A program made the translations under genes and the position numbers. 44,807 bases of DNA. Source: an uncultured Bacteroidota bacterium. Lineage in GTDB: Bacteria; Bacteroidota; Bacteroidia; Bacteroidales; WCHB1-69. The notes below the pieces were generated by a model. The model did not search any database. It saw only the letters and a list, made by a program, of their open reading frames with translations, and was not told the origin of the DNA. The stretch covers positions 1 through 44,807 of the forward strand of contig CADADB010000020.1 in assembly GCA_902786595.1 (NCBI GenBank). The letters are read 5' to 3'. Below are positions 1 through 44,807 of the stretch, in pieces; position 1 is the stretch's first letter, and every line of letters begins with the position of its first letter.

Positions 1-171
1 ACAATGGATGTCATCGGCGGACATCGCCACATGGGCATCCCACGGCTGCTCCACTGCATCGGTTATGCAGTCCGACACCTCTATGTTATCGGGAAGATTC
101 TGCGACCGAACCGGCTGCACCAACAATATCCCAACCAACAACAAGAGCAAAACATGTATTCGAATCCACAT
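1..171 (-). CDS. Secreted protein, N-terminal fragment (runs off left edge)
   Basis: Reading the minus strand from an ATG at 171 gives 57 open codons to the window edge. The first 25 residues are a typical Sec signal peptide: MWIRIH, a leucine-rich core, then a VRSQ cleavage-like site. The mature part begins around NLPDNIEVSDC and contains two cysteines. Only the start is visible, so neither family nor function can be assigned. The T9SS cargo and barrels elsewhere in the window show that the host exports many such proteins. Plus-strand frames over the same bases encode low-complexity peptides and are less convincing. Confidence 0.6.
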   Translation of the reverse strand, partial: MWIRIHVLLLLLVGILLVQPVRSQNLPDNIEVSDCITDAVEQPWDAHVAMSADDIHC

Positions 172-263
172 CCTACCAGTTATTATTTTCACACATTGAT
201 ATTATCGTCTAATTAGCCCTAGTATATGACGCACAAAACATAGTAAATGTTACATCATCTTTT

Positions 264-302
264 CGTCGCTTCATCGCCTCATCGCCTCATCGTCTCATCG
301 CC
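264..302. repeat. 8-bp tandem array (TCATCGCC type)
   Basis: About four and a half imperfect copies of the octamer TCATCGCC/TCATCGTC lie between the divergently placed 5' end of the secreted-protein gene and the 3' end of pepP. The same unit recurs at 27182-27205 and, in reverse complement, at 30459-30573. The rest of the 172-381 gap is AT-rich with no gene visible. Confidence 0.75.
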
Positions 303-381
303 TAAAAAAAGCCCACCTTTACACACACTTCCGTGATATGAAACATGAGCAAAGATGGACAATATAACAATATGTTTAGGC

Positions 382-1779
382 CTATTTTCCGATAATCGCG
401 GCCAGCTCATCCACGCCCTTCGGCAAGTGCGGACCTAACACGCGGTGACCGGTTTCGGTGATCAGCAGGTCATCCTCGATGCGGATGCCGCCGAAGTCAC
501 GATACTTCTCCACCACATCGTAGTTGATGAAGTCGGCGAACTTGTTCTCCTTCTTCCAAATGTCGATGAGGTGCGGGATGAAGTAGATGCCCGGCTCAAT
601 GGAGACCACGAAGCCCGGTTTCAGCTCGCGGGCCATGCGCAACGACGCCCATCCGAAGATATTGCTCGGACGCACGGTGTCGTCATAGCCGACGTAAATC
701 TGTCCCAAACCTTCCATATCGTGCACATCCAGACCGATCTGGTGACCCAAACCGTGCACCATGAACAGAGCGTGTGCGCCCAACTCCACGGCCTCCTTCA
801 CATCGCCTTTCATCAGACCCAAGTCTTTGAGTCCCTGGGCGATAACCTCACAGGAAAGTCGGTGCAACTCTTTGTTATACATGCCCGGGTGCGCCGCGTC
901 GATGGCATCCAGGTTGGCCTTCAGCACGATTTCGTAGATTTCCTGCTGTTTCTGGGTGAATTTGCCATTCACGGGCAGCGTGCGCGTGTAGTCGGAGCAG
1001 TAGTTCATCAGTCCTTCCGCACCAGCGTCCATCAGCAGCATGTTGCCGGCCTTCAGAATGCCGTTGTGCAGATGATTGTGCAGCGTTTCGCCATGTTGCG
1101 ACAGAATCACAGGGAAGGAGATGCCGTTGCCGTACGACAGGGCAATGCCTTCTGCCAAGCCGGCCAATTCGCGCTCGGACTCGCCTTCCACGCAACGACG
1201 CATCACGGCGGTGTGCATCTTCACGCCGATCTCGCATGCCTTGTCCATCTCGTCGATTTCACACTGCTCTTTCGCGGAACGAAGGTTCACGATGCCCATG
1301 ATCAAGTCCAAAGAGGCGGCCTCGCGAATGTGGTTGACATCCACGCCAGTGAGGTTGGCCATCAGGATCTGGTTATCGCCACGATATTGCGGGGTGAAGT
1401 GCACCTTGCGGCCTTGCGCCTGCGCCTGCTGGATGAACTCGGCGAGCTGCGCGAACGGACGGGTTTCCGTCACGCCCACCTTCTCGGCCAAAGAGGCAAT
1501 CGTCGGTTGGTCGCCCATCCAGATGATATCGTCGATGGTGAAGTCGTTGCCAAAGATAATCGACTGGTGCGCGTCGAAGTCGATGACGGCCGCGATGTCG
1601 GCGATGGAAAGTCCGAAGAAATAGAGGAAGTCACTGTCCTGACGGAAGTTATAGGTATTGTCAGGATAGTTCATCGGGGCTTCATGGTTGCCCAAAAACA
1701 CGGCGATGCCACTCTTGACAGCCGCCGTCAATTTTTCTCTTCTGTTCTGATAAACTTGGGGTTCGAATAAGGGGTTCAT
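382..1779 (-). CDS. pepP: Xaa-Pro aminopeptidase (M24B, AMP_N + pita-bread domain)
   Basis: This cytoplasmic metallopeptidase removes an N-terminal residue preceding proline. The 465-residue length matches PepP proteins. Residues 1-130 form the AMP_N (creatinase-like) domain. The catalytic domain carries the five expected dinuclear-metal ligands in order: D251 in MDAGAE, D263 in SDYTRT, H346 in HGLGHQIGL, E395 in SIEPGIY and E436 in GIRIEDD. The ATG at 1779 is preceded by a Bacteroidota -7 box at 1821-1829. The gene is probably transcribed alone, because a 28-bp palindrome and its own promoter separate it from the S41 gene upstream. The assignment is firm; the physiological substrate is not visible. 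Confidence 0.95.
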   Translation of the reverse strand: MNPLFEPQVYQNRREKLTAAVKSGIAVFLGNHEAPMNYPDNTYNFRQDSDFLYFFGLSIADIAAVIDFDAHQSIIFGNDFTIDDIIWMGDQPTIASLAEKVGVTETRPFAQLAEFIQQAQAQGRKVHFTPQYRGDNQILMANLTGVDVNHIREAASLDLIMGIVNLRSAKEQCEIDEMDKACEIGVKMHTAVMRRCVEGESERELAGLAEGIALSYGNGISFPVILSQHGETLHNHLHNGILKAGNMLLMDAGAEGLMNYCSDYTRTLPVNGKFTQKQQEIYEIVLKANLDAIDAAHPGMYNKELHRLSCEVIAQGLKDLGLMKGDVKEAVELGAHALFMVHGLGHQIGLDVHDMEGLGQIYVGYDDTVRPSNIFGWASLRMARELKPGFVVSIEPGIYFIPHLIDIWKKENKFADFINYDVVEKYRDFGGIRIEDDLLITETGHRVLGPHLPKGVDELAAIIGK

Positions 1780-1820
1780 ATTACTTTACGTTTTTGTTAC
1801 TATATTTCGAAAATACGACG

Positions 1821-1829
1821 GCAAAGGTA
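1821..1829 (-). promoter_or_regulatory. Bacteroidota -7 box for pepP
   Basis: On the minus strand this reads TACCTTTGC, an exact TAnnTTTGC match, preceded by an A-tract and about 40 bases upstream of the pepP ATG. Confidence 0.7.
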
Positions 1830-1840
1830 CATTTTTTTTG

Positions 1841-1868
1841 GTAGGGGCGAATAATTATTCGCCCCTAC
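1841..1868. repeat. 28-bp perfect palindrome (GTAGGGGCG arms)
   Basis: A perfect inverted repeat with arms GTAGGGGCG and CGCCCCTAC around an AATAATTATT core, starting two bases after the S41 stop codon. No T-tract follows on the minus strand, so it is not a classical terminator. It shares arm design with the palindromes at 25852-25935. Confidence 0.85.
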
Positions 1869-1870
1869 GG

Positions 1871-3136
1871 TCAATGTTCCTGAATGTACCGGAAGGCGGC
1901 GTCCAATTGCGGCTTGAAATTGCCGTTGTGGTCTTTGCGGAGGACAATTTCGTCGGGGGTGTGACCGATGCCTTCCCAGACTTTGCCGCTGATCTGCGCC
2001 TCGAAGGTGGAGGTATAGACATAGTGTCCCACTGACAGATTCGAAGCTCCGAACGGGCCGCCGTAGTTGAGGTCAATGCAGTTGACGGGCTGCAGCGGTC
2101 CCGTGCCGCCGTGCGTGCGCTCGCCAATCGTATGCGCCGTGGGTAGCACCGCCCTGATAATCATCGGCTCAATTTCGCCCATGCTCACCGAATTGATGTC
2201 GCAAAGCACGACGTACGGAATGTTTTCTGCCGTGATGTCGCGATGATAGCGGGTGATTGGGCTCTGATAATATGAAGTCCACGGGGAATATTCGTAACGC
2301 CCGGGACCCTCTTTGTAGCGAGTCTTGAAAATCTCCGTCTTCTGGTTGAGATAACTGCCGACCAAGTAGTCGAGATCGTCCTGGTAACCGCCGCGGTTGC
2401 AGCGGTTGTCGAGGATGATGCCGGCCAACTGCTCGCGGGGAGTCTCCATAATGGCCCGGAAATAGTGGTCAAGCAGCTGCGCACCTTCGCCATTCTGCAG
2501 CATCACCGGCGTGATACCCGCCGAAGACTGCCACAGGTAGGGAATCTTCCGACCGTCAGGAAGGACAAACAAGATATAATGGTAGTAAACGGTCATCCCC
2601 AAGTCGGGAACATACGCCACGCACGACTCGTGCGTTTCGACAGTATATTGATTCTCAATGTTTTGGAGGAAAATTTGGATTCCCTGGTTTTCTTCGCCTG
2701 CCGACTCGTAATAGTAGTCGCGGGTGGGGATCTCCAACGCGTACGGGGTGACACTCACCGTGGCACTTTGATCGTAGGGAGCCGGATGAAGATTCCTGAC
2801 CCTGAAGGTCAGATGATGATCGACCAAGCCGCCCACCAAGCCCGTATAGAGGGTCTGCAATTCATCCGTCGGCACGTAACCCTGCTGTTCATACTTTTTG
2901 TCAAGTTCTTGGAAAGCAGGAAGATATCGGGTGTACATCGCATCCCAGTCGGTGGTATCGACATCCCAGAAGACATAACCCGTGCTGAGGACTCTCCAGA
3001 GGTAGTCGAACTGTTCAGTGTAGGTGCTGTAGGCTAATTTGCCGTTCTCGCCGATGTAAGGCATGTAGTCGGCCTCCTTGCGGCAGGAGGTGAATAATAC
3101 GATTATTGCCGCTGTTATTATGGTGATTTTTTTCAT
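1871..3136 (-). CDS. S41-family peptidase-like lipoprotein
   Basis: The start at 3136 is preferred because it begins directly with a lipoprotein signal, MKKITIITAA, with the lipobox LFTSC placing the acylated cysteine at residue 18. An upstream in-frame start would put a polar 14-residue leader in front of it. Mature residues about 40-110 look like the helical N-terminal region of S41 (C-terminal processing) peptidases. The protease core contains INSVSMGE around residue 318, where the family nucleophile serine sits. It also has the late GIGHTPDEIV motif around 389-398, typical of S41 proteins. It is probably anchored in the cell envelope. It lies 141 bases downstream of the barrel gene on the same strand, with repeats but no clear promoter between, so co-transcription is possible. 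Activity is inferred, not shown. Confidence 0.8.
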   Translation of the reverse strand: MKKITIITAAIIVLFTSCRKEADYMPYIGENGKLAYSTYTEQFDYLWRVLSTGYVFWDVDTTDWDAMYTRYLPAFQELDKKYEQQGYVPTDELQTLYTGLVGGLVDHHLTFRVRNLHPAPYDQSATVSVTPYALEIPTRDYYYESAGEENQGIQIFLQNIENQYTVETHESCVAYVPDLGMTVYYHYILFVLPDGRKIPYLWQSSAGITPVMLQNGEGAQLLDHYFRAIMETPREQLAGIILDNRCNRGGYQDDLDYLVGSYLNQKTEIFKTRYKEGPGRYEYSPWTSYYQSPITRYHRDITAENIPYVVLCDINSVSMGEIEPMIIRAVLPTAHTIGERTHGGTGPLQPVNCIDLNYGGPFGASNLSVGHYVYTSTFEAQISGKVWEGIGHTPDEIVLRKDHNGNFKPQLDAAFRYIQEH

Positions 3137-3160
3137 AATGGCTATTATTTCGATTTGATT

Positions 3161-3188
3161 CCAGGGGTTGCGCTTCACTTACCCCTGG
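3161..3188. repeat. Hairpin next to the 39-bp repeat
   Basis: An inverted repeat CCAGGGGT / ACCCCTGG around a 12-base loop, overlapping by two bases the copy of the 39-bp dispersed repeat at 3187-3225. It lies in the gap between the barrel gene and the S41 lipoprotein gene. Confidence 0.65.
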
Positions 3189-3225
3189 CTACCAAGCTCT
3201 TGCCCCTTTGGGGCTGCTTAAGGAA
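3187..3225 (-). repeat. 39-bp dispersed intergenic repeat, copy 1
   Basis: In reverse complement this matches the element at 39434-39472 with two differences and the one at 43089-43127 with three. It contains a GCCCC(n3)GGGGC-type hairpin and the segment AAGAGCTYGGTAGCC. Here it sits about 50 bases past the barrel-gene stop codon. Confidence 0.85.
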
Positions 3226-3277
3226 TTATGTTTATTATCGTTCTTTGTTCCTGTTTCATACGTCCAGCGTCTCACGT

Positions 3278-3961
3278 CTAAAACTGATAAGAGACCCCAA
3301 AGGTAACGGACAACGTGCTAAGGTAGCGGGGGTCGCGGAGGTGCGGGGAGCTGAGGCGGTGGCTGACGAGATCGTAGTAGTAGAGTGCGTCGAGGTTGAG
3401 GCCCCAGTGCTCGTTGATAAGATAACTCAACCCCAGACCTCCAACTAATCCGGCGTTGAAGCGGCGGTCCTCCTGCGTGAACGGACGCTTTTCGTCAAAA
3501 GAATTGTAATACATGCAATAGTCTGTCATCCAATAAGTTTTGCCCTTGATATGGTCTTGCAGCCAATAGCCGACATAACCGCCGAGCATGGCGTGCCCGC
3601 GGAAATGCTCGCCTCCGAAGGAGAAGTCGGCCAACACCGGAAGCATCAGGTAGAGGTTATGATGTTCGGTGTAGAGCGAATCGAGGTAGTCGAGGTGGCG
3701 GTCCATACGGTGGGAGCGGCGCATCACGCTGAGGTCGGCGCGGAGGGCGAACCAGTCGGTGAAACCGTAACGGGCTTGGATGCCAGCGTCGTAACCGCTT
3801 AGCGGAGAATAGGTTTCGTCAATACGACCCGCGTTGGACCGTGTGATGGAGGTGTAGTCCCATCCACCTTTGATACCCAAAGACCATTGGGCGGAGGCTG
3901 TCAGGGCCGTCATACACAAAAGGGCAAGCAGCCCCAAACCCTGAAAAACTTTTTTGTTCAT
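3278..3961 (-). CDS. Outer-membrane beta-barrel protein
   Basis: A 227-residue protein with a clear Sec signal peptide (about residues 1-25, ending TASAQ) followed by alternating aromatic/polar strands typical of small eight-stranded barrels. Examples are WSLGIKGGWDY, GHAMLGGYVGYWL and FNAGLVGGLGLSYL. It ends in SVTFGVSYQF, and the terminal phenylalanine is a common BAM-recognition feature. The best family match is the outer-membrane beta-barrel (PorT-like) group of Bacteroidota, where specific functions are mostly unknown. It is first in its transcript, behind the -7 box at 3996-4004, and the S41 lipoprotein follows on the same strand. Confidence 0.85.
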   Translation of the reverse strand: MNKKVFQGLGLLALLCMTALTASAQWSLGIKGGWDYTSITRSNAGRIDETYSPLSGYDAGIQARYGFTDWFALRADLSVMRRSHRMDRHLDYLDSLYTEHHNLYLMLPVLADFSFGGEHFRGHAMLGGYVGYWLQDHIKGKTYWMTDYCMYYNSFDEKRPFTQEDRRFNAGLVGGLGLSYLINEHWGLNLDALYYYDLVSHRLSSPHLRDPRYLSTLSVTFGVSYQF

Positions 3962-3995
3962 ATTCGATTAATTAGATTATCTCACAAAACCGACA

Positions 3996-4004
3996 GCAAA
4001 AATA
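3996..4004 (-). promoter_or_regulatory. -7 box for the barrel gene
   Basis: The minus-strand sequence TATTTTTGC matches TAnnTTTGC and lies 35 bases upstream of the ATG at 3961. Confidence 0.6.
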
Positions 4005-4078
4005 TATTTTTTTGAGACGCCATGCCCTTCAAACAACGAAAAATATCAACCTTCTCCAAACACTCCATATCCTACACT

Positions 4079-4102
4079 CTTCATTCTTCATTCTTCATTC
4101 TT
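4079..4102. repeat. 7-bp tandem array (ATTCTTC type)
   Basis: About three and a half copies of the heptamer TTCATTC lie between the peptide-transporter terminator and the barrel-gene promoter. A related array is at 29465-29515. Confidence 0.7.
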
Positions 4103-4110
4103 AATTAAAA

Positions 4111-4140
4111 AAAGAGACCCATCTTCCGACAGGTCTCTTT
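4111..4140 (-). terminator. Rho-independent terminator after the POT transporter
   Basis: A 9-bp stem, AAAGAGACC / GGTCTCTTT, with a 12-base loop. On the minus strand it is followed by a run of Ts. It starts 22 bases after the transporter stop codon. Confidence 0.85.
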
Positions 4141-4161
4141 TTATATTATGGCAAGAACAGA

Positions 4162-5826
4162 CTATTTCGTCACACGCTCCAGCCACTTCACCATGCCGAG
4201 CATGATGGCCATGGAGATGAAGCAAACCACTGCGAACACGAGCCAGCAGTACTTGATCGGCCAAGCGTTGTACATCACGGGGCCGAGCCAAATCAGCAAG
4301 TTACCGATGGCGGTGGCGCCGAGCCACAAGCCCTGGCACAAGCCCACCATGTGGCGCGGAGCCACTTTGGAAACGAATGACAGACCCAGCGGGGAGATGA
4401 ACAGTTCGGCCACGGTCAGGAAGAAGTAGGTGACAAGCAGCACCCACGGAGCGGCCTTGGCAAGACCGGCGGCAGCCATCTGGGCCAAATCCATAGCACG
4501 GAATTCAGTGCCTGACGGGTAGTTGTTCACGATGGAGATAATCATCAGGAAGAGGTAAGCACATCCTGCGATAGCCATACCGATGGCAATCTTGCGAGGC
4601 GTGGAGATGGGTTTACCCCTACGAGCCAGCGCCGCGAAAATGACCATAATGATAGGCGTGAGAACAATCACGAAGAACGGGTTCAAAGCTTGCCAAATCT
4701 CGGGAGCAATCTTCTCCGTCTGCACGAAGTCACGGGCGAACACGGACAAAGACTGACCGTTCTGGTGGAAAGAGAACCAGAAGAAGACAGCGATACCCAG
4801 CACGGCAAACAAAGCATACAGACGTTGCTTGATTTCTTTCGCCATGGCGAGTTTCTCTTCAGCGGTGTATTCCACCACCTCGGCCTGTTGTTTCTTGGCT
4901 GGCTGCGGCAGTTTGTACTTGTTAGTCAAGAAAATAACCAAAGAAATCACCATTGCCAACACGGAAGCGATGAAAGAGAAGTGTACGCCTTGGTTGAACA
5001 CGGTGATGTAGTCGGAACAGAAAGCGGCGGTATCCGTGAAGGTATAGCCGGGTTGCAGCACAGCAGCCATGGTTTCCGTAAACTTCTGGGTCATTTGGCC
5101 ATCAGCGAGGAACTGGTGGCAGAGACCGGACATGTCAGCATTATAGATCAGGTGATGCGCCTTCAGCCACCACTCGCGAAGGAACGGGGCGATGAACGGA
5201 GCGAAGAAGCCACCGATATTGATGAAAACGTAGAAAATCTGGAAACCGGAATCGCGACGATCTTTTGCCTCTGCAAGCGCCTCGGGACCTTTCTTGGCGG
5301 CCTCGGCCTCGAATTCGTCGTACAACTTACCGACGATGGCCTGCAAGTTACCTTTGAACAAACCGTTACCGAAAGCGATGAACAACAACGCCATACAGGT
5401 GATGATGAGGATAGTCCACCAACCAGCACCACTGTCGAGGATAGCGCCCTCGGCAGTCTTGCTGAACAACGGGATAGCCATCACCACGTAACCGATGGCC
5501 ATGATGATCAAACCCCATTGGATGGTCTTGTTGTAGTTCTGGGTCTTGTCGGCGATGATACCGCCCACCAAACTCAGCACGTAGATACCGAAGTAGAAGA
5601 CAGAGTAGATGACGCCGGCGGTGCCATCGGGCAGACCGAACTTAGAGACGAGGAAGAGTAGGAGCACGGCGTTCATGATGTAGTAACCAAAACGCTCGCC
5701 CATGTTGCTCAAAGCAGCGGCTATCAAGCCCTTTGGGTGATGCAACTTGGCTTCACGCACATAGTAAATCAAAAACGGAATGATGACAATCGTTCCGATG
5801 ATACAAATTAATAAAGCTGTATTCAT
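4162..5826 (-). CDS. POT/PTR-family proton-coupled peptide transporter
   Basis: An inner-membrane MFS transporter of 554 residues with a dozen or more hydrophobic helices. Near residue 45 is GERFGYY, the core of the POT signature ExxERFxYY. Mid-protein is FQIFYVFINIGGFF, corresponding to the PTR2 signature in transmembrane helix 5. The family imports di- and tripeptides with protons. It lies 27 bases downstream of trxA on the same strand and ends at a strong terminator, so trxA-POT looks like one transcript. The central loop around residues 320-350 is charged and probably cytoplasmic. Substrate range is inferred from the family only. Confidence 0.92.
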   Translation of the reverse strand: MNTALLICIIGTIVIIPFLIYYVREAKLHHPKGLIAAALSNMGERFGYYIMNAVLLLFLVSKFGLPDGTAGVIYSVFYFGIYVLSLVGGIIADKTQNYNKTIQWGLIIMAIGYVVMAIPLFSKTAEGAILDSGAGWWTILIITCMALLFIAFGNGLFKGNLQAIVGKLYDEFEAEAAKKGPEALAEAKDRRDSGFQIFYVFINIGGFFAPFIAPFLREWWLKAHHLIYNADMSGLCHQFLADGQMTQKFTETMAAVLQPGYTFTDTAAFCSDYITVFNQGVHFSFIASVLAMVISLVIFLTNKYKLPQPAKKQQAEVVEYTAEEKLAMAKEIKQRLYALFAVLGIAVFFWFSFHQNGQSLSVFARDFVQTEKIAPEIWQALNPFFVIVLTPIIMVIFAALARRGKPISTPRKIAIGMAIAGCAYLFLMIISIVNNYPSGTEFRAMDLAQMAAAGLAKAAPWVLLVTYFFLTVAELFISPLGLSFVSKVAPRHMVGLCQGLWLGATAIGNLLIWLGPVMYNAWPIKYCWLVFAVVCFISMAIMLGMVKWLERVTK

Positions 5827-5853
5827 ACTGTTGAATTTAAAAGAATTGACAGA

Positions 5854-6168
5854 TTACAGATGTTGGTTGATTTTCGCCACCAGCTCCTCTTTCTTGATCA
5901 CGCCGACGTGACGGTCAACAAGTTCACCATTCTTGATGAAGACGAGGGTGGGGATGTTCATGATGCCGAACTGCATGGCGATGTCGCCGTTCTCGTCGGT
6001 GTCGCACTTGCCGACCACGGCTTTGCCTTCAAACTCGGCGGCGACTTCTTCCACGATGGGGGCGATGCTCCGGCACGGGCCACACCAAGTTGCCCAGAAA
6101 TCGATGACAACCAATTTGTCGCCCTTAATCAGGGTCTCAAAATTCTCATTGTTAATTGCTAATGCCAT
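5854..6168 (-). CDS. trxA: Thioredoxin
   Basis: A 104-residue cytoplasmic disulfide reductase with the active-site WCGPC motif (about residues 28-32) inside FWATWCGPCRSIAPI, and the cis-proline stretch MNIPTLVFIKNGE. Length and fold match canonical TrxA. It is reduced by thioredoxin reductase, which is not in this window. Transcription starts behind the -7 box at 6197-6205 and probably continues into the peptide-transporter gene. There is no signal peptide, so it is a cytoplasmic rather than an envelope thioredoxin. Confidence 0.97.
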   Translation of the reverse strand: MALAINNENFETLIKGDKLVVIDFWATWCGPCRSIAPIVEEVAAEFEGKAVVGKCDTDENGDIAMQFGIMNIPTLVFIKNGELVDRHVGVIKKEELVAKINQHL

Positions 6169-6196
6169 AGTATTTGGATTTTAAAATTATTAAGCC

Positions 6197-6205
6197 GCAA
6201 AGATA
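6197..6205 (-). promoter_or_regulatory. -7 box for trxA
   Basis: The minus strand reads TATCTTTGC directly after an A-tract, 29 bases upstream of the trxA ATG. It is an exact TAnnTTTGC match. Confidence 0.7.
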
Positions 6206-6216
6206 CATTTTTTTTA

Positions 6217-6282
6217 GACGTGAGAAGTAAGACGTAAGACGCTGGAAAAAATCTTAAGTCTAAAGTCTAAAGTCTCACGTCC
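6217..6282. repeat. 7-bp tandem arrays (GACGTRA and GTCTAAA types)
   Basis: Two adjoining heptamer runs lie between the divergent trxA and lipoprotein promoters: GACGTGA/GACGTAA units, then GTCTAAA units, closing with TCACGTC. The ends of the block are roughly inverted copies of each other. A close relative is at 28947-28975. Confidence 0.75.
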
Positions 6283-6292
6283 AAAATTTTTG

Positions 6293-6301
6293 TATATTTG
6301 C
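6293..6301 (+). promoter_or_regulatory. -7 box for the small lipoprotein gene
   Basis: TATATTTGC matches TAnnTTTGC and lies 21 bases before the preferred ATG at 6323. Confidence 0.55.
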
Positions 6302-6322
6302 CACCTTGAAATTTATAAGAAA

Positions 6323-6727
6323 ATGAGACATCTGAACAAGATTGCGACACTATGTTTTTGCGCGGCACTCCTGCTGGCAGGATGCACCAAATTTGGAACA
6401 GCTGTTTCCACTATCACTTATTCCTTCGACAAAGGGACCAAACAGCTGACCGTCAACGCACAAATCACCGACAACGGTGGCTGTCACTACTATATGGAAC
6501 AGGGGTTTTGCTACAGTTTGTTCACCCCTCCTGACATGAACGACATATTCACCACCCAAGTGAAAGTCAACGGTTACTCTGAAGTGGACACTTTTTCAAC
6601 CACTTTCACTTTACCCTTGGCCGACACCGCCTATTACGTGCGCGCTTACGTGAAAAACAGCGCGGGACTCTCATACAGCGATGTAGTGAAAGTCTCCACC
6701 AATCCTTCGGATTATCCAGAAAAATAA
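6323..6727 (+). CDS. Small lipoprotein with an Fn3-like domain
   Basis: The ATG at 6323 is chosen because a more upstream TTG start would lie inside the promoter's -7 box. The 134-residue product starts MRHLNKIATLCFC and has the lipobox LLAGC, so it should be a lipid-anchored envelope protein. The remainder is beta-rich and ends in YYVRAYVKNSAGLSYSDVV. This is a hallmark of the fibronectin III-like modules seen in many secreted Bacteroidota proteins. I do not recognise a specific function. It is followed after 22 bases by butyrate kinase, so the lipoprotein promoter may also drive buk and nadK. Confidence 0.75.
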   Translation: MRHLNKIATLCFCAALLLAGCTKFGTAVSTITYSFDKGTKQLTVNAQITDNGGCHYYMEQGFCYSLFTPPDMNDIFTTQVKVNGYSEVDTFSTTFTLPLADTAYYVRAYVKNSAGLSYSDVVKVSTNPSDYPEK

Positions 6728-6749
6728 TTTTAACTTAATACCATAATTT

Positions 6750-7820
6750 ATGAAGAAAATCCTCGCCATCAACCCTGGAGCCACCTCCACCAAAGTTGCC
6801 ATTTTCGACGGTAACGAACAAATATTTTTGAAAAACATCAAACACACCACGGAAGAATTATCGCAATTCCACACGATTGCCGACCAGTATGAGTTCCGCA
6901 AGAACATCATCACCTCCACCTTGGAGGCGGAAGGCATCAACCTGCACGACATTTCCATCGTGATGGGTCGCGGTGGCCTCGTAAAACCTCTTAAATCAGG
7001 CGTTTATAGAGTCAACGATTTGATGCTTGAGCACCTGAAAATGGGCTACAGCGGCCAGCACGCCTGCAACCTCGGCGGCCTCATCGCCGACAGCATCGCC
7101 AAGTACATCGGTCTGGAATGCGCCTACATCGCCGACCCCGTGATGGTCGATGAAATGCAAGAGATCGCCCGGATTTCCGGTCATCCGGATTTCGAGCGCC
7201 AGTCCATCTTCCACGCCCTCAACCACAAGGCCATCGGCCGCATGTATGCCAAGGACAACGGCAAGAAATATGAGGATCTCAACCTCATCATCACGCACAT
7301 GGGCGGCGGCGTGAGCGTAGGTGCACACGAAAAAGGCAAGGTCATCGACGTGAACCAGGCACTGGACGGCGAGGGTCCGTTCTCGCCCGAGCGTTCCGGC
7401 TCCCTGCCGATGAACCAGTTCTTAAAAGCTTGTTTCAGCGGCAAATACACCCAACAAGACATGCAGAAGATGCTCGTCGGCAAAGGCGGTTATGTCGGCT
7501 ATTTCGGCAGCAACGACGCCTACGCCGTGGAGAAAGCAGCCATCGCCGGCGACCCGAAAGCGGAACTGCTTGAGGAAGCTTTCGCCTACCAAGTGGCCAA
7601 GCAGATCGGCGAGAACGCCTGCGTGCTCAAGGGTAAAGTCGATGCCATCATCCTCACCGGCGGCATCGCCTACGGCAAGCCCGTCGTCAACCGCATCAAG
7701 AAATACGTGGAATGGATCGCCCCCGTGGCCGTCTATCCCGGTGAAGACGAAATGGCAGCCATGGCTTTGAACGCCAACATGATCCTGAACAAAGAAATCG
7801 AAATCCAGGAATACGTGTAA
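6750..7820 (+). CDS. buk: Butyrate kinase
   Basis: A 356-residue ASKHA-fold acyl kinase that interconverts butyryl phosphate and ADP with butyrate and ATP. It has the phosphate-1-like start ILAINPGATSTKVAIF, the ITHMGGGVSVGAH adenosine/phosphate loop near residue 180, and the GEGPFSPERSGSLP block shared by butyrate kinases. LTGGIAYGKP follows near the C-terminus. Branched-chain acyl kinases look alike, so the natural acid is not certain. No phosphate butyryltransferase (ptb) gene is present in the window. The stop codon overlaps the nadK start by one base (TAATG), which suggests translational coupling. Confidence 0.93.
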   Translation: MKKILAINPGATSTKVAIFDGNEQIFLKNIKHTTEELSQFHTIADQYEFRKNIITSTLEAEGINLHDISIVMGRGGLVKPLKSGVYRVNDLMLEHLKMGYSGQHACNLGGLIADSIAKYIGLECAYIADPVMVDEMQEIARISGHPDFERQSIFHALNHKAIGRMYAKDNGKKYEDLNLIITHMGGGVSVGAHEKGKVIDVNQALDGEGPFSPERSGSLPMNQFLKACFSGKYTQQDMQKMLVGKGGYVGYFGSNDAYAVEKAAIAGDPKAELLEEAFAYQVAKQIGENACVLKGKVDAIILTGGIAYGKPVVNRIKKYVEWIAPVAVYPGEDEMAAMALNANMILNKEIEIQEYV

Positions 7821-8686
7821 TGCCCACTTTCGCGCTCTACAGCCGTCCCGGTGCCGGACCGCAGACCCTCATCGACTCGGTCATCGCCCTTCTGCAAAAA
7901 AAACATTGCAAGGTGATGGCGCACAACAATATCTCTTGTCAAAATATTGACATTCAGCGATTTGAGTCATATTTGGATCTACAACAGATTGGCACTGTGG
8001 ATTTTATGATTTCCATCGGGGGTGACGGTTCATTCATTGACGCCGCCAACCTGATCGGAGACCTGAACATCCCGTTGGTAGGTATTAATACAGGGCGCAT
8101 CGGCTTTTTGTCAGCCATCAAAAAAGACAACTACGAGACGTGCCTGCGCATGCTTCTCGAAAAACAGTACACCTTGGAATCGCGCTCGCTGCTCCACATC
8201 GAGGGCAGCGAGCCGTTGTCCTTGGGCACGCATTTTGTGGTCAACGACGTGACCATCCGCGCTACCGACAGCGATTCCATTAACGCCATTACCGTGTCCA
8301 CGGATGGCAAGCACATCAACACCTATTGGGCAGACGGACTCATTGTGGCCACCCCGACGGGCTCGACGGCCTACTCCATGAGTTGCGGAGGACCGATCCT
8401 GCACCCGCAGACCGATGTGGTGGTGCTCACCCCCATCGCCTCCCACTCGCTGAGTGTGCGCCCGCTGGTTATCCCCGCCACGCAAACTTTGGACATCGCC
8501 GTGAGCGGTCGTGGCGGAAGGTTTTCACTTTGCGTTGACACTCAACGTCTTATACTTAACGACACTGTAACATTACGCATTTCCAAAGAAAAATTCTCCA
8601 TCCAAACTGTCCTTTTCGACAACACCAATTTCTACTCCACCATCCGCGAAAAACTGTTGTGGGGACTGGACAAACGCAATGACTGA
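7820..8686 (+). CDS. nadK: NAD kinase
   Basis: A 288-residue cytoplasmic enzyme that phosphorylates NAD to NADP. The family GGDG motif is at residues 67-70 in ISIGGDGSFIDAA, followed by VGINTGRIGFLSAI. The conserved NE/D segment reads VVNDVTIRA, and the second signature is TPTGSTAYSMSCGGPIL. Its ATG overlaps the butyrate-kinase stop codon, tying energy and redox cofactor genes into one transcript. The length is usual for NadK. Confidence 0.96.
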   Translation: MPTFALYSRPGAGPQTLIDSVIALLQKKHCKVMAHNNISCQNIDIQRFESYLDLQQIGTVDFMISIGGDGSFIDAANLIGDLNIPLVGINTGRIGFLSAIKKDNYETCLRMLLEKQYTLESRSLLHIEGSEPLSLGTHFVVNDVTIRATDSDSINAITVSTDGKHINTYWADGLIVATPTGSTAYSMSCGGPILHPQTDVVVLTPIASHSLSVRPLVIPATQTLDIAVSGRGGRFSLCVDTQRLILNDTVTLRISKEKFSIQTVLFDNTNFYSTIREKLLWGLDKRND

Positions 8687-8770
8687 AAACGGTCAAAACG
8701 GGGTATTATTTTCAACAATTCTGTGTTTATTTTTTTATCGGATAATTATATATTAAGGCGATATTATTTT

Positions 8771-8778
8771 TAATTTTG
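8771..8778 (+). promoter_or_regulatory. Possible -7 box for ftsQ
   Basis: TAATTTTG fits TAnnTTTG and lies 28 bases before the ftsQ ATG, in a very AT-rich 120-base gap. I see no convincing -33 element, so this is tentative. Confidence 0.35.
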
Positions 8779-8806
8779 TCAGATTAAAAGTAATTGTGCT
8801 TTTCTG

Positions 8807-9559
8807 ATGAAATATGTCAAGCCGATAGTCCGTATCATGCTGAGTATCACATTGATAGTGATGCTTATATTGGCATTTGTCAATATGCCGAAGCAACGGT
8901 GCGAGCACATTCAGGCGGTGGCACATACACAAAACGAAAGCGTCATTCTTTCCCAGACAGACATTGAGACGCTGTTGTCGGACGCGAAAATAGAAATCAT
9001 CGGGAAGGCCATGAAGGAAATCGACTTGGGGGAGGTCACCACCCTTCTGATGAACAATCCCTTCATTGAAACGGTGAACTTCGTGCATTTTGCCGGCAAA
9101 AAGCTGGTGATTGACTACACTCTCCGGGAGATTGTCCTGCACGTCTTCACCCCGAACGGGAACCACTATTTTGTGGACAGCAACGGCGAAATGGTGCCCT
9201 TCACCATGAAGATGAAAGACTACCTGATGATTGTCAACGGCAACGTTTCCGACAACTTCAAGCCAGGGAAGAAAGCCCCGGGGAAGATCCAAGACGCCCT
9301 GGCCCTGACACGGAAAATCAACGGAAACGAATTCTACCAGGCCCAATTCCGCCAAATATACCTCAACAACCGCCATGAAATGGAACTTGCAACAACCGTG
9401 GGCGGACAGACCATCCTCTTCGGCAGCATGGACAACGCCGACGAGAAACTCGAGAACCTCAAGACAGTTTACGAAAACGGACTTTCCCACAAGGGTTACA
9501 ACACGTACGCCCAACTGGACGCCCGCTACAAAAACAGAATTATAGCAACAAGAAAATAA
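8807..9559 (+). CDS. ftsQ: Cell-division protein FtsQ
   Basis: A 250-residue single-pass inner-membrane protein: a short cytoplasmic start, one transmembrane helix at about residues 8-27, then a periplasmic POTRA-like region and beta domain. FIETVNFVHFAGKKLVIDY and YFVDSNGEMVPF fit the FtsQ/DivIB pattern, in which the stretch just before the second is the partner-binding region. FtsQ bridges early and late divisome proteins through FtsB/FtsL. Sequence similarity in this family is low, but its position six bases upstream of ftsA makes the call secure. The murC and murG genes that normally precede ftsQ are absent here. Confidence 0.88.
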   Translation: MKYVKPIVRIMLSITLIVMLILAFVNMPKQRCEHIQAVAHTQNESVILSQTDIETLLSDAKIEIIGKAMKEIDLGEVTTLLMNNPFIETVNFVHFAGKKLVIDYTLREIVLHVFTPNGNHYFVDSNGEMVPFTMKMKDYLMIVNGNVSDNFKPGKKAPGKIQDALALTRKINGNEFYQAQFRQIYLNNRHEMELATTVGGQTILFGSMDNADEKLENLKTVYENGLSHKGYNTYAQLDARYKNRIIATRK

Positions 9560-9565
9560 GCGCGT

Positions 9566-10945
9566 ATGGAGAAAAATTACTCTTCGAACAGTATCAACAA
9601 TATGGCGAGCGACATTATCGTCGGCCTTGACATCGGCACCACCAAGGTGGCCACCATCATCGGCTACTTGAACAACAGAGGGAAAATCGAGATTCTCGGA
9701 CACGGGAAGTCCGCCTCCAAAGGCGTGGAGTTTGGTCTCATCATGAACCTGCTCAAAGCCCAGGAGAGCATCAAGACTTCCGTTCAACTTGCCTCAAGCC
9801 ATGCCCGGATGGACAATATCACCAGTGTCTATGCCGGCATCGCCGCACGCCACATCCGCACCACCAACTGCAAACACTATATCCTCCGCTCCAACCACAA
9901 CGCGCTGATCAGCCAGGAAGAACTTGACTCGATGAAAAGAGAGGTGGAGAACATCGCTCTCCCACCCGACCAGAAAATCATCGCCATCATCCCCCAGAAA
10001 TACGTGATCGAGGACTCCGCCGACGGAGCCAGCCACGAATCCATGGATCCAGTTGGCGAGCTGGGATCGAAAATCACCGGATATTATCAGATTATCACTG
10101 GCAATTATCAAGAAATCAAGAAGATACACACCTGTATCTCCAATGTCAATATCGAAACGGAAGAGCTGATTCTGGAGCCCGTGGCCTCCGGACTCTCATG
10201 CCTCACCGAAGAGGAGAAACAACGCGGCGTCGCCTTGATTGACATCGGCGGCGGCACCACCGACATGGTCATCTTCCAGAACGGCCACCCCAAGTTCTGC
10301 AAGGTCATCCCCTTCGCCGGCTCCGTGATCACGAAAGACATCGCCAACGTCTGCAAGATTCCGGAAGACACCGCCGAAGAGCTCAAAATCAACCACGGCA
10401 GCTGCATCCCCTCGAAGAGCAACCCCAACCGCGTGAGCACCATCCTGCGCCCGCACCAGCAAACACCTCTGCGCATCACCGACGAGCAGCTGGCCAAGAT
10501 TATCTACAGCCGCGTGCATAACGACATTCTCGGCTATGTGAAGAAAGAGCTGGAGAGCTCCGGCTGCATGAAGATGCTCCAAAACGGCGCCGGACTCGTA
10601 CTCACAGGCGGCGGCGCCAAACTGCGCCACATCGTCGAACTCTGCCAATACGACCTCGGCTTGAGCACCCGGATAGGAATTCCGTGCATCGGCTTCTCCG
10701 ACTCCCTCTCCAACGAACTGAAACAACCCCAATACTCCACCTCCCTCGGCCTTCTTAAATACGGCATCGAGGAGGAGACCAAAGAATTCCACGTGGATGA
10801 TCAGAAAGAGGAATTTGGCAACCGAGAGGACGATGTACAACAACCAGATTCCGGAGGATTCTTTGACGACAAGGAGAAAAAAGGCCGCAAACTTTTGGAA
10901 GGATTCAAAAGCACCCTGACCAAACTGTTTGAGCAGATTTCATAA
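9566..10945 (+). CDS. ftsA: Cell-division protein FtsA
   Basis: A 459-residue actin-like ATPase that tethers FtsZ to the membrane. It starts with IIVGLDIGTTKVATIIG (phosphate-1), has the inserted 1C subdomain, then VALIDIGGGTTDMVIF (phosphate-2) and GLVLTGGGAKLRHI (adenosine motif). A charged linker (residues about 405-440) leads to a C-terminal amphipathic helix, LLEGFKSTLTKLFEQIS, the membrane-targeting sequence of the family. It sits between ftsQ and ftsZ in the conserved order. Confidence 0.97.
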   Translation: MEKNYSSNSINNMASDIIVGLDIGTTKVATIIGYLNNRGKIEILGHGKSASKGVEFGLIMNLLKAQESIKTSVQLASSHARMDNITSVYAGIAARHIRTTNCKHYILRSNHNALISQEELDSMKREVENIALPPDQKIIAIIPQKYVIEDSADGASHESMDPVGELGSKITGYYQIITGNYQEIKKIHTCISNVNIETEELILEPVASGLSCLTEEEKQRGVALIDIGGGTTDMVIFQNGHPKFCKVIPFAGSVITKDIANVCKIPEDTAEELKINHGSCIPSKSNPNRVSTILRPHQQTPLRITDEQLAKIIYSRVHNDILGYVKKELESSGCMKMLQNGAGLVLTGGGAKLRHIVELCQYDLGLSTRIGIPCIGFSDSLSNELKQPQYSTSLGLLKYGIEEETKEFHVDDQKEEFGNREDDVQQPDSGGFFDDKEKKGRKLLEGFKSTLTKLFEQIS

Positions 10946-10993
10946 AACCAAAACCACAATCCATTAACCCTGTAAGTAACAATAAAAATCAAT

Positions 10994-12388
10994 ATGACAG
11001 AAGCAATCAATTTTACACCCGATTTCGGAGCTAAAGAAAACTCATCCTCCATCAAAGTGATTGGTGTGGGCGGAGGCGGCAGCAATGCCGTTCAGCACAT
11101 GTATTCCGAAGGCATCCAAGGCGTTGATTATCTGGTCTGCAATACAGACAAATGCCATCTGGAGGCCTGCAAAATCCAAGACAAACTGTTGCTGGGCAAC
11201 GGCCTCGGAGCCGGCGCCAATCCTGAAGTGGCCCGCAATTTCGCCACCGGATGCGAGGAAAAAATCAAGGAATTCATCGGTGAGAACACCAAGATGCTCT
11301 TTATTGCCGCCGGCATGGGCAAAGGCACGGGCACAGGAGCTTCCCCAGTGGTCGCCAAAGTGGCCAAAGACATGGGCATCCTCACCGTCGGCGTCGTAAC
11401 AGAACCCTTCAAATTCGAAGGACCGAAAATCCGCAAAGCTGCGGAAGCCGGTATCGAGGAAATGAGCAAATATGTGGACTCCCTCATTATCGTCAACAAC
11501 CAGAACCTGATGAAATACTACACTTCCATGGAAATCGACAACGCCTACTCGCAAGTGGATGATGTCCTGAAAAATGCCGTGAAGTGTATCGCCGAAATCA
11601 TCACGGTCACCTACGGCCAGAACGTCGATTTCAACGATGTGAAGTCCATCATGGAACACAGCGGCAAAGCCCTCCTCGGCATCGCCACCGCTCAGGGCGA
11701 AGACCGCGTGCAGCAAGTGCTGGACGAAGTGCTCAACTGCCCGCTGCTTGAAAATGCAGACATCAGCAACGCCAAGAACTTCCTCTTCTTCGTCACCTAC
11801 GGCCCGACTAAGAAAATCACGATGGGCGAGCTGGAAGTCCTTTCTGACCGCTTCGAAGAGATGCAGTCCGAAAGCGTTCACGTCATCTGGGGACACGGCC
11901 TCGACGAGACTCTGGGCGACAACATCAAGCTGTCCCTCGTGGTCACCAACTTTGACACCGCCAACGAACAAAAGAACGAAATCATCATCAACAACAGCGA
12001 GGAAACCATCGTAAGCTCCACGGAAGAAAACGGTCAAGCTGTCGCCACCGACCTCAATCTCGAAGCCGCAACCGAACAGATTGAAGAGCCCTCCGTTGAT
12101 ACGGTAATGGCTGACAACCACTACGAACAAGAAGTCGAAGCCGACATCCCGTCGGTGACAGATTTTCATTTTCCGGATTCGTCAAGCCAAAACAACTCCA
12201 ATTTCAACGGCGGCGACTATGACGACGACGAAATCTTCGCGAGAATGGTAGGCGAACCGGCCATCAACCGCAACGAGCTGTTGGCTTCCACACAAAACAA
12301 GACCCAAACGGCTGTGGAAGAGCCCAGCGCGGTTTATTATGAACTGAAGGACGACGTTTTTGATGTCTTCCATGGTTTAGCAGATTAA
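10994..12388 (+). CDS. ftsZ: Cell-division GTPase FtsZ (divergent signature loop)
   Basis: A 464-residue tubulin homologue that forms the division ring. The N-terminal GVGGGGSNAV loop (residues 24-32), the T7 loop NVDFNDVKSIM with N210, D212 and D215, and the IWGHGLDETLGDNIKLSLV segment identify it. The tubulin signature loop, normally GGGTGTG, reads GMGKGTGTGAS with lysine at residue 110. The sequence TEPFKFEG has glutamate where lysine or arginine is usual. After residue about 320 comes a long acidic, Asn/Gln-rich linker. The C-terminal tail has no obvious match to the common FtsZ tail peptide and ends VFDVFHGLAD. A strong terminator follows. Confidence 0.96.
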   Translation: MTEAINFTPDFGAKENSSSIKVIGVGGGGSNAVQHMYSEGIQGVDYLVCNTDKCHLEACKIQDKLLLGNGLGAGANPEVARNFATGCEEKIKEFIGENTKMLFIAAGMGKGTGTGASPVVAKVAKDMGILTVGVVTEPFKFEGPKIRKAAEAGIEEMSKYVDSLIIVNNQNLMKYYTSMEIDNAYSQVDDVLKNAVKCIAEIITVTYGQNVDFNDVKSIMEHSGKALLGIATAQGEDRVQQVLDEVLNCPLLENADISNAKNFLFFVTYGPTKKITMGELEVLSDRFEEMQSESVHVIWGHGLDETLGDNIKLSLVVTNFDTANEQKNEIIINNSEETIVSSTEENGQAVATDLNLEAATEQIEEPSVDTVMADNHYEQEVEADIPSVTDFHFPDSSSQNNSNFNGGDYDDDEIFARMVGEPAINRNELLASTQNKTQTAVEEPSAVYYELKDDVFDVFHGLAD

Positions 12389-12410
12389 TTTCCAAATACA
12401 AATAAAATCG

Positions 12411-12440
12411 AAGGTGGAGCAGTCATGCCCCACCTTTTTT
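12411..12440 (+). terminator. Rho-independent terminator after ftsZ
   Basis: The stem AAGGTGG / CCACCTT is followed by six Ts, 22 bases after the ftsZ stop codon. It may also help separate ftsZ from the convergent receptor gene. Confidence 0.85.
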
Positions 12441-12464
12441 GTAAACCTTTTTCTGAAAAAAAAA

Positions 12465-14525
12465 CTATCGCCCGAAATCATAGACCACTTTGAAACGCAA
12501 GCCGAAACCCTGCATCGGATAGTTGCGGATGATTTCATAATGGTTGTTGGCGATGTTCAGGAACTCCAATTTAAGTCCAAGCGAGGAATTCCGGAAATCA
12601 AAATCGTGGCTTAAGGTGATGCTATGGTCGAAATAACCGGCAACCTCGTTCGCAGGGATATTCTGCGACAAGGAATACCGCCTACCACAAGCAATAAATG
12701 CGTAAGTAACCGTAATCCATGGGGTTTGCATGCTCAAACTTGTTGATCCTGACCATAACGGCGTATAAGGAATCTGGTGATTGAACGTTTTTCCAGTCTC
12801 ATCGGTACGGTCAACTGCCTTTTGGTAGGTGACGTTACCGTTCAGCCGGAGAATGTACTTGCCCGTGATGCGATACTGCCAAAACGTGTTCAACTCCGCC
12901 CCTGCCACAAACACCTTGCCGTAGTTCAACATTGTCCAGGAAAACAGATTGTGGGACGGAAACGCCACGATTTTGTCCTTCACGATGTTGAAATAGCCGT
13001 CCAATGTGGTGGACACGGTGATTCTTCCGGCTGCCAAATGCGCCTCTTTCAACACCAATCCCAAATTCCACTGGTGTGTCTTTTCAGGATTAAGGTTGAC
13101 ATTTCCCACCTCCCGATAGTACAAGTCGTTGAAAGTGGGCATCCTGAAGATGTTCTTATAGAAAAAACGGAGGTGCACCGTTTTGGCCAATTTCACCGAA
13201 CCACCGACAGAAGGCGAAAAATGGGTGAAATCCTGCATTTCGGGGTTCTCCCGAATAATGTTATTGACGTAAGTGAACAACAGGTTGGCATTCAGTTTCC
13301 AACGGTTTCCGGCTAAAATGGCAGACAGCGAAGTAAGCGAAGTGAACCGACCAGGATGAGCATATTCGAGGGAATTTGCCCGCATTTGCTGGTAAAAAAG
13401 GTCTTGTGCCAAGGCAAACTGTAGCTTGCGGACACGCCTCAGCGAATCTTTCTCAACAATGGGAGAATATAACACTGTGTTGGAGAAATAGCTCTCATGC
13501 TGGTGGTAGCGGTTGTCTAAAAATCCTTCCAAATTCAGATAATCAGGATCGTAGTATCTCGTATAATCGTAATTGAATTTCAAATTGGCCTGATACGCCC
13601 AACGATCGTTGAAGTACTTGTGGTAATGCACCTGACCAAAAGCGTTCTGGTTCCATAGTTTCTGATGGGAATCAGAATTGTAAAAGATAGTGGCGGAAGG
13701 GAGTTCCCGAGCGGAATTGTAATAATAAAGCTTAATGTTAAATCGCTGCGTTTTGTCAATTTGCCAGACCGCGTTAAATTCAGCATTCAGCGTTCTCGTC
13801 TCCGCATTTTTACGGATTTCACGCGAAACGCTATCATGAACACCACCATAATGGAGCGTGTAAGGATAGTTTCCCTTGGAGCGCATAGCATCTGCCGAGA
13901 GATTCCAGAAAAACAGACGGTCGTTGCGTTTTTTAGAGACCACTTTATGGATGACACCAGCTTGCAAGGCATAGAGTCCGTACATTCCGACTGTGCCGCC
14001 CACCCGAAAGCTGAACGGTTTTTCTGGAATCATGTTTATTGTGTTGATTTTCAGAATACTGCTATATGAGAACAATCTTGCGGGGACGAAAATTTTGTCG
14101 TCCAGCCCGACTACAAGGGAGATGGAGGAGACATTTTCGAGGGAGAGCTTCCCAAGGTCTATTTGGCCGGTTTGGCAGTCGGTGAGAGCGATGTCATCGT
14201 AGGCCACGCCGGTATGATGGGTACCGAGGCCACGCACGGAAACCGTTTTCATGCCGCCGGTGCCGCCATAGTCACGTACTACCACCCCCGACATATACTT
14301 CAGGGCATCAGATAGTTGTAGAGTGGGAAGTTGTTTGATTTGCTGCGCTGAAATCTGCTGTACCGCTGCCGGTCCGGAAAACACCTTCTGCGGCGCGTCG
14401 GAGTTGATGTTGACCTCCCGCAACCGTTGCGCACGGATGCTGTCGCGGTTGCTTTGGCCCCATCCAATAACACCTGGAACCAACATAACTATCAGCAGCA
14501 CAACTATTTTCAGTAGCTTTCTCAT
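12465..14525 (-). CDS. TonB-dependent outer-membrane receptor
   Basis: A 686-residue TonB-dependent transporter. The ATG at 14525 is used because an earlier in-frame start at 14543 would overlap the -7 box. Residues 1-25 are a signal peptide. The plug follows directly: LREVNINSDAPQ, then VQQISAQQIKQLPTLQLSDALKYM and SVRGLGTHHTGVAYDDI, with no carboxypeptidase-like extension. The remainder is a 22-strand-type barrel with many aromatic strands, ending FGLRFKVVYDFGR. There is no partner SusD, so it resembles BtuB/siderophore-type receptors rather than a glycan-utilisation pair. No cobalamin riboswitch fits in the very short leader. The ligand is unknown. Confidence 0.88.
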   Translation of the reverse strand: MRKLLKIVVLLIVMLVPGVIGWGQSNRDSIRAQRLREVNINSDAPQKVFSGPAAVQQISAQQIKQLPTLQLSDALKYMSGVVVRDYGGTGGMKTVSVRGLGTHHTGVAYDDIALTDCQTGQIDLGKLSLENVSSISLVVGLDDKIFVPARLFSYSSILKINTINMIPEKPFSFRVGGTVGMYGLYALQAGVIHKVVSKKRNDRLFFWNLSADAMRSKGNYPYTLHYGGVHDSVSREIRKNAETRTLNAEFNAVWQIDKTQRFNIKLYYYNSARELPSATIFYNSDSHQKLWNQNAFGQVHYHKYFNDRWAYQANLKFNYDYTRYYDPDYLNLEGFLDNRYHQHESYFSNTVLYSPIVEKDSLRRVRKLQFALAQDLFYQQMRANSLEYAHPGRFTSLTSLSAILAGNRWKLNANLLFTYVNNIIRENPEMQDFTHFSPSVGGSVKLAKTVHLRFFYKNIFRMPTFNDLYYREVGNVNLNPEKTHQWNLGLVLKEAHLAAGRITVSTTLDGYFNIVKDKIVAFPSHNLFSWTMLNYGKVFVAGAELNTFWQYRITGKYILRLNGNVTYQKAVDRTDETGKTFNHQIPYTPLWSGSTSLSMQTPWITVTYAFIACGRRYSLSQNIPANEVAGYFDHSITLSHDFDFRNSSLGLKLEFLNIANNHYEIIRNYPMQGFGLRFKVVYDFGR

Positions 14526-14539
14526 TTTGGAAATCAGGC

Positions 14540-14548
14540 GCAAAGGTA
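14540..14548 (-). promoter_or_regulatory. -7 box for the TonB-dependent receptor
   Basis: The minus strand reads TACCTTTGC. The box ends only about 15 bases before the chosen ATG, implying a leader of roughly 8 bases. Confidence 0.65.
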
Positions 14549-14575
14549 TGATTTTTTCAGATTGGAAAAAAAATG

Positions 14576-14584
14576 TACTTTTGC
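14576..14584 (+). promoter_or_regulatory. -7 box for the small barrel gene
   Basis: TACTTTTGC matches TAnnTTTGC, 35 bases before the ATG at 14619. It lies 27 bases from the oppositely oriented receptor -7 box, so the two promoters must overlap upstream. Confidence 0.65.
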
Positions 14585-14618
14585 CGCCGTTTTTATTTCG
14601 TAACTAAAATTCAGAATT

Positions 14619-15179
14619 ATGAAAAGACATGCATTAAAAACATTAACCTTGTTGTGTGTTGTGTTGTGCTGCGGCTTGGGCTCGCTGAACGCACAGGAAC
14701 AACAGGAGAAAAAAATCGCCTACAATTTTATTAATGAATATGGGTTTTTTGTGGGGAAAAATGTCGGCTGGACGGGAGTTTTCGTCAACGGCATCTCCAT
14801 CAAGGAGAACGACGCTGTTGGCATCGGTGTCGGTTACGGACTGAACACCGCCTCCTTCCAGGAGGTCCCTGTCTTCCTCAACTACCGCCACTATTTTGAA
14901 AGAGGCCGCAAGCTGAAACCGCTCATCAACATTGCAGCCGGTGTCGGATTCCATTTCTGGACGGAAGACTTTTCTCAACCTGTTTATGGTCCAGACGGCA
15001 ACTTTATTTATTACGAATACGGTGAGGAAAACAAGAACGGTATCGGTCTGTATTCCACCATTGCCGGTGGCTTCCGCGTGAAAGCACTCTCTTTCACAGG
15101 CGGTTTCTTCTTCAGAACCTTCCCGAACGTGAAAGGATTCAGCGGTGGCATCGAAGCCAAAGTCGGATATACATTCTAG
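14619..15179 (+). CDS. Small outer-membrane beta-barrel protein
   Basis: A 186-residue protein with a signal peptide (residues about 1-25, cleavage near SLNAQ) and repeated amphipathic strands such as YGFFVGKNVGWTGVF, NDAVGIGVGYGL and LINIAAGVGFHFW. It ends GIEAKVGYTF with a terminal phenylalanine, typical of BAM substrates. I recognise no named family beyond a general barrel. It is transcribed divergently from the TonB-dependent receptor with overlapping promoters, so the two may share regulation. Convergent with the polysaccharide operon; no terminator is evident in the 35-base gap. Confidence 0.75.
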   Translation: MKRHALKTLTLLCVVLCCGLGSLNAQEQQEKKIAYNFINEYGFFVGKNVGWTGVFVNGISIKENDAVGIGVGYGLNTASFQEVPVFLNYRHYFERGRKLKPLINIAAGVGFHFWTEDFSQPVYGPDGNFIYYEYGEENKNGIGLYSTIAGGFRVKALSFTGGFFFRTFPNVKGFSGGIEAKVGYTF

Positions 15180-15214
15180 GACTCAGGATTTGAGACTTTG
15201 GAACAGCAAACAAG

Positions 15215-16216
15215 TTAATGATTCGACTGCACGGAGATTTTCCGGTGTGAAATCATCTTGAGGATACCCACCCAGTAGCCGCACCCGTAGCTGAGGTGTA
15301 TGGCGGAAAAGGTGAAGGGCATCCACAAAACATCCGGCCAGACACGTTCACGGTTTCGGCCAAAGATGAAGCAGCACAAAACATAAAGGACTATTACGGA
15401 TACGAATATCCACAGTATCGTTTTTGAAAAAACGCTCAACAGCCCTCCTGCAATGAGGCCCGCAAAAAACAACGGCGGGATGAATTGACGGAGGGTTGTC
15501 GGTTTTTGCAGCTTATGGTTCACCAGCGGTTTGAAGAGACCGTATTGGAAAAACATCTTGGCAGTTTTGGTCAGGGAATCGCGGGCAAAATAGTCAACTA
15601 CCACCTGTGGAAGGAGTAATATTCTGCCGCCGTTCTTGATAATCCTCCCGTTGAATTCATCGTCTTGGTTGCGCACCAATTCTTCGTCGAAGAGACCGAT
15701 TTTATCGAAAATCTCCCGTTTGAAACAGCCGAACGGCACCGTATCGACCCACATTTCGCGATCGGAGCCGATTCTGAAGTAGGAGTTCCCCATCCCGAAG
15801 GGGGAGCTCATGGCGTGTGCAATGGCGCGGCAAACGGAGGTGTCCCTTGCTGGCAACGTACGGCACACCCCGCCGACGTTGTCCGCTCCTGATTCTTTCA
15901 ACCTATTGACCAACAGCGAAAAATAGTTTTCAGGATACTTGGCATGGGCATCCAAGCGCATGATGATATCTCCCGAAGAGGCACGAATGCCGATGTTCAG
16001 GGCTGCCGGGGCAATCCGCTCCGGATTGTCCAACAGCTTGATAAACGAGTAATTCAGCATATAATTCGCGATAATTTCGCGCGTGCGGTCGCTGCTTTGT
16101 CCATCCACAAACAACACTTCCAAATCCTCTTTGGGATAATCCTGAGCCAGTATCGACAGAATACACTCTTCGATACGGCTTTCTTCATTATATATGGGAC
16201 AGATGACGGATAACAT
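15215..16216 (-). CDS. Membrane-associated GT2 glycosyltransferase (ExoA-like)
   Basis: A 333-residue GT-A fold transferase. The N-terminus MLSVICPIYNEES and the stretch VLFVDGQSSDRT are the nucleotide-sugar binding start. RLDAHAKYP supplies the DxD-type metal site, and NQDDEFNGRI is the acceptor/catalytic ED-like motif. Two or three hydrophobic helices at about residues 245-310 anchor it to the inner membrane. This architecture resembles ExoA-type transferases of succinoglycan synthesis. It is the last gene of the polysaccharide operon, starting 37 bases after the Wzy-GT4 stop within a heptamer array. Donor and acceptor sugars cannot be read from sequence. Confidence 0.88.
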   Translation of the reverse strand: MLSVICPIYNEESRIEECILSILAQDYPKEDLEVLFVDGQSSDRTREIIANYMLNYSFIKLLDNPERIAPAALNIGIRASSGDIIMRLDAHAKYPENYFSLLVNRLKESGADNVGGVCRTLPARDTSVCRAIAHAMSSPFGMGNSYFRIGSDREMWVDTVPFGCFKREIFDKIGLFDEELVRNQDDEFNGRIIKNGGRILLLPQVVVDYFARDSLTKTAKMFFQYGLFKPLVNHKLQKPTTLRQFIPPLFFAGLIAGGLLSVFSKTILWIFVSVIVLYVLCCFIFGRNRERVWPDVLWMPFTFSAIHLSYGCGYWVGILKMISHRKISVQSNH

Positions 16217-16228
16217 GACGGATATTTT

Positions 16229-16270
16229 AGACGTGAGACGTATGACTTATGACTTATGATTTATGATTGA
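16229..16270. repeat. 7-bp tandem array (ATGACTT type) reaching into a coding tail
   Basis: Heptamers ACGTGAG then ATGACTT/ATGATTT fill the gap between the GT2 start and the end of the Wzy-GT4 gene. Read on the minus strand, the array encodes the last residues NHKS and the TAA stop of the Wzy-GT4 protein. Confidence 0.8.
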
Positions 16271-18569
16271 AGACTATTTGATTGGTTATTTCGTGTAAAT
16301 TATCGTACAAGGAGACATAATGCTGGGCGATGGTGTTCCAACGGAAAGAATCAAAAGCACTGTCGGGAAGGGTTTCATAAGTTTCCGGATGTTGAAGCAG
16401 TTTTTTCATCGCAGCAGACATGTCGCTTTCATTCAACGGATTGACACTCTCACCAATATGCTCGGAGAACATTCCTTCAATGGCTTCACCACGACTCCAG
16501 ATAACAGAGAGTCCTTGTGAGAGCGCTTCGACATAAACCAATCCGAAAGTTTCTGATTTTGAAGGCATTACAAATATACTATTAGCTCTATACAATGTTC
16601 GCATTTCCTCCAAGTCGGTGATTCTCCCGTGATAGGTAATCCAGTCGGCGTGCTGCCTCATCAAAGCAAGAACCTGCTGTTCGTTGTCGCCACCATCACC
16701 CGCCACATCCAAATGCAAGTCGGGGATTTCAGAGCGCAGGCCTTGCAATGCGTGTATCACCCTGGGAATGTTTTTGTTTCGGTTGAATATGCCGACATAA
16801 AGTAAACGATGAGGGTTTTCTCTGTTTTTTTCGGTATGCAAATGATTGATCCAAAAATCGTTAATACCATTCGGGATGACTTCGGATTTTTGGGCCACAT
16901 CTTCCCGCATAAACGCTAATGTCGGGTGTTTCAGCAGTCGCTGGCGAAGATTCGGGGTGATGAACACCACCTTTGCGGCGGATTCGAGCACAGCGCGATG
17001 CGCCCACCACAAATACGGCATATAGCGTAAAAAGGCATTCACATCGCAGTTACGCACGGCCACGATGTATGGGATTCCGTATTTCTGATGCAACTCCATA
17101 GCCACCATACCGTCACTGAACAACGTGGTGGCATGGATACACGTAATCTCATTCAGGTTAACGGTTTTCTCTATCTCACGCACTGTCCTGTCCACCTTAT
17201 GGAAGAAAAAGAGACGGTGGAGTGGCTTCAGAATGTGCGCATAGATAAATTCCGTGTGCGTTGCCTCAAACCGATTGTTCTCGGGAGTCGATTTCCGAAC
17301 TGGTGCGAAAACCACCTGATCAAGACCGGTGTTGTCCAATTCCCGATACAAATTCGAGTGTACTTTACTGTAAAAGAAGTCGTTGCAGACATGCAGGACT
17401 TTACTGGCCCCCTCGTCTTTCTGGCAGAGTGGAGACGCCTCTTCCGGACGGAGCGAAAATCCCAACAACAGGAAGGCAAGCAATTGCACCAATCCGGGAC
17501 CGTATGGGAAATTAGGTTCCGCAAGACTAATAATCAACGGAATGCAACAAACCACCCAGCCCACTTGACGTATCTGTGATTTCCTGGTCTTGAAGATTTC
17601 AATCAACGCACTGACACAGAAATAAAGATAAAAGGCCAGTAATGGCAAAGAGAAAAGCCCGTATCTCGCCAGACGCAAAAGCGGATAATTGTGTATGAAC
17701 GGGATTTTCATCGGATTTTTCAAATCATTCATAGAATGGTGATGGATGAAAATATCTAACCCCTGCTGGTTGCGTTCCCAACGATTCGTGGTGATTTCAT
17801 TAATATCATCCCCGTTTTTCCCACCGAACATGAATGTATGAAGTTCATCACTGATAAAACCGGTGTAAATAATCACCCCAATCAACACAATCCCGACGAT
17901 GGTCAGCACTGTTTTTATATTCCATCTCCAGTGGAAGTCGGCCTCCTTCGCCACGATCAGTAAACCACAGGCGAGAAGGGCGAAGACATCCGAACGGGAC
18001 CGTATCAGCACCAAACTCAGCAAAGCGAGGAAGCTGACCACCCACAAAGATGTGCGATCATCCCGCATTTTCATACCAAAGTAGAAGCAGGCCGTTGCCC
18101 CGATGGCCGCCATGGCGCCAATCTGATTCTTCCCTTCGTCAAACATATAATGTTCAGGGACATACAATCCACCTGCATAGAAAATCGCGTTGCAAAGGAT
18201 GACCGCCACCACACAAATCGTATAGTAATAGCAAGCATTCATCCAACGACGTCCATCCCATTGCAACCCCATACCGATGGTGAGTACAATCAACGAAACG
18301 ACCAACTGGGTAATATCCGAGAGTTCCATGGGAAGGAACAACAAACAGCAAGACATGCAGAATATGGTAAGAATGAGCAGTCGCACAAATCGTGCAGACA
18401 AAGTGCGAGTCAACGAGAAGGTAAGCGCAAAGGCCCCAAGTGTCAGCAACATCATCGCATATCGGGCGATGTAGTAGGTGACTGTCAGATACACCCACGG
18501 CAGAAACATCAATGGTGATATATACAACACCATCATCATCAATATATTAGCAATCTTCTGTTTCTTCAT
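16254..18569 (-). CDS. Fused O-antigen polymerase-like / GT4 glycosyltransferase
   Basis: A 771-residue protein with two clear parts. Residues about 5-375 hold ten or more transmembrane helices and a periplasmic segment with HNYPLLRLARYG near 293-303, like the O-antigen ligase/polymerase (Wzy/WaaL) superfamily. Residues about 388-760 are a GT-B, family 4 transferase: VLHVCNDFFYSKVHSN, VIPNGIN (564-570), LLYVGIFNRNKN, DVAGDGG and the EX7E pair E673/E681 in SETFGLVYVE. These activities are usually separate proteins. The joint falls in a short polar linker near 373-388, with no stop or frameshift visible. It probably polymerises or ligates repeat units outside while adding a sugar inside. It ends in NHKS, supplied by the adjacent repeat. 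Confidence 0.85.
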   Translation of the reverse strand: MKKQKIANILMMMVLYISPLMFLPWVYLTVTYYIARYAMMLLTLGAFALTFSLTRTLSARFVRLLILTIFCMSCCLLFLPMELSDITQLVVSLIVLTIGMGLQWDGRRWMNACYYYTICVVAVILCNAIFYAGGLYVPEHYMFDEGKNQIGAMAAIGATACFYFGMKMRDDRTSLWVVSFLALLSLVLIRSRSDVFALLACGLLIVAKEADFHWRWNIKTVLTIVGIVLIGVIIYTGFISDELHTFMFGGKNGDDINEITTNRWERNQQGLDIFIHHHSMNDLKNPMKIPFIHNYPLLRLARYGLFSLPLLAFYLYFCVSALIEIFKTRKSQIRQVGWVVCCIPLIISLAEPNFPYGPGLVQLLAFLLLGFSLRPEEASPLCQKDEGASKVLHVCNDFFYSKVHSNLYRELDNTGLDQVVFAPVRKSTPENNRFEATHTEFIYAHILKPLHRLFFFHKVDRTVREIEKTVNLNEITCIHATTLFSDGMVAMELHQKYGIPYIVAVRNCDVNAFLRYMPYLWWAHRAVLESAAKVVFITPNLRQRLLKHPTLAFMREDVAQKSEVIPNGINDFWINHLHTEKNRENPHRLLYVGIFNRNKNIPRVIHALQGLRSEIPDLHLDVAGDGGDNEQQVLALMRQHADWITYHGRITDLEEMRTLYRANSIFVMPSKSETFGLVYVEALSQGLSVIWSRGEAIEGMFSEHIGESVNPLNESDMSAAMKKLLQHPETYETLPDSAFDSFRWNTIAQHYVSLYDNLHEITNQIVFNHKS

Positions 18570-18575
18570 CTGTAA

Positions 18576-18604
18576 TACGATTTACGGTTTACGATTTATG
18601 GTTA
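18576..18604. repeat. 7-bp tandem array (ACGATTT type) reaching into a coding tail
   Basis: Four imperfect heptamers ACGATTT/ACGGTTT fill the gap upstream of the Wzy-GT4 gene. On the minus strand they encode the last residues NHKS and the TAA stop of the ATP-grasp protein, the same tail as in the neighbouring gene. Confidence 0.8.
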
Positions 18605-19485
18605 GTGTCCAGCCGCACCATGCTGCCGAAGAGCAAGTCGCTTTCGGGAAGCCGCCCATAATCGAAGCCGCCGCTGGGGGTGAAAGTGAGCTCTCCGAAA
18701 TAAGCTTTTCCTCGTTCGAGGTAAAAATCAGCCCGGACAAAGGGGAATGGTTTCGAAAGCTTTTCAGCATATTCAAACAGCGCATCCATGCCATCTGGTT
18801 TTGGGATGGAAAAATCTGCCGGAGCTTCAATTCCCTGACGATTAAGTCGTTGCAGTTTCCAATCTCTATCGAAGAAATAGAATGACGGTTTCTGGCCCTT
18901 ACTTCTCCCGAGGCAGCACAGCACATATTTCGCCTCGCCGTTAAAACAATAGAATTTGTAATCCACTGGAGAGATTCCTTGTTCCGGCTCTATGAATTTT
19001 TCGCATATAAGCACTTTCTTCGCCACATCATATTGAGGTTCCGCAGCCAAAAGATGGAACTTGATTTTTTGGAAATGTTTCAACTCACGCGTCGCCTCTT
19101 TTATGTCCAAATCATGCTTGTTTGTGCAGACCACGTTGCCACCGTTCCCGAAGTTCCACTTCAGCACAAACTTTTCGGGTAAATTTCCCCAATCGATCTT
19201 CTCTGGGTCATTATAACAAGCAATCACTTCTGTGAGAATGGATTCCAGACCACAATCCCTCACGTAATCACGCACCCGCCACTTGTCGGCGCACTGTTTC
19301 ACAAGAGCGTTATCCTTGTAGTAATGCAACTTCATCCACTGAATCTTCTCATCCAATGTCTGAGGGTTATCCAAATCCGGTTTCCGGTGGTGACACAATC
19401 GAAACAGCAAATTGATCGTCCATTTCGGCGAAATGGTGGTCAACAGATATCGGAACCATAAATTCGGAGTGGCACGTAATTCCAT
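18589..19485 (-). CDS. TupA-like ATP-grasp protein
   Basis: A 298-residue protein matching the TupA-like ATP-grasp group found in capsule and exopolysaccharide clusters. Features are LDEKIQWMKLHYYKD, CADKWRVRDYVRDCGLESIL, KFVLKWNFGNGGNVV (the nucleotide-binding loop) and the late FVRADFYLERGKAYFGELTFTPSGGF metal-binding block. ATP-grasp enzymes join a carboxylate to an amine or other nucleophile through an acyl phosphate. In TupA (teichuronopeptide synthesis) that is thought to be amino-acid attachment to a uronic-acid polymer. By inference this protein may decorate the polysaccharide made by the operon. It starts 2 bases after the wzx stop codon. Confidence 0.85.
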   Translation of the reverse strand: MELRATPNLWFRYLLTTISPKWTINLLFRLCHHRKPDLDNPQTLDEKIQWMKLHYYKDNALVKQCADKWRVRDYVRDCGLESILTEVIACYNDPEKIDWGNLPEKFVLKWNFGNGGNVVCTNKHDLDIKEATRELKHFQKIKFHLLAAEPQYDVAKKVLICEKFIEPEQGISPVDYKFYCFNGEAKYVLCCLGRSKGQKPSFYFFDRDWKLQRLNRQGIEAPADFSIPKPDGMDALFEYAEKLSKPFPFVRADFYLERGKAYFGELTFTPSGGFDYGRLPESDLLFGSMVRLDTNHKS

Positions 19486-19487
19486 AG

Positions 19488-20942
19488 CTATTTTTTTCGG
19501 TGAACAATGTTAGAAATTATCCCAACGTATGTATCTAATTCTTCCATTTTCAAGATCTTGGCAACAGCAACATAAAGACCAAGGTAAAGGATGATTTGAA
19601 GCAGCATGATAAGATACGGGTGACAATGCAGTAACAGACCAAGCCCGTAAGTCAGTGCGCCAATGACCAGCGCAAGCAGTAAGCATAGTCCAACATCGCC
19701 AATTTGTCTGAACAGACCGTAATTAATGAGTTTTTTATTAACCAATGTGTTGATTATAAAACTGATATATGCAACACTGGCCACTGCCCAGAGCAGCCCG
19801 TAAATACCGAAACGCATGCCGAACAAAATCAGAGCGATGCCTATCAGACGTTTGGTGATTTGAATAAGAAAGTATATTTTTCCTTTCCCTAATGATTTGA
19901 TCACATTGGTGTTAAGGGTATTTACCGTATAAATCAGTCCAGAGATACAGAGAATTTGGAAATACGGGGCGGAGGGTTCCCATTTGCTGCCGTAAAGCAA
20001 ACAGATGAGCGGCTGGGCGACAATCATAAGCAGGACCATCATCGGGAAATTGAGGAAAGTGAGGGCTTTGGTGCTCTTGCGCACGCCCGCGAGCAATCGG
20101 TCGGGGTCGTCTTGGAGTGACGAAAAGGCGGGGAAAGTGACATCGTTAACGATGGATGACAATCCGGTTACGGGAATTTCTTCCAACTTCTTGGCCTGTG
20201 AAAAATATCCTAAGTCGCCGGCGGAAAAGCGTTTGCCGATGATCAGTCCTTGCAGGTTCATGTAGAGTGTTTCCGCCAAAGAGGAGAGAAGCATCAAGCC
20301 GCCAAAACTGAAAAGGGTTTTGAGAGAGGCGAGACTGAATTCCCATGCGGGCCGCCAGGAGCTCATCTTCCAAAGCAACAACACATTCACGATGGAGGCG
20401 AGAATGGCGGAGGCCACCAGACTCCAAGCACCAAAACCGCGCAATGCCAACGGAATGGCAATGAGGGTTCCCGCCAGTGCGGCTGCCATATTCCGGATAG
20501 CCAATGCCCTGAAATTCATCTGTTTCTGGAGCTGGGTATATTGCACAATGGAGAACGATTGGATAAGAAGCACCAAGCTTTGCACCCGCAAAAGCGGCTT
20601 CACCAAAGGCAGTGCGTAATATTCGGCGATAAAAGGTGCAGAAACGAATAATAAAAGATAGAAGATCGCAGCCACGACCAGATTCCAGTAAAAAACGGTA
20701 GAGTAATCAAGATGATCGGGGTTTTTCTTCTGGATAAGGGCAGCGCCCAGTCCGCCTTGAATGAAGATGTTTGAAACGGCAAGAAAGATGGCCAACATGG
20801 CGATGGCTCCGAAATCCTCTGGCATGAGAAGCCGGGCGAGCACAAGGTTCGTCAGGAAGTTTATGGTCAACGTCCCCACTTTCCCGATGCCTCCCCACAT
20901 CATGCCAGAAACGGTTTTTTCTTTCAAATCACCCTGTTCCAT
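19488..20942 (-). CDS. Wzx-type polysaccharide flippase (MOP superfamily)
   Basis: A 484-residue integral membrane protein with about 14 helices. The N-terminal GMMWGGIGKVGTLTINFLTNLVLARLL pattern and EDFGAIAMLAIFLAVSNIFIQGGL are typical of the polysaccharide-biosynthesis (Wzx/RfbX) family. The family flips lipid-linked repeat units across the inner membrane. It is the first gene of the minus-strand polysaccharide operon, behind the -7 box at 20986-20994, and is followed after two bases by the ATP-grasp gene. The linked polymerase-like domain makes a Wzx/Wzy-dependent pathway likely. The ATG at 20942 fits the family's usual length. Confidence 0.9.
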   Translation of the reverse strand: MEQGDLKEKTVSGMMWGGIGKVGTLTINFLTNLVLARLLMPEDFGAIAMLAIFLAVSNIFIQGGLGAALIQKKNPDHLDYSTVFYWNLVVAAIFYLLLFVSAPFIAEYYALPLVKPLLRVQSLVLLIQSFSIVQYTQLQKQMNFRALAIRNMAAALAGTLIAIPLALRGFGAWSLVASAILASIVNVLLLWKMSSWRPAWEFSLASLKTLFSFGGLMLLSSLAETLYMNLQGLIIGKRFSAGDLGYFSQAKKLEEIPVTGLSSIVNDVTFPAFSSLQDDPDRLLAGVRKSTKALTFLNFPMMVLLMIVAQPLICLLYGSKWEPSAPYFQILCISGLIYTVNTLNTNVIKSLGKGKIYFLIQITKRLIGIALILFGMRFGIYGLLWAVASVAYISFIINTLVNKKLINYGLFRQIGDVGLCLLLALVIGALTYGLGLLLHCHPYLIMLLQIILYLGLYVAVAKILKMEELDTYVGIISNIVHRKK

Positions 20943-20985
20943 AAGTCTAATTAAAGCAGCTGTTAGCCCTAATTTATTACACGGG

Positions 20986-20994
20986 GCAAAAATA
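20986..20994 (-). promoter_or_regulatory. -7 box for the polysaccharide operon
   Basis: The minus strand reads TATTTTTGC, 44 bases upstream of the flippase ATG. It is the only clear promoter for the four-gene operon. Confidence 0.6.
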
Positions 20995-21084
20995 CAAAAA
21001 GAAACATTTTGTTCGCACAGATTTATGATTGTCCAATACTAATTTTTCACTTTTTACGTTATTCTTCTTTTTCGGAATAAATTG

Positions 21085-21093
21085 TATCTTTGC
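21085..21093 (+). promoter_or_regulatory. -7 box for the PASTA gene
   Basis: TATCTTTGC, an exact TAnnTTTGC match, 36 bases before the ATG at 21129. It probably drives the PASTA, T9SS-cargo and exonuclease genes. Confidence 0.65.
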
Positions 21094-21128
21094 ATTTTTA
21101 AAATAGTGTTCTGTATAAGCGATTTCTG

Positions 21129-21737
21129 ATGACCAAACAAAGAACAACCTCGGCGAGAAAATTGAGTCCTGACAAACCAGGATTTCACATACTATTAGCG
21201 ATAATTGTGACCGTAATCATCTTTGTATTAGCCATTTTATTCTTACGGCTATTCACAAGGCATGGTCATGAAATCGAAATGCCCTCCTATTTTGGACAAT
21301 CGGCGGAGGAACTCACCCAGCATGGCCGGTCAGAAGGGTTTGTGTTTGAGGTAAGCGACGAGTTGTACGAACAAAATGCCCGACCAGGAACTGTGTTGAA
21401 ACAGAACCCTCAACCCGGCGAGAAAGTAAAACATGGACGCAAAGTGTACCTGACCGTGGCAGCAGCGGAGCCCCCGACCATCAAAATGCTGGAACTCAGA
21501 GATTTGTCCCTCCGACAAGCTCAAATCATGATCGAGTCGCAAGGACTTGTGCTGGAACGTGTGATTGAAAAGCCCAGCCCGTATGAAAATGTTGTATTGG
21601 AAGTGCTATACAAAGGTCATTCCATAGCACAAGGCACCCCAATCAAACAAGGCGAGAAAATCACCCTGGTAGTGGGCAAAGACATCGGAGACTTGCCAGA
21701 CTCCACCCAAACTGAAACCTCAGAAAATCTTTTATAA
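21129..21737 (+). CDS. Membrane-anchored PASTA-domain protein
   Basis: A 202-residue protein with a basic cytoplasmic start (about 18 residues), one transmembrane helix at about 19-41 and two PASTA repeats outside. The first (about 47-112) includes PGTVLKQNPQPGEKVKHGRKVYLTV. The second (about 115-184) includes DLSLRQAQIMIESQGL and GTPIKQGEKITLVVG. PASTA modules usually bind peptidoglycan fragments on Ser/Thr kinases or penicillin-binding proteins. Here there is no kinase or transpeptidase domain. It may be a cell-wall sensor or scaffold. It lies 20 bases upstream of the T9SS cargo gene. Confidence 0.88.
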   Translation: MTKQRTTSARKLSPDKPGFHILLAIIVTVIIFVLAILFLRLFTRHGHEIEMPSYFGQSAEELTQHGRSEGFVFEVSDELYEQNARPGTVLKQNPQPGEKVKHGRKVYLTVAAAEPPTIKMLELRDLSLRQAQIMIESQGLVLERVIEKPSPYENVVLEVLYKGHSIAQGTPIKQGEKITLVVGKDIGDLPDSTQTETSENLL

Positions 21738-21757
21738 CCATATTAACAAATCCGAAT

Positions 21758-23884
21758 ATGAATTTCAGGAACAAATTAGTCATCCTTTTTATCTGTTTTA
21801 TTCCGTTTATCGGCATTTCGCAAGAAGTCCTCACTGGTGTCGCCCAGAATGCCGCTATTGTGAAAGCTGCAAAAAAAGGCATTCCAGTACGAGCCGTCTC
21901 TGCTGTGAAGCTCCCTTTTTTGGAGGATTTCTCCAACTACACCGGTTATCCCGGTTCTGACAAGTGGCTGGACCGTCAAGGGTATGTCAACCGCGGGTTC
22001 GCTATTTATCCTCCCTCCATCGGTGTAGTCACCTTGGATGCACTTGACGAATATGGCCAAATTTATGCACATGCCATCCGCAATCCTTTCCCAGCAGACA
22101 CTTTGACCTCCAATCTCATACGGTTGGACAGCAATTTCAACCAACACCGGCCTATGCAGGTTGGCGACTCGCTCTACTTGAGTTTCTACTACCAGCCCGC
22201 TGGAAGCAGCCAGAATCCATCGGCGGGGGGTTGGGAAATTGTCGGCGACAACCCTGAACATTCCGACAAGTTGGTGCTGGAGTTCGGCTACTCCACAGGA
22301 AACATCGTTTTCGCTGGATTCCTTTTTGGGGAATACACCATTGAGGAAGGGCAGTACTATTCTGCGGGCGACTCGGTAGAAAACCCTTTTCTCCCAGGCA
22401 CTTATTATGTATTTGAAAACGACGCCTACTCTGGACAAACTATCCTGATACCTTCGGATTCCCTTTTCGAAGAGGAATTCGTCTGGAATGAAGTATGGTC
22501 TTCCAATGGATGCAAAGTAAATGACTGGTTAGCGGAGAATCCCCTGCAATATTTCAAACAAGTAATGATTCCCATTACCGATGAGCAGTATTTCCGTGAC
22601 AACTTCCAGTTCCGCTTCCGCAATTTCGCCAGCTTGGATCAGGACAATTGGACCGGCGGCAACATTGTGGGTTGGAGCAGCAACTGTGACCAATGGAACA
22701 TTGATTATATCCGACTGGACATCAACCGGACGAAAAACGACCTTTATCCGAACGATGTGGCCTTTGTCAGCCCCTCCATTTCCACCTTGACAGAGTATCA
22801 ATCCATGCCATGGAATCAATTCCGTGCCTCAGACATGGTCACCAAGTTCCATAACGATTTGAGCAATCTGTCGAATTCTACCAAAAACACCTATTACACC
22901 TTCGATATCGTCAAGAACCACCAGCAGACCATCTATGTTTCGCCTTTGAACAACGAGAACGCCAGCCCGTATTATCCCAACGGTTTGCATACGTATGAGA
23001 ATCACGCCAATCCTTCTTTGCAAATGGAATACGAGTATGACGGTGCCGACAGTGCTGTATTTACCATCACCCATGTGTTCAGCATGGTGGGTGGCAACGA
23101 TATTTGCAAAAGCAACGACACTTCGGTTTTCGAACAGAAGTTCTACAACTACTATGCGTATGACGATGGCACTGCCGAAGCCGGCTACTGTCTGCTTTCC
23201 ACCATGGTCAATCCTCAGGCATCGTTGGCTGTGAAGTTCACACTGGCCGAGCCCGACACGCTGCAGGCCGTGCGTTTCTGGTTCAACCATACGCTCAACG
23301 ATGAGAATGTAGCTCCTTTCACTTTGATGGTTTGGGATGATAACAATGGTTTCCCCGGAAACGTTCTCTATGAACTTCCGTCGCAACTTCCCGACTACGA
23401 AGATGATTATTTGGATTTCGTCGCTTATTATTTGGATGAGCCACTGGCGGTTTCCGGGACTTTTTACGTTGGATTCTTCCAAAACCATGACATTCAGTTG
23501 AACCTCGGTTTTGATCAAAACAACGATGCACGCGGAAAGTTCTTCTACAGAACCGCCGCCGACTGGTACGAATCCTTCTACAAAGGAGCCCCGATGATAC
23601 GCCCTGTACTTGGGAAATCTTTCGACCATTCCTCCGTTCACCCTTACAATCTGACAGATATCAAAATCTACCCCAATCCCACACACGATAAACTATATGT
23701 TCAATATGACGCTGAGGTAGAGAATCTTAGCTATCAGATTCTAAACATATATGGTCAATGTCTGGAGACAGAGCAATTGCAATCCGGGGCGATTTCCCTC
23801 GCCGACTACGCCGAAGGCATCTATTTCATTCGACTCTTTTCTAATAATCAACCAGTTAAAACCGAAAAAATAATTAAACACTAA
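21758..23884 (+). CDS. Secreted protein with T9SS type A sorting domain
   Basis: A 708-residue exported protein. Residues 1-22 form a signal peptide (cleavage near GISQ). The large central region is beta-rich with features such as PFLEDFSNYTGYPGSDKWL and DSLYLSFYYQPAGSSQNPSAGGW, resembling secreted Bacteroidota proteins of unknown role. Residues about 632-708 are a T9SS C-terminal sorting domain: IKIYPNPTHDKLYVQY, YQILNIYGQCLET and YAEGIYFIRLFS, ending VKTEKIIKH. It should therefore pass the outer membrane by the Por/T9SS route and be attached to or released from the surface. No catalytic motif was recognised. No T9SS machinery genes are in the window. Confidence 0.88.
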   Translation: MNFRNKLVILFICFIPFIGISQEVLTGVAQNAAIVKAAKKGIPVRAVSAVKLPFLEDFSNYTGYPGSDKWLDRQGYVNRGFAIYPPSIGVVTLDALDEYGQIYAHAIRNPFPADTLTSNLIRLDSNFNQHRPMQVGDSLYLSFYYQPAGSSQNPSAGGWEIVGDNPEHSDKLVLEFGYSTGNIVFAGFLFGEYTIEEGQYYSAGDSVENPFLPGTYYVFENDAYSGQTILIPSDSLFEEEFVWNEVWSSNGCKVNDWLAENPLQYFKQVMIPITDEQYFRDNFQFRFRNFASLDQDNWTGGNIVGWSSNCDQWNIDYIRLDINRTKNDLYPNDVAFVSPSISTLTEYQSMPWNQFRASDMVTKFHNDLSNLSNSTKNTYYTFDIVKNHQQTIYVSPLNNENASPYYPNGLHTYENHANPSLQMEYEYDGADSAVFTITHVFSMVGGNDICKSNDTSVFEQKFYNYYAYDDGTAEAGYCLLSTMVNPQASLAVKFTLAEPDTLQAVRFWFNHTLNDENVAPFTLMVWDDNNGFPGNVLYELPSQLPDYEDDYLDFVAYYLDEPLAVSGTFYVGFFQNHDIQLNLGFDQNNDARGKFFYRTAADWYESFYKGAPMIRPVLGKSFDHSSVHPYNLTDIKIYPNPTHDKLYVQYDAEVENLSYQILNIYGQCLETEQLQSGAISLADYAEGIYFIRLFSNNQPVKTEKIIKH

Positions 23885-23885
23885 T

Positions 23886-24710
23886 ATGAAATTCAATTTA
23901 AGCAGACCTTTGGTCTTTTTTGATTTGGAGACCACCGGCTTGAATGTCGGAAAAGATAAAATCGTGGAAATCTCAATGTTGAAAGTGATGCCTGACGGTG
24001 AAGAAATCAGCCGCACAGAACTCATCAACCCTGGAATTCCGATTCCTGAAGAATGTTCCTCCATCCATGGGATCACAGACGAGGATGTGCGGGACAAACC
24101 CACTTTTCCTCAAATTGCCGATGACTTGATGGCCTTCATCGGGGATGCAGACCTGGCCGGTTTCAACTCCAACAAATTCGATGTACCGCTTTTGGTGGAG
24201 GAATTCCTCCGCTGCGGACGGCGTTTCGATCTCAGAAACCGCTACCTCATTGATGTGCAAAACATTTTCCACAAAATGGAGCCCCGCAACCTCGTGGCCG
24301 CTTACAAGTTTTACTGCAACGGCGATTTGACGAATGCGCATCAAGCTTCGGCCGATACACGGGCAACTTACGAGGTGCTGAAAGCGCAACTTGACAAATA
24401 TGACGGTGTGGAATACACGGACCGCCAGACCAAGCGCACTTATGTTCCGGTGAAAAACGATGTGAAAGCCCTGAGTGCTTTCACTTCAGAGCGTCCGACG
24501 GTCGATCTTGCCGGACATATTGTGATGGACGCACAGCAACGTCCCGTCTTCAATTTCGGAAAACATAAGTCTAAACCCGTGAGCGAAGTGTTCAAAGTGG
24601 AACCCGCCTACTACGACTGGATGATGAAAGCGGATTTCCCTCTCTATACGAAGGAAATCATCACGCAAATCTATCACGAAGTTTCCTTAGAGAAGAAATT
24701 CTCCAGATAG
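23886..24710 (+). CDS. DnaQ-family 3'-5' exonuclease with C-terminal extension
   Basis: A 274-residue DEDDh exonuclease. Exo I is FFDLETTG with D13 and E15, Exo II is AGFNSNKFDVPLL with D99, and Exo III is AHQASADTRATYEV with H152 and D157. The extension after about residue 215 reads VFNFGKHKSKPVSEV and YYDWMMKADFPLYTKEI. This small module is often found at the end of such nucleases in this phylum. The polymerase III epsilon subunit is the closest well-known relative, but the extension suggests a separate repair or nucleic-acid trimming enzyme. Its ATG is two bases past the T9SS-protein stop, and its stop lies three bases from the convergent manC stop. Confidence 0.9.
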   Translation: MKFNLSRPLVFFDLETTGLNVGKDKIVEISMLKVMPDGEEISRTELINPGIPIPEECSSIHGITDEDVRDKPTFPQIADDLMAFIGDADLAGFNSNKFDVPLLVEEFLRCGRRFDLRNRYLIDVQNIFHKMEPRNLVAAYKFYCNGDLTNAHQASADTRATYEVLKAQLDKYDGVEYTDRQTKRTYVPVKNDVKALSAFTSERPTVDLAGHIVMDAQQRPVFNFGKHKSKPVSEVFKVEPAYYDWMMKADFPLYTKEIITQIYHEVSLEKKFSR

Positions 24711-24713
24711 CGT

Positions 24714-25811
24714 TTATACGAACTCCTTGCCAAAATCCACCTGTATGTCCGTGACATATTGGCGGATTTGTTGTTCCTCGGATTTTTTGCAGATAAGCAG
24801 AACATTGTCGTTTTCGGCCACGATATAGTCATCAAGTCCTTGAATGACTACTACTTTGTTGCGTTTGGGAATATTGACAATGCATTTGCCTGTGTCGTAC
24901 AATTTCACATGGTTGCCGAACACGACATTCTGTTTTTCGTCTTTCTTTCGCAGATCATAAAGGGAGCTCCAGGTTCCTAAATCCGACCACCCGAAATTGG
25001 CAGCATAAACCTTTACGTTGTCTGCCTTCTCCATAATGCCATAGTCAATGGATATCTTTCTGCAAACCTGATAGATACGATTTATAAAATTCGGTTCTTC
25101 GGGGGTGTTGTATAATCCTTCGCCCTGTTTGAAGAGACTGTCAATATCTGGAAGAAATGTCTCAAAAGCTTTGTTGATGGTATCAAGAGACCACATAAAG
25201 ATACCCGCATTCCATAGAAATTCACCACTGTCAAGGAAGTTCTTGGCCATTTCGAGTTCAGGTTTCTCGGTGAATGTCTTAACTGCGTACACGGAAGGAT
25301 TACCGGCAAGTGGCTCATCCTCATTATATTGGATATAGCCATATCCTGTATTAGGAGTAGTTGGCTGAATGCCGATGGTGAGCAGGCACGGCGATTGTGC
25401 GGCAATGTTCATGCCGCTTTTAATAACGTCAACAAAAATATCTTCTTTCTCAATATAATGGTCGGAAGGAGCCACCACAATCACAGCATTCGGATTCTTG
25501 GCTTTGATTTTGTAATTGGCGTACGCGATGCAAGGGGCCGTGTTTCTGCGGAAGGGCTCAAGGATGATTTGCTCCTCGGAGATGTCCGGAAATTGCTCCC
25601 GAGTAAGATCGTGATAAGTTTTGTTGGTGACAATATAGATATTCTCCTTGGGGCAAATTTTTGCAAAACGGTCAAAAGTTTTCTGGATCAGCGTTCTGCC
25701 TTCGCCCAAAAGGTCCATAAACTGTTTTGGTGTAGAGGAGTTGCTCATGGGCCATATACGCGCACCCACGCCACCGGCCATAATGACACAGTAATAGTTG
25801 CTGTTCAGCAT
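24714..25811 (-). CDS. manC: Mannose-1-phosphate guanylyltransferase
   Basis: A 365-residue nucleotidyltransferase that makes GDP-mannose from mannose-1-phosphate and GTP. The start at 25811 gives MLNSNYYCVIMAGGVGARIW, placing the GGVGARIWP signature at residues 13-21 and the KQF substrate motif at 29-31. A more upstream start would add a basic 18-residue leader from the repeat-rich region. Further family markers are EPFRRNTAPCIAYA, VVAPSDHYI, FTEKPE and FLWNAGIFMW. There is no C-terminal mannose-6-phosphate isomerase domain, so it is the short single-function form. GDP-mannose would feed surface-polysaccharide synthesis such as the operon at 15.2-20.9 kb. Confidence 0.93.
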   Translation of the reverse strand: MLNSNYYCVIMAGGVGARIWPMSNSSTPKQFMDLLGEGRTLIQKTFDRFAKICPKENIYIVTNKTYHDLTREQFPDISEEQIILEPFRRNTAPCIAYANYKIKAKNPNAVIVVAPSDHYIEKEDIFVDVIKSGMNIAAQSPCLLTIGIQPTTPNTGYGYIQYNEDEPLAGNPSVYAVKTFTEKPELEMAKNFLDSGEFLWNAGIFMWSLDTINKAFETFLPDIDSLFKQGEGLYNTPEEPNFINRIYQVCRKISIDYGIMEKADNVKVYAANFGWSDLGTWSSLYDLRKKDEKQNVVFGNHVKLYDTGKCIVNIPKRNKVVVIQGLDDYIVAENDNVLLICKKSEEQQIRQYVTDIQVDFGKEFV

Positions 25812-25851
25812 GTTGTTTTTGTTGTTAAATTTTATTTTTACGATATACGTT

Positions 25852-25883
25852 TTGTAGAGACGCAATGCATTGCGTCTCTACAA
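25852..25883. repeat. 32-bp perfect palindrome (GTAGAGACG arms)
   Basis: A perfect inverted repeat with arms GTAGAGACG / CGTCTCTAC and a self-complementary centre CAATGCATTG, upstream of manC. It pairs with the near-identical element at 25906-25935. Confidence 0.9.
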
Positions 25884-25905
25884 CGGATTCGGTAATATTT
25901 TTGTC

Positions 25906-25935
25906 TGTAGAGACGCGCCATGGCACGTCTCTACA
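25906..25935. repeat. 30-bp near-perfect palindrome (GTAGAGACG arms)
   Basis: The same arms as the element at 25852-25883, but with a CGCCATGGCA centre and one mismatch between the arms. It ends 11 bases from the pgk stop codon. Confidence 0.9.
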
Positions 25936-25946
25936 ACGGTGATGGA

Positions 25947-27140
25947 TTAATTCTCGTTCAACGCCTTGACGCCCGGAAGCTCCTTGCCCTCAAGGTATTC
26001 CAACATGGCACCGCCGCCGGTGCTGATATAGGAGATGTAGTTGCCGAGATCGTACTTGTTGACCGCCGCGATGGAGTCGCCGCCGCCCACGATGGAGTAC
26101 GCGCCAGCCAAGGTGGTGGCCGCCACGCTCAATGCCACGGCACGGGTGCCCTCGCTGAACTTCTCCAACTCGAACACGCCCACAGGACCGTTCCACAAAA
26201 TCGTCTTGGAATCCTTGATGACCTTCGCGATGTTCACGCGGCTCTTCGGACCGATATCCAGAGCTTCCCAGTTGTCGGGGATGTTGTTATCCTCAGTCAC
26301 CAAGATGTTGGCGTCGTTGCTGAATTTGTCGGCGCAGACGCTATCGACACGGCAGACGAAGTTCACGCCAGAGGCCTTCACTTGGTCGAGAATTTCTTGC
26401 GCGACAGGAAGCATGTCGGGTTCATAGAGCGAGTTGCCGATGGTGAAGCCCATAGCTTTCAGGAAGGTGTAACTCAGACCGCCGCCAACCACGAGGTTAT
26501 CGACCTTGGGAATGAGGTTCTTGAGGATGTTGATTTTCGTGGAGACCTTCGATCCGCCGATGATGGCCGTGAAGGGGCGCTCCTGACCGTTGAGGGTCTT
26601 CTCGAGGTTCATCACCTCGTTGTAGAGCAGGTAACCGGCGAAGGCCTTGCCCGGGAAGCAGCGGGCCACGGTGGCCGTGGAGGCGTGCTCGCGGTGCGCG
26701 GTGCCGAACGCGTCGTTCACATAGACATCGCCCAGGCGTGCCAGCGCATTGGCGAAATCGACGTCGCCCTTCTCCTCTTCCTTGTGGAAGCGCAGGTTCT
26801 CCATCAACACGATGCTGCCAGGTTTGAGGTTCTTGCAGAGTGTTTCGGCTTCGGCAGTCAACACGTCGCCGCCGAAAACAACCTCTTTGCCGAGGATTTC
26901 AGACACCGTCTTCACGATGTGGCGCAAGGAGAACTCGTCCTTCGCCTCGCCTTTCGGACGACCGAGGTGGGAGAGCAGGATGGCGGAACCGCCGTCGGCC
27001 AGAATCTTACCGATGGTCTCTTTCGTGCGCACGATGCGGGTGACATCGGTCACGTTGAACTGCTCGTCCAACGGCACGTTGTAGTCAACACGGATCAGGG
27101 CTCTTTCGCCGCTGAAATTATGATCTTGGATTGATTTCAT
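25947..27140 (-). CDS. pgk: Phosphoglycerate kinase
   Basis: A 397-residue cytoplasmic glycolytic enzyme that transfers phosphate between 1,3-bisphosphoglycerate and ADP. The signature RVDYNVPLD is near residues 17-25, followed by ILLSHLGRPKG, the substrate-binding FRHKEEEK-like stretch near 120, AIIGGSKVSTKI, GGGLSYTFLKAMG and the nucleotide-loop GGGDSIAAV. Length and motif order are standard. It shares the minus strand with thyA 62 bases upstream. A TCATCGCC array lies between them and no clear promoter is seen. Confidence 0.98.
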   Translation of the reverse strand: MKSIQDHNFSGERALIRVDYNVPLDEQFNVTDVTRIVRTKETIGKILADGGSAILLSHLGRPKGEAKDEFSLRHIVKTVSEILGKEVVFGGDVLTAEAETLCKNLKPGSIVLMENLRFHKEEEKGDVDFANALARLGDVYVNDAFGTAHREHASTATVARCFPGKAFAGYLLYNEVMNLEKTLNGQERPFTAIIGGSKVSTKINILKNLIPKVDNLVVGGGLSYTFLKAMGFTIGNSLYEPDMLPVAQEILDQVKASGVNFVCRVDSVCADKFSNDANILVTEDNNIPDNWEALDIGPKSRVNIAKVIKDSKTILWNGPVGVFELEKFSEGTRAVALSVAATTLAGAYSIVGGGDSIAAVNKYDLGNYISYISTGGGAMLEYLEGKELPGVKALNEN

Positions 27141-27181
27141 ATTGTTTGGTATTTTAAGTGAGAAAATAATTCATCGTTTTT

Positions 27182-27205
27182 TATCGCCTCATCGCTTCAT
27201 CGTCA
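27182..27205. repeat. 8-bp tandem array overlapping the thyA stop
   Basis: Three imperfect TCATCGCC/TCATCGTC octamers between pgk and thyA. Read on the minus strand, the edge of the array contains the TGA stop codon of thyA. It is the same unit as at 264-302. Confidence 0.8.
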
Positions 27206-27997
27206 AACCGCCACGTCCGCTTTGATATGCGGGTGCGGGTCGTAGTTCTCTAACGTAAAATCTTCGTATTGGAAGTCGAAGATGCTCTTGACCTCGGGAT
27301 TGATGCGCATCTGCGGCAGCGGGCGCGGATCACGGGAGAGCTGTAACTTGGCCTGTTCCACGTGATTGGAGTAGATGTGCGCGTCGCCGAAGGTATGCAC
27401 GAAGTCCTTGGCCTTCAGCCCGCAGACCTGCGCCACCATCATCGTCAGCAGGGCGTAGGAGGCGATGTTGAAGGGCACGCCGAGGAAAACGTCCGCGCTG
27501 CGCTGATAGAGTTGGCACGAGAGCTGTCCGTCATTGGCGTAAAACTGGAACATCGTGTGGCACGGCGGCAACGCCATCTGATCGACATCCGCGGGATTCC
27601 ACGCGCTCACGATGAGACGCCGCGAGTCGGGATTGCGCTTGAGCTGCTCAATCAGATTGGTGATTTGGTCAATGACACGGCCGTCGGGGGCTTCCCACGA
27701 ACGCCACTGCTTTCCATAGACCGGACCGAGGTCGCCGTTTTCGTCCGCCCACTCGTCCCAAATCGTCACGTTGTGGTCGTGCAGATATTGGATGTTCGTG
27801 TCGCCACGCAAGAACCACAACAGCTCGTAGATGATGGAGCGCAGATGCAACTTCTTGGTAGTCAACAGGGGAAATCCATTCTGCAGGTCAAAGCGCATCT
27901 GGTAGCCGAAAATGCTGTATGTCCCCGTACCCGTGCGGTCGGCTTTGTAGTGACCCTCGTCGAGGATCGTGCGCATCAAGTCTAAATATTGCTTCAT
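27203..27997 (-). CDS. thyA: Thymidylate synthase
   Basis: A 264-residue folate-dependent enzyme that methylates dUMP to dTMP, using methylene-tetrahydrofolate as donor. It has [11 protein letters not shown] near residue 21, the catalytic cysteine C146 in [12 protein letters not shown], the arginine pair in [13 protein letters not shown], and [18 protein letters not shown]. The length equals that of the E. coli type. No dihydrofolate reductase gene is adjacent, although thyA-folA pairing is common. Confidence 0.98.
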
Positions 27998-28024
27998 TGT
28001 CGGTTTTTAGTGATTGGAAAAGGG

Positions 28025-28079
28025 CTCAAAGGTCAAAGGTCAAAGTTCAAGGGTTAAGGGTTAAGGGTTAAGGTTTAAG
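28025..28079. repeat. 7-bp tandem array (GGGTTAA, telomere-like) overlapping the mrp stop
   Basis: Heptamers GGTCAAA then GGGTTAA. The minus-strand reading (CCTTAAACC-type) contains the TAA stop of the Mrp gene at 28075-28077. The same unit occurs downstream of hypA at 42676-42741. Confidence 0.85.
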
Positions 28080-28902
28080 CGGGGACTTCTAGACTTTCGA
28101 GTACATCCAACACGTTTTCCAAACGAGTTTCCTTGACTTTCTCGATTTGGCCTTGGTCGCAGAGGGTGGCCATCTCGGGGTCGATGGGCAGTCTATCCAA
28201 CAGTTTGATGTTGAACTCTTTGGCGACTTCCTCGGCATTGCTCTTGCCGAACACGGAAATCTTCTCGCCGCACTTCGGACAGGTGATGTAGCTATAGTTC
28301 TCGATGAGACCGAGGATAGGGATGTTCATCATGCCGGCCATGTTGACGGCCTTGCTCACGATGAGGGAGACCAGCTCTTGCGGAGAGGTGATCATCAGAA
28401 TACCGTCAAGGGTGATGGTCTGGAAGACGGTCAACGGCACGTCGCCGGTTCCGGGAGGCATGTCAATCAACAGGAAGTCAATATGTTCCCAGATTACTTC
28501 GGTCCAGAACTGTTTCACCATGCCAGCGACCAGCGGACCACGCCACAGCACGGGCGACTTCTCGTCGGCAATCAGCAAGTTGCTGGAAATCACCTCAATG
28601 CCGGTTTCGGTGACGGCGGGATAGACGCCTTGCTCGCTACCGCGCACCATTTCGTGGAGGTTGAACATTTTCGGGATGGAAGGACCGGTGACGTCCGCGT
28701 CGAGGATGCCCACACGGTAACCCTTGCGGCGCAATGCCACGGCCAACAACGAGGTGACGGAGCTCTTGCCCACGCCGCCTTTGCCGCTCACCACGCCGAT
28801 GACTTTCTTAATATCGCTCAATGCATTCGGTTTCTCGTGCAAATCTCTGCTTCCGCAGTCTTTCTGGCTGCATTCCTGACAATTGTGATTACATTCGCTC
28901 AT
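28075..28902 (-). CDS. apbC: Mrp/NBP35-type P-loop Fe-S cluster carrier
   Basis: A 275-residue ATPase of the Mrp/ApbC family, which carries [4Fe-4S] clusters to apoproteins. A short cysteine-rich head holds C4, C8, C11 and C16. The deviant Walker A GKGGVGKSS is at residues 40-48. The switch regions include DADVTGPSIPK and LIDMPPGTGD. The cluster-bridging pair CPKC has C208 and C211. The N-terminal cysteine cluster recalls eukaryotic Nbp35 rather than E. coli Mrp, which has a DUF59 domain there instead. A carrier of this kind would suit a cell with many Fe-S enzymes, such as the flavoprotein and HydF at the other end of the window. Its own -7 box is at 28927-28935. Confidence 0.92.
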   Translation of the reverse strand: MSECNHNCQECSQKDCGSRDLHEKPNALSDIKKVIGVVSGKGGVGKSSVTSLLAVALRRKGYRVGILDADVTGPSIPKMFNLHEMVRGSEQGVYPAVTETGIEVISSNLLIADEKSPVLWRGPLVAGMVKQFWTEVIWEHIDFLLIDMPPGTGDVPLTVFQTITLDGILMITSPQELVSLIVSKAVNMAGMMNIPILGLIENYSYITCPKCGEKISVFGKSNAEEVAKEFNIKLLDRLPIDPEMATLCDQGQIEKVKETRLENVLDVLESLEVPA

Positions 28903-28926
28903 ATTCTATCTTTCTTTTTAGGAGCT

Positions 28927-28935
28927 GCAAAGATA
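28927..28935 (-). promoter_or_regulatory. -7 box for the Mrp gene
   Basis: The minus strand reads TATCTTTGC after an A-tract, 25 bases before the ATG at 28902. Confidence 0.7.
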
Positions 28936-28946
28936 CGATTTTTTTG

Positions 28947-28975
28947 GACGTGAGACGTAGGACGTAAGACGTGGG
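28947..28975. repeat. 7-bp tandem array (GACGTGA type)
   Basis: Four heptamers GACGTGA/GACGTAG/GACGTAA/GACGTGG just upstream of the Mrp promoter. A close relative is at 6217-6282. Confidence 0.75.
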
Positions 28976-29018
28976 AAAACGGGAATCGGACCAAAAATCA
29001 ACTGCCAACAAGCAAAAG

Positions 29019-29474
29019 CTAACAACCAATCGCCGAAAGAAATCCCTCGCAGCCCTCCTGCACGTCGTCCCAGGTAGCTTGGAAATTGCCAGTGTACCAG
29101 GGGTCGGCCACATCACGGGGGTGGTCGGTGTAGTCCATCAGCAGCGAGATTTTGTTGTCAACATCTTGTCCGACAATGCGTTGAATATTCCGCTGATTGT
29201 TTTGGTCCATAATGATGATGTGGTCGTAATAGTCGTAGTCGGCGCGGGTCATCTGGCGGGCGGTCTTGCCATCGCAGGAGATGCCGTGCGCCGCCAGCAT
29301 CCTGCGGGCCGGCGGATAGACAGGGTTGCCGATCTCCTCGCGGCTCGTCGCGGCGGAGGCGATCTCGAACTGCGCGGAGAGTCCCCGCTCCGCCACCTTC
29401 TGCTTCATCACGAACTCGGCCATAGGACTGCGACAGATATTGCCGTGGCACACAAACAGGATTTTATAATTCAT
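29019..29474 (-). CDS. Low-molecular-weight protein tyrosine phosphatase
   Basis: A 151-residue phosphatase. The P-loop CX5R is CHGNICR with C9 and R15 in ILFVCHGNICRSPMAEF. The general-acid segment is DVADPWYTG with D124 followed by P125. These enzymes often dephosphorylate BY-kinases or sugar enzymes in polysaccharide production, although no BY-kinase is in this window. Its first codons MNYKIL fall inside the AATTAAG-type array that separates it from the BASS-family gene upstream, which probably shares its transcript. Confidence 0.93.
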   Translation of the reverse strand: MNYKILFVCHGNICRSPMAEFVMKQKVAERGLSAQFEIASAATSREEIGNPVYPPARRMLAAHGISCDGKTARQMTRADYDYYDHIIIMDQNNQRNIQRIVGQDVDNKISLLMDYTDHPRDVADPWYTGNFQATWDDVQEGCEGFLSAIGC

Positions 29475-29515
29475 AATTCAAAATTCTTAATTCTGCATTC
29501 TTAATTCTTCATTCG
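29465..29515. repeat. 7-bp-like array (AATTAAG type) spanning a gene junction
   Basis: Imperfect ATTCTTAATTC units between the BASS-family gene and the phosphatase gene. On the minus strand the array encodes the tail MKN and TAA stop of the former, and the first residues MNY of the latter. Confidence 0.7.
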
Positions 29516-30400
29516 TCTGTCGTGCCACCACAACTGCAAACTATTGAACAGATTCTGCCAGATGATGTAAAAGGCCAAGAACACGGAAGACAGCGGCTGG
29601 AGGTAGGTATTGGACATCCAGATGCCCATGGCGGTGTTTTTCTGCCCGAGGAGCTGGCCGCCCGCCACGGTGTCGCCATAACGGTGCCCGAGCCACTTGC
29701 CGAAGCCGAACTGTACGGCGCACATCACCACCGAGAAGATGGCTCCGTAGATGATAACATTCTCATTTCCACGACCTTGTAGAAAGATGTAGTGGATGGT
29801 GTTTCCCAAGGTGATGAACAGGGCGACGGCCCAGAGGTAAAACGACAGATTGCGGTATTTGCAGAGCCATTCGTTGGCTTTCGGCGCCCAGACCTGCAAC
29901 GCCAGCACGAAGAAAAAGGGGAAGCCGAGCGTGGGGGTGATGCGCCTCAGAATCATCAGGAAGGAGGACCAGAAGCTCAGCTCCGGATGAACGCCGATGA
30001 TGGTGAAATAGAGCGGCGCGGCGACGGACATCACCAGGTTGCAGAACATGGTGTAGGTGGTGGTCGTCATGCGGTCGGCGCCGAGCATGGAGGAGATGAC
30101 CACCACCGAGGCGGCCACAGGGCATAGCGTACACATCATGAACCCTTGCGCCATGGTCTCGTTGCCCGACACGGCCCGCACCAGCAGGTATAGCCCGGCG
30201 CTGACCGTCAACTGAAAGAGTATCAGCCAGAAATGCAGCATGGAGAAACGGAGATGCCGTAAATCCACCGTAACGAAATTGAGCGTCAGAATGGTGAAGA
30301 TGAACCAGGGCACCAGAAAGGAAATCTGGGCACTGGTACTATGGAATATCAGCGCTAACAGGATGGCGACGGGAAGCACATAGCTGCGATATTTCTGCAT
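29501..30400 (-). CDS. Bile acid:sodium symporter (BASS) family transporter
   Basis: A 299-residue inner-membrane protein with nine or ten hydrophobic helices. MCTLCPVAASVVVISSMLGAD matches the helix-4 crossover region of BASS proteins, and LGQKNTAMGIWMSNTYLQP the helix-9 crossover that binds sodium. The fold imports organic anions with sodium. Bile-acid, pantothenate and keto-acid carriers all look alike at this level, so the substrate is unknown. It is first in its transcript behind the -7 box at 30443-30451, and the phosphatase follows after 26 bases. Confidence 0.85.
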   Translation of the reverse strand: MQKYRSYVLPVAILLALIFHSTSAQISFLVPWFIFTILTLNFVTVDLRHLRFSMLHFWLILFQLTVSAGLYLLVRAVSGNETMAQGFMMCTLCPVAASVVVISSMLGADRMTTTTYTMFCNLVMSVAAPLYFTIIGVHPELSFWSSFLMILRRITPTLGFPFFFVLALQVWAPKANEWLCKYRNLSFYLWAVALFITLGNTIHYIFLQGRGNENVIIYGAIFSVVMCAVQFGFGKWLGHRYGDTVAGGQLLGQKNTAMGIWMSNTYLQPLSSVFLAFYIIWQNLFNSLQLWWHDRRMKN

Positions 30401-30442
30401 GACAGCAACTTACGGTTTTTCTTGGATGATTTATTTCGGGCG

Positions 30443-30451
30443 GCAAAGGTA
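30443..30451 (-). promoter_or_regulatory. -7 box for the BASS-family gene
   Basis: The minus strand reads TACCTTTGC, 43 bases upstream of the ATG at 30400, directly next to a long octamer array. Confidence 0.65.
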
Positions 30452-30458
30452 CAAAATT

Positions 30459-30573
30459 AGACGATGAAACGATGAAACGATGAGACGATGAAACGATGAG
30501 ACGATGAGATGATGAAGCGATGAGACGATGAGATGATGAAGCGATGAGACGATGAAGCGATGAGACGATGAAA
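30459..30573. repeat. Long 8-bp tandem array (GATGARAC)
   Basis: About fourteen contiguous octamers of GATGAAAC/GATGAGAC/GATGAAGC type. They lie in the divergent gap between the BASS gene and the DUF1294 gene, exactly where the BASS -33 region should be. An 11-bp repeat, TGAATGGACAA, follows at about 30590-30625. The long open frames across it on both strands are products of the periodicity, not genes. Confidence 0.9.
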
Positions 30574-30650
30574 GGGAGATGAATATATGATGAATGGACA
30601 ATGAATGGACAATGAATGAACGACGAATGGATGACAAATTGACGATGAAA

Positions 30651-30722
30651 ATGTCCCGGCAGGGACAAAAGCTCGGTAGGGAAAGCGGTTCGTCTCCCTG
30701 ATGAGCCCCTTCAGGGGCGAAA
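30651..30722. repeat. Composite hairpin repeat related to the 39-bp element
   Basis: Contains GTCCCGGCAGGGAC (a hairpin), AAGCTCGGTAG (shared with the 39-bp element) and the hairpin GCCCC(n4)GGGGC at 30705-30718. With the octamer array it fills most of the 397-base gap between 30401 and 30797. No gene is seen there. Confidence 0.65.
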
Positions 30723-30757
30723 CAAAAAAAACGAAAATGTTGTGATGGTAAAAAATG

Positions 30758-30766
30758 TACCTTTGC
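30758..30766 (+). promoter_or_regulatory. -7 box for the DUF1294 gene
   Basis: TACCTTTGC, an exact match, 32 bases before the ATG at 30798. Confidence 0.7.
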
Positions 30767-30797
30767 GCCATCTGGAATAATACCAAAAGGCAAACTT

Positions 30798-31082
30798 ATG
30801 ACGGAAATGAAGCATTTAATCCTGATATATTTGGCGATCATCACGATCGTGACGTTTCTGGTGTACGGCATCGACAAATGGAAGGCGCAGCACAACCGGT
30901 GGCGCATTCCCGAAAGCGTGCTTTTGGGATTGGCGGCCATTGGCGGCAGTGTCGGGGCGTGGTTGGGAATGCAGGTGTGGCGCCACAAGACCCAGCACAA
31001 GAAGTTCAAGTACGGCGTGCCGGCGATATTTGTCGCGCAGGTGGCATTGGTGATTGCCTTGTACTATAATGTGAATTCATAG
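30798..31082 (+). CDS. DUF1294 membrane protein
   Basis: A 94-residue protein with three hydrophobic stretches. VTFLVYGIDKWKAQ followed by WRIPESVLLGLAAIGGSVGAWLGMQ and HKTQHKKFKYGVP is the standard DUF1294 signature. The family is widespread and of unknown function; some members are fused to cold-shock domains, which is not the case here. An alternative ATG lies three codons in. The WYL regulator begins 60 bases later on the same strand, possibly on the same transcript. Confidence 0.88.
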   Translation: MTEMKHLILIYLAIITIVTFLVYGIDKWKAQHNRWRIPESVLLGLAAIGGSVGAWLGMQVWRHKTQHKKFKYGVPAIFVAQVALVIALYYNVNS

Positions 31083-31142
31083 TATGTGATCAGAGAACAG
31101 GTAGAAAATCAAGTTAATAGTCAATGGTCTAAGTCTAAGTTT

Positions 31143-32033
31143 ATGAAAGCATCCGCACTTTTCAAACAATACGCCTGGCTAGTGGGCACCATCAGCCGCG
31201 CCGGGCGCATCACCCTGCGCGAAATCAACGAACGATGGCTCCGCACCGAGATGAGCGAGGGCGAAGAGTTCAGCCGTTCCACCTTCCGCCGGCACCGAGC
31301 CGAGGTGGAGGAGATGTTCGACATCATCATCGAATGCGACAACGAGAACCGCTACTACATCGACGACACCGAGATGCTCCGCGAGGACAGCGTGCAGCGC
31401 TGGATGCTGGGCTCGCTCACCGTCAGCAACATCGTCAGCGAGGCCCGCGGACTGCACGACCGCATCCTCCTCGAAAGCATCCCGAGCGAAAGCGACCACC
31501 TGCGAACCGTGGTCGATGCGATGCGCGAGAACCGCTGTCTTTCTGTCTGTTACAAGCGGTACGGCAAAGCCGAATCGAGTCAGTGGACGGTGGAACCCTA
31601 CTGCATCAAGCTTTTCCGCCGCCGCTGGTACCTGCTCGGACGTTTGGAGGACGGCGGCTTCCTCACCCTCTCGTTCGACCGCGTCCAGGAAATGGCGATG
31701 ACCGACAGAACGTTCGTTCTGGACAAGGATTTTGACGCGCAGAGCTATTTTTCGAACTATTACGGCATTATGCAGGGCGGGAACGAGCCGAAACAGCGGA
31801 TTGTGTTGCGCGCCTTCGGGAACGAGCGTTACGCTTTGCGCGACCTGCCGCTGCACCACTCGCAGAAGGAGTTGGCTGTCGGCGATGACTATATCGATTT
31901 CGAGGTGATACTGCACCCCACCAGCGACTTTCTGGCGCAGATTCTCTCTAGGGGCCGCTGGCTGAAAGTGCTGGAGCCGGAAGACATTGCATTGAAAATC
32001 AGACGGATGCACTTGGAAGCAGCGGAGGAATAA
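31143..32033 (+). CDS. WYL-domain transcriptional regulator
   Basis: A 296-residue regulator. The ATG at 31143 is preferred because homologous proteins begin close to the LFKQYAWLVGTI helix; a GTG further upstream would add an unrelated polar leader. Residues about 5-75 form a winged-helix region (ITLREINERWLR, STFRRHRAEVEEMF). A WYL domain at about 125-195 contains the W-Y-L triplet at 162-164 in RRRWYLLGRLEDGG. A WCX-like C-terminal domain follows. WYL proteins sense nucleic acids or nucleotides, and many repress phage-defence operons (CapW/BrxR type). Here it precedes a HIRAN gene and an McrBC system on the same strand. Confidence 0.9.
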   Translation: MKASALFKQYAWLVGTISRAGRITLREINERWLRTEMSEGEEFSRSTFRRHRAEVEEMFDIIIECDNENRYYIDDTEMLREDSVQRWMLGSLTVSNIVSEARGLHDRILLESIPSESDHLRTVVDAMRENRCLSVCYKRYGKAESSQWTVEPYCIKLFRRRWYLLGRLEDGGFLTLSFDRVQEMAMTDRTFVLDKDFDAQSYFSNYYGIMQGGNEPKQRIVLRAFGNERYALRDLPLHHSQKELAVGDDYIDFEVILHPTSDFLAQILSRGRWLKVLEPEDIALKIRRMHLEAAEE

Positions 32034-32086
32034 TTTTTTTTGAAAAAACATCTTTCATTGGTCCGCTTTTTGGCGCAGTCGGGTGG

Positions 32087-32095
32087 TAATTTTGC
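32087..32095 (+). promoter_or_regulatory. -7 box for the HIRAN gene
   Basis: TAATTTTGC matches TAnnTTTGC, 27 bases before the ATG at 32122. It makes an earlier non-ATG start of the HIRAN frame unlikely. Confidence 0.55.
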
Positions 32096-32121
32096 CGCAT
32101 GAAATTAAAAGCGACAAGATT

Positions 32122-32520
32122 ATGAAAGAGAAAAGCAAATTCTACATGGGCTGCCACTTGGCGGGCCGCAAGTATCACGAAGCAGACCTCGTTTGGGACC
32201 AGCTGCGTGTCGGGATGCCGGTGCGTTTGGAGCGCGAGGCCGACAACCGCTATGACCCCGAGGCCGTGCAGGTCATCTTCAACAACGACGGCGAGGACTT
32301 CCTCCTCGGCTACATCCCCCGTGGCGACAACCGCAGTCTCGCCCCCTTCTTCGACATGGGCCACGACGACCTCTTCGACTGCCGCATCAGCCGCATCGCC
32401 CCCGAGGAACACCCCGAGGAGCAGATCCAACTGACGGTGAGGATACGGAAAAGGGAAGAAACAGATGCTGAAATTGAAAATACCAACAATCGTTCAACAC
32501 AAAAAAATCGAAGAAAATGA
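32122..32520 (+). CDS. HIRAN-domain protein
   Basis: A 132-residue protein that is almost entirely a HIRAN domain: FYMGCHLAGRKYHEA, the EREADNRYDPEAV block (residues 37-49), GYIPRGDNRSLAPFF (63-77) and a final beta strand. The last 25 residues are charged and low-complexity. HIRAN modules bind 3' single-stranded DNA ends in HLTF-like helicases and also occur as stand-alone proteins in bacteria, often near nucleic-acid genes. Its stop overlaps the SIMPL start in an ATGA, so the two are translationally coupled. The exact role is unknown. Confidence 0.85.
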   Translation: MKEKSKFYMGCHLAGRKYHEADLVWDQLRVGMPVRLEREADNRYDPEAVQVIFNNDGEDFLLGYIPRGDNRSLAPFFDMGHDDLFDCRISRIAPEEHPEEQIQLTVRIRKREETDAEIENTNNRSTQKNRRK

Positions 32521-33173
32521 GTGAATCAACTATAAAAGTAGTAGGCACCGGCCGTATTCATGTGGTGCCCGATGTGACACGGTTGGAAATTAGTATTGAC
32601 CGTGTGTTACAAAACTATGACGAGGCCTACGCCTGCGCAAAGGAAAACAGCTCTTGGATGGTTAAGATTTTGGAATACAACAAATTGCCTGGTACATTGG
32701 CTAAAACCATTCGGATGGACATTTCGGAACACAGTGAGGGCATCTACAAAGGTGGCCATTATGTGGGTTCGAAGAAGGAAGGGTACGACCTCAACCAGAG
32801 AATCAAAGTTGACCTTGGGATGGATAACGTATTGGTGAACAACATTGTGAAAGGTGTCGGCAAGTTTATTCAAGGAGCGCAGATCAGCATTGGATACACA
32901 CAAAGAGACCCTCGTCCCACACAGCTGAAGATGTTAGAACGCGCCGTCAAGGATGCACACGACAAAGCGGAGATTATGGCAAAAGCCGCCGGATGTGAAC
33001 TGGGCGAAGTGAAGGAGATAGAATATGGCGAGATGGAAGTTCACATCTATTCGGAGGCTCGTGCCATACACAATGCCGAAGAAGCTAAAGCCAGCACTGT
33101 TAACAGTCTCGACATCACCCCCGACGACCTGGCGGTCAGCGACAATGTGAATGTGGTGTGGTGGCTGAAATAA
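32517..33173 (+). CDS. SIMPL (DUF541) domain protein, apparently cytoplasmic
   Basis: A 218-residue protein matching the SIMPL/DUF541 family: IKVVGTGRIHVVPDVTRLEI at the start, then a pair of alpha/beta halves including ERAVKDAHDKAEIMAKAAGCELGEV and a terminal SDNVNVVWWLK. Most SIMPL proteins in Gram-negatives carry a signal peptide and form periplasmic oligomers. This one begins straight into the first strand with none. Coupling to the HIRAN gene by an ATGA overlap suggests that the products act together in the cytoplasm, which is inference. Confidence 0.85.
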   Translation: MSESTIKVVGTGRIHVVPDVTRLEISIDRVLQNYDEAYACAKENSSWMVKILEYNKLPGTLAKTIRMDISEHSEGIYKGGHYVGSKKEGYDLNQRIKVDLGMDNVLVNNIVKGVGKFIQGAQISIGYTQRDPRPTQLKMLERAVKDAHDKAEIMAKAAGCELGEVKEIEYGEMEVHIYSEARAIHNAEEAKASTVNSLDITPDDLAVSDNVNVVWWLK

Positions 33174-33269
33174 CGACATGGCGGGGGAGGCCTCGAATGG
33201 CAGCATTCCTTCTACAAATGAACAAATAAAAGTGGTTGTACACTATCATTGGAAAAACCTTCCTCATAT

Positions 33270-33452
33270 ATGGTCACCATGTTGCTGTGCGCAGCTGCAC
33301 CTTACATCTTCGTGGAGGTGCTTTGGGAATGGTGCGTCAAAGAGTACGGAGAAGGGAAAACGCTGTTTATCACCATAGCCATTCTGTTGCTGAAAATCCA
33401 CGATATCCTCGCAGTTTCCAAAGCGTACAAAGCAGCAAAAGAGATTTCTTAA
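33270..33452 (+). CDS. Possible small membrane protein
   Basis: An open frame of 60 residues in the 324-base gap between the SIMPL gene and mcrB. From the ATG at 33270 it predicts two hydrophobic helices, LLCAAAPYIFVEVLW and LFITIAILLLKIHDILAVS, joined by a short charged turn, and ends KAYKAAKEIS. It lies just before the mcrB promoter. No family is recognised and the ribosome-binding site is poor, so it may be spurious. A gene remnant is an alternative. Confidence 0.4.
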   Translation: MVTMLLCAAAPYIFVEVLWEWCVKEYGEGKTLFITIAILLLKIHDILAVSKAYKAAKEIS

Positions 33453-33459
33453 ATAATCG

Positions 33460-33468
33460 TATCTTTGC
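33460..33468 (+). promoter_or_regulatory. -7 box for mcrB
   Basis: TATCTTTGC, an exact match, 30 bases before the ATG at 33498. It rules out a TTG start at 33465. Confidence 0.65.
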
Positions 33469-33497
33469 CGCGTAAATTACTGACAAATAGACAAAGG

Positions 33498-35849
33498 ATG
33501 ATGGCGGATAATATAAATTTAATCAAACAGGAAAACGGAACTAGTAGCTGTGATAAGGACATGGAAATGCGGCTAATACAGGATTTGCTCAAACGCTATA
33601 AGGAGGCTTATCTGTCTGTCCCGTTAGATCACAATGGAGCCAACGAACTCTATAAGTGGCAGCTGATTACCGAATGTGAAGGGAAATCGGAATTGGATGT
33701 CATACAAAAGTTCAAGACAAAGAACATTGTGGATGTTCCGCGGGTTAATCAAGTGTTGACGGCATTGTCCAAAGACCAGCCTCAACAACTTGCCGATAAT
33801 TTCGCATTGTTGATGAATGAGGATGTTCCCTTGTCGGACAGATTGTCGGACTTCAAGAGTGCCATGGCTGAGTTGTGTGGTAACAAGTTTAACATGAAAG
33901 CCAATGACGAACGCACGGCGTCTGCATTTTTGGCTTGTTGGAATCCGAACAAATATACGTTCTATAAAGACGAAATCTATCAGAATTACTGCAGCTATAT
34001 TAATGAACCGACACAAAAGGCCGGGAATAAATACCCGCATTACCTGCAAATGCTCGAAACGTTGGTGCAAGCAATCCAGCAAGACGCGGAATTACTTGAC
34101 AAATTTGCCACTGAAACAGATGGAATGCTGCAGAGCGATTTGTTGATTGCTCAAAACATACTCTGGCAAATGAAAGATATGATAACTAATGATGTCAAAC
34201 ACTATTGGCTATATGCTCCTGGTGATAATGCAACGTTTTGGGACGACTTTTATGATTTGGGGATTATGGCAATTGGCTGGGATGAAATTGGCGATTTATC
34301 GAAATATGGGAAGAAAGCCGATATTAAAAACAAAATGATAGAAGTCTATGGAGCAAAAAATGGTTCAAAAGCATATATGAATTATGTTCAATGTACATGG
34401 GACTTCGTATACGGTATGAGCATCGGAGATGTGGTTTTTGTTAAACAGGGTTTGTCTAAAATCTTGGGATACGGAATAGTAACATCAGACTATTATTTTG
34501 ATGATGATCGAGAAGAATTTTGCAATGTTCGAACTGTAAATTGGAAGCAAAAAGGTGTTTGGGCTCATCCGGGACAAGCTGTACAAAAAACCTTGACAAA
34601 TATTACGCAATATACAGATTATGTTGAAAAATTAAAATTGCTCTTTATGAATACCGATATTATTCAATTCAAGAATATCCTTTCTTTCAAGAAAAACATC
34701 ATCCTCCAAGGCGCACCCGGCACAGGGAAAACATATAACACTGCAGCTTTGGCGTTGGCAATTTGTGGCGAGCAAATTCCTGATGATCATAGCGAAGTGA
34801 TGCGTCGATACGAAAAACTCCAAAAAGAAGGTAGAATCGGCTTTGTTACTTTCCACCAATCGATGGATTATGAAGACTTTGTAGAGGGGATAAAACCGAA
34901 GACGGAAAACGGGATGGTGTCGCATGAAGTTGAGGACGGGATTTTCAAGCTTATTTCTAATAAGGCACAAACAAAACAAGGGTCGGATATTTTGGACTGT
35001 ATTGATAAATACATTCATTCGATTGAAGGATATGCTAACAAGAAACTCATCCCAACAATAACGGGACGTTCCTCTTTATATGTTTGGTGGAACAAGGGGA
35101 ATTCCACTTTAAGTACAAGAAGCTCCATATCATCTTCATCCAAAGATCCAGAATATTCTCCATCGCCAATTAATATTGAAAAGTTAAAGATGCAAGCAGT
35201 GGGCGAAGGAATGGAAAACAACTGGCCAACATACGCCCAAGCTATTATCAATGCGGTGAAAAATGAATACAGAAATGAATTGGAGGATAGCGATTCAACT
35301 ACGCCTTACGTACTCATCATCGACGAAATCAACCGCGGCAACGTGTCGAAAATCTTCGGGGAGCTGATCACGCTGCTGGAGGCGGACAAGCGTATCGGGG
35401 GCGACCATCCGATAAGAGTCACGCTGCCTTACTCGAAAGAGTCGTTCGGGGTGCCGTCGAACTTGTACATCATAGGCACCATGAACACCACCGACCGCAG
35501 CGTGGGCAATATCGATTATGCAGTGCGCCGCAGGTTCGCGTTCGCTACATTGAAAGCAGACAGGGAATTGGTCGAGCAAAACTCTATACTAGAAGCTGTT
35601 ACATTGTTTGATGCTGTGGGGTCTTTCATCAAGAAGCACCAGATTGACATGGATTTCGAGGATCTGATGGTTGGGCACAGCTATTTCTTCGCCAAAGACG
35701 AATATGAACTGGAACTAAAGTGGCAGTATGAGATTTTGCCTTTGTTGAACGAATACATCAAGGACGGTATCATCAATGCGAAACTAATTAGCACTGATAT
35801 GACTATCGCTGATTTTGTCGGAGAATGGTATCCTGCGTCGGCTCAATAG
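33498..35849 (+). CDS. mcrB: McrB-type AAA+ GTPase with N-terminal EVE-like region
   Basis: A 783-residue motor subunit of a type IV, modification-dependent restriction system. The start is one of two tandem ATGs, with AAAGG directly ahead of the first. Residues 1-215 are a helical region I do not recognise. About 225-370 look like an EVE/PUA-type modified-base reader: YWLYAPGDNATFWDDF, GIMAIGWDEIGDLSKY, IGDVVFVKQG and ILGYGIVTSDYYF. The AAA+ core has Walker A QGAPGTGKTYNT near 404, FVTFHQSMDYEDFVEGIKP, Walker B LIIDEINRGNVSKIFGEL near 604, and MNTTDRSVGNIDYAVRRRF near 662, matching McrB. By eye, GC content is low in the reader region and high around Walker B, as in a mosaic or transferred gene. 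Confidence 0.9.
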   Translation: MMADNINLIKQENGTSSCDKDMEMRLIQDLLKRYKEAYLSVPLDHNGANELYKWQLITECEGKSELDVIQKFKTKNIVDVPRVNQVLTALSKDQPQQLADNFALLMNEDVPLSDRLSDFKSAMAELCGNKFNMKANDERTASAFLACWNPNKYTFYKDEIYQNYCSYINEPTQKAGNKYPHYLQMLETLVQAIQQDAELLDKFATETDGMLQSDLLIAQNILWQMKDMITNDVKHYWLYAPGDNATFWDDFYDLGIMAIGWDEIGDLSKYGKKADIKNKMIEVYGAKNGSKAYMNYVQCTWDFVYGMSIGDVVFVKQGLSKILGYGIVTSDYYFDDDREEFCNVRTVNWKQKGVWAHPGQAVQKTLTNITQYTDYVEKLKLLFMNTDIIQFKNILSFKKNIILQGAPGTGKTYNTAALALAICGEQIPDDHSEVMRRYEKLQKEGRIGFVTFHQSMDYEDFVEGIKPKTENGMVSHEVEDGIFKLISNKAQTKQGSDILDCIDKYIHSIEGYANKKLIPTITGRSSLYVWWNKGNSTLSTRSSISSSSKDPEYSPSPINIEKLKMQAVGEGMENNWPTYAQAIINAVKNEYRNELEDSDSTTPYVLIIDEINRGNVSKIFGELITLLEADKRIGGDHPIRVTLPYSKESFGVPSNLYIIGTMNTTDRSVGNIDYAVRRRFAFATLKADRELVEQNSILEAVTLFDAVGSFIKKHQIDMDFEDLMVGHSYFFAKDEYELELKWQYEILPLLNEYIKDGIINAKLISTDMTIADFVGEWYPASAQ

Positions 35850-35871
35850 CAGAGGAATATGACAGAGAACA

Positions 35872-37176
35872 ATGGATAACAAGCCGAAAGATATTATCCT
35901 ATTGCAGGAGCACCAACCTTTTGCCAATCCAAGCGGATATGGCAATGGGCTTGATTATACCAGTAAGATGGAATATCTTTATGGGCTGAATCTGAAATTT
36001 CAGGAGACGGGCTTTCTCAAAGAACCGAAATTTTTAGGAATCAACGATTGGACCGCTTCCTATTTCATCGGGGCCGCATGGCTCATTCCTGACGAACTTG
36101 CCGTGGTGGTCACACCGAAACTGCCAGACGTCGATTTCGTTCAGATGTTCTTGGCGGCTTTGGAAGTCGATACGCAAAAAGAATCGAACTATTTTGCCCA
36201 ATGCTATGGCATTCAGTTCGATGAACCTCAAATCGAAACTCACGAAGAACTTAATCAACTGACACCCCTGTTGGTGTTGCATTTTATCTCCCTGTTGGAA
36301 CGGTTGGTGAAGCATGGCTTGAAAAAGGACTATCTCCTTCACGAAGAGAATCTGAAAGCCAAGGTCAAAGGCCGGATTCTGTTCGGCAAGCACCTCAAGA
36401 CCAATGTGTTCCAGCAACGTAGTGATCGAATATACTGCCAATATCAGGAATATACGGACGACATTCCTGAAAACCGCCTGCTGAAAAAGGCCCTGCTCTT
36501 TTCCGAACGCATCCTCGACAGATGTGATAGTCTGAAAAGACAGTCCCAATACCCTGATGTCCAGTTGCGATTGAATCGTTTGAAGGCCTCATTTAGCCAT
36601 ATATCTGATGATATTGAGCCGTATCAGGTGCAGAAGTTGTCATCCAATAAGTTGTTCAAAGGATATAAAGAGGCGATAAAGGTGGCAAAGATGATTCTGC
36701 GCCGTTTCGACTACTCCATTCGCGAGGCGAGTTCCGAACAACATTTCACCCCGCCGTTTTGGATTGACATGGCGCGGCTGTATGAGATGTGGGTGTGGAA
36801 ACAGTTACAAAATAGCAGCATATATCCAGTATTGTTTCAAGAAGTTGGTTCATATAGAAGGCAAGTCGCCGATTTTGTCATTAAAGAAGAGAAGCTGATT
36901 CTTGATGCCAAGTACAAACCCAATTATACGAATGAAAATTGGGTTGACGTTGAAGACATCCGTGAGCTGAGTGGAAATGCACGCGATGAGCGATTGCTAC
37001 CAAATTTGCCGGAGGACTATTCTCCACGTTGCATTATCATCTATCCAGGCAACACCGATGAATTGAAACCGGAATCAGATATTTTATTTGAACAACAAGG
37101 TAAGAAGATACCCCATTACCGCAACTTTTTCAAAATCAGTGTGCCGTTGCCCATTTACAACAATGAACACAAATAA
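35872..37176 (+). CDS. mcrC: McrC-type nuclease subunit
   Basis: A 434-residue partner of McrB. The N-terminal half contains the McrC stretches LLVLHFISLLERLVKHGL and KVKGRILFGKHLKTN. The C-terminal half has WIDMARLYEMWVWKQL, then a PD-(D/E)xK nuclease core VADFVIKEEKLILDAKYKPN at about residues 328-350. There the aspartate of ADF and the D-x-K of LDAKYK form the metal site. Together with McrB it would cleave DNA carrying modified cytosines. It starts 22 bases after mcrB stops, in one transcript. No terminator is evident in the 148-base gap to the convergent sigma operon. Confidence 0.9.
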   Translation: MDNKPKDIILLQEHQPFANPSGYGNGLDYTSKMEYLYGLNLKFQETGFLKEPKFLGINDWTASYFIGAAWLIPDELAVVVTPKLPDVDFVQMFLAALEVDTQKESNYFAQCYGIQFDEPQIETHEELNQLTPLLVLHFISLLERLVKHGLKKDYLLHEENLKAKVKGRILFGKHLKTNVFQQRSDRIYCQYQEYTDDIPENRLLKKALLFSERILDRCDSLKRQSQYPDVQLRLNRLKASFSHISDDIEPYQVQKLSSNKLFKGYKEAIKVAKMILRRFDYSIREASSEQHFTPPFWIDMARLYEMWVWKQLQNSSIYPVLFQEVGSYRRQVADFVIKEEKLILDAKYKPNYTNENWVDVEDIRELSGNARDERLLPNLPEDYSPRCIIIYPGNTDELKPESDILFEQQGKKIPHYRNFFKISVPLPIYNNEHK

Positions 37177-37324
37177 AAAGGCGCTTCCTTATACCCCTTT
37201 AGTTCGTAGTGCGAGTTCCGCCCGCCAGAAGACAATGGCAAGGTGACGACTTATTCTCCGCAAAAATGCGGCGAATAAAACTTGTTTTCACCGCACCGAC
37301 CCTCACCAAACCTCTCCACGATGC

Positions 37325-37702
37325 TCAAATGTGCGAAACTTCACAGATCTTCCGCACCAATCCCGTGATACACCAGCTCGCAAAGCATATAGCCAGTAGC
37401 AGCAGCACTTTCAGGAGCAGCGAGAACGCGGGGAAGGACACCCCAACAGAGGCTGTCTGCGTCGGTAACAGCCATTGCGGGTGCAACAGCACGAGCACGA
37501 TGCCGATGGCGCCCGTGACGATGCCCGAAATGAACACGGCCACCATCATCCGACGGTAACGTCTCGTCTGCGCTTCACGATACCGTTTTGCGTATTCCGC
37601 CGCCTCCAACTTCTTGGAAAGCTTCTCCAAATATTCGTTGCGGTCGCCCATGTCCGGCTGGTACTGGGCGAAAAGGTCTTCTATGGTGGTTTTCTCTTTC
37701 AT
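37325..37702 (-). CDS. Membrane protein coupled to ECF sigma factor
   Basis: A 125-residue protein with a charged, helical cytoplasmic start (MKEKTTIEDLFAQYQPDMGD, residues 1-50) and two or three transmembrane helices (about 52-72, 90-112). Its ATG overlaps the sigma-factor stop by four bases (ATGA), a typical anti-sigma arrangement. The short N-terminal cytoplasmic part followed by membrane helices resembles small anti-sigma-like proteins of Bacteroidota, but I see no zinc-binding or FecR domain. The anti-sigma role is inferred from position only. Confidence 0.75.
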   Translation of the reverse strand: MKEKTTIEDLFAQYQPDMGDRNEYLEKLSKKLEAAEYAKRYREAQTRRYRRMMVAVFISGIVTGAIGIVLVLLHPQWLLPTQTASVGVSFPAFSLLLKVLLLLAICFASWCITGLVRKICEVSHI

Positions 37703-38178
37703 CGTTCCAAAATTTGTTTAAGTTTAACTCTCCCTCTTGAAAGCTGCTGCTTCACAGCCAATTGGGAGCCTCCCGTGATTTTCGCAATCTCCTTCACGGA
37801 GTAGCCGCTGACGTAGAACAGCAGGATGGCGCTCTTCTCCTTCAGCGGCAGCGTGCCGATAGCCTCGTACAGCTCCTGGTATTGGAAGGCATCGTCGGCA
37901 CGCGGGCCGCCCGGCATCTGCTCCGCCGCGTCCAAGTCCGTCCGGCGGTTCCACCCGGACCGCTGGTGGTCGAGGAAGGTGTTGTAGGCGATCTTGAACA
38001 GCCACGTGGAGAACTTGGCCCGCTCCACGAACCGCTCCATCGCGATGTACGCCTTCACCATCGCCTCCTGCGCGATGTCCTCCGCCTCCATCCGGTCGCC
38101 CTCACACAGGGCAAGCAGGAATCTCCGCAAAGACTCCTGCTCCTCCGAAATTAAGGCTATGAATTGTTCTCGTGTCAT
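37699..38178 (-). CDS. ECF RNA polymerase sigma factor
   Basis: A 159-residue sigma-70 family factor. The start at 38178 gives MTREQFIALISEEQ, a normal ECF start, and makes an ATGA overlap with the upstream gene. A longer frame upstream would overlap that gene's coding region. Region 2 contains DIAQEAMVKAYIAMERF and FSTWLFKIAYNTFLDHQR. Region 4 contains LPLKEKSAILLFYVSGYSVKEIAKITGG and a recognition helix, VKQQLSRGRVKLKQ. It probably directs a stress or envelope regulon under control of its two coupled membrane proteins. Confidence 0.92.
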   Translation of the reverse strand: MTREQFIALISEEQESLRRFLLALCEGDRMEAEDIAQEAMVKAYIAMERFVERAKFSTWLFKIAYNTFLDHQRSGWNRRTDLDAAEQMPGGPRADDAFQYQELYEAIGTLPLKEKSAILLFYVSGYSVKEIAKITGGSQLAVKQQLSRGRVKLKQILER

Positions 38179-38645
38179 TCGGAGATCTTTTGCTCGGCAA
38201 TCCGTTTTTCTTCGGCCTCCAACTCGTTGCGGAGGACCCTCTTGCTTACAAAGTAGTAGATAAGGAACGCCAAGCCTATGGCCATTATCACGCCGCCGCA
38301 AAAGAGTCCTATCGCTTTCGAGCCAAACGAAACCATCCCCATTAGGTGGAGGACTAAGATGACCAGTCCCATAAGCGTCATCATCAGGCCGCCGTATAGA
38401 TTTTCCAACAACTTTTGTTTCAATGTTTTGTTATTGGTTTCCTGCGACATGTTCAGCTTGTTCATCACCTCAACTGGGTCAAGATCCGGATTTTTCTCCA
38501 ACAAGGCCATCAAAACCTCCGTCTTTTTGTCGATTTCGTGGTTTTTGCGTTTATTAATCAACCATATAACCATCAAGGGCAGCACCACGCAACAGCCGAT
38601 TACTACGATGACTATCATTATGATTCCAAAAATATCTTCACTCAT
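38175..38645 (-). CDS. Membrane protein upstream of sigma factor (DUF6249-like)
   Basis: A 156-residue protein with a transmembrane helix near residues 8-29, a charged middle (HEIDKKTEVLMALLEKNPDLDPVEVMNKL), two further helices at about 85-132 and a charged tail. The layout fits the DUF6249 group often found beside sigma factors in this phylum, but I recall that group only loosely. Its stop overlaps the sigma start in an ATGA. It heads the three-gene operon and is divergent from hypB. I see no clear -7 box for it. Confidence 0.75.
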   Translation of the reverse strand: MSEDIFGIIMIVIVVIGCCVVLPLMVIWLINKRKNHEIDKKTEVLMALLEKNPDLDPVEVMNKLNMSQETNNKTLKQKLLENLYGGLMMTLMGLVILVLHLMGMVSFGSKAIGLFCGGVIMAIGLAFLIYYFVSKRVLRNELEAEEKRIAEQKISE

Positions 38646-38749
38646 GACTTTAATTTTTTAAGGTTATATTTTTCCGTTAATTACCGAATCGATTCAACCA
38701 TTAAACGAACGAATGGGGCAAAAGGTGACATTTGAGGCGAAAAAAATTG

Positions 38750-38758
38750 TACCTTTGC
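38750..38758 (+). promoter_or_regulatory. -7 box for the hypB cluster
   Basis: TACCTTTGC after an A-tract, 24 bases before the hypB ATG, with TTTG at 38731-38734 as a possible -33 element. It is the only clear promoter for the five-gene cluster. Confidence 0.7.
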
Positions 38759-38781
38759 ACCCGAAATATGAAATAGGGTAA

Positions 38782-39441
38782 ATGAACGAGGTAAAGGTTA
38801 TCGAAATCAAGAAAAGCGTCTTTGCTGAAAATGAGAAAGATGCTGATGCTCTTAGAGTTGAATTGAAAAACAAAGGGGTGTGTCTCCTCAATTTGATGTC
38901 TGCGCCCGGAAGCGGCAAGACCACCACTCTTATCCAGCTAATTAACAGAATCAAAGACAAGATTCGCGTATCCGTGATGGAAGCCGACATCGACAGCGAT
39001 GTGGATGCGGTGAAAATCAAGGAGGCCACTGGCGTGCCTTCCATTCAGCTGCACACCGGCGGCATGTGCCACCTTGACGCGGAGATGACCCGCCAAGGAC
39101 TCGACAACCTTGACCTCGAAAACACCGACCTCGTCATCCTCGAGAATGTCGGCAACCTGGTTTGCCCCGCCGAATTCGACACCGGCGCCACCTGCAACGC
39201 GATGATCCTTTCCGTGCCCGAGGGCGACGACAAACCCCTCAAGTACCCCCTCATGTTCACCGTCTGCGACCTCGTCATCATCAATAAGATGGACGTGGTG
39301 CCCTACTTCGATTTCGACATCGAACGCTGCAAAAAGTACATCCACCTGCGCAACCCCAAAACCCAAATCATCCCCGTTTCCGCCAAAACCGGCTACGGAA
39401 TCGACAACCTTGCCGAATGGCTTCTAAAACAACTTCCTTAA
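38782..39441 (+). CDS. hypB: HypB-type nickel-insertion GTPase
   Basis: A 219-residue SIMIBI-class GTPase that helps load nickel into enzymes. The P-loop SAPGSGKTT lies at residues 40-48. The G-domain metal site is intact: C96 and H97 in GGMCHLDAEMT, and C128 in ENVGNLVCPAEFDTG. INKMDVVPY is the guanine-specificity motif and PVSAKTGYGI the G5 region. It lacks both the N-terminal high-affinity CxxCGC motif and a histidine-rich tract, so it is a minimal HypB. The last codons and stop lie inside a 39-bp dispersed repeat. A 63-base gap leads to the large flavoprotein gene, with hypA beyond it. No nickel enzyme is in the window. Confidence 0.93.
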   Translation: MNEVKVIEIKKSVFAENEKDADALRVELKNKGVCLLNLMSAPGSGKTTTLIQLINRIKDKIRVSVMEADIDSDVDAVKIKEATGVPSIQLHTGGMCHLDAEMTRQGLDNLDLENTDLVILENVGNLVCPAEFDTGATCNAMILSVPEGDDKPLKYPLMFTVCDLVIINKMDVVPYFDFDIERCKKYIHLRNPKTQIIPVSAKTGYGIDNLAEWLLKQLP

Positions 39442-39472
39442 GCAGCCCCGAAGGGGCAAGAGCTCGGTAGCC
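39434..39472 (+). repeat. 39-bp dispersed repeat, copy 2 (contains the hypB stop)
   Basis: Runs from the final Leu-Pro codons of hypB through its TAA stop into the gap. It differs from copy 3 (43089-43127) at one base and contains a GCCCCGAAGGGGC hairpin without a T-tract. Confidence 0.9.
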
Positions 39473-39504
39473 GTCATTACAAAAGTCACCAAACATATCG
39501 TAAT

Positions 39505-42324
39505 ATGCCTGAAATGTCAACCAAATTTGTCCCGAAACACAAAGGGGACAAGAACCCGAACCCCAAGCTTCTCAAGCTGGTTCGTCACATCACCGATCGT
39601 ATCCCCGGTAAAATCAAGATGGATACTGACGCCCCTGAGTATTGGGGCCTTGCCTGCATCTTCGAAGACGAGATGGATGCCGTCACCCGTGAGGCCGCTC
39701 TGGATCTGATGCTGGATATGCTGCCCGGCAATCCTTTCCGGGTGCGCAAACATTGGACCAATGCGCAACTCCACGAGCTGAACAGCCAGAAACATTACAC
39801 TCCTGACGACAAGTCCTTCGACGAACTGTTGGACCTGATGGCCCGCATGGGAGTCATGGAGTATGACTATGGCGACAAATACACCAAAGACGGGCCCGTT
39901 CCCGGTACCACCTACGAAAGGAAAGACCGTGTGTATTGGGTACCCATGTTCGTCCCTGGCAGTGCCGAATACACCAATATGAACGAGGAACTCATGAAGA
40001 AACACCCGGAACTGGGCATGTTTTTCGAACGTATGACGTTCCTGCCGCTTGAGAAGGTCACTCCGATGGTGCCTATGGGCGGTTCCGGTATCGGCATGCA
40101 CGTGATTCCGGTGGAGAAAGCCATTTCCATGGAGAATCAATCCATTGATATAGAGTACATTTCATATTGGCTTAAACGCTACGAAGGCCACCTGGCGGTG
40201 GGCATCTGCTCCTGCCGTATTGGTCGCAAAGGACTGGATGAAGGCTGCGCCGACGATTACCACGATTGGTGTATCGGCGTGGGCGATATGGCGGAGTATC
40301 TGGCGGAGACGGGCCGAGGTCACTTCATCACCTACGATGAGTGCATGGCCATCTTGAAAAAAGCAGAGGATCATGGTTTTGTACACCAAATCACCAATAT
40401 TGACGGTGAAGGCAAAATCTTTGCCATCTGCAACTGCAATGTGAAGATTTGCAATGCGTTGCGTACTTCGCAACTGTTTAATACCCCCAACATGAGTCGT
40501 AGTGCATACGTGGCGAAGGTGGATCCGACGAACTGCGTGGCTTGCGGTCGCTGCGTGGAATACTGTCCTGCAGGCGCTGTTCGTCTGGGACAGAAACTCT
40601 GCACCAAGCACGGCGAGCAGACCTATCCGAAACAGGAGCTGCCCGATGCCAAGAAGTGGGGACCGGAAAAGTGGGACGAGGACTACCGCGACAAGAACCG
40701 TATCAACTGCTACCCGACTGGCACGGCACCCTGCAAGACAGCTTGTCCGGCGCATATCGCGGTGCAGGGCTATCTGAAGAAGGCTGCCGAAGGCAAATAT
40801 ACGGAAGCGTTGGAACTCATCAAGCGCGAGAACCCGTTCCCGGCAGTGTGCGGGCGTGTCTGCAACCGTCGCTGTGAGGATGCCTGCACGCGCGGCACCA
40901 TAGACCAGCCCATCGCCATCGATGCGGTCAAGAAGTTCATCGCGGAGCAGGATCTCAAAACGGAGACCCGCTTCGTGCCGGAAGTGAACATCTGTTCCAA
41001 TGTGAAGGAATTCTGGGATGAGAAGATTGCCATCATTGGTGGTGGCCCTGCCGGTTTGAGCTGCGCCTACTACCTCGCCACGATGGGCTACAAGCCCACG
41101 GTGTTCGAGAAAGACGAGATCCCCGGCGGTATGCTGCAATACGGCATCCCGTCCTATAAACTCGACAAAGAAGTCATCAAAGCCGAAATCGACATCATGC
41201 GCGAAATCGGTGTGGAGATCCGCACCGGCGTGGAAGTCGGAAAAGACATTACCATACAGCAACTTAGAGATCAAGGATACAAGGGCTTCTATGTGGCTAT
41301 CGGCTGCCAGGGCGGCAAACTGCCCGGCATCTCCGGTGAGAATCTGCCCGGCACCACCACGGCCATTGATTTTCTGCACAACTGCAATTGCGGCACGCAG
41401 GTCACTGGAAAGGTCGTCGTGGTCGGCGGCGGCAATGTGGCCATTGATGCGGCGCGCGTTGCTAAGCGCGGCGGTGCCGAGTCCGTCACCATGCTCTCTT
41501 TGGAGACCGAAGACATTATGCCCGCCTCCTTGGAGGAGCGCCGCGAGGCCCGCGAGGACGGCGTGGTCATCAACCCCGGTTGGGGCCCGAAAGAAGTGCT
41601 CGGCACCGACAAGGCCACCGGCATCGTCTTCAAGAAATGCACCTCCGTGTATGACAAAGATCACCGTTTTTCTCCGCAATACAATGAGGAAGAAACTATT
41701 ACGCTGGATGCCGACTTGGTCATCTTCGCCATCGGTCAGACGGTCATCCCCAAGGATCTGCTCAAGGATACGAAAGTGGAATTCGTGCGCGGTGTCTATC
41801 CCGTGGCCGACAAACTGACCTACCAGACCGCCGAAGAGGACATCTTCGTGGGCGGTGACTGCTTCACCGGTCCGAAGTTCGCCATCGACGCCATCGCTGC
41901 CGGCAAGGAAGGTGCCGAATCGTTGCACCGCTATGTGCAGCACGGTCACCTCACCATCGGGCGCAACCGCCGCGACTTCATCGAGCTCGACAAGGACGAC
42001 ATCGTGGTGGAGAGCTACGACAACTCCTCCCGCCAGGTGGAAGGGGTGTCCGAGCAGGCCGACAAGTTCAAGGAATACACGCTCACGCTCACCGAGGAAC
42101 AAGTGCGCACCGAGACGTCCCGCTGTTTGAGCTGTGGCGCGTCAGTGGTCGATGAGAACCGTTGTATCGGCTGCGGCATCTGCACCACCAAATGCGCTTT
42201 CGACGCCATCCACCTCTTCCGCGACAACCCCGACGCCAGCATCATGCGCACCTCCGAGGACAAGTTCAGCGGCATTCTGCCCTATATGTTGAAACGAGCC
42301 GCAAAGATCGTCTTTAAGAAGTAA
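39505..42324 (+). CDS. Large Fe-S flavoprotein, GltD-like NAD(P)H oxidoreductase with extra ferredoxin domains
   Basis: A 939-residue multi-domain redox protein. Residues 1-330 are a cysteine-bearing region (C235, C237, C248, C256, C309, C311, C316) with GDMAEYLAETGRGH and EDHGFVHQITN. It resembles uncharacterised anaerobic 4Fe-4S proteins. Residues 344-354 (CVACGRCVEYC) are a [4Fe-4S] motif. Residues 402-480 are the GltD-type Fe-S helical domain (PCKTACPAHIAVQGYL, CGRVCNRRCEDAC). An FAD Rossmann loop GGGPAG is at 512-517 and an NAD(P) loop GGGNVA at 641-646. GGDCFTGPKFAIDAIAAGK is the second FAD motif. A C-terminal ferredoxin spans 874-897. It is a candidate for linking NAD(P)H to ferredoxin. 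The substrate is unknown. It lies between hypB and hypA, 2 bases before the latter. Confidence 0.9.
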   Translation: MPEMSTKFVPKHKGDKNPNPKLLKLVRHITDRIPGKIKMDTDAPEYWGLACIFEDEMDAVTREAALDLMLDMLPGNPFRVRKHWTNAQLHELNSQKHYTPDDKSFDELLDLMARMGVMEYDYGDKYTKDGPVPGTTYERKDRVYWVPMFVPGSAEYTNMNEELMKKHPELGMFFERMTFLPLEKVTPMVPMGGSGIGMHVIPVEKAISMENQSIDIEYISYWLKRYEGHLAVGICSCRIGRKGLDEGCADDYHDWCIGVGDMAEYLAETGRGHFITYDECMAILKKAEDHGFVHQITNIDGEGKIFAICNCNVKICNALRTSQLFNTPNMSRSAYVAKVDPTNCVACGRCVEYCPAGAVRLGQKLCTKHGEQTYPKQELPDAKKWGPEKWDEDYRDKNRINCYPTGTAPCKTACPAHIAVQGYLKKAAEGKYTEALELIKRENPFPAVCGRVCNRRCEDACTRGTIDQPIAIDAVKKFIAEQDLKTETRFVPEVNICSNVKEFWDEKIAIIGGGPAGLSCAYYLATMGYKPTVFEKDEIPGGMLQYGIPSYKLDKEVIKAEIDIMREIGVEIRTGVEVGKDITIQQLRDQGYKGFYVAIGCQGGKLPGISGENLPGTTTAIDFLHNCNCGTQVTGKVVVVGGGNVAIDAARVAKRGGAESVTMLSLETEDIMPASLEERREAREDGVVINPGWGPKEVLGTDKATGIVFKKCTSVYDKDHRFSPQYNEEETITLDADLVIFAIGQTVIPKDLLKDTKVEFVRGVYPVADKLTYQTAEEDIFVGGDCFTGPKFAIDAIAAGKEGAESLHRYVQHGHLTIGRNRRDFIELDKDDIVVESYDNSSRQVEGVSEQADKFKEYTLTLTEEQVRTETSRCLSCGASVVDENRCIGCGICTTKCAFDAIHLFRDNPDASIMRTSEDKFSGILPYMLKRAAKIVFKK

Positions 42325-42326
42325 AT

Positions 42327-42677
42327 ATGCACGAACTGGGTATCGTCTTCTATATCATCCGCGATGTGAAAAAGGTCGCTGAAGAAAACCATGTGGAGCA
42401 TGTGGATTCTGTGGTCATGGACATCGGGGAGGTTTCCACGGTGGTGCCGCACCTGCTCACCGACTGCTGGCGCTGGGCCGCCGACAAAGAGGAACTGCTG
42501 AAGGGTTGCGAGCTGCAGTGCAACATCATCCCGGCCGTCACCTGGTGCGACGACTGCCACACCGAGTACGAAACAGTGAAGTTCGGCAAAACCTGCCCCC
42601 ATTGCCACAGCGGAAACACCTGGCTCCTCCGCGGCAACGAAGTCGAAATCCGCGAAATCCAAGTTCCTCCTCTATAA
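42327..42677 (+). CDS. hypA: HypA-type nickel metallochaperone
   Basis: A 116-residue nickel chaperone. The N-terminus MHELGIVFYIIRDV supplies the MHE nickel site with H2. The zinc site has C74, C77, C90 and C93 in WCDDCHTEY and TCPHCHSGN. Length and layout match HypA/HybF. HypA normally works with HypB to insert nickel into [NiFe]-hydrogenase and sometimes urease. Here it follows the flavoprotein gene by two bases, so it is surely co-expressed with it. A heptamer array begins right after its stop codon. Confidence 0.93.
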   Translation: MHELGIVFYIIRDVKKVAEENHVEHVDSVVMDIGEVSTVVPHLLTDCWRWAADKEELLKGCELQCNIIPAVTWCDDCHTEYETVKFGKTCPHCHSGNTWLLRGNEVEIREIQVPPL

Positions 42678-42741
42678 CCTTAAACCCCAACCCTTAAACC
42701 TTAACCCTTAAACCTTAAACCCTAAACCTTAAACCCTAAAC
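42676..42741. repeat. 7-bp tandem array (AAACCYT, telomere-like) after hypA
   Basis: About nine imperfect heptamers AAACCTT/AAACCCT starting at the hypA stop codon and ending just before the next gene. It is the reverse-strand relative of the array at 28025-28079. It occupies nearly the whole gap, so no promoter fits there. Confidence 0.9.
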
Positions 42742-42745
42742 GAAT

Positions 42746-43096
42746 ATGTCCTGTTTTATCATCCCCATGGCGCAGGCCATTGCCACAAGCGCCTACAGAA
42801 AAGCCAACGCGAAAGCGATTGAAAGTTCAGAACACGCACTCACGCGCAACATCCCGGCATTGGAGAAGATGCTCTGGGGCGGCACCGTGATGCTCATCGT
42901 CGATCACGTCATCAACGGCGAGCTCACCTGGCAGTACCCCTTCTTCACCGCCCTCGAGTCCGGCGGCTTCCCCGTCATGCTCCGCGAACTCCTCACCGTC
43001 GGCGTCCCCATGTCGCTGGTCCTCACTGCCGTCTGGGCCGTGTGGACTCTCGCTAAGGCACGTCGGGCAGCAACTATTGAGAAACCACTTCCTTGA
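42746..43096 (+). CDS. Small membrane protein of the hyp cluster
   Basis: A 116-residue protein: a short hydrophobic start (MSCFIIPMAQAIATSAYR), a charged stretch, then two likely transmembrane helices around residues 43-60 (KMLWGGTVMLIVDHVI) and 78-103 (MLRELLTVGVPMSLVLTAVWAVWTL), ending basic. I recognise no family. Its last residues Leu-Pro and stop codon are part of the 39-bp repeat, as in hypB. It lies between hypA and the DUF5692 gene on the same strand with no promoter visible, so it probably belongs to the same functional unit. Confidence 0.75.
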   Translation: MSCFIIPMAQAIATSAYRKANAKAIESSEHALTRNIPALEKMLWGGTVMLIVDHVINGELTWQYPFFTALESGGFPVMLRELLTVGVPMSLVLTAVWAVWTLAKARRAATIEKPLP

Positions 43097-43127
43097 GCAG
43101 CCCCGAAGGGGCAAGAGCTCGGTAGCC
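43089..43127 (+). repeat. 39-bp dispersed repeat, copy 3 (contains a gene stop)
   Basis: One base different from copy 2. It begins in the last codons of the small membrane-protein gene and includes its TGA stop. A further small hairpin, GCGAC(n3)GTCGC, follows at about 43136-43148. Confidence 0.9.
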
Positions 43128-43204
43128 CCGTACAAGCGACGAAGTCGCGCAGTGCGGGACATGTTCATTGATAATTACCAATATTATAATCAAATAATAG
43201 TATT

Positions 43205-44296
43205 ATGTTTTTCCAAGTTTATGGGGCTAACGCCCTGGCCCAATGGGGGATGCTGCTCGTCGTCCTCGTGGGTCTCATCCTGTTCAACGAGTTCGCCCGT
43301 CGCACCAAAGCCGGCGGCATCATCACCTTTTTCGTCATCCCCGTCATCCTGACGGTCTATTTCGTAGCCATCGCCATCGGAGCCCGCTCCGGAGCTGAAT
43401 GGGCGGTCAACAACCAGACGCACGTCTATATGAACGGCTGGTTCCACTACGCCAAGCTCTACGCCGCGCTCACCGGCTGTATCGGCTTCATGATGATCAA
43501 ATACAAATGGGGCATCGGTGCCAAACACTGGTTCAAACCGTTCCCGTTCATCATCGTGGCCATCAACATCCTCATTGCTGTGGCCTCCGACTTCGAATCC
43601 GCCATTATGGGCTGGAACAAGTGGTGGCTCTCCAGCGAGGGCGTGTGGCTCTATGGTGGCTGGCACAATGTCATGAACGGCGTCGCCGGTTTGCTCAACA
43701 TCCTCTGTATGACCGCTTGGTGGAATGTGTTCCCGTCCAAGGACAAGAAAGACATGATCTGGGCCGACATGACCTGGGTCTTCATCGTGGTCTATGATAT
43801 CTGGAACTTCGCCTACACCTATAACTGTCTGCCCACGCACAGCTGGTTCTGCGGTATCGCGTTGTTGCTTGCCCCGACGATTGCTGCTATTTGTTGGAAC
43901 CGCGGCGGTTGGATCATGAACCGCGCCAACACGTTGGCTATCTGGTGCATGTTCGCGCAGGTGTTCCCGCTCTTCCAAGAGACCTTCAAAGACGGTTTCC
44001 AGGCCTTCAAGTGGGCTGTGCTTCCCGTGCAGTATCCCAACGGCATCGAGACCATCACGGAGATTTACGCTGCTGCCGGCGGTGAAGCTGCCGCTGTGGG
44101 CACCACCGTTGAGACTGTGGCCGGCAATCCGACCATGATGACGGTGATCAGCGCCCTTGCCCTCATTACCAATGTTGTCGCCCTGTGCTACATCATCGCC
44201 CAGGCCAAGAAGCGTCACATCAACCCGTACAAGGAAGATGTCTTCATCAACCAGAAGTACTACAAAGACGCTATGGAGCGCGCCGATCTGTCGTAA
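43205..44296 (+). CDS. DUF5692 family membrane protein
   Basis: A 363-residue integral membrane protein with about nine or ten helices. The pattern LILFNEFARRTKAGG near the start, WFHYAKLYAALTGCIGFMMIKY, NVMNGVAGLLNILCMTAWW and IVVYDIWNFAYTYNCLP fits the DUF5692 family as I remember it. That family is common in gut anaerobes and has no known function. Tryptophans and conserved Asp/Asn residues inside the helices (VASDFESAIMG, YDIWNFAYTYN) suggest a polar site in the membrane, such as a transport path or cofactor pocket. It ends the hyp cluster and is followed by a strong terminator. Confidence 0.8.
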   Translation: MFFQVYGANALAQWGMLLVVLVGLILFNEFARRTKAGGIITFFVIPVILTVYFVAIAIGARSGAEWAVNNQTHVYMNGWFHYAKLYAALTGCIGFMMIKYKWGIGAKHWFKPFPFIIVAINILIAVASDFESAIMGWNKWWLSSEGVWLYGGWHNVMNGVAGLLNILCMTAWWNVFPSKDKKDMIWADMTWVFIVVYDIWNFAYTYNCLPTHSWFCGIALLLAPTIAAICWNRGGWIMNRANTLAIWCMFAQVFPLFQETFKDGFQAFKWAVLPVQYPNGIETITEIYAAAGGEAAAVGTTVETVAGNPTMMTVISALALITNVVALCYIIAQAKKRHINPYKEDVFINQKYYKDAMERADLS

Positions 44297-44315
44297 TCCA
44301 AGCACGAATGCAATG

Positions 44316-44352
44316 AAAAAGGTCGCGGGATTATTTTCCTGCGACCTTTTTT
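44316..44352. terminator. Bidirectional terminator between DUF5692 gene and hydF
   Basis: A long stem AAAAAGGTCGC / GCGACCTTTTT, extended by further pairs towards the loop, with A- and T-tracts on both sides. It can serve both convergent genes. Confidence 0.9.
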
Positions 44353-44377
44353 GGTTCGATAAAAATCGGTAATTATT

Positions 44378-44807
44378 TTACAATGCGGCAAACGGTGACA
44401 CCGCCCGGTCGAAGATGCCGTTGACATAGGCGAGAACCATGCCGTAGTTGCTGACCGGGATGCCCGCTTCGATGGCGGGGCGTAACCGTTCCTTCAACTG
44501 CTTGCGGGTGACCATGCAGCCACCGCACTGGATGACCATCGCATACTGCTGGATGTCAGGGATTTGGTTGAGACCCGACACGAAATCGAAATGCAGCTCT
44601 TTGCCCGTGAACTTGCGGATAAGACGCGGGAGTTTCACCCGCCCTATGTCCTCGCAGGAGGTGAGGTGCGTGCAGGATTCCAACATCAGGATGCGGTCGC
44701 CGTCGCGAAGGTCGCGCAATTTCGGGGTCCCTTCCAGGTAAGCACCGAATTCGCCCTTCTGGTGCGCCAACACCACGCTGAAGCCCGTCAGCGGGATGCT
44801 TTCCGGC
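44378..44807 (-). CDS. hydF: [FeFe]-hydrogenase maturation GTPase HydF, C-terminal part
   Basis: The frame stays open to the right window edge, so only about the last 143 residues are present. The cluster-binding pattern CxHx(n)CxxC of HydF is visible: CTHLTSCEDIG and, about 45 residues later, QCGGCMVTRKQL. IGRVKLPRLIRKFTG and GIPVSNYGMVLAYVNG also match the C-terminal domain. HydF is the scaffold on which the diiron subcluster of [FeFe]-hydrogenase is built and from which it is transferred. Its GTPase domain lies outside the window. The gene converges on the hyp cluster across a shared terminator. An internal GTG at 44776 is not the true start. Confidence 0.92.
   Translation of the reverse strand, partial: PESIPLTGFSVVLAHQKGEFGAYLEGTPKLRDLRDGDRILMLESCTHLTSCEDIGRVKLPRLIRKFTGKELHFDFVSGLNQIPDIQQYAMVIQCGGCMVTRKQLKERLRPAIEAGIPVSNYGMVLAYVNGIFDRAVSPFAAL

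Follow-up and report, generated by a model that had tools for sequence, protein, structure and literature searches.

The five-gene cassette at 38782–44296 of the window (the whole stretch of 44,807 nucleotides analysed here) belongs, judged by its sequence, to the IsrA-type kind of gene cluster published in 2023 (PMC10134865), a family whose biochemistry is still putative. Our preferred reading, held with moderate confidence, is that a dedicated HypA/HypB pair loads nickel into a six-cysteine site (Cys6) of the flavoprotein, which would then carry out NAD(P)H-driven hydrogenation of C=C bonds, and that the DUF5692 protein stands apart from this enzyme. The earlier note took the cassette for an undescribed system. 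That claim falls, because both the linkage of hypA, hypB and DUF5692 and the nickel hypothesis are printed in the 2023 paper (PMC10134865).

Organisation of the cassette

All features described here lie on the forward strand unless stated otherwise. The earlier note's five adjacent same-strand genes proved exact in their coordinates, and four of them match named families. hypB (38782–39441) encodes the nickel GTPase (TIGR00073, 239 bits, above the cut-off) and precedes the gene for an IsrA-like multi-Fe–S FAD/NAD(P) oxidoreductase of 939 aa (39505–42324; Pyr_redox_2, Fer4_20 and two Fer4 stretches in Pfam and NCBIfam), the proposed nickel client, hereafter the flavoprotein. hypA (42327–42677; PF01155, 105.6 bits) encodes the nickel metallochaperone, which is divergent, since it reaches 73.4 bits against the NCBIfam HypA equivalog cut-off of 88.1. 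Two membrane protein genes follow: a small, dispensable one (42746–43096) and the gene for the multi-pass DUF5692 protein (43205–44296; PF18948, 433 bits, cut-off 27). The product of the small gene, 116 aa long, has no Pfam or NCBIfam match; a simple hydropathy scan places a single membrane segment, or two that overlap, around residues 74–105.

The five genes had been described as lying between one clear promoter and a strong terminator, and of these the terminator holds. The stem of this intrinsic terminator, at 44315–44352, has 16 pairs and an energy of −26 kcal/mol (z −8.4), and none of 200 shuffles was equally stable; it is not in the list of a separate terminator pattern scan. The promoter 5′ of hypB is only plausible. 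The candidate at 38731–38757, read from the sequence, has the form TTTG ... TAnnTTTG, and its TAnnTTTG element at 38750–38757 follows the Bacteroidetes promoter consensus, at a spacing to TTTG shorter than in that consensus. A promoter pattern scan for another promoter type listed none upstream of hypB, and an Rfam scan of 37000–44807 gave no match.

HydF, named earlier as the neighbour, is indeed present near DUF5692, on the minus strand and with only its C-terminal part in the window; it also lies near DUF5692 at locus L095, with a 232-aa frame between. Searched by tblastn, the window part of HydF has weak matches (36 and 44%) in two of the best 80 of 321 relatives, many of whose loci end shortly after the cassette. 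Since these two are the only ones, we treat the adjacency as incidental to the system.

A 27-base intergenic repeat has exact copies at 39446–39472 and 43101–43127, flanking the flavoprotein gene, hypA and the small gene, and a third, distant copy with two mismatches at 3187–3213 on the minus strand. It arose in none of 100 shuffles, and exact copies are absent from the other fetched loci outside the window's genome. At 42677–42740, in the gap between hypA and the small gene, TTAAACCC-like units are repeated in tandem in telomere-like fashion.

Conservation and spread

A scan of genome collections confirmed 321 relatives, the best 80 of which were kept as loci; the titles of these 80 are all Bacteroidales, Bacteroidia, Bacteroidetes or Paludibacteraceae, and many of them name ruminant hosts. 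hypA was found in all 80 loci, hypB in 79 (L016 begins inside the flavoprotein), the DUF5692 gene in 72 and the small membrane gene in 67, some of these absences being due to contig ends. Ten of the 80 (L022, L023, L038, L042, L054, L060, L063, L072, L076 and L077) have no small gene between hypA and DUF5692 and no room for one, and at L024, L047 and L065 no DUF5692 was found although the sequence continues downstream for some 3 kb or more. Since these two genes are missing in some relatives, the core of the cassette is hypB–flavoprotein–hypA. The order is kept in the relatives; the arrangement is thus not due to chance, and the neighbourhood is not unique to one genome; such uniqueness would have spoken against the earlier note. 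At two loci hypA lies farther downstream of the flavoprotein, some 8 kb away at L066 and 1.3 kb at L040, so something has been inserted there.

Clustering of 1209 ORFs from the same 80 loci (best of 321) gave no further cassette family in more than five loci, with two exceptions: frames whose position and strand mark them, in our judgement, as antisense shadows of cassette genes, and a family in 12 loci whose position was not computed. This clustering is coarse, as the flavoprotein itself was recovered in just 68 of the 80 loci.

The cassette also occurs outside this group. A plasmid search gave two records at E ≤ 1e-60, one of them full-length (60.8%), from Subdoligranulum variabile (Firmicutes; L091). 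This plasmid carries hypB–flavoprotein–hypA–DUF5692 at 66, 61, 50 and 55% identity, lacks the small gene and has a divergent GntR/FCD regulator. No relative was found in viral contigs. We infer that horizontal spread of the cassette is likely.

HypA tracks the flavoprotein

We surveyed 86 genomes of the window's family, each at least 80% complete and not independent of one another. The flavoprotein was called at E ≤ 1e-100 with up to 10 candidates scored per genome, so that distant homologues fall outside the count, and was found in 22 of the 86; HypA was above the cut-off in 22 as well. The two go together: HypA is above the cut-off in 21 of the 22 genomes with the flavoprotein versus 1 of the 64 without it (Fisher p 8e-18, uncorrected for kinship). 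In the one flavoprotein genome lacking HypA (G320), the flavoprotein is a fragment at a contig edge. At E ≤ 0.001 HypA is matched in 29 of the 86 genomes; the seven below the cut-off are partial matches and were left out.

None of the 86 family genomes matches the [NiFe]-hydrogenase large subunit (PF00374) or urease alpha (PF00449), for which five and four of 14 control genomes, respectively, give matches. HypD is over the cut-off in one family genome (G296, which lacks the flavoprotein) and in none of the 22 with the flavoprotein. The window's own genome, 93% complete, has no match for the [NiFe] large subunit, HypD or urease alpha. The case in which every genome with the cluster also holds a [NiFe]-hydrogenase and a full hyp set, which the earlier note had envisaged as contrary to its proposal, is not what we find.

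Even members of one genus differ in whether the cassette is present, which makes repeated gain or loss likely, and the family offers a clean comparative system, with congeners that have or lack the cassette at one chromosomal site. Some copies are irregular: a flavoprotein match with an in-frame TAA (G343:C28:138854-141673), two copies in one genome (G329, contigs C9 and C113), and two genomes (G300, G309) in which the match is split near residue 635 inside one long frame, so that an insertion is likely.

In a class-wide sample of 296 genomes, full-length HypA occurs in 16, and 15 of these also have PF00374 over the cut-off, the exception being the window's genome. G198 was left out of the 16, as its HypA is over the cut-off only through a partial match (positions 57–98 of 112). 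PF00374 is over the cut-off in 17 genomes of the sample, including G087 and G259, which have no HypA match; the link between HypA and hydrogenase is thus imperfect in that direction. Of the 296 genomes, the window's alone has DUF5692 over the cut-off, and it alone has the flavoprotein's N-terminal domain (N-domain) at E ≤ 1e-15, a search that was run on this class sample with up to seven candidates scored per genome.

Among the best 80 of 321 relatives, His2, Glu3 and the four zinc cysteines of HypA are identical in 80 of 80 aligned sequences, and the CH...C nickel site of HypB (Cys96, His97 and Cys128) is identical in 78 of 78. In a tree of HypB, 12 cassettes, the Subdoligranulum plasmid and locus L110 are split from 14 HypBs of genomes with PF00374 by a branch with support of 100/99, L110 being a long branch flagged by the tree program. 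The HypA tree divides cassette and hydrogenase sequences in the same way, though its support is lower (94/86) and long branches are more numerous. HypA and HypB are most likely a pair dedicated to the flavoprotein system. The proposal that their client is neither hydrogenase nor urease is supported by the tracking of the flavoprotein by HypA, by the lack of [NiFe] large-subunit and urease matches in the 86 genomes and by the separate HypB group; the sequence comparisons support the flavoprotein as the best candidate for that client.

The flavoprotein and its six-cysteine domain

The flavoprotein carries PF14691 and PF07992 plus extra Fer4 stretches before (residues 338–359) and after them (Cys887/Cys890/Cys893/Cys897). 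A PDB search returned chains of the NfnA/GltD/dihydropyrimidine dehydrogenase type, matching residues 346–880 and mostly about 400–812. Among the 13 PDB sequences at E ≤ 1e-10, no best match starts before residue 346, so that in this search no solved structure is related to the N-terminal Cys6 domain. An AlphaFold2 model of the flavoprotein reached a pLDDT of 45.9 and a pTM of 0.33 from a shallow alignment of 31 sequences that are 84–92% identical to the window protein.

Cys235, Cys237, Cys256, Cys309, Cys311 and Cys316 (codons within 40207–40452; also called cluster V), the proposed nickel/Fe–S active site, are present in 80 of 80 aligned sequences from the best 80 of 321 relatives. When the proteins of the window, Subdoligranulum, L110 and two further cassettes are compared, exactly six cysteines of the N-domain before Fer4 are invariant. 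The CxC pairs are 74 residues apart, like Cys180 and Cys254 of IsrA in the published numbering (PMC10134865).

The only family genome with HypA and without the flavoprotein (G358) has an arrangement that bears on this domain. At its locus L110, HypA and HypB adjoin a protein of 357 aa that consists of the N-domain (29% identity) and two Fer4 stretches, has no FAD part and keeps all six cysteines; this genome has HypA and HypB but no hydrogenase, urease or flavoprotein match. Since the chaperones here stand beside the N-domain without the FAD part, this single locus points to the domain itself as the nickel client. The genes form an operon-like run (L110:7500-13361), in which genes for a PPDK_N/PEP-utilizer protein and a DUF7064/DUF7065 protein lie upstream of HypA, HypB and the N-domain protein in the same direction. 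L110 resembles the association of HypA and HypB with an isr-type ferredoxin, and its protein may belong to a different group; according to the 2023 paper, HypA and HypB are not associated with the isr-type ferredoxin outside two strains (PMC10134865).

The DUF5692 protein

Among the 86 family genomes DUF5692 occurs in 41. It accompanies the flavoprotein in 21 of 22 genomes and is present in 20 of the 64 that lack the flavoprotein. Of the 20 DUF5692-only genomes, 19 were read, and G298, with a fragment of 54 positions, was left out. The window's subtype is present, at 81–99% identity, in 13 family genomes that have neither the flavoprotein (E ≤ 1e-100) nor HypA over the cut-off; 11 of these copies are full length, and those at L105 and L111 are cut at contig ends. 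The other six loci hold a second subtype, 31–34% identical over the aligned part.

Six congeners have DUF5692 with no cassette in front of it: the DNA that in the window lies upstream of the cassette, including its plausible promoter region, leads there straight to DUF5692. This upstream alignment reaches 90% in L095, 81–82% in L102, L103 and L111, 86% over 334 bases in L100 and 73% in L101. A remnant of about the first 20 hypB codons is present in L095, L102, L103 and L111, and there is none in L100 and L101. Since a hypB start has been left without hypB, deletion of the cassette is the simplest reading. The Ks of DUF5692 against the window is 0.17 for L095 and 0.40–0.42 for L102 and L103, although their junctions look alike; recombination among strains is therefore likely as well. 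In L095, L102, L103 and L111, an open frame of 26–27 codons runs from the hypB start upstream of DUF5692, and it might be a leader or a mere remnant.

The window and 12 cassette-less loci form 78 pairs, of which 66 are computable, the 12 pairs that involve L109 being saturated; in none of the 66 does Ka/Ks of DUF5692 exceed 0.10. As this holds where the enzyme is missing, DUF5692 is under purifying selection independently of the cassette. The best explanation is that DUF5692, an accessory protein of the membrane, has a function of its own and is no subunit of the enzyme, and this separation guides how each of the two should be studied.

Loci of the second subtype (L092, L096, L097, L106, L107 and L108) have genes of an NhaA cluster nearby in five of six cases and of a desulfoferrodoxin cluster in three of six, the family being confirmed for L097 alone; two of the loci also appear to have a ferritin-like gene. 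As a lead, this suggests a role of the second subtype in stress or ion balance.

Proposed mechanism and alternatives

In the mechanism that we favour, the GTPase HypB and HypA would insert nickel into the flavoprotein's N-terminal domain, with Cys235/Cys237/Cys256/Cys309/Cys311/Cys316 as the most likely site. The GltD/Nfn-like half would pass hydride from NAD(P)H onto FAD, and electrons would run from FAD along a [4Fe-4S] chain to the Cys6 site, where a hydrophobic substrate (a diene, terpene or unsaturated fatty acid) would be hydrogenated at an unfunctionalised C=C bond. In the rumen, such an enzyme could act as an electron sink or remove unsaturated lipids, and a link to the biohydrogenation of unsaturated lipids there is speculation. 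The link between chaperones and client is supported by the sequence data presented above, whereas nickel at Cys6, the electron path, the C=C chemistry and the substrate class are inferred. The chemistry is that of the published IsrA proposal (PMC10134865), and the fatty acids are our own addition.

The earlier note had suggested that the flavoprotein and the two membrane proteins form one membrane-bound nickel redox complex. Five adjacent co-directional genes with a terminator after the last would fit such a complex, as would DUF5692 in 72 of the 80 loci kept (best 80 of 321) and near about 40% of 988 homologues (PMC10134865). We nevertheless consider it improbable, and the least probable of the readings discussed here, since DUF5692 is kept under the low Ka/Ks given above in genomes without flavoprotein or HypA matches, stands alone at the same site in six congeners (four with the hypB remnant) and was not found at L024, L047 and L065, while the small gene is missing from 10 of the 80 relatives (best 80 of 321) and from the Firmicutes copy. 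Hardly better placed is a nickel enzyme elsewhere in the genome as the client, with the flavoprotein a mere neighbour. The nickel enzymes searched were [NiFe]-hydrogenase and urease, which leaves families such as LarA and CODH/ACS as candidates, and an unrecognised client would be beyond any search; against this stand the occurrence of HypA in 21 of 22 versus 1 of 64 genomes, its one exception holding the N-domain, and the grouping of the cassette HypB apart from the HypB of hydrogenase-bearing genomes.

HypA also binds zinc, and the two chaperones could act on the flavoprotein without nickel, building or loading an unusual Fe–S site or delivering another metal. The Cys6 site could then hold iron only, in a cluster such as a double cubane, to which the six-cysteine site has been likened (PMC10134865). 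We regard this as unlikely, if somewhat less so than the two preceding readings, since the nickel-site residues are invariant in HypA (80 of 80) and HypB (78 of 78) among the best 80 of 321 relatives. Loading of nickel into Cys6 remains our preferred reading. A bolder form of it is tentative, and we would sooner bet against it: the Cys6 domain would be a self-standing new class of nickel–iron–sulphur catalytic domain with its own HypA and HypB, either fused, as in the window, or split and ferredoxin-like, as in L110, the fused form hydrogenating unsaturated lipids or terpenes in rumen Bacteroidales. If the Cys6 domain holds nickel, it would define a nickel redox enzyme of a new kind and give HypA and HypB a new client.

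Comparison with known systems

With the maturation system of [NiFe]-hydrogenase (HypABCDEF) the window shares HypA and HypB with their nickel residues, but its genome has no large-subunit or HypD match and its HypB groups apart. The likeness to flavoproteins of the NfnA/GltD/dihydropyrimidine dehydrogenase type is confined to residues 346–880 of the window protein, and the Cys6 domain lies outside it.

The closest described system is IsrA, the putative isoprene reductase of Acetobacterium wieringae, which was assigned through isoprene induction and comparative genomics and not from a purified enzyme (Kronen et al. 2023, PMC10134865). Its family ("clade 9"), called widespread in anaerobes and including Bacteroidetes, was proposed to consist of nickel-dependent reductases of C=C bonds in linkage with hypA, hypB and DUF5692, with a chain of [4Fe-4S] clusters, the six-cysteine site as a possible nickel site and HypA and HypB as chaperones; co-occurrence among 988 homologues is 0.73 for hypA, 0.56 for hypB and 0.40 for DUF5692 (PMC10134865). 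A genome note of 2025 describes a cluster of this kind in strains able to hydrogenate isoprene or 1,3-butadiene (PMC12509576). In open-access PMC, "DUF5692" (all years) and "isoprene reductase" (from 2023) each occur only in PMC10134865, and the literature found reports neither metal content nor activity for any purified member of the family.

The isr operon has the order isrA–hypA–hypB–ferredoxin–hypA, whereas 38782–44296 has one hypA and no separate ferredoxin gene; the window's cassette is thus not the isr operon itself. Its gene run adds the small membrane gene and DUF5692, and reduction of isoprene by its flavoprotein is hypothetical. Acetobacterium homologues from strains that do not reduce isoprene are only about 47–49% identical to IsrA (PMC10134865), so the substrate in the window may differ. 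The two also share features: both proteins have about 900 aa, Fer4_20, an FAD/NAD(P) domain, two further Fer4 stretches and CxC motifs 74 residues apart, and both genes have hypA and hypB adjacent, DUF5692 as a frequent neighbour in the clade and a genome without a [NiFe]-hydrogenase match.
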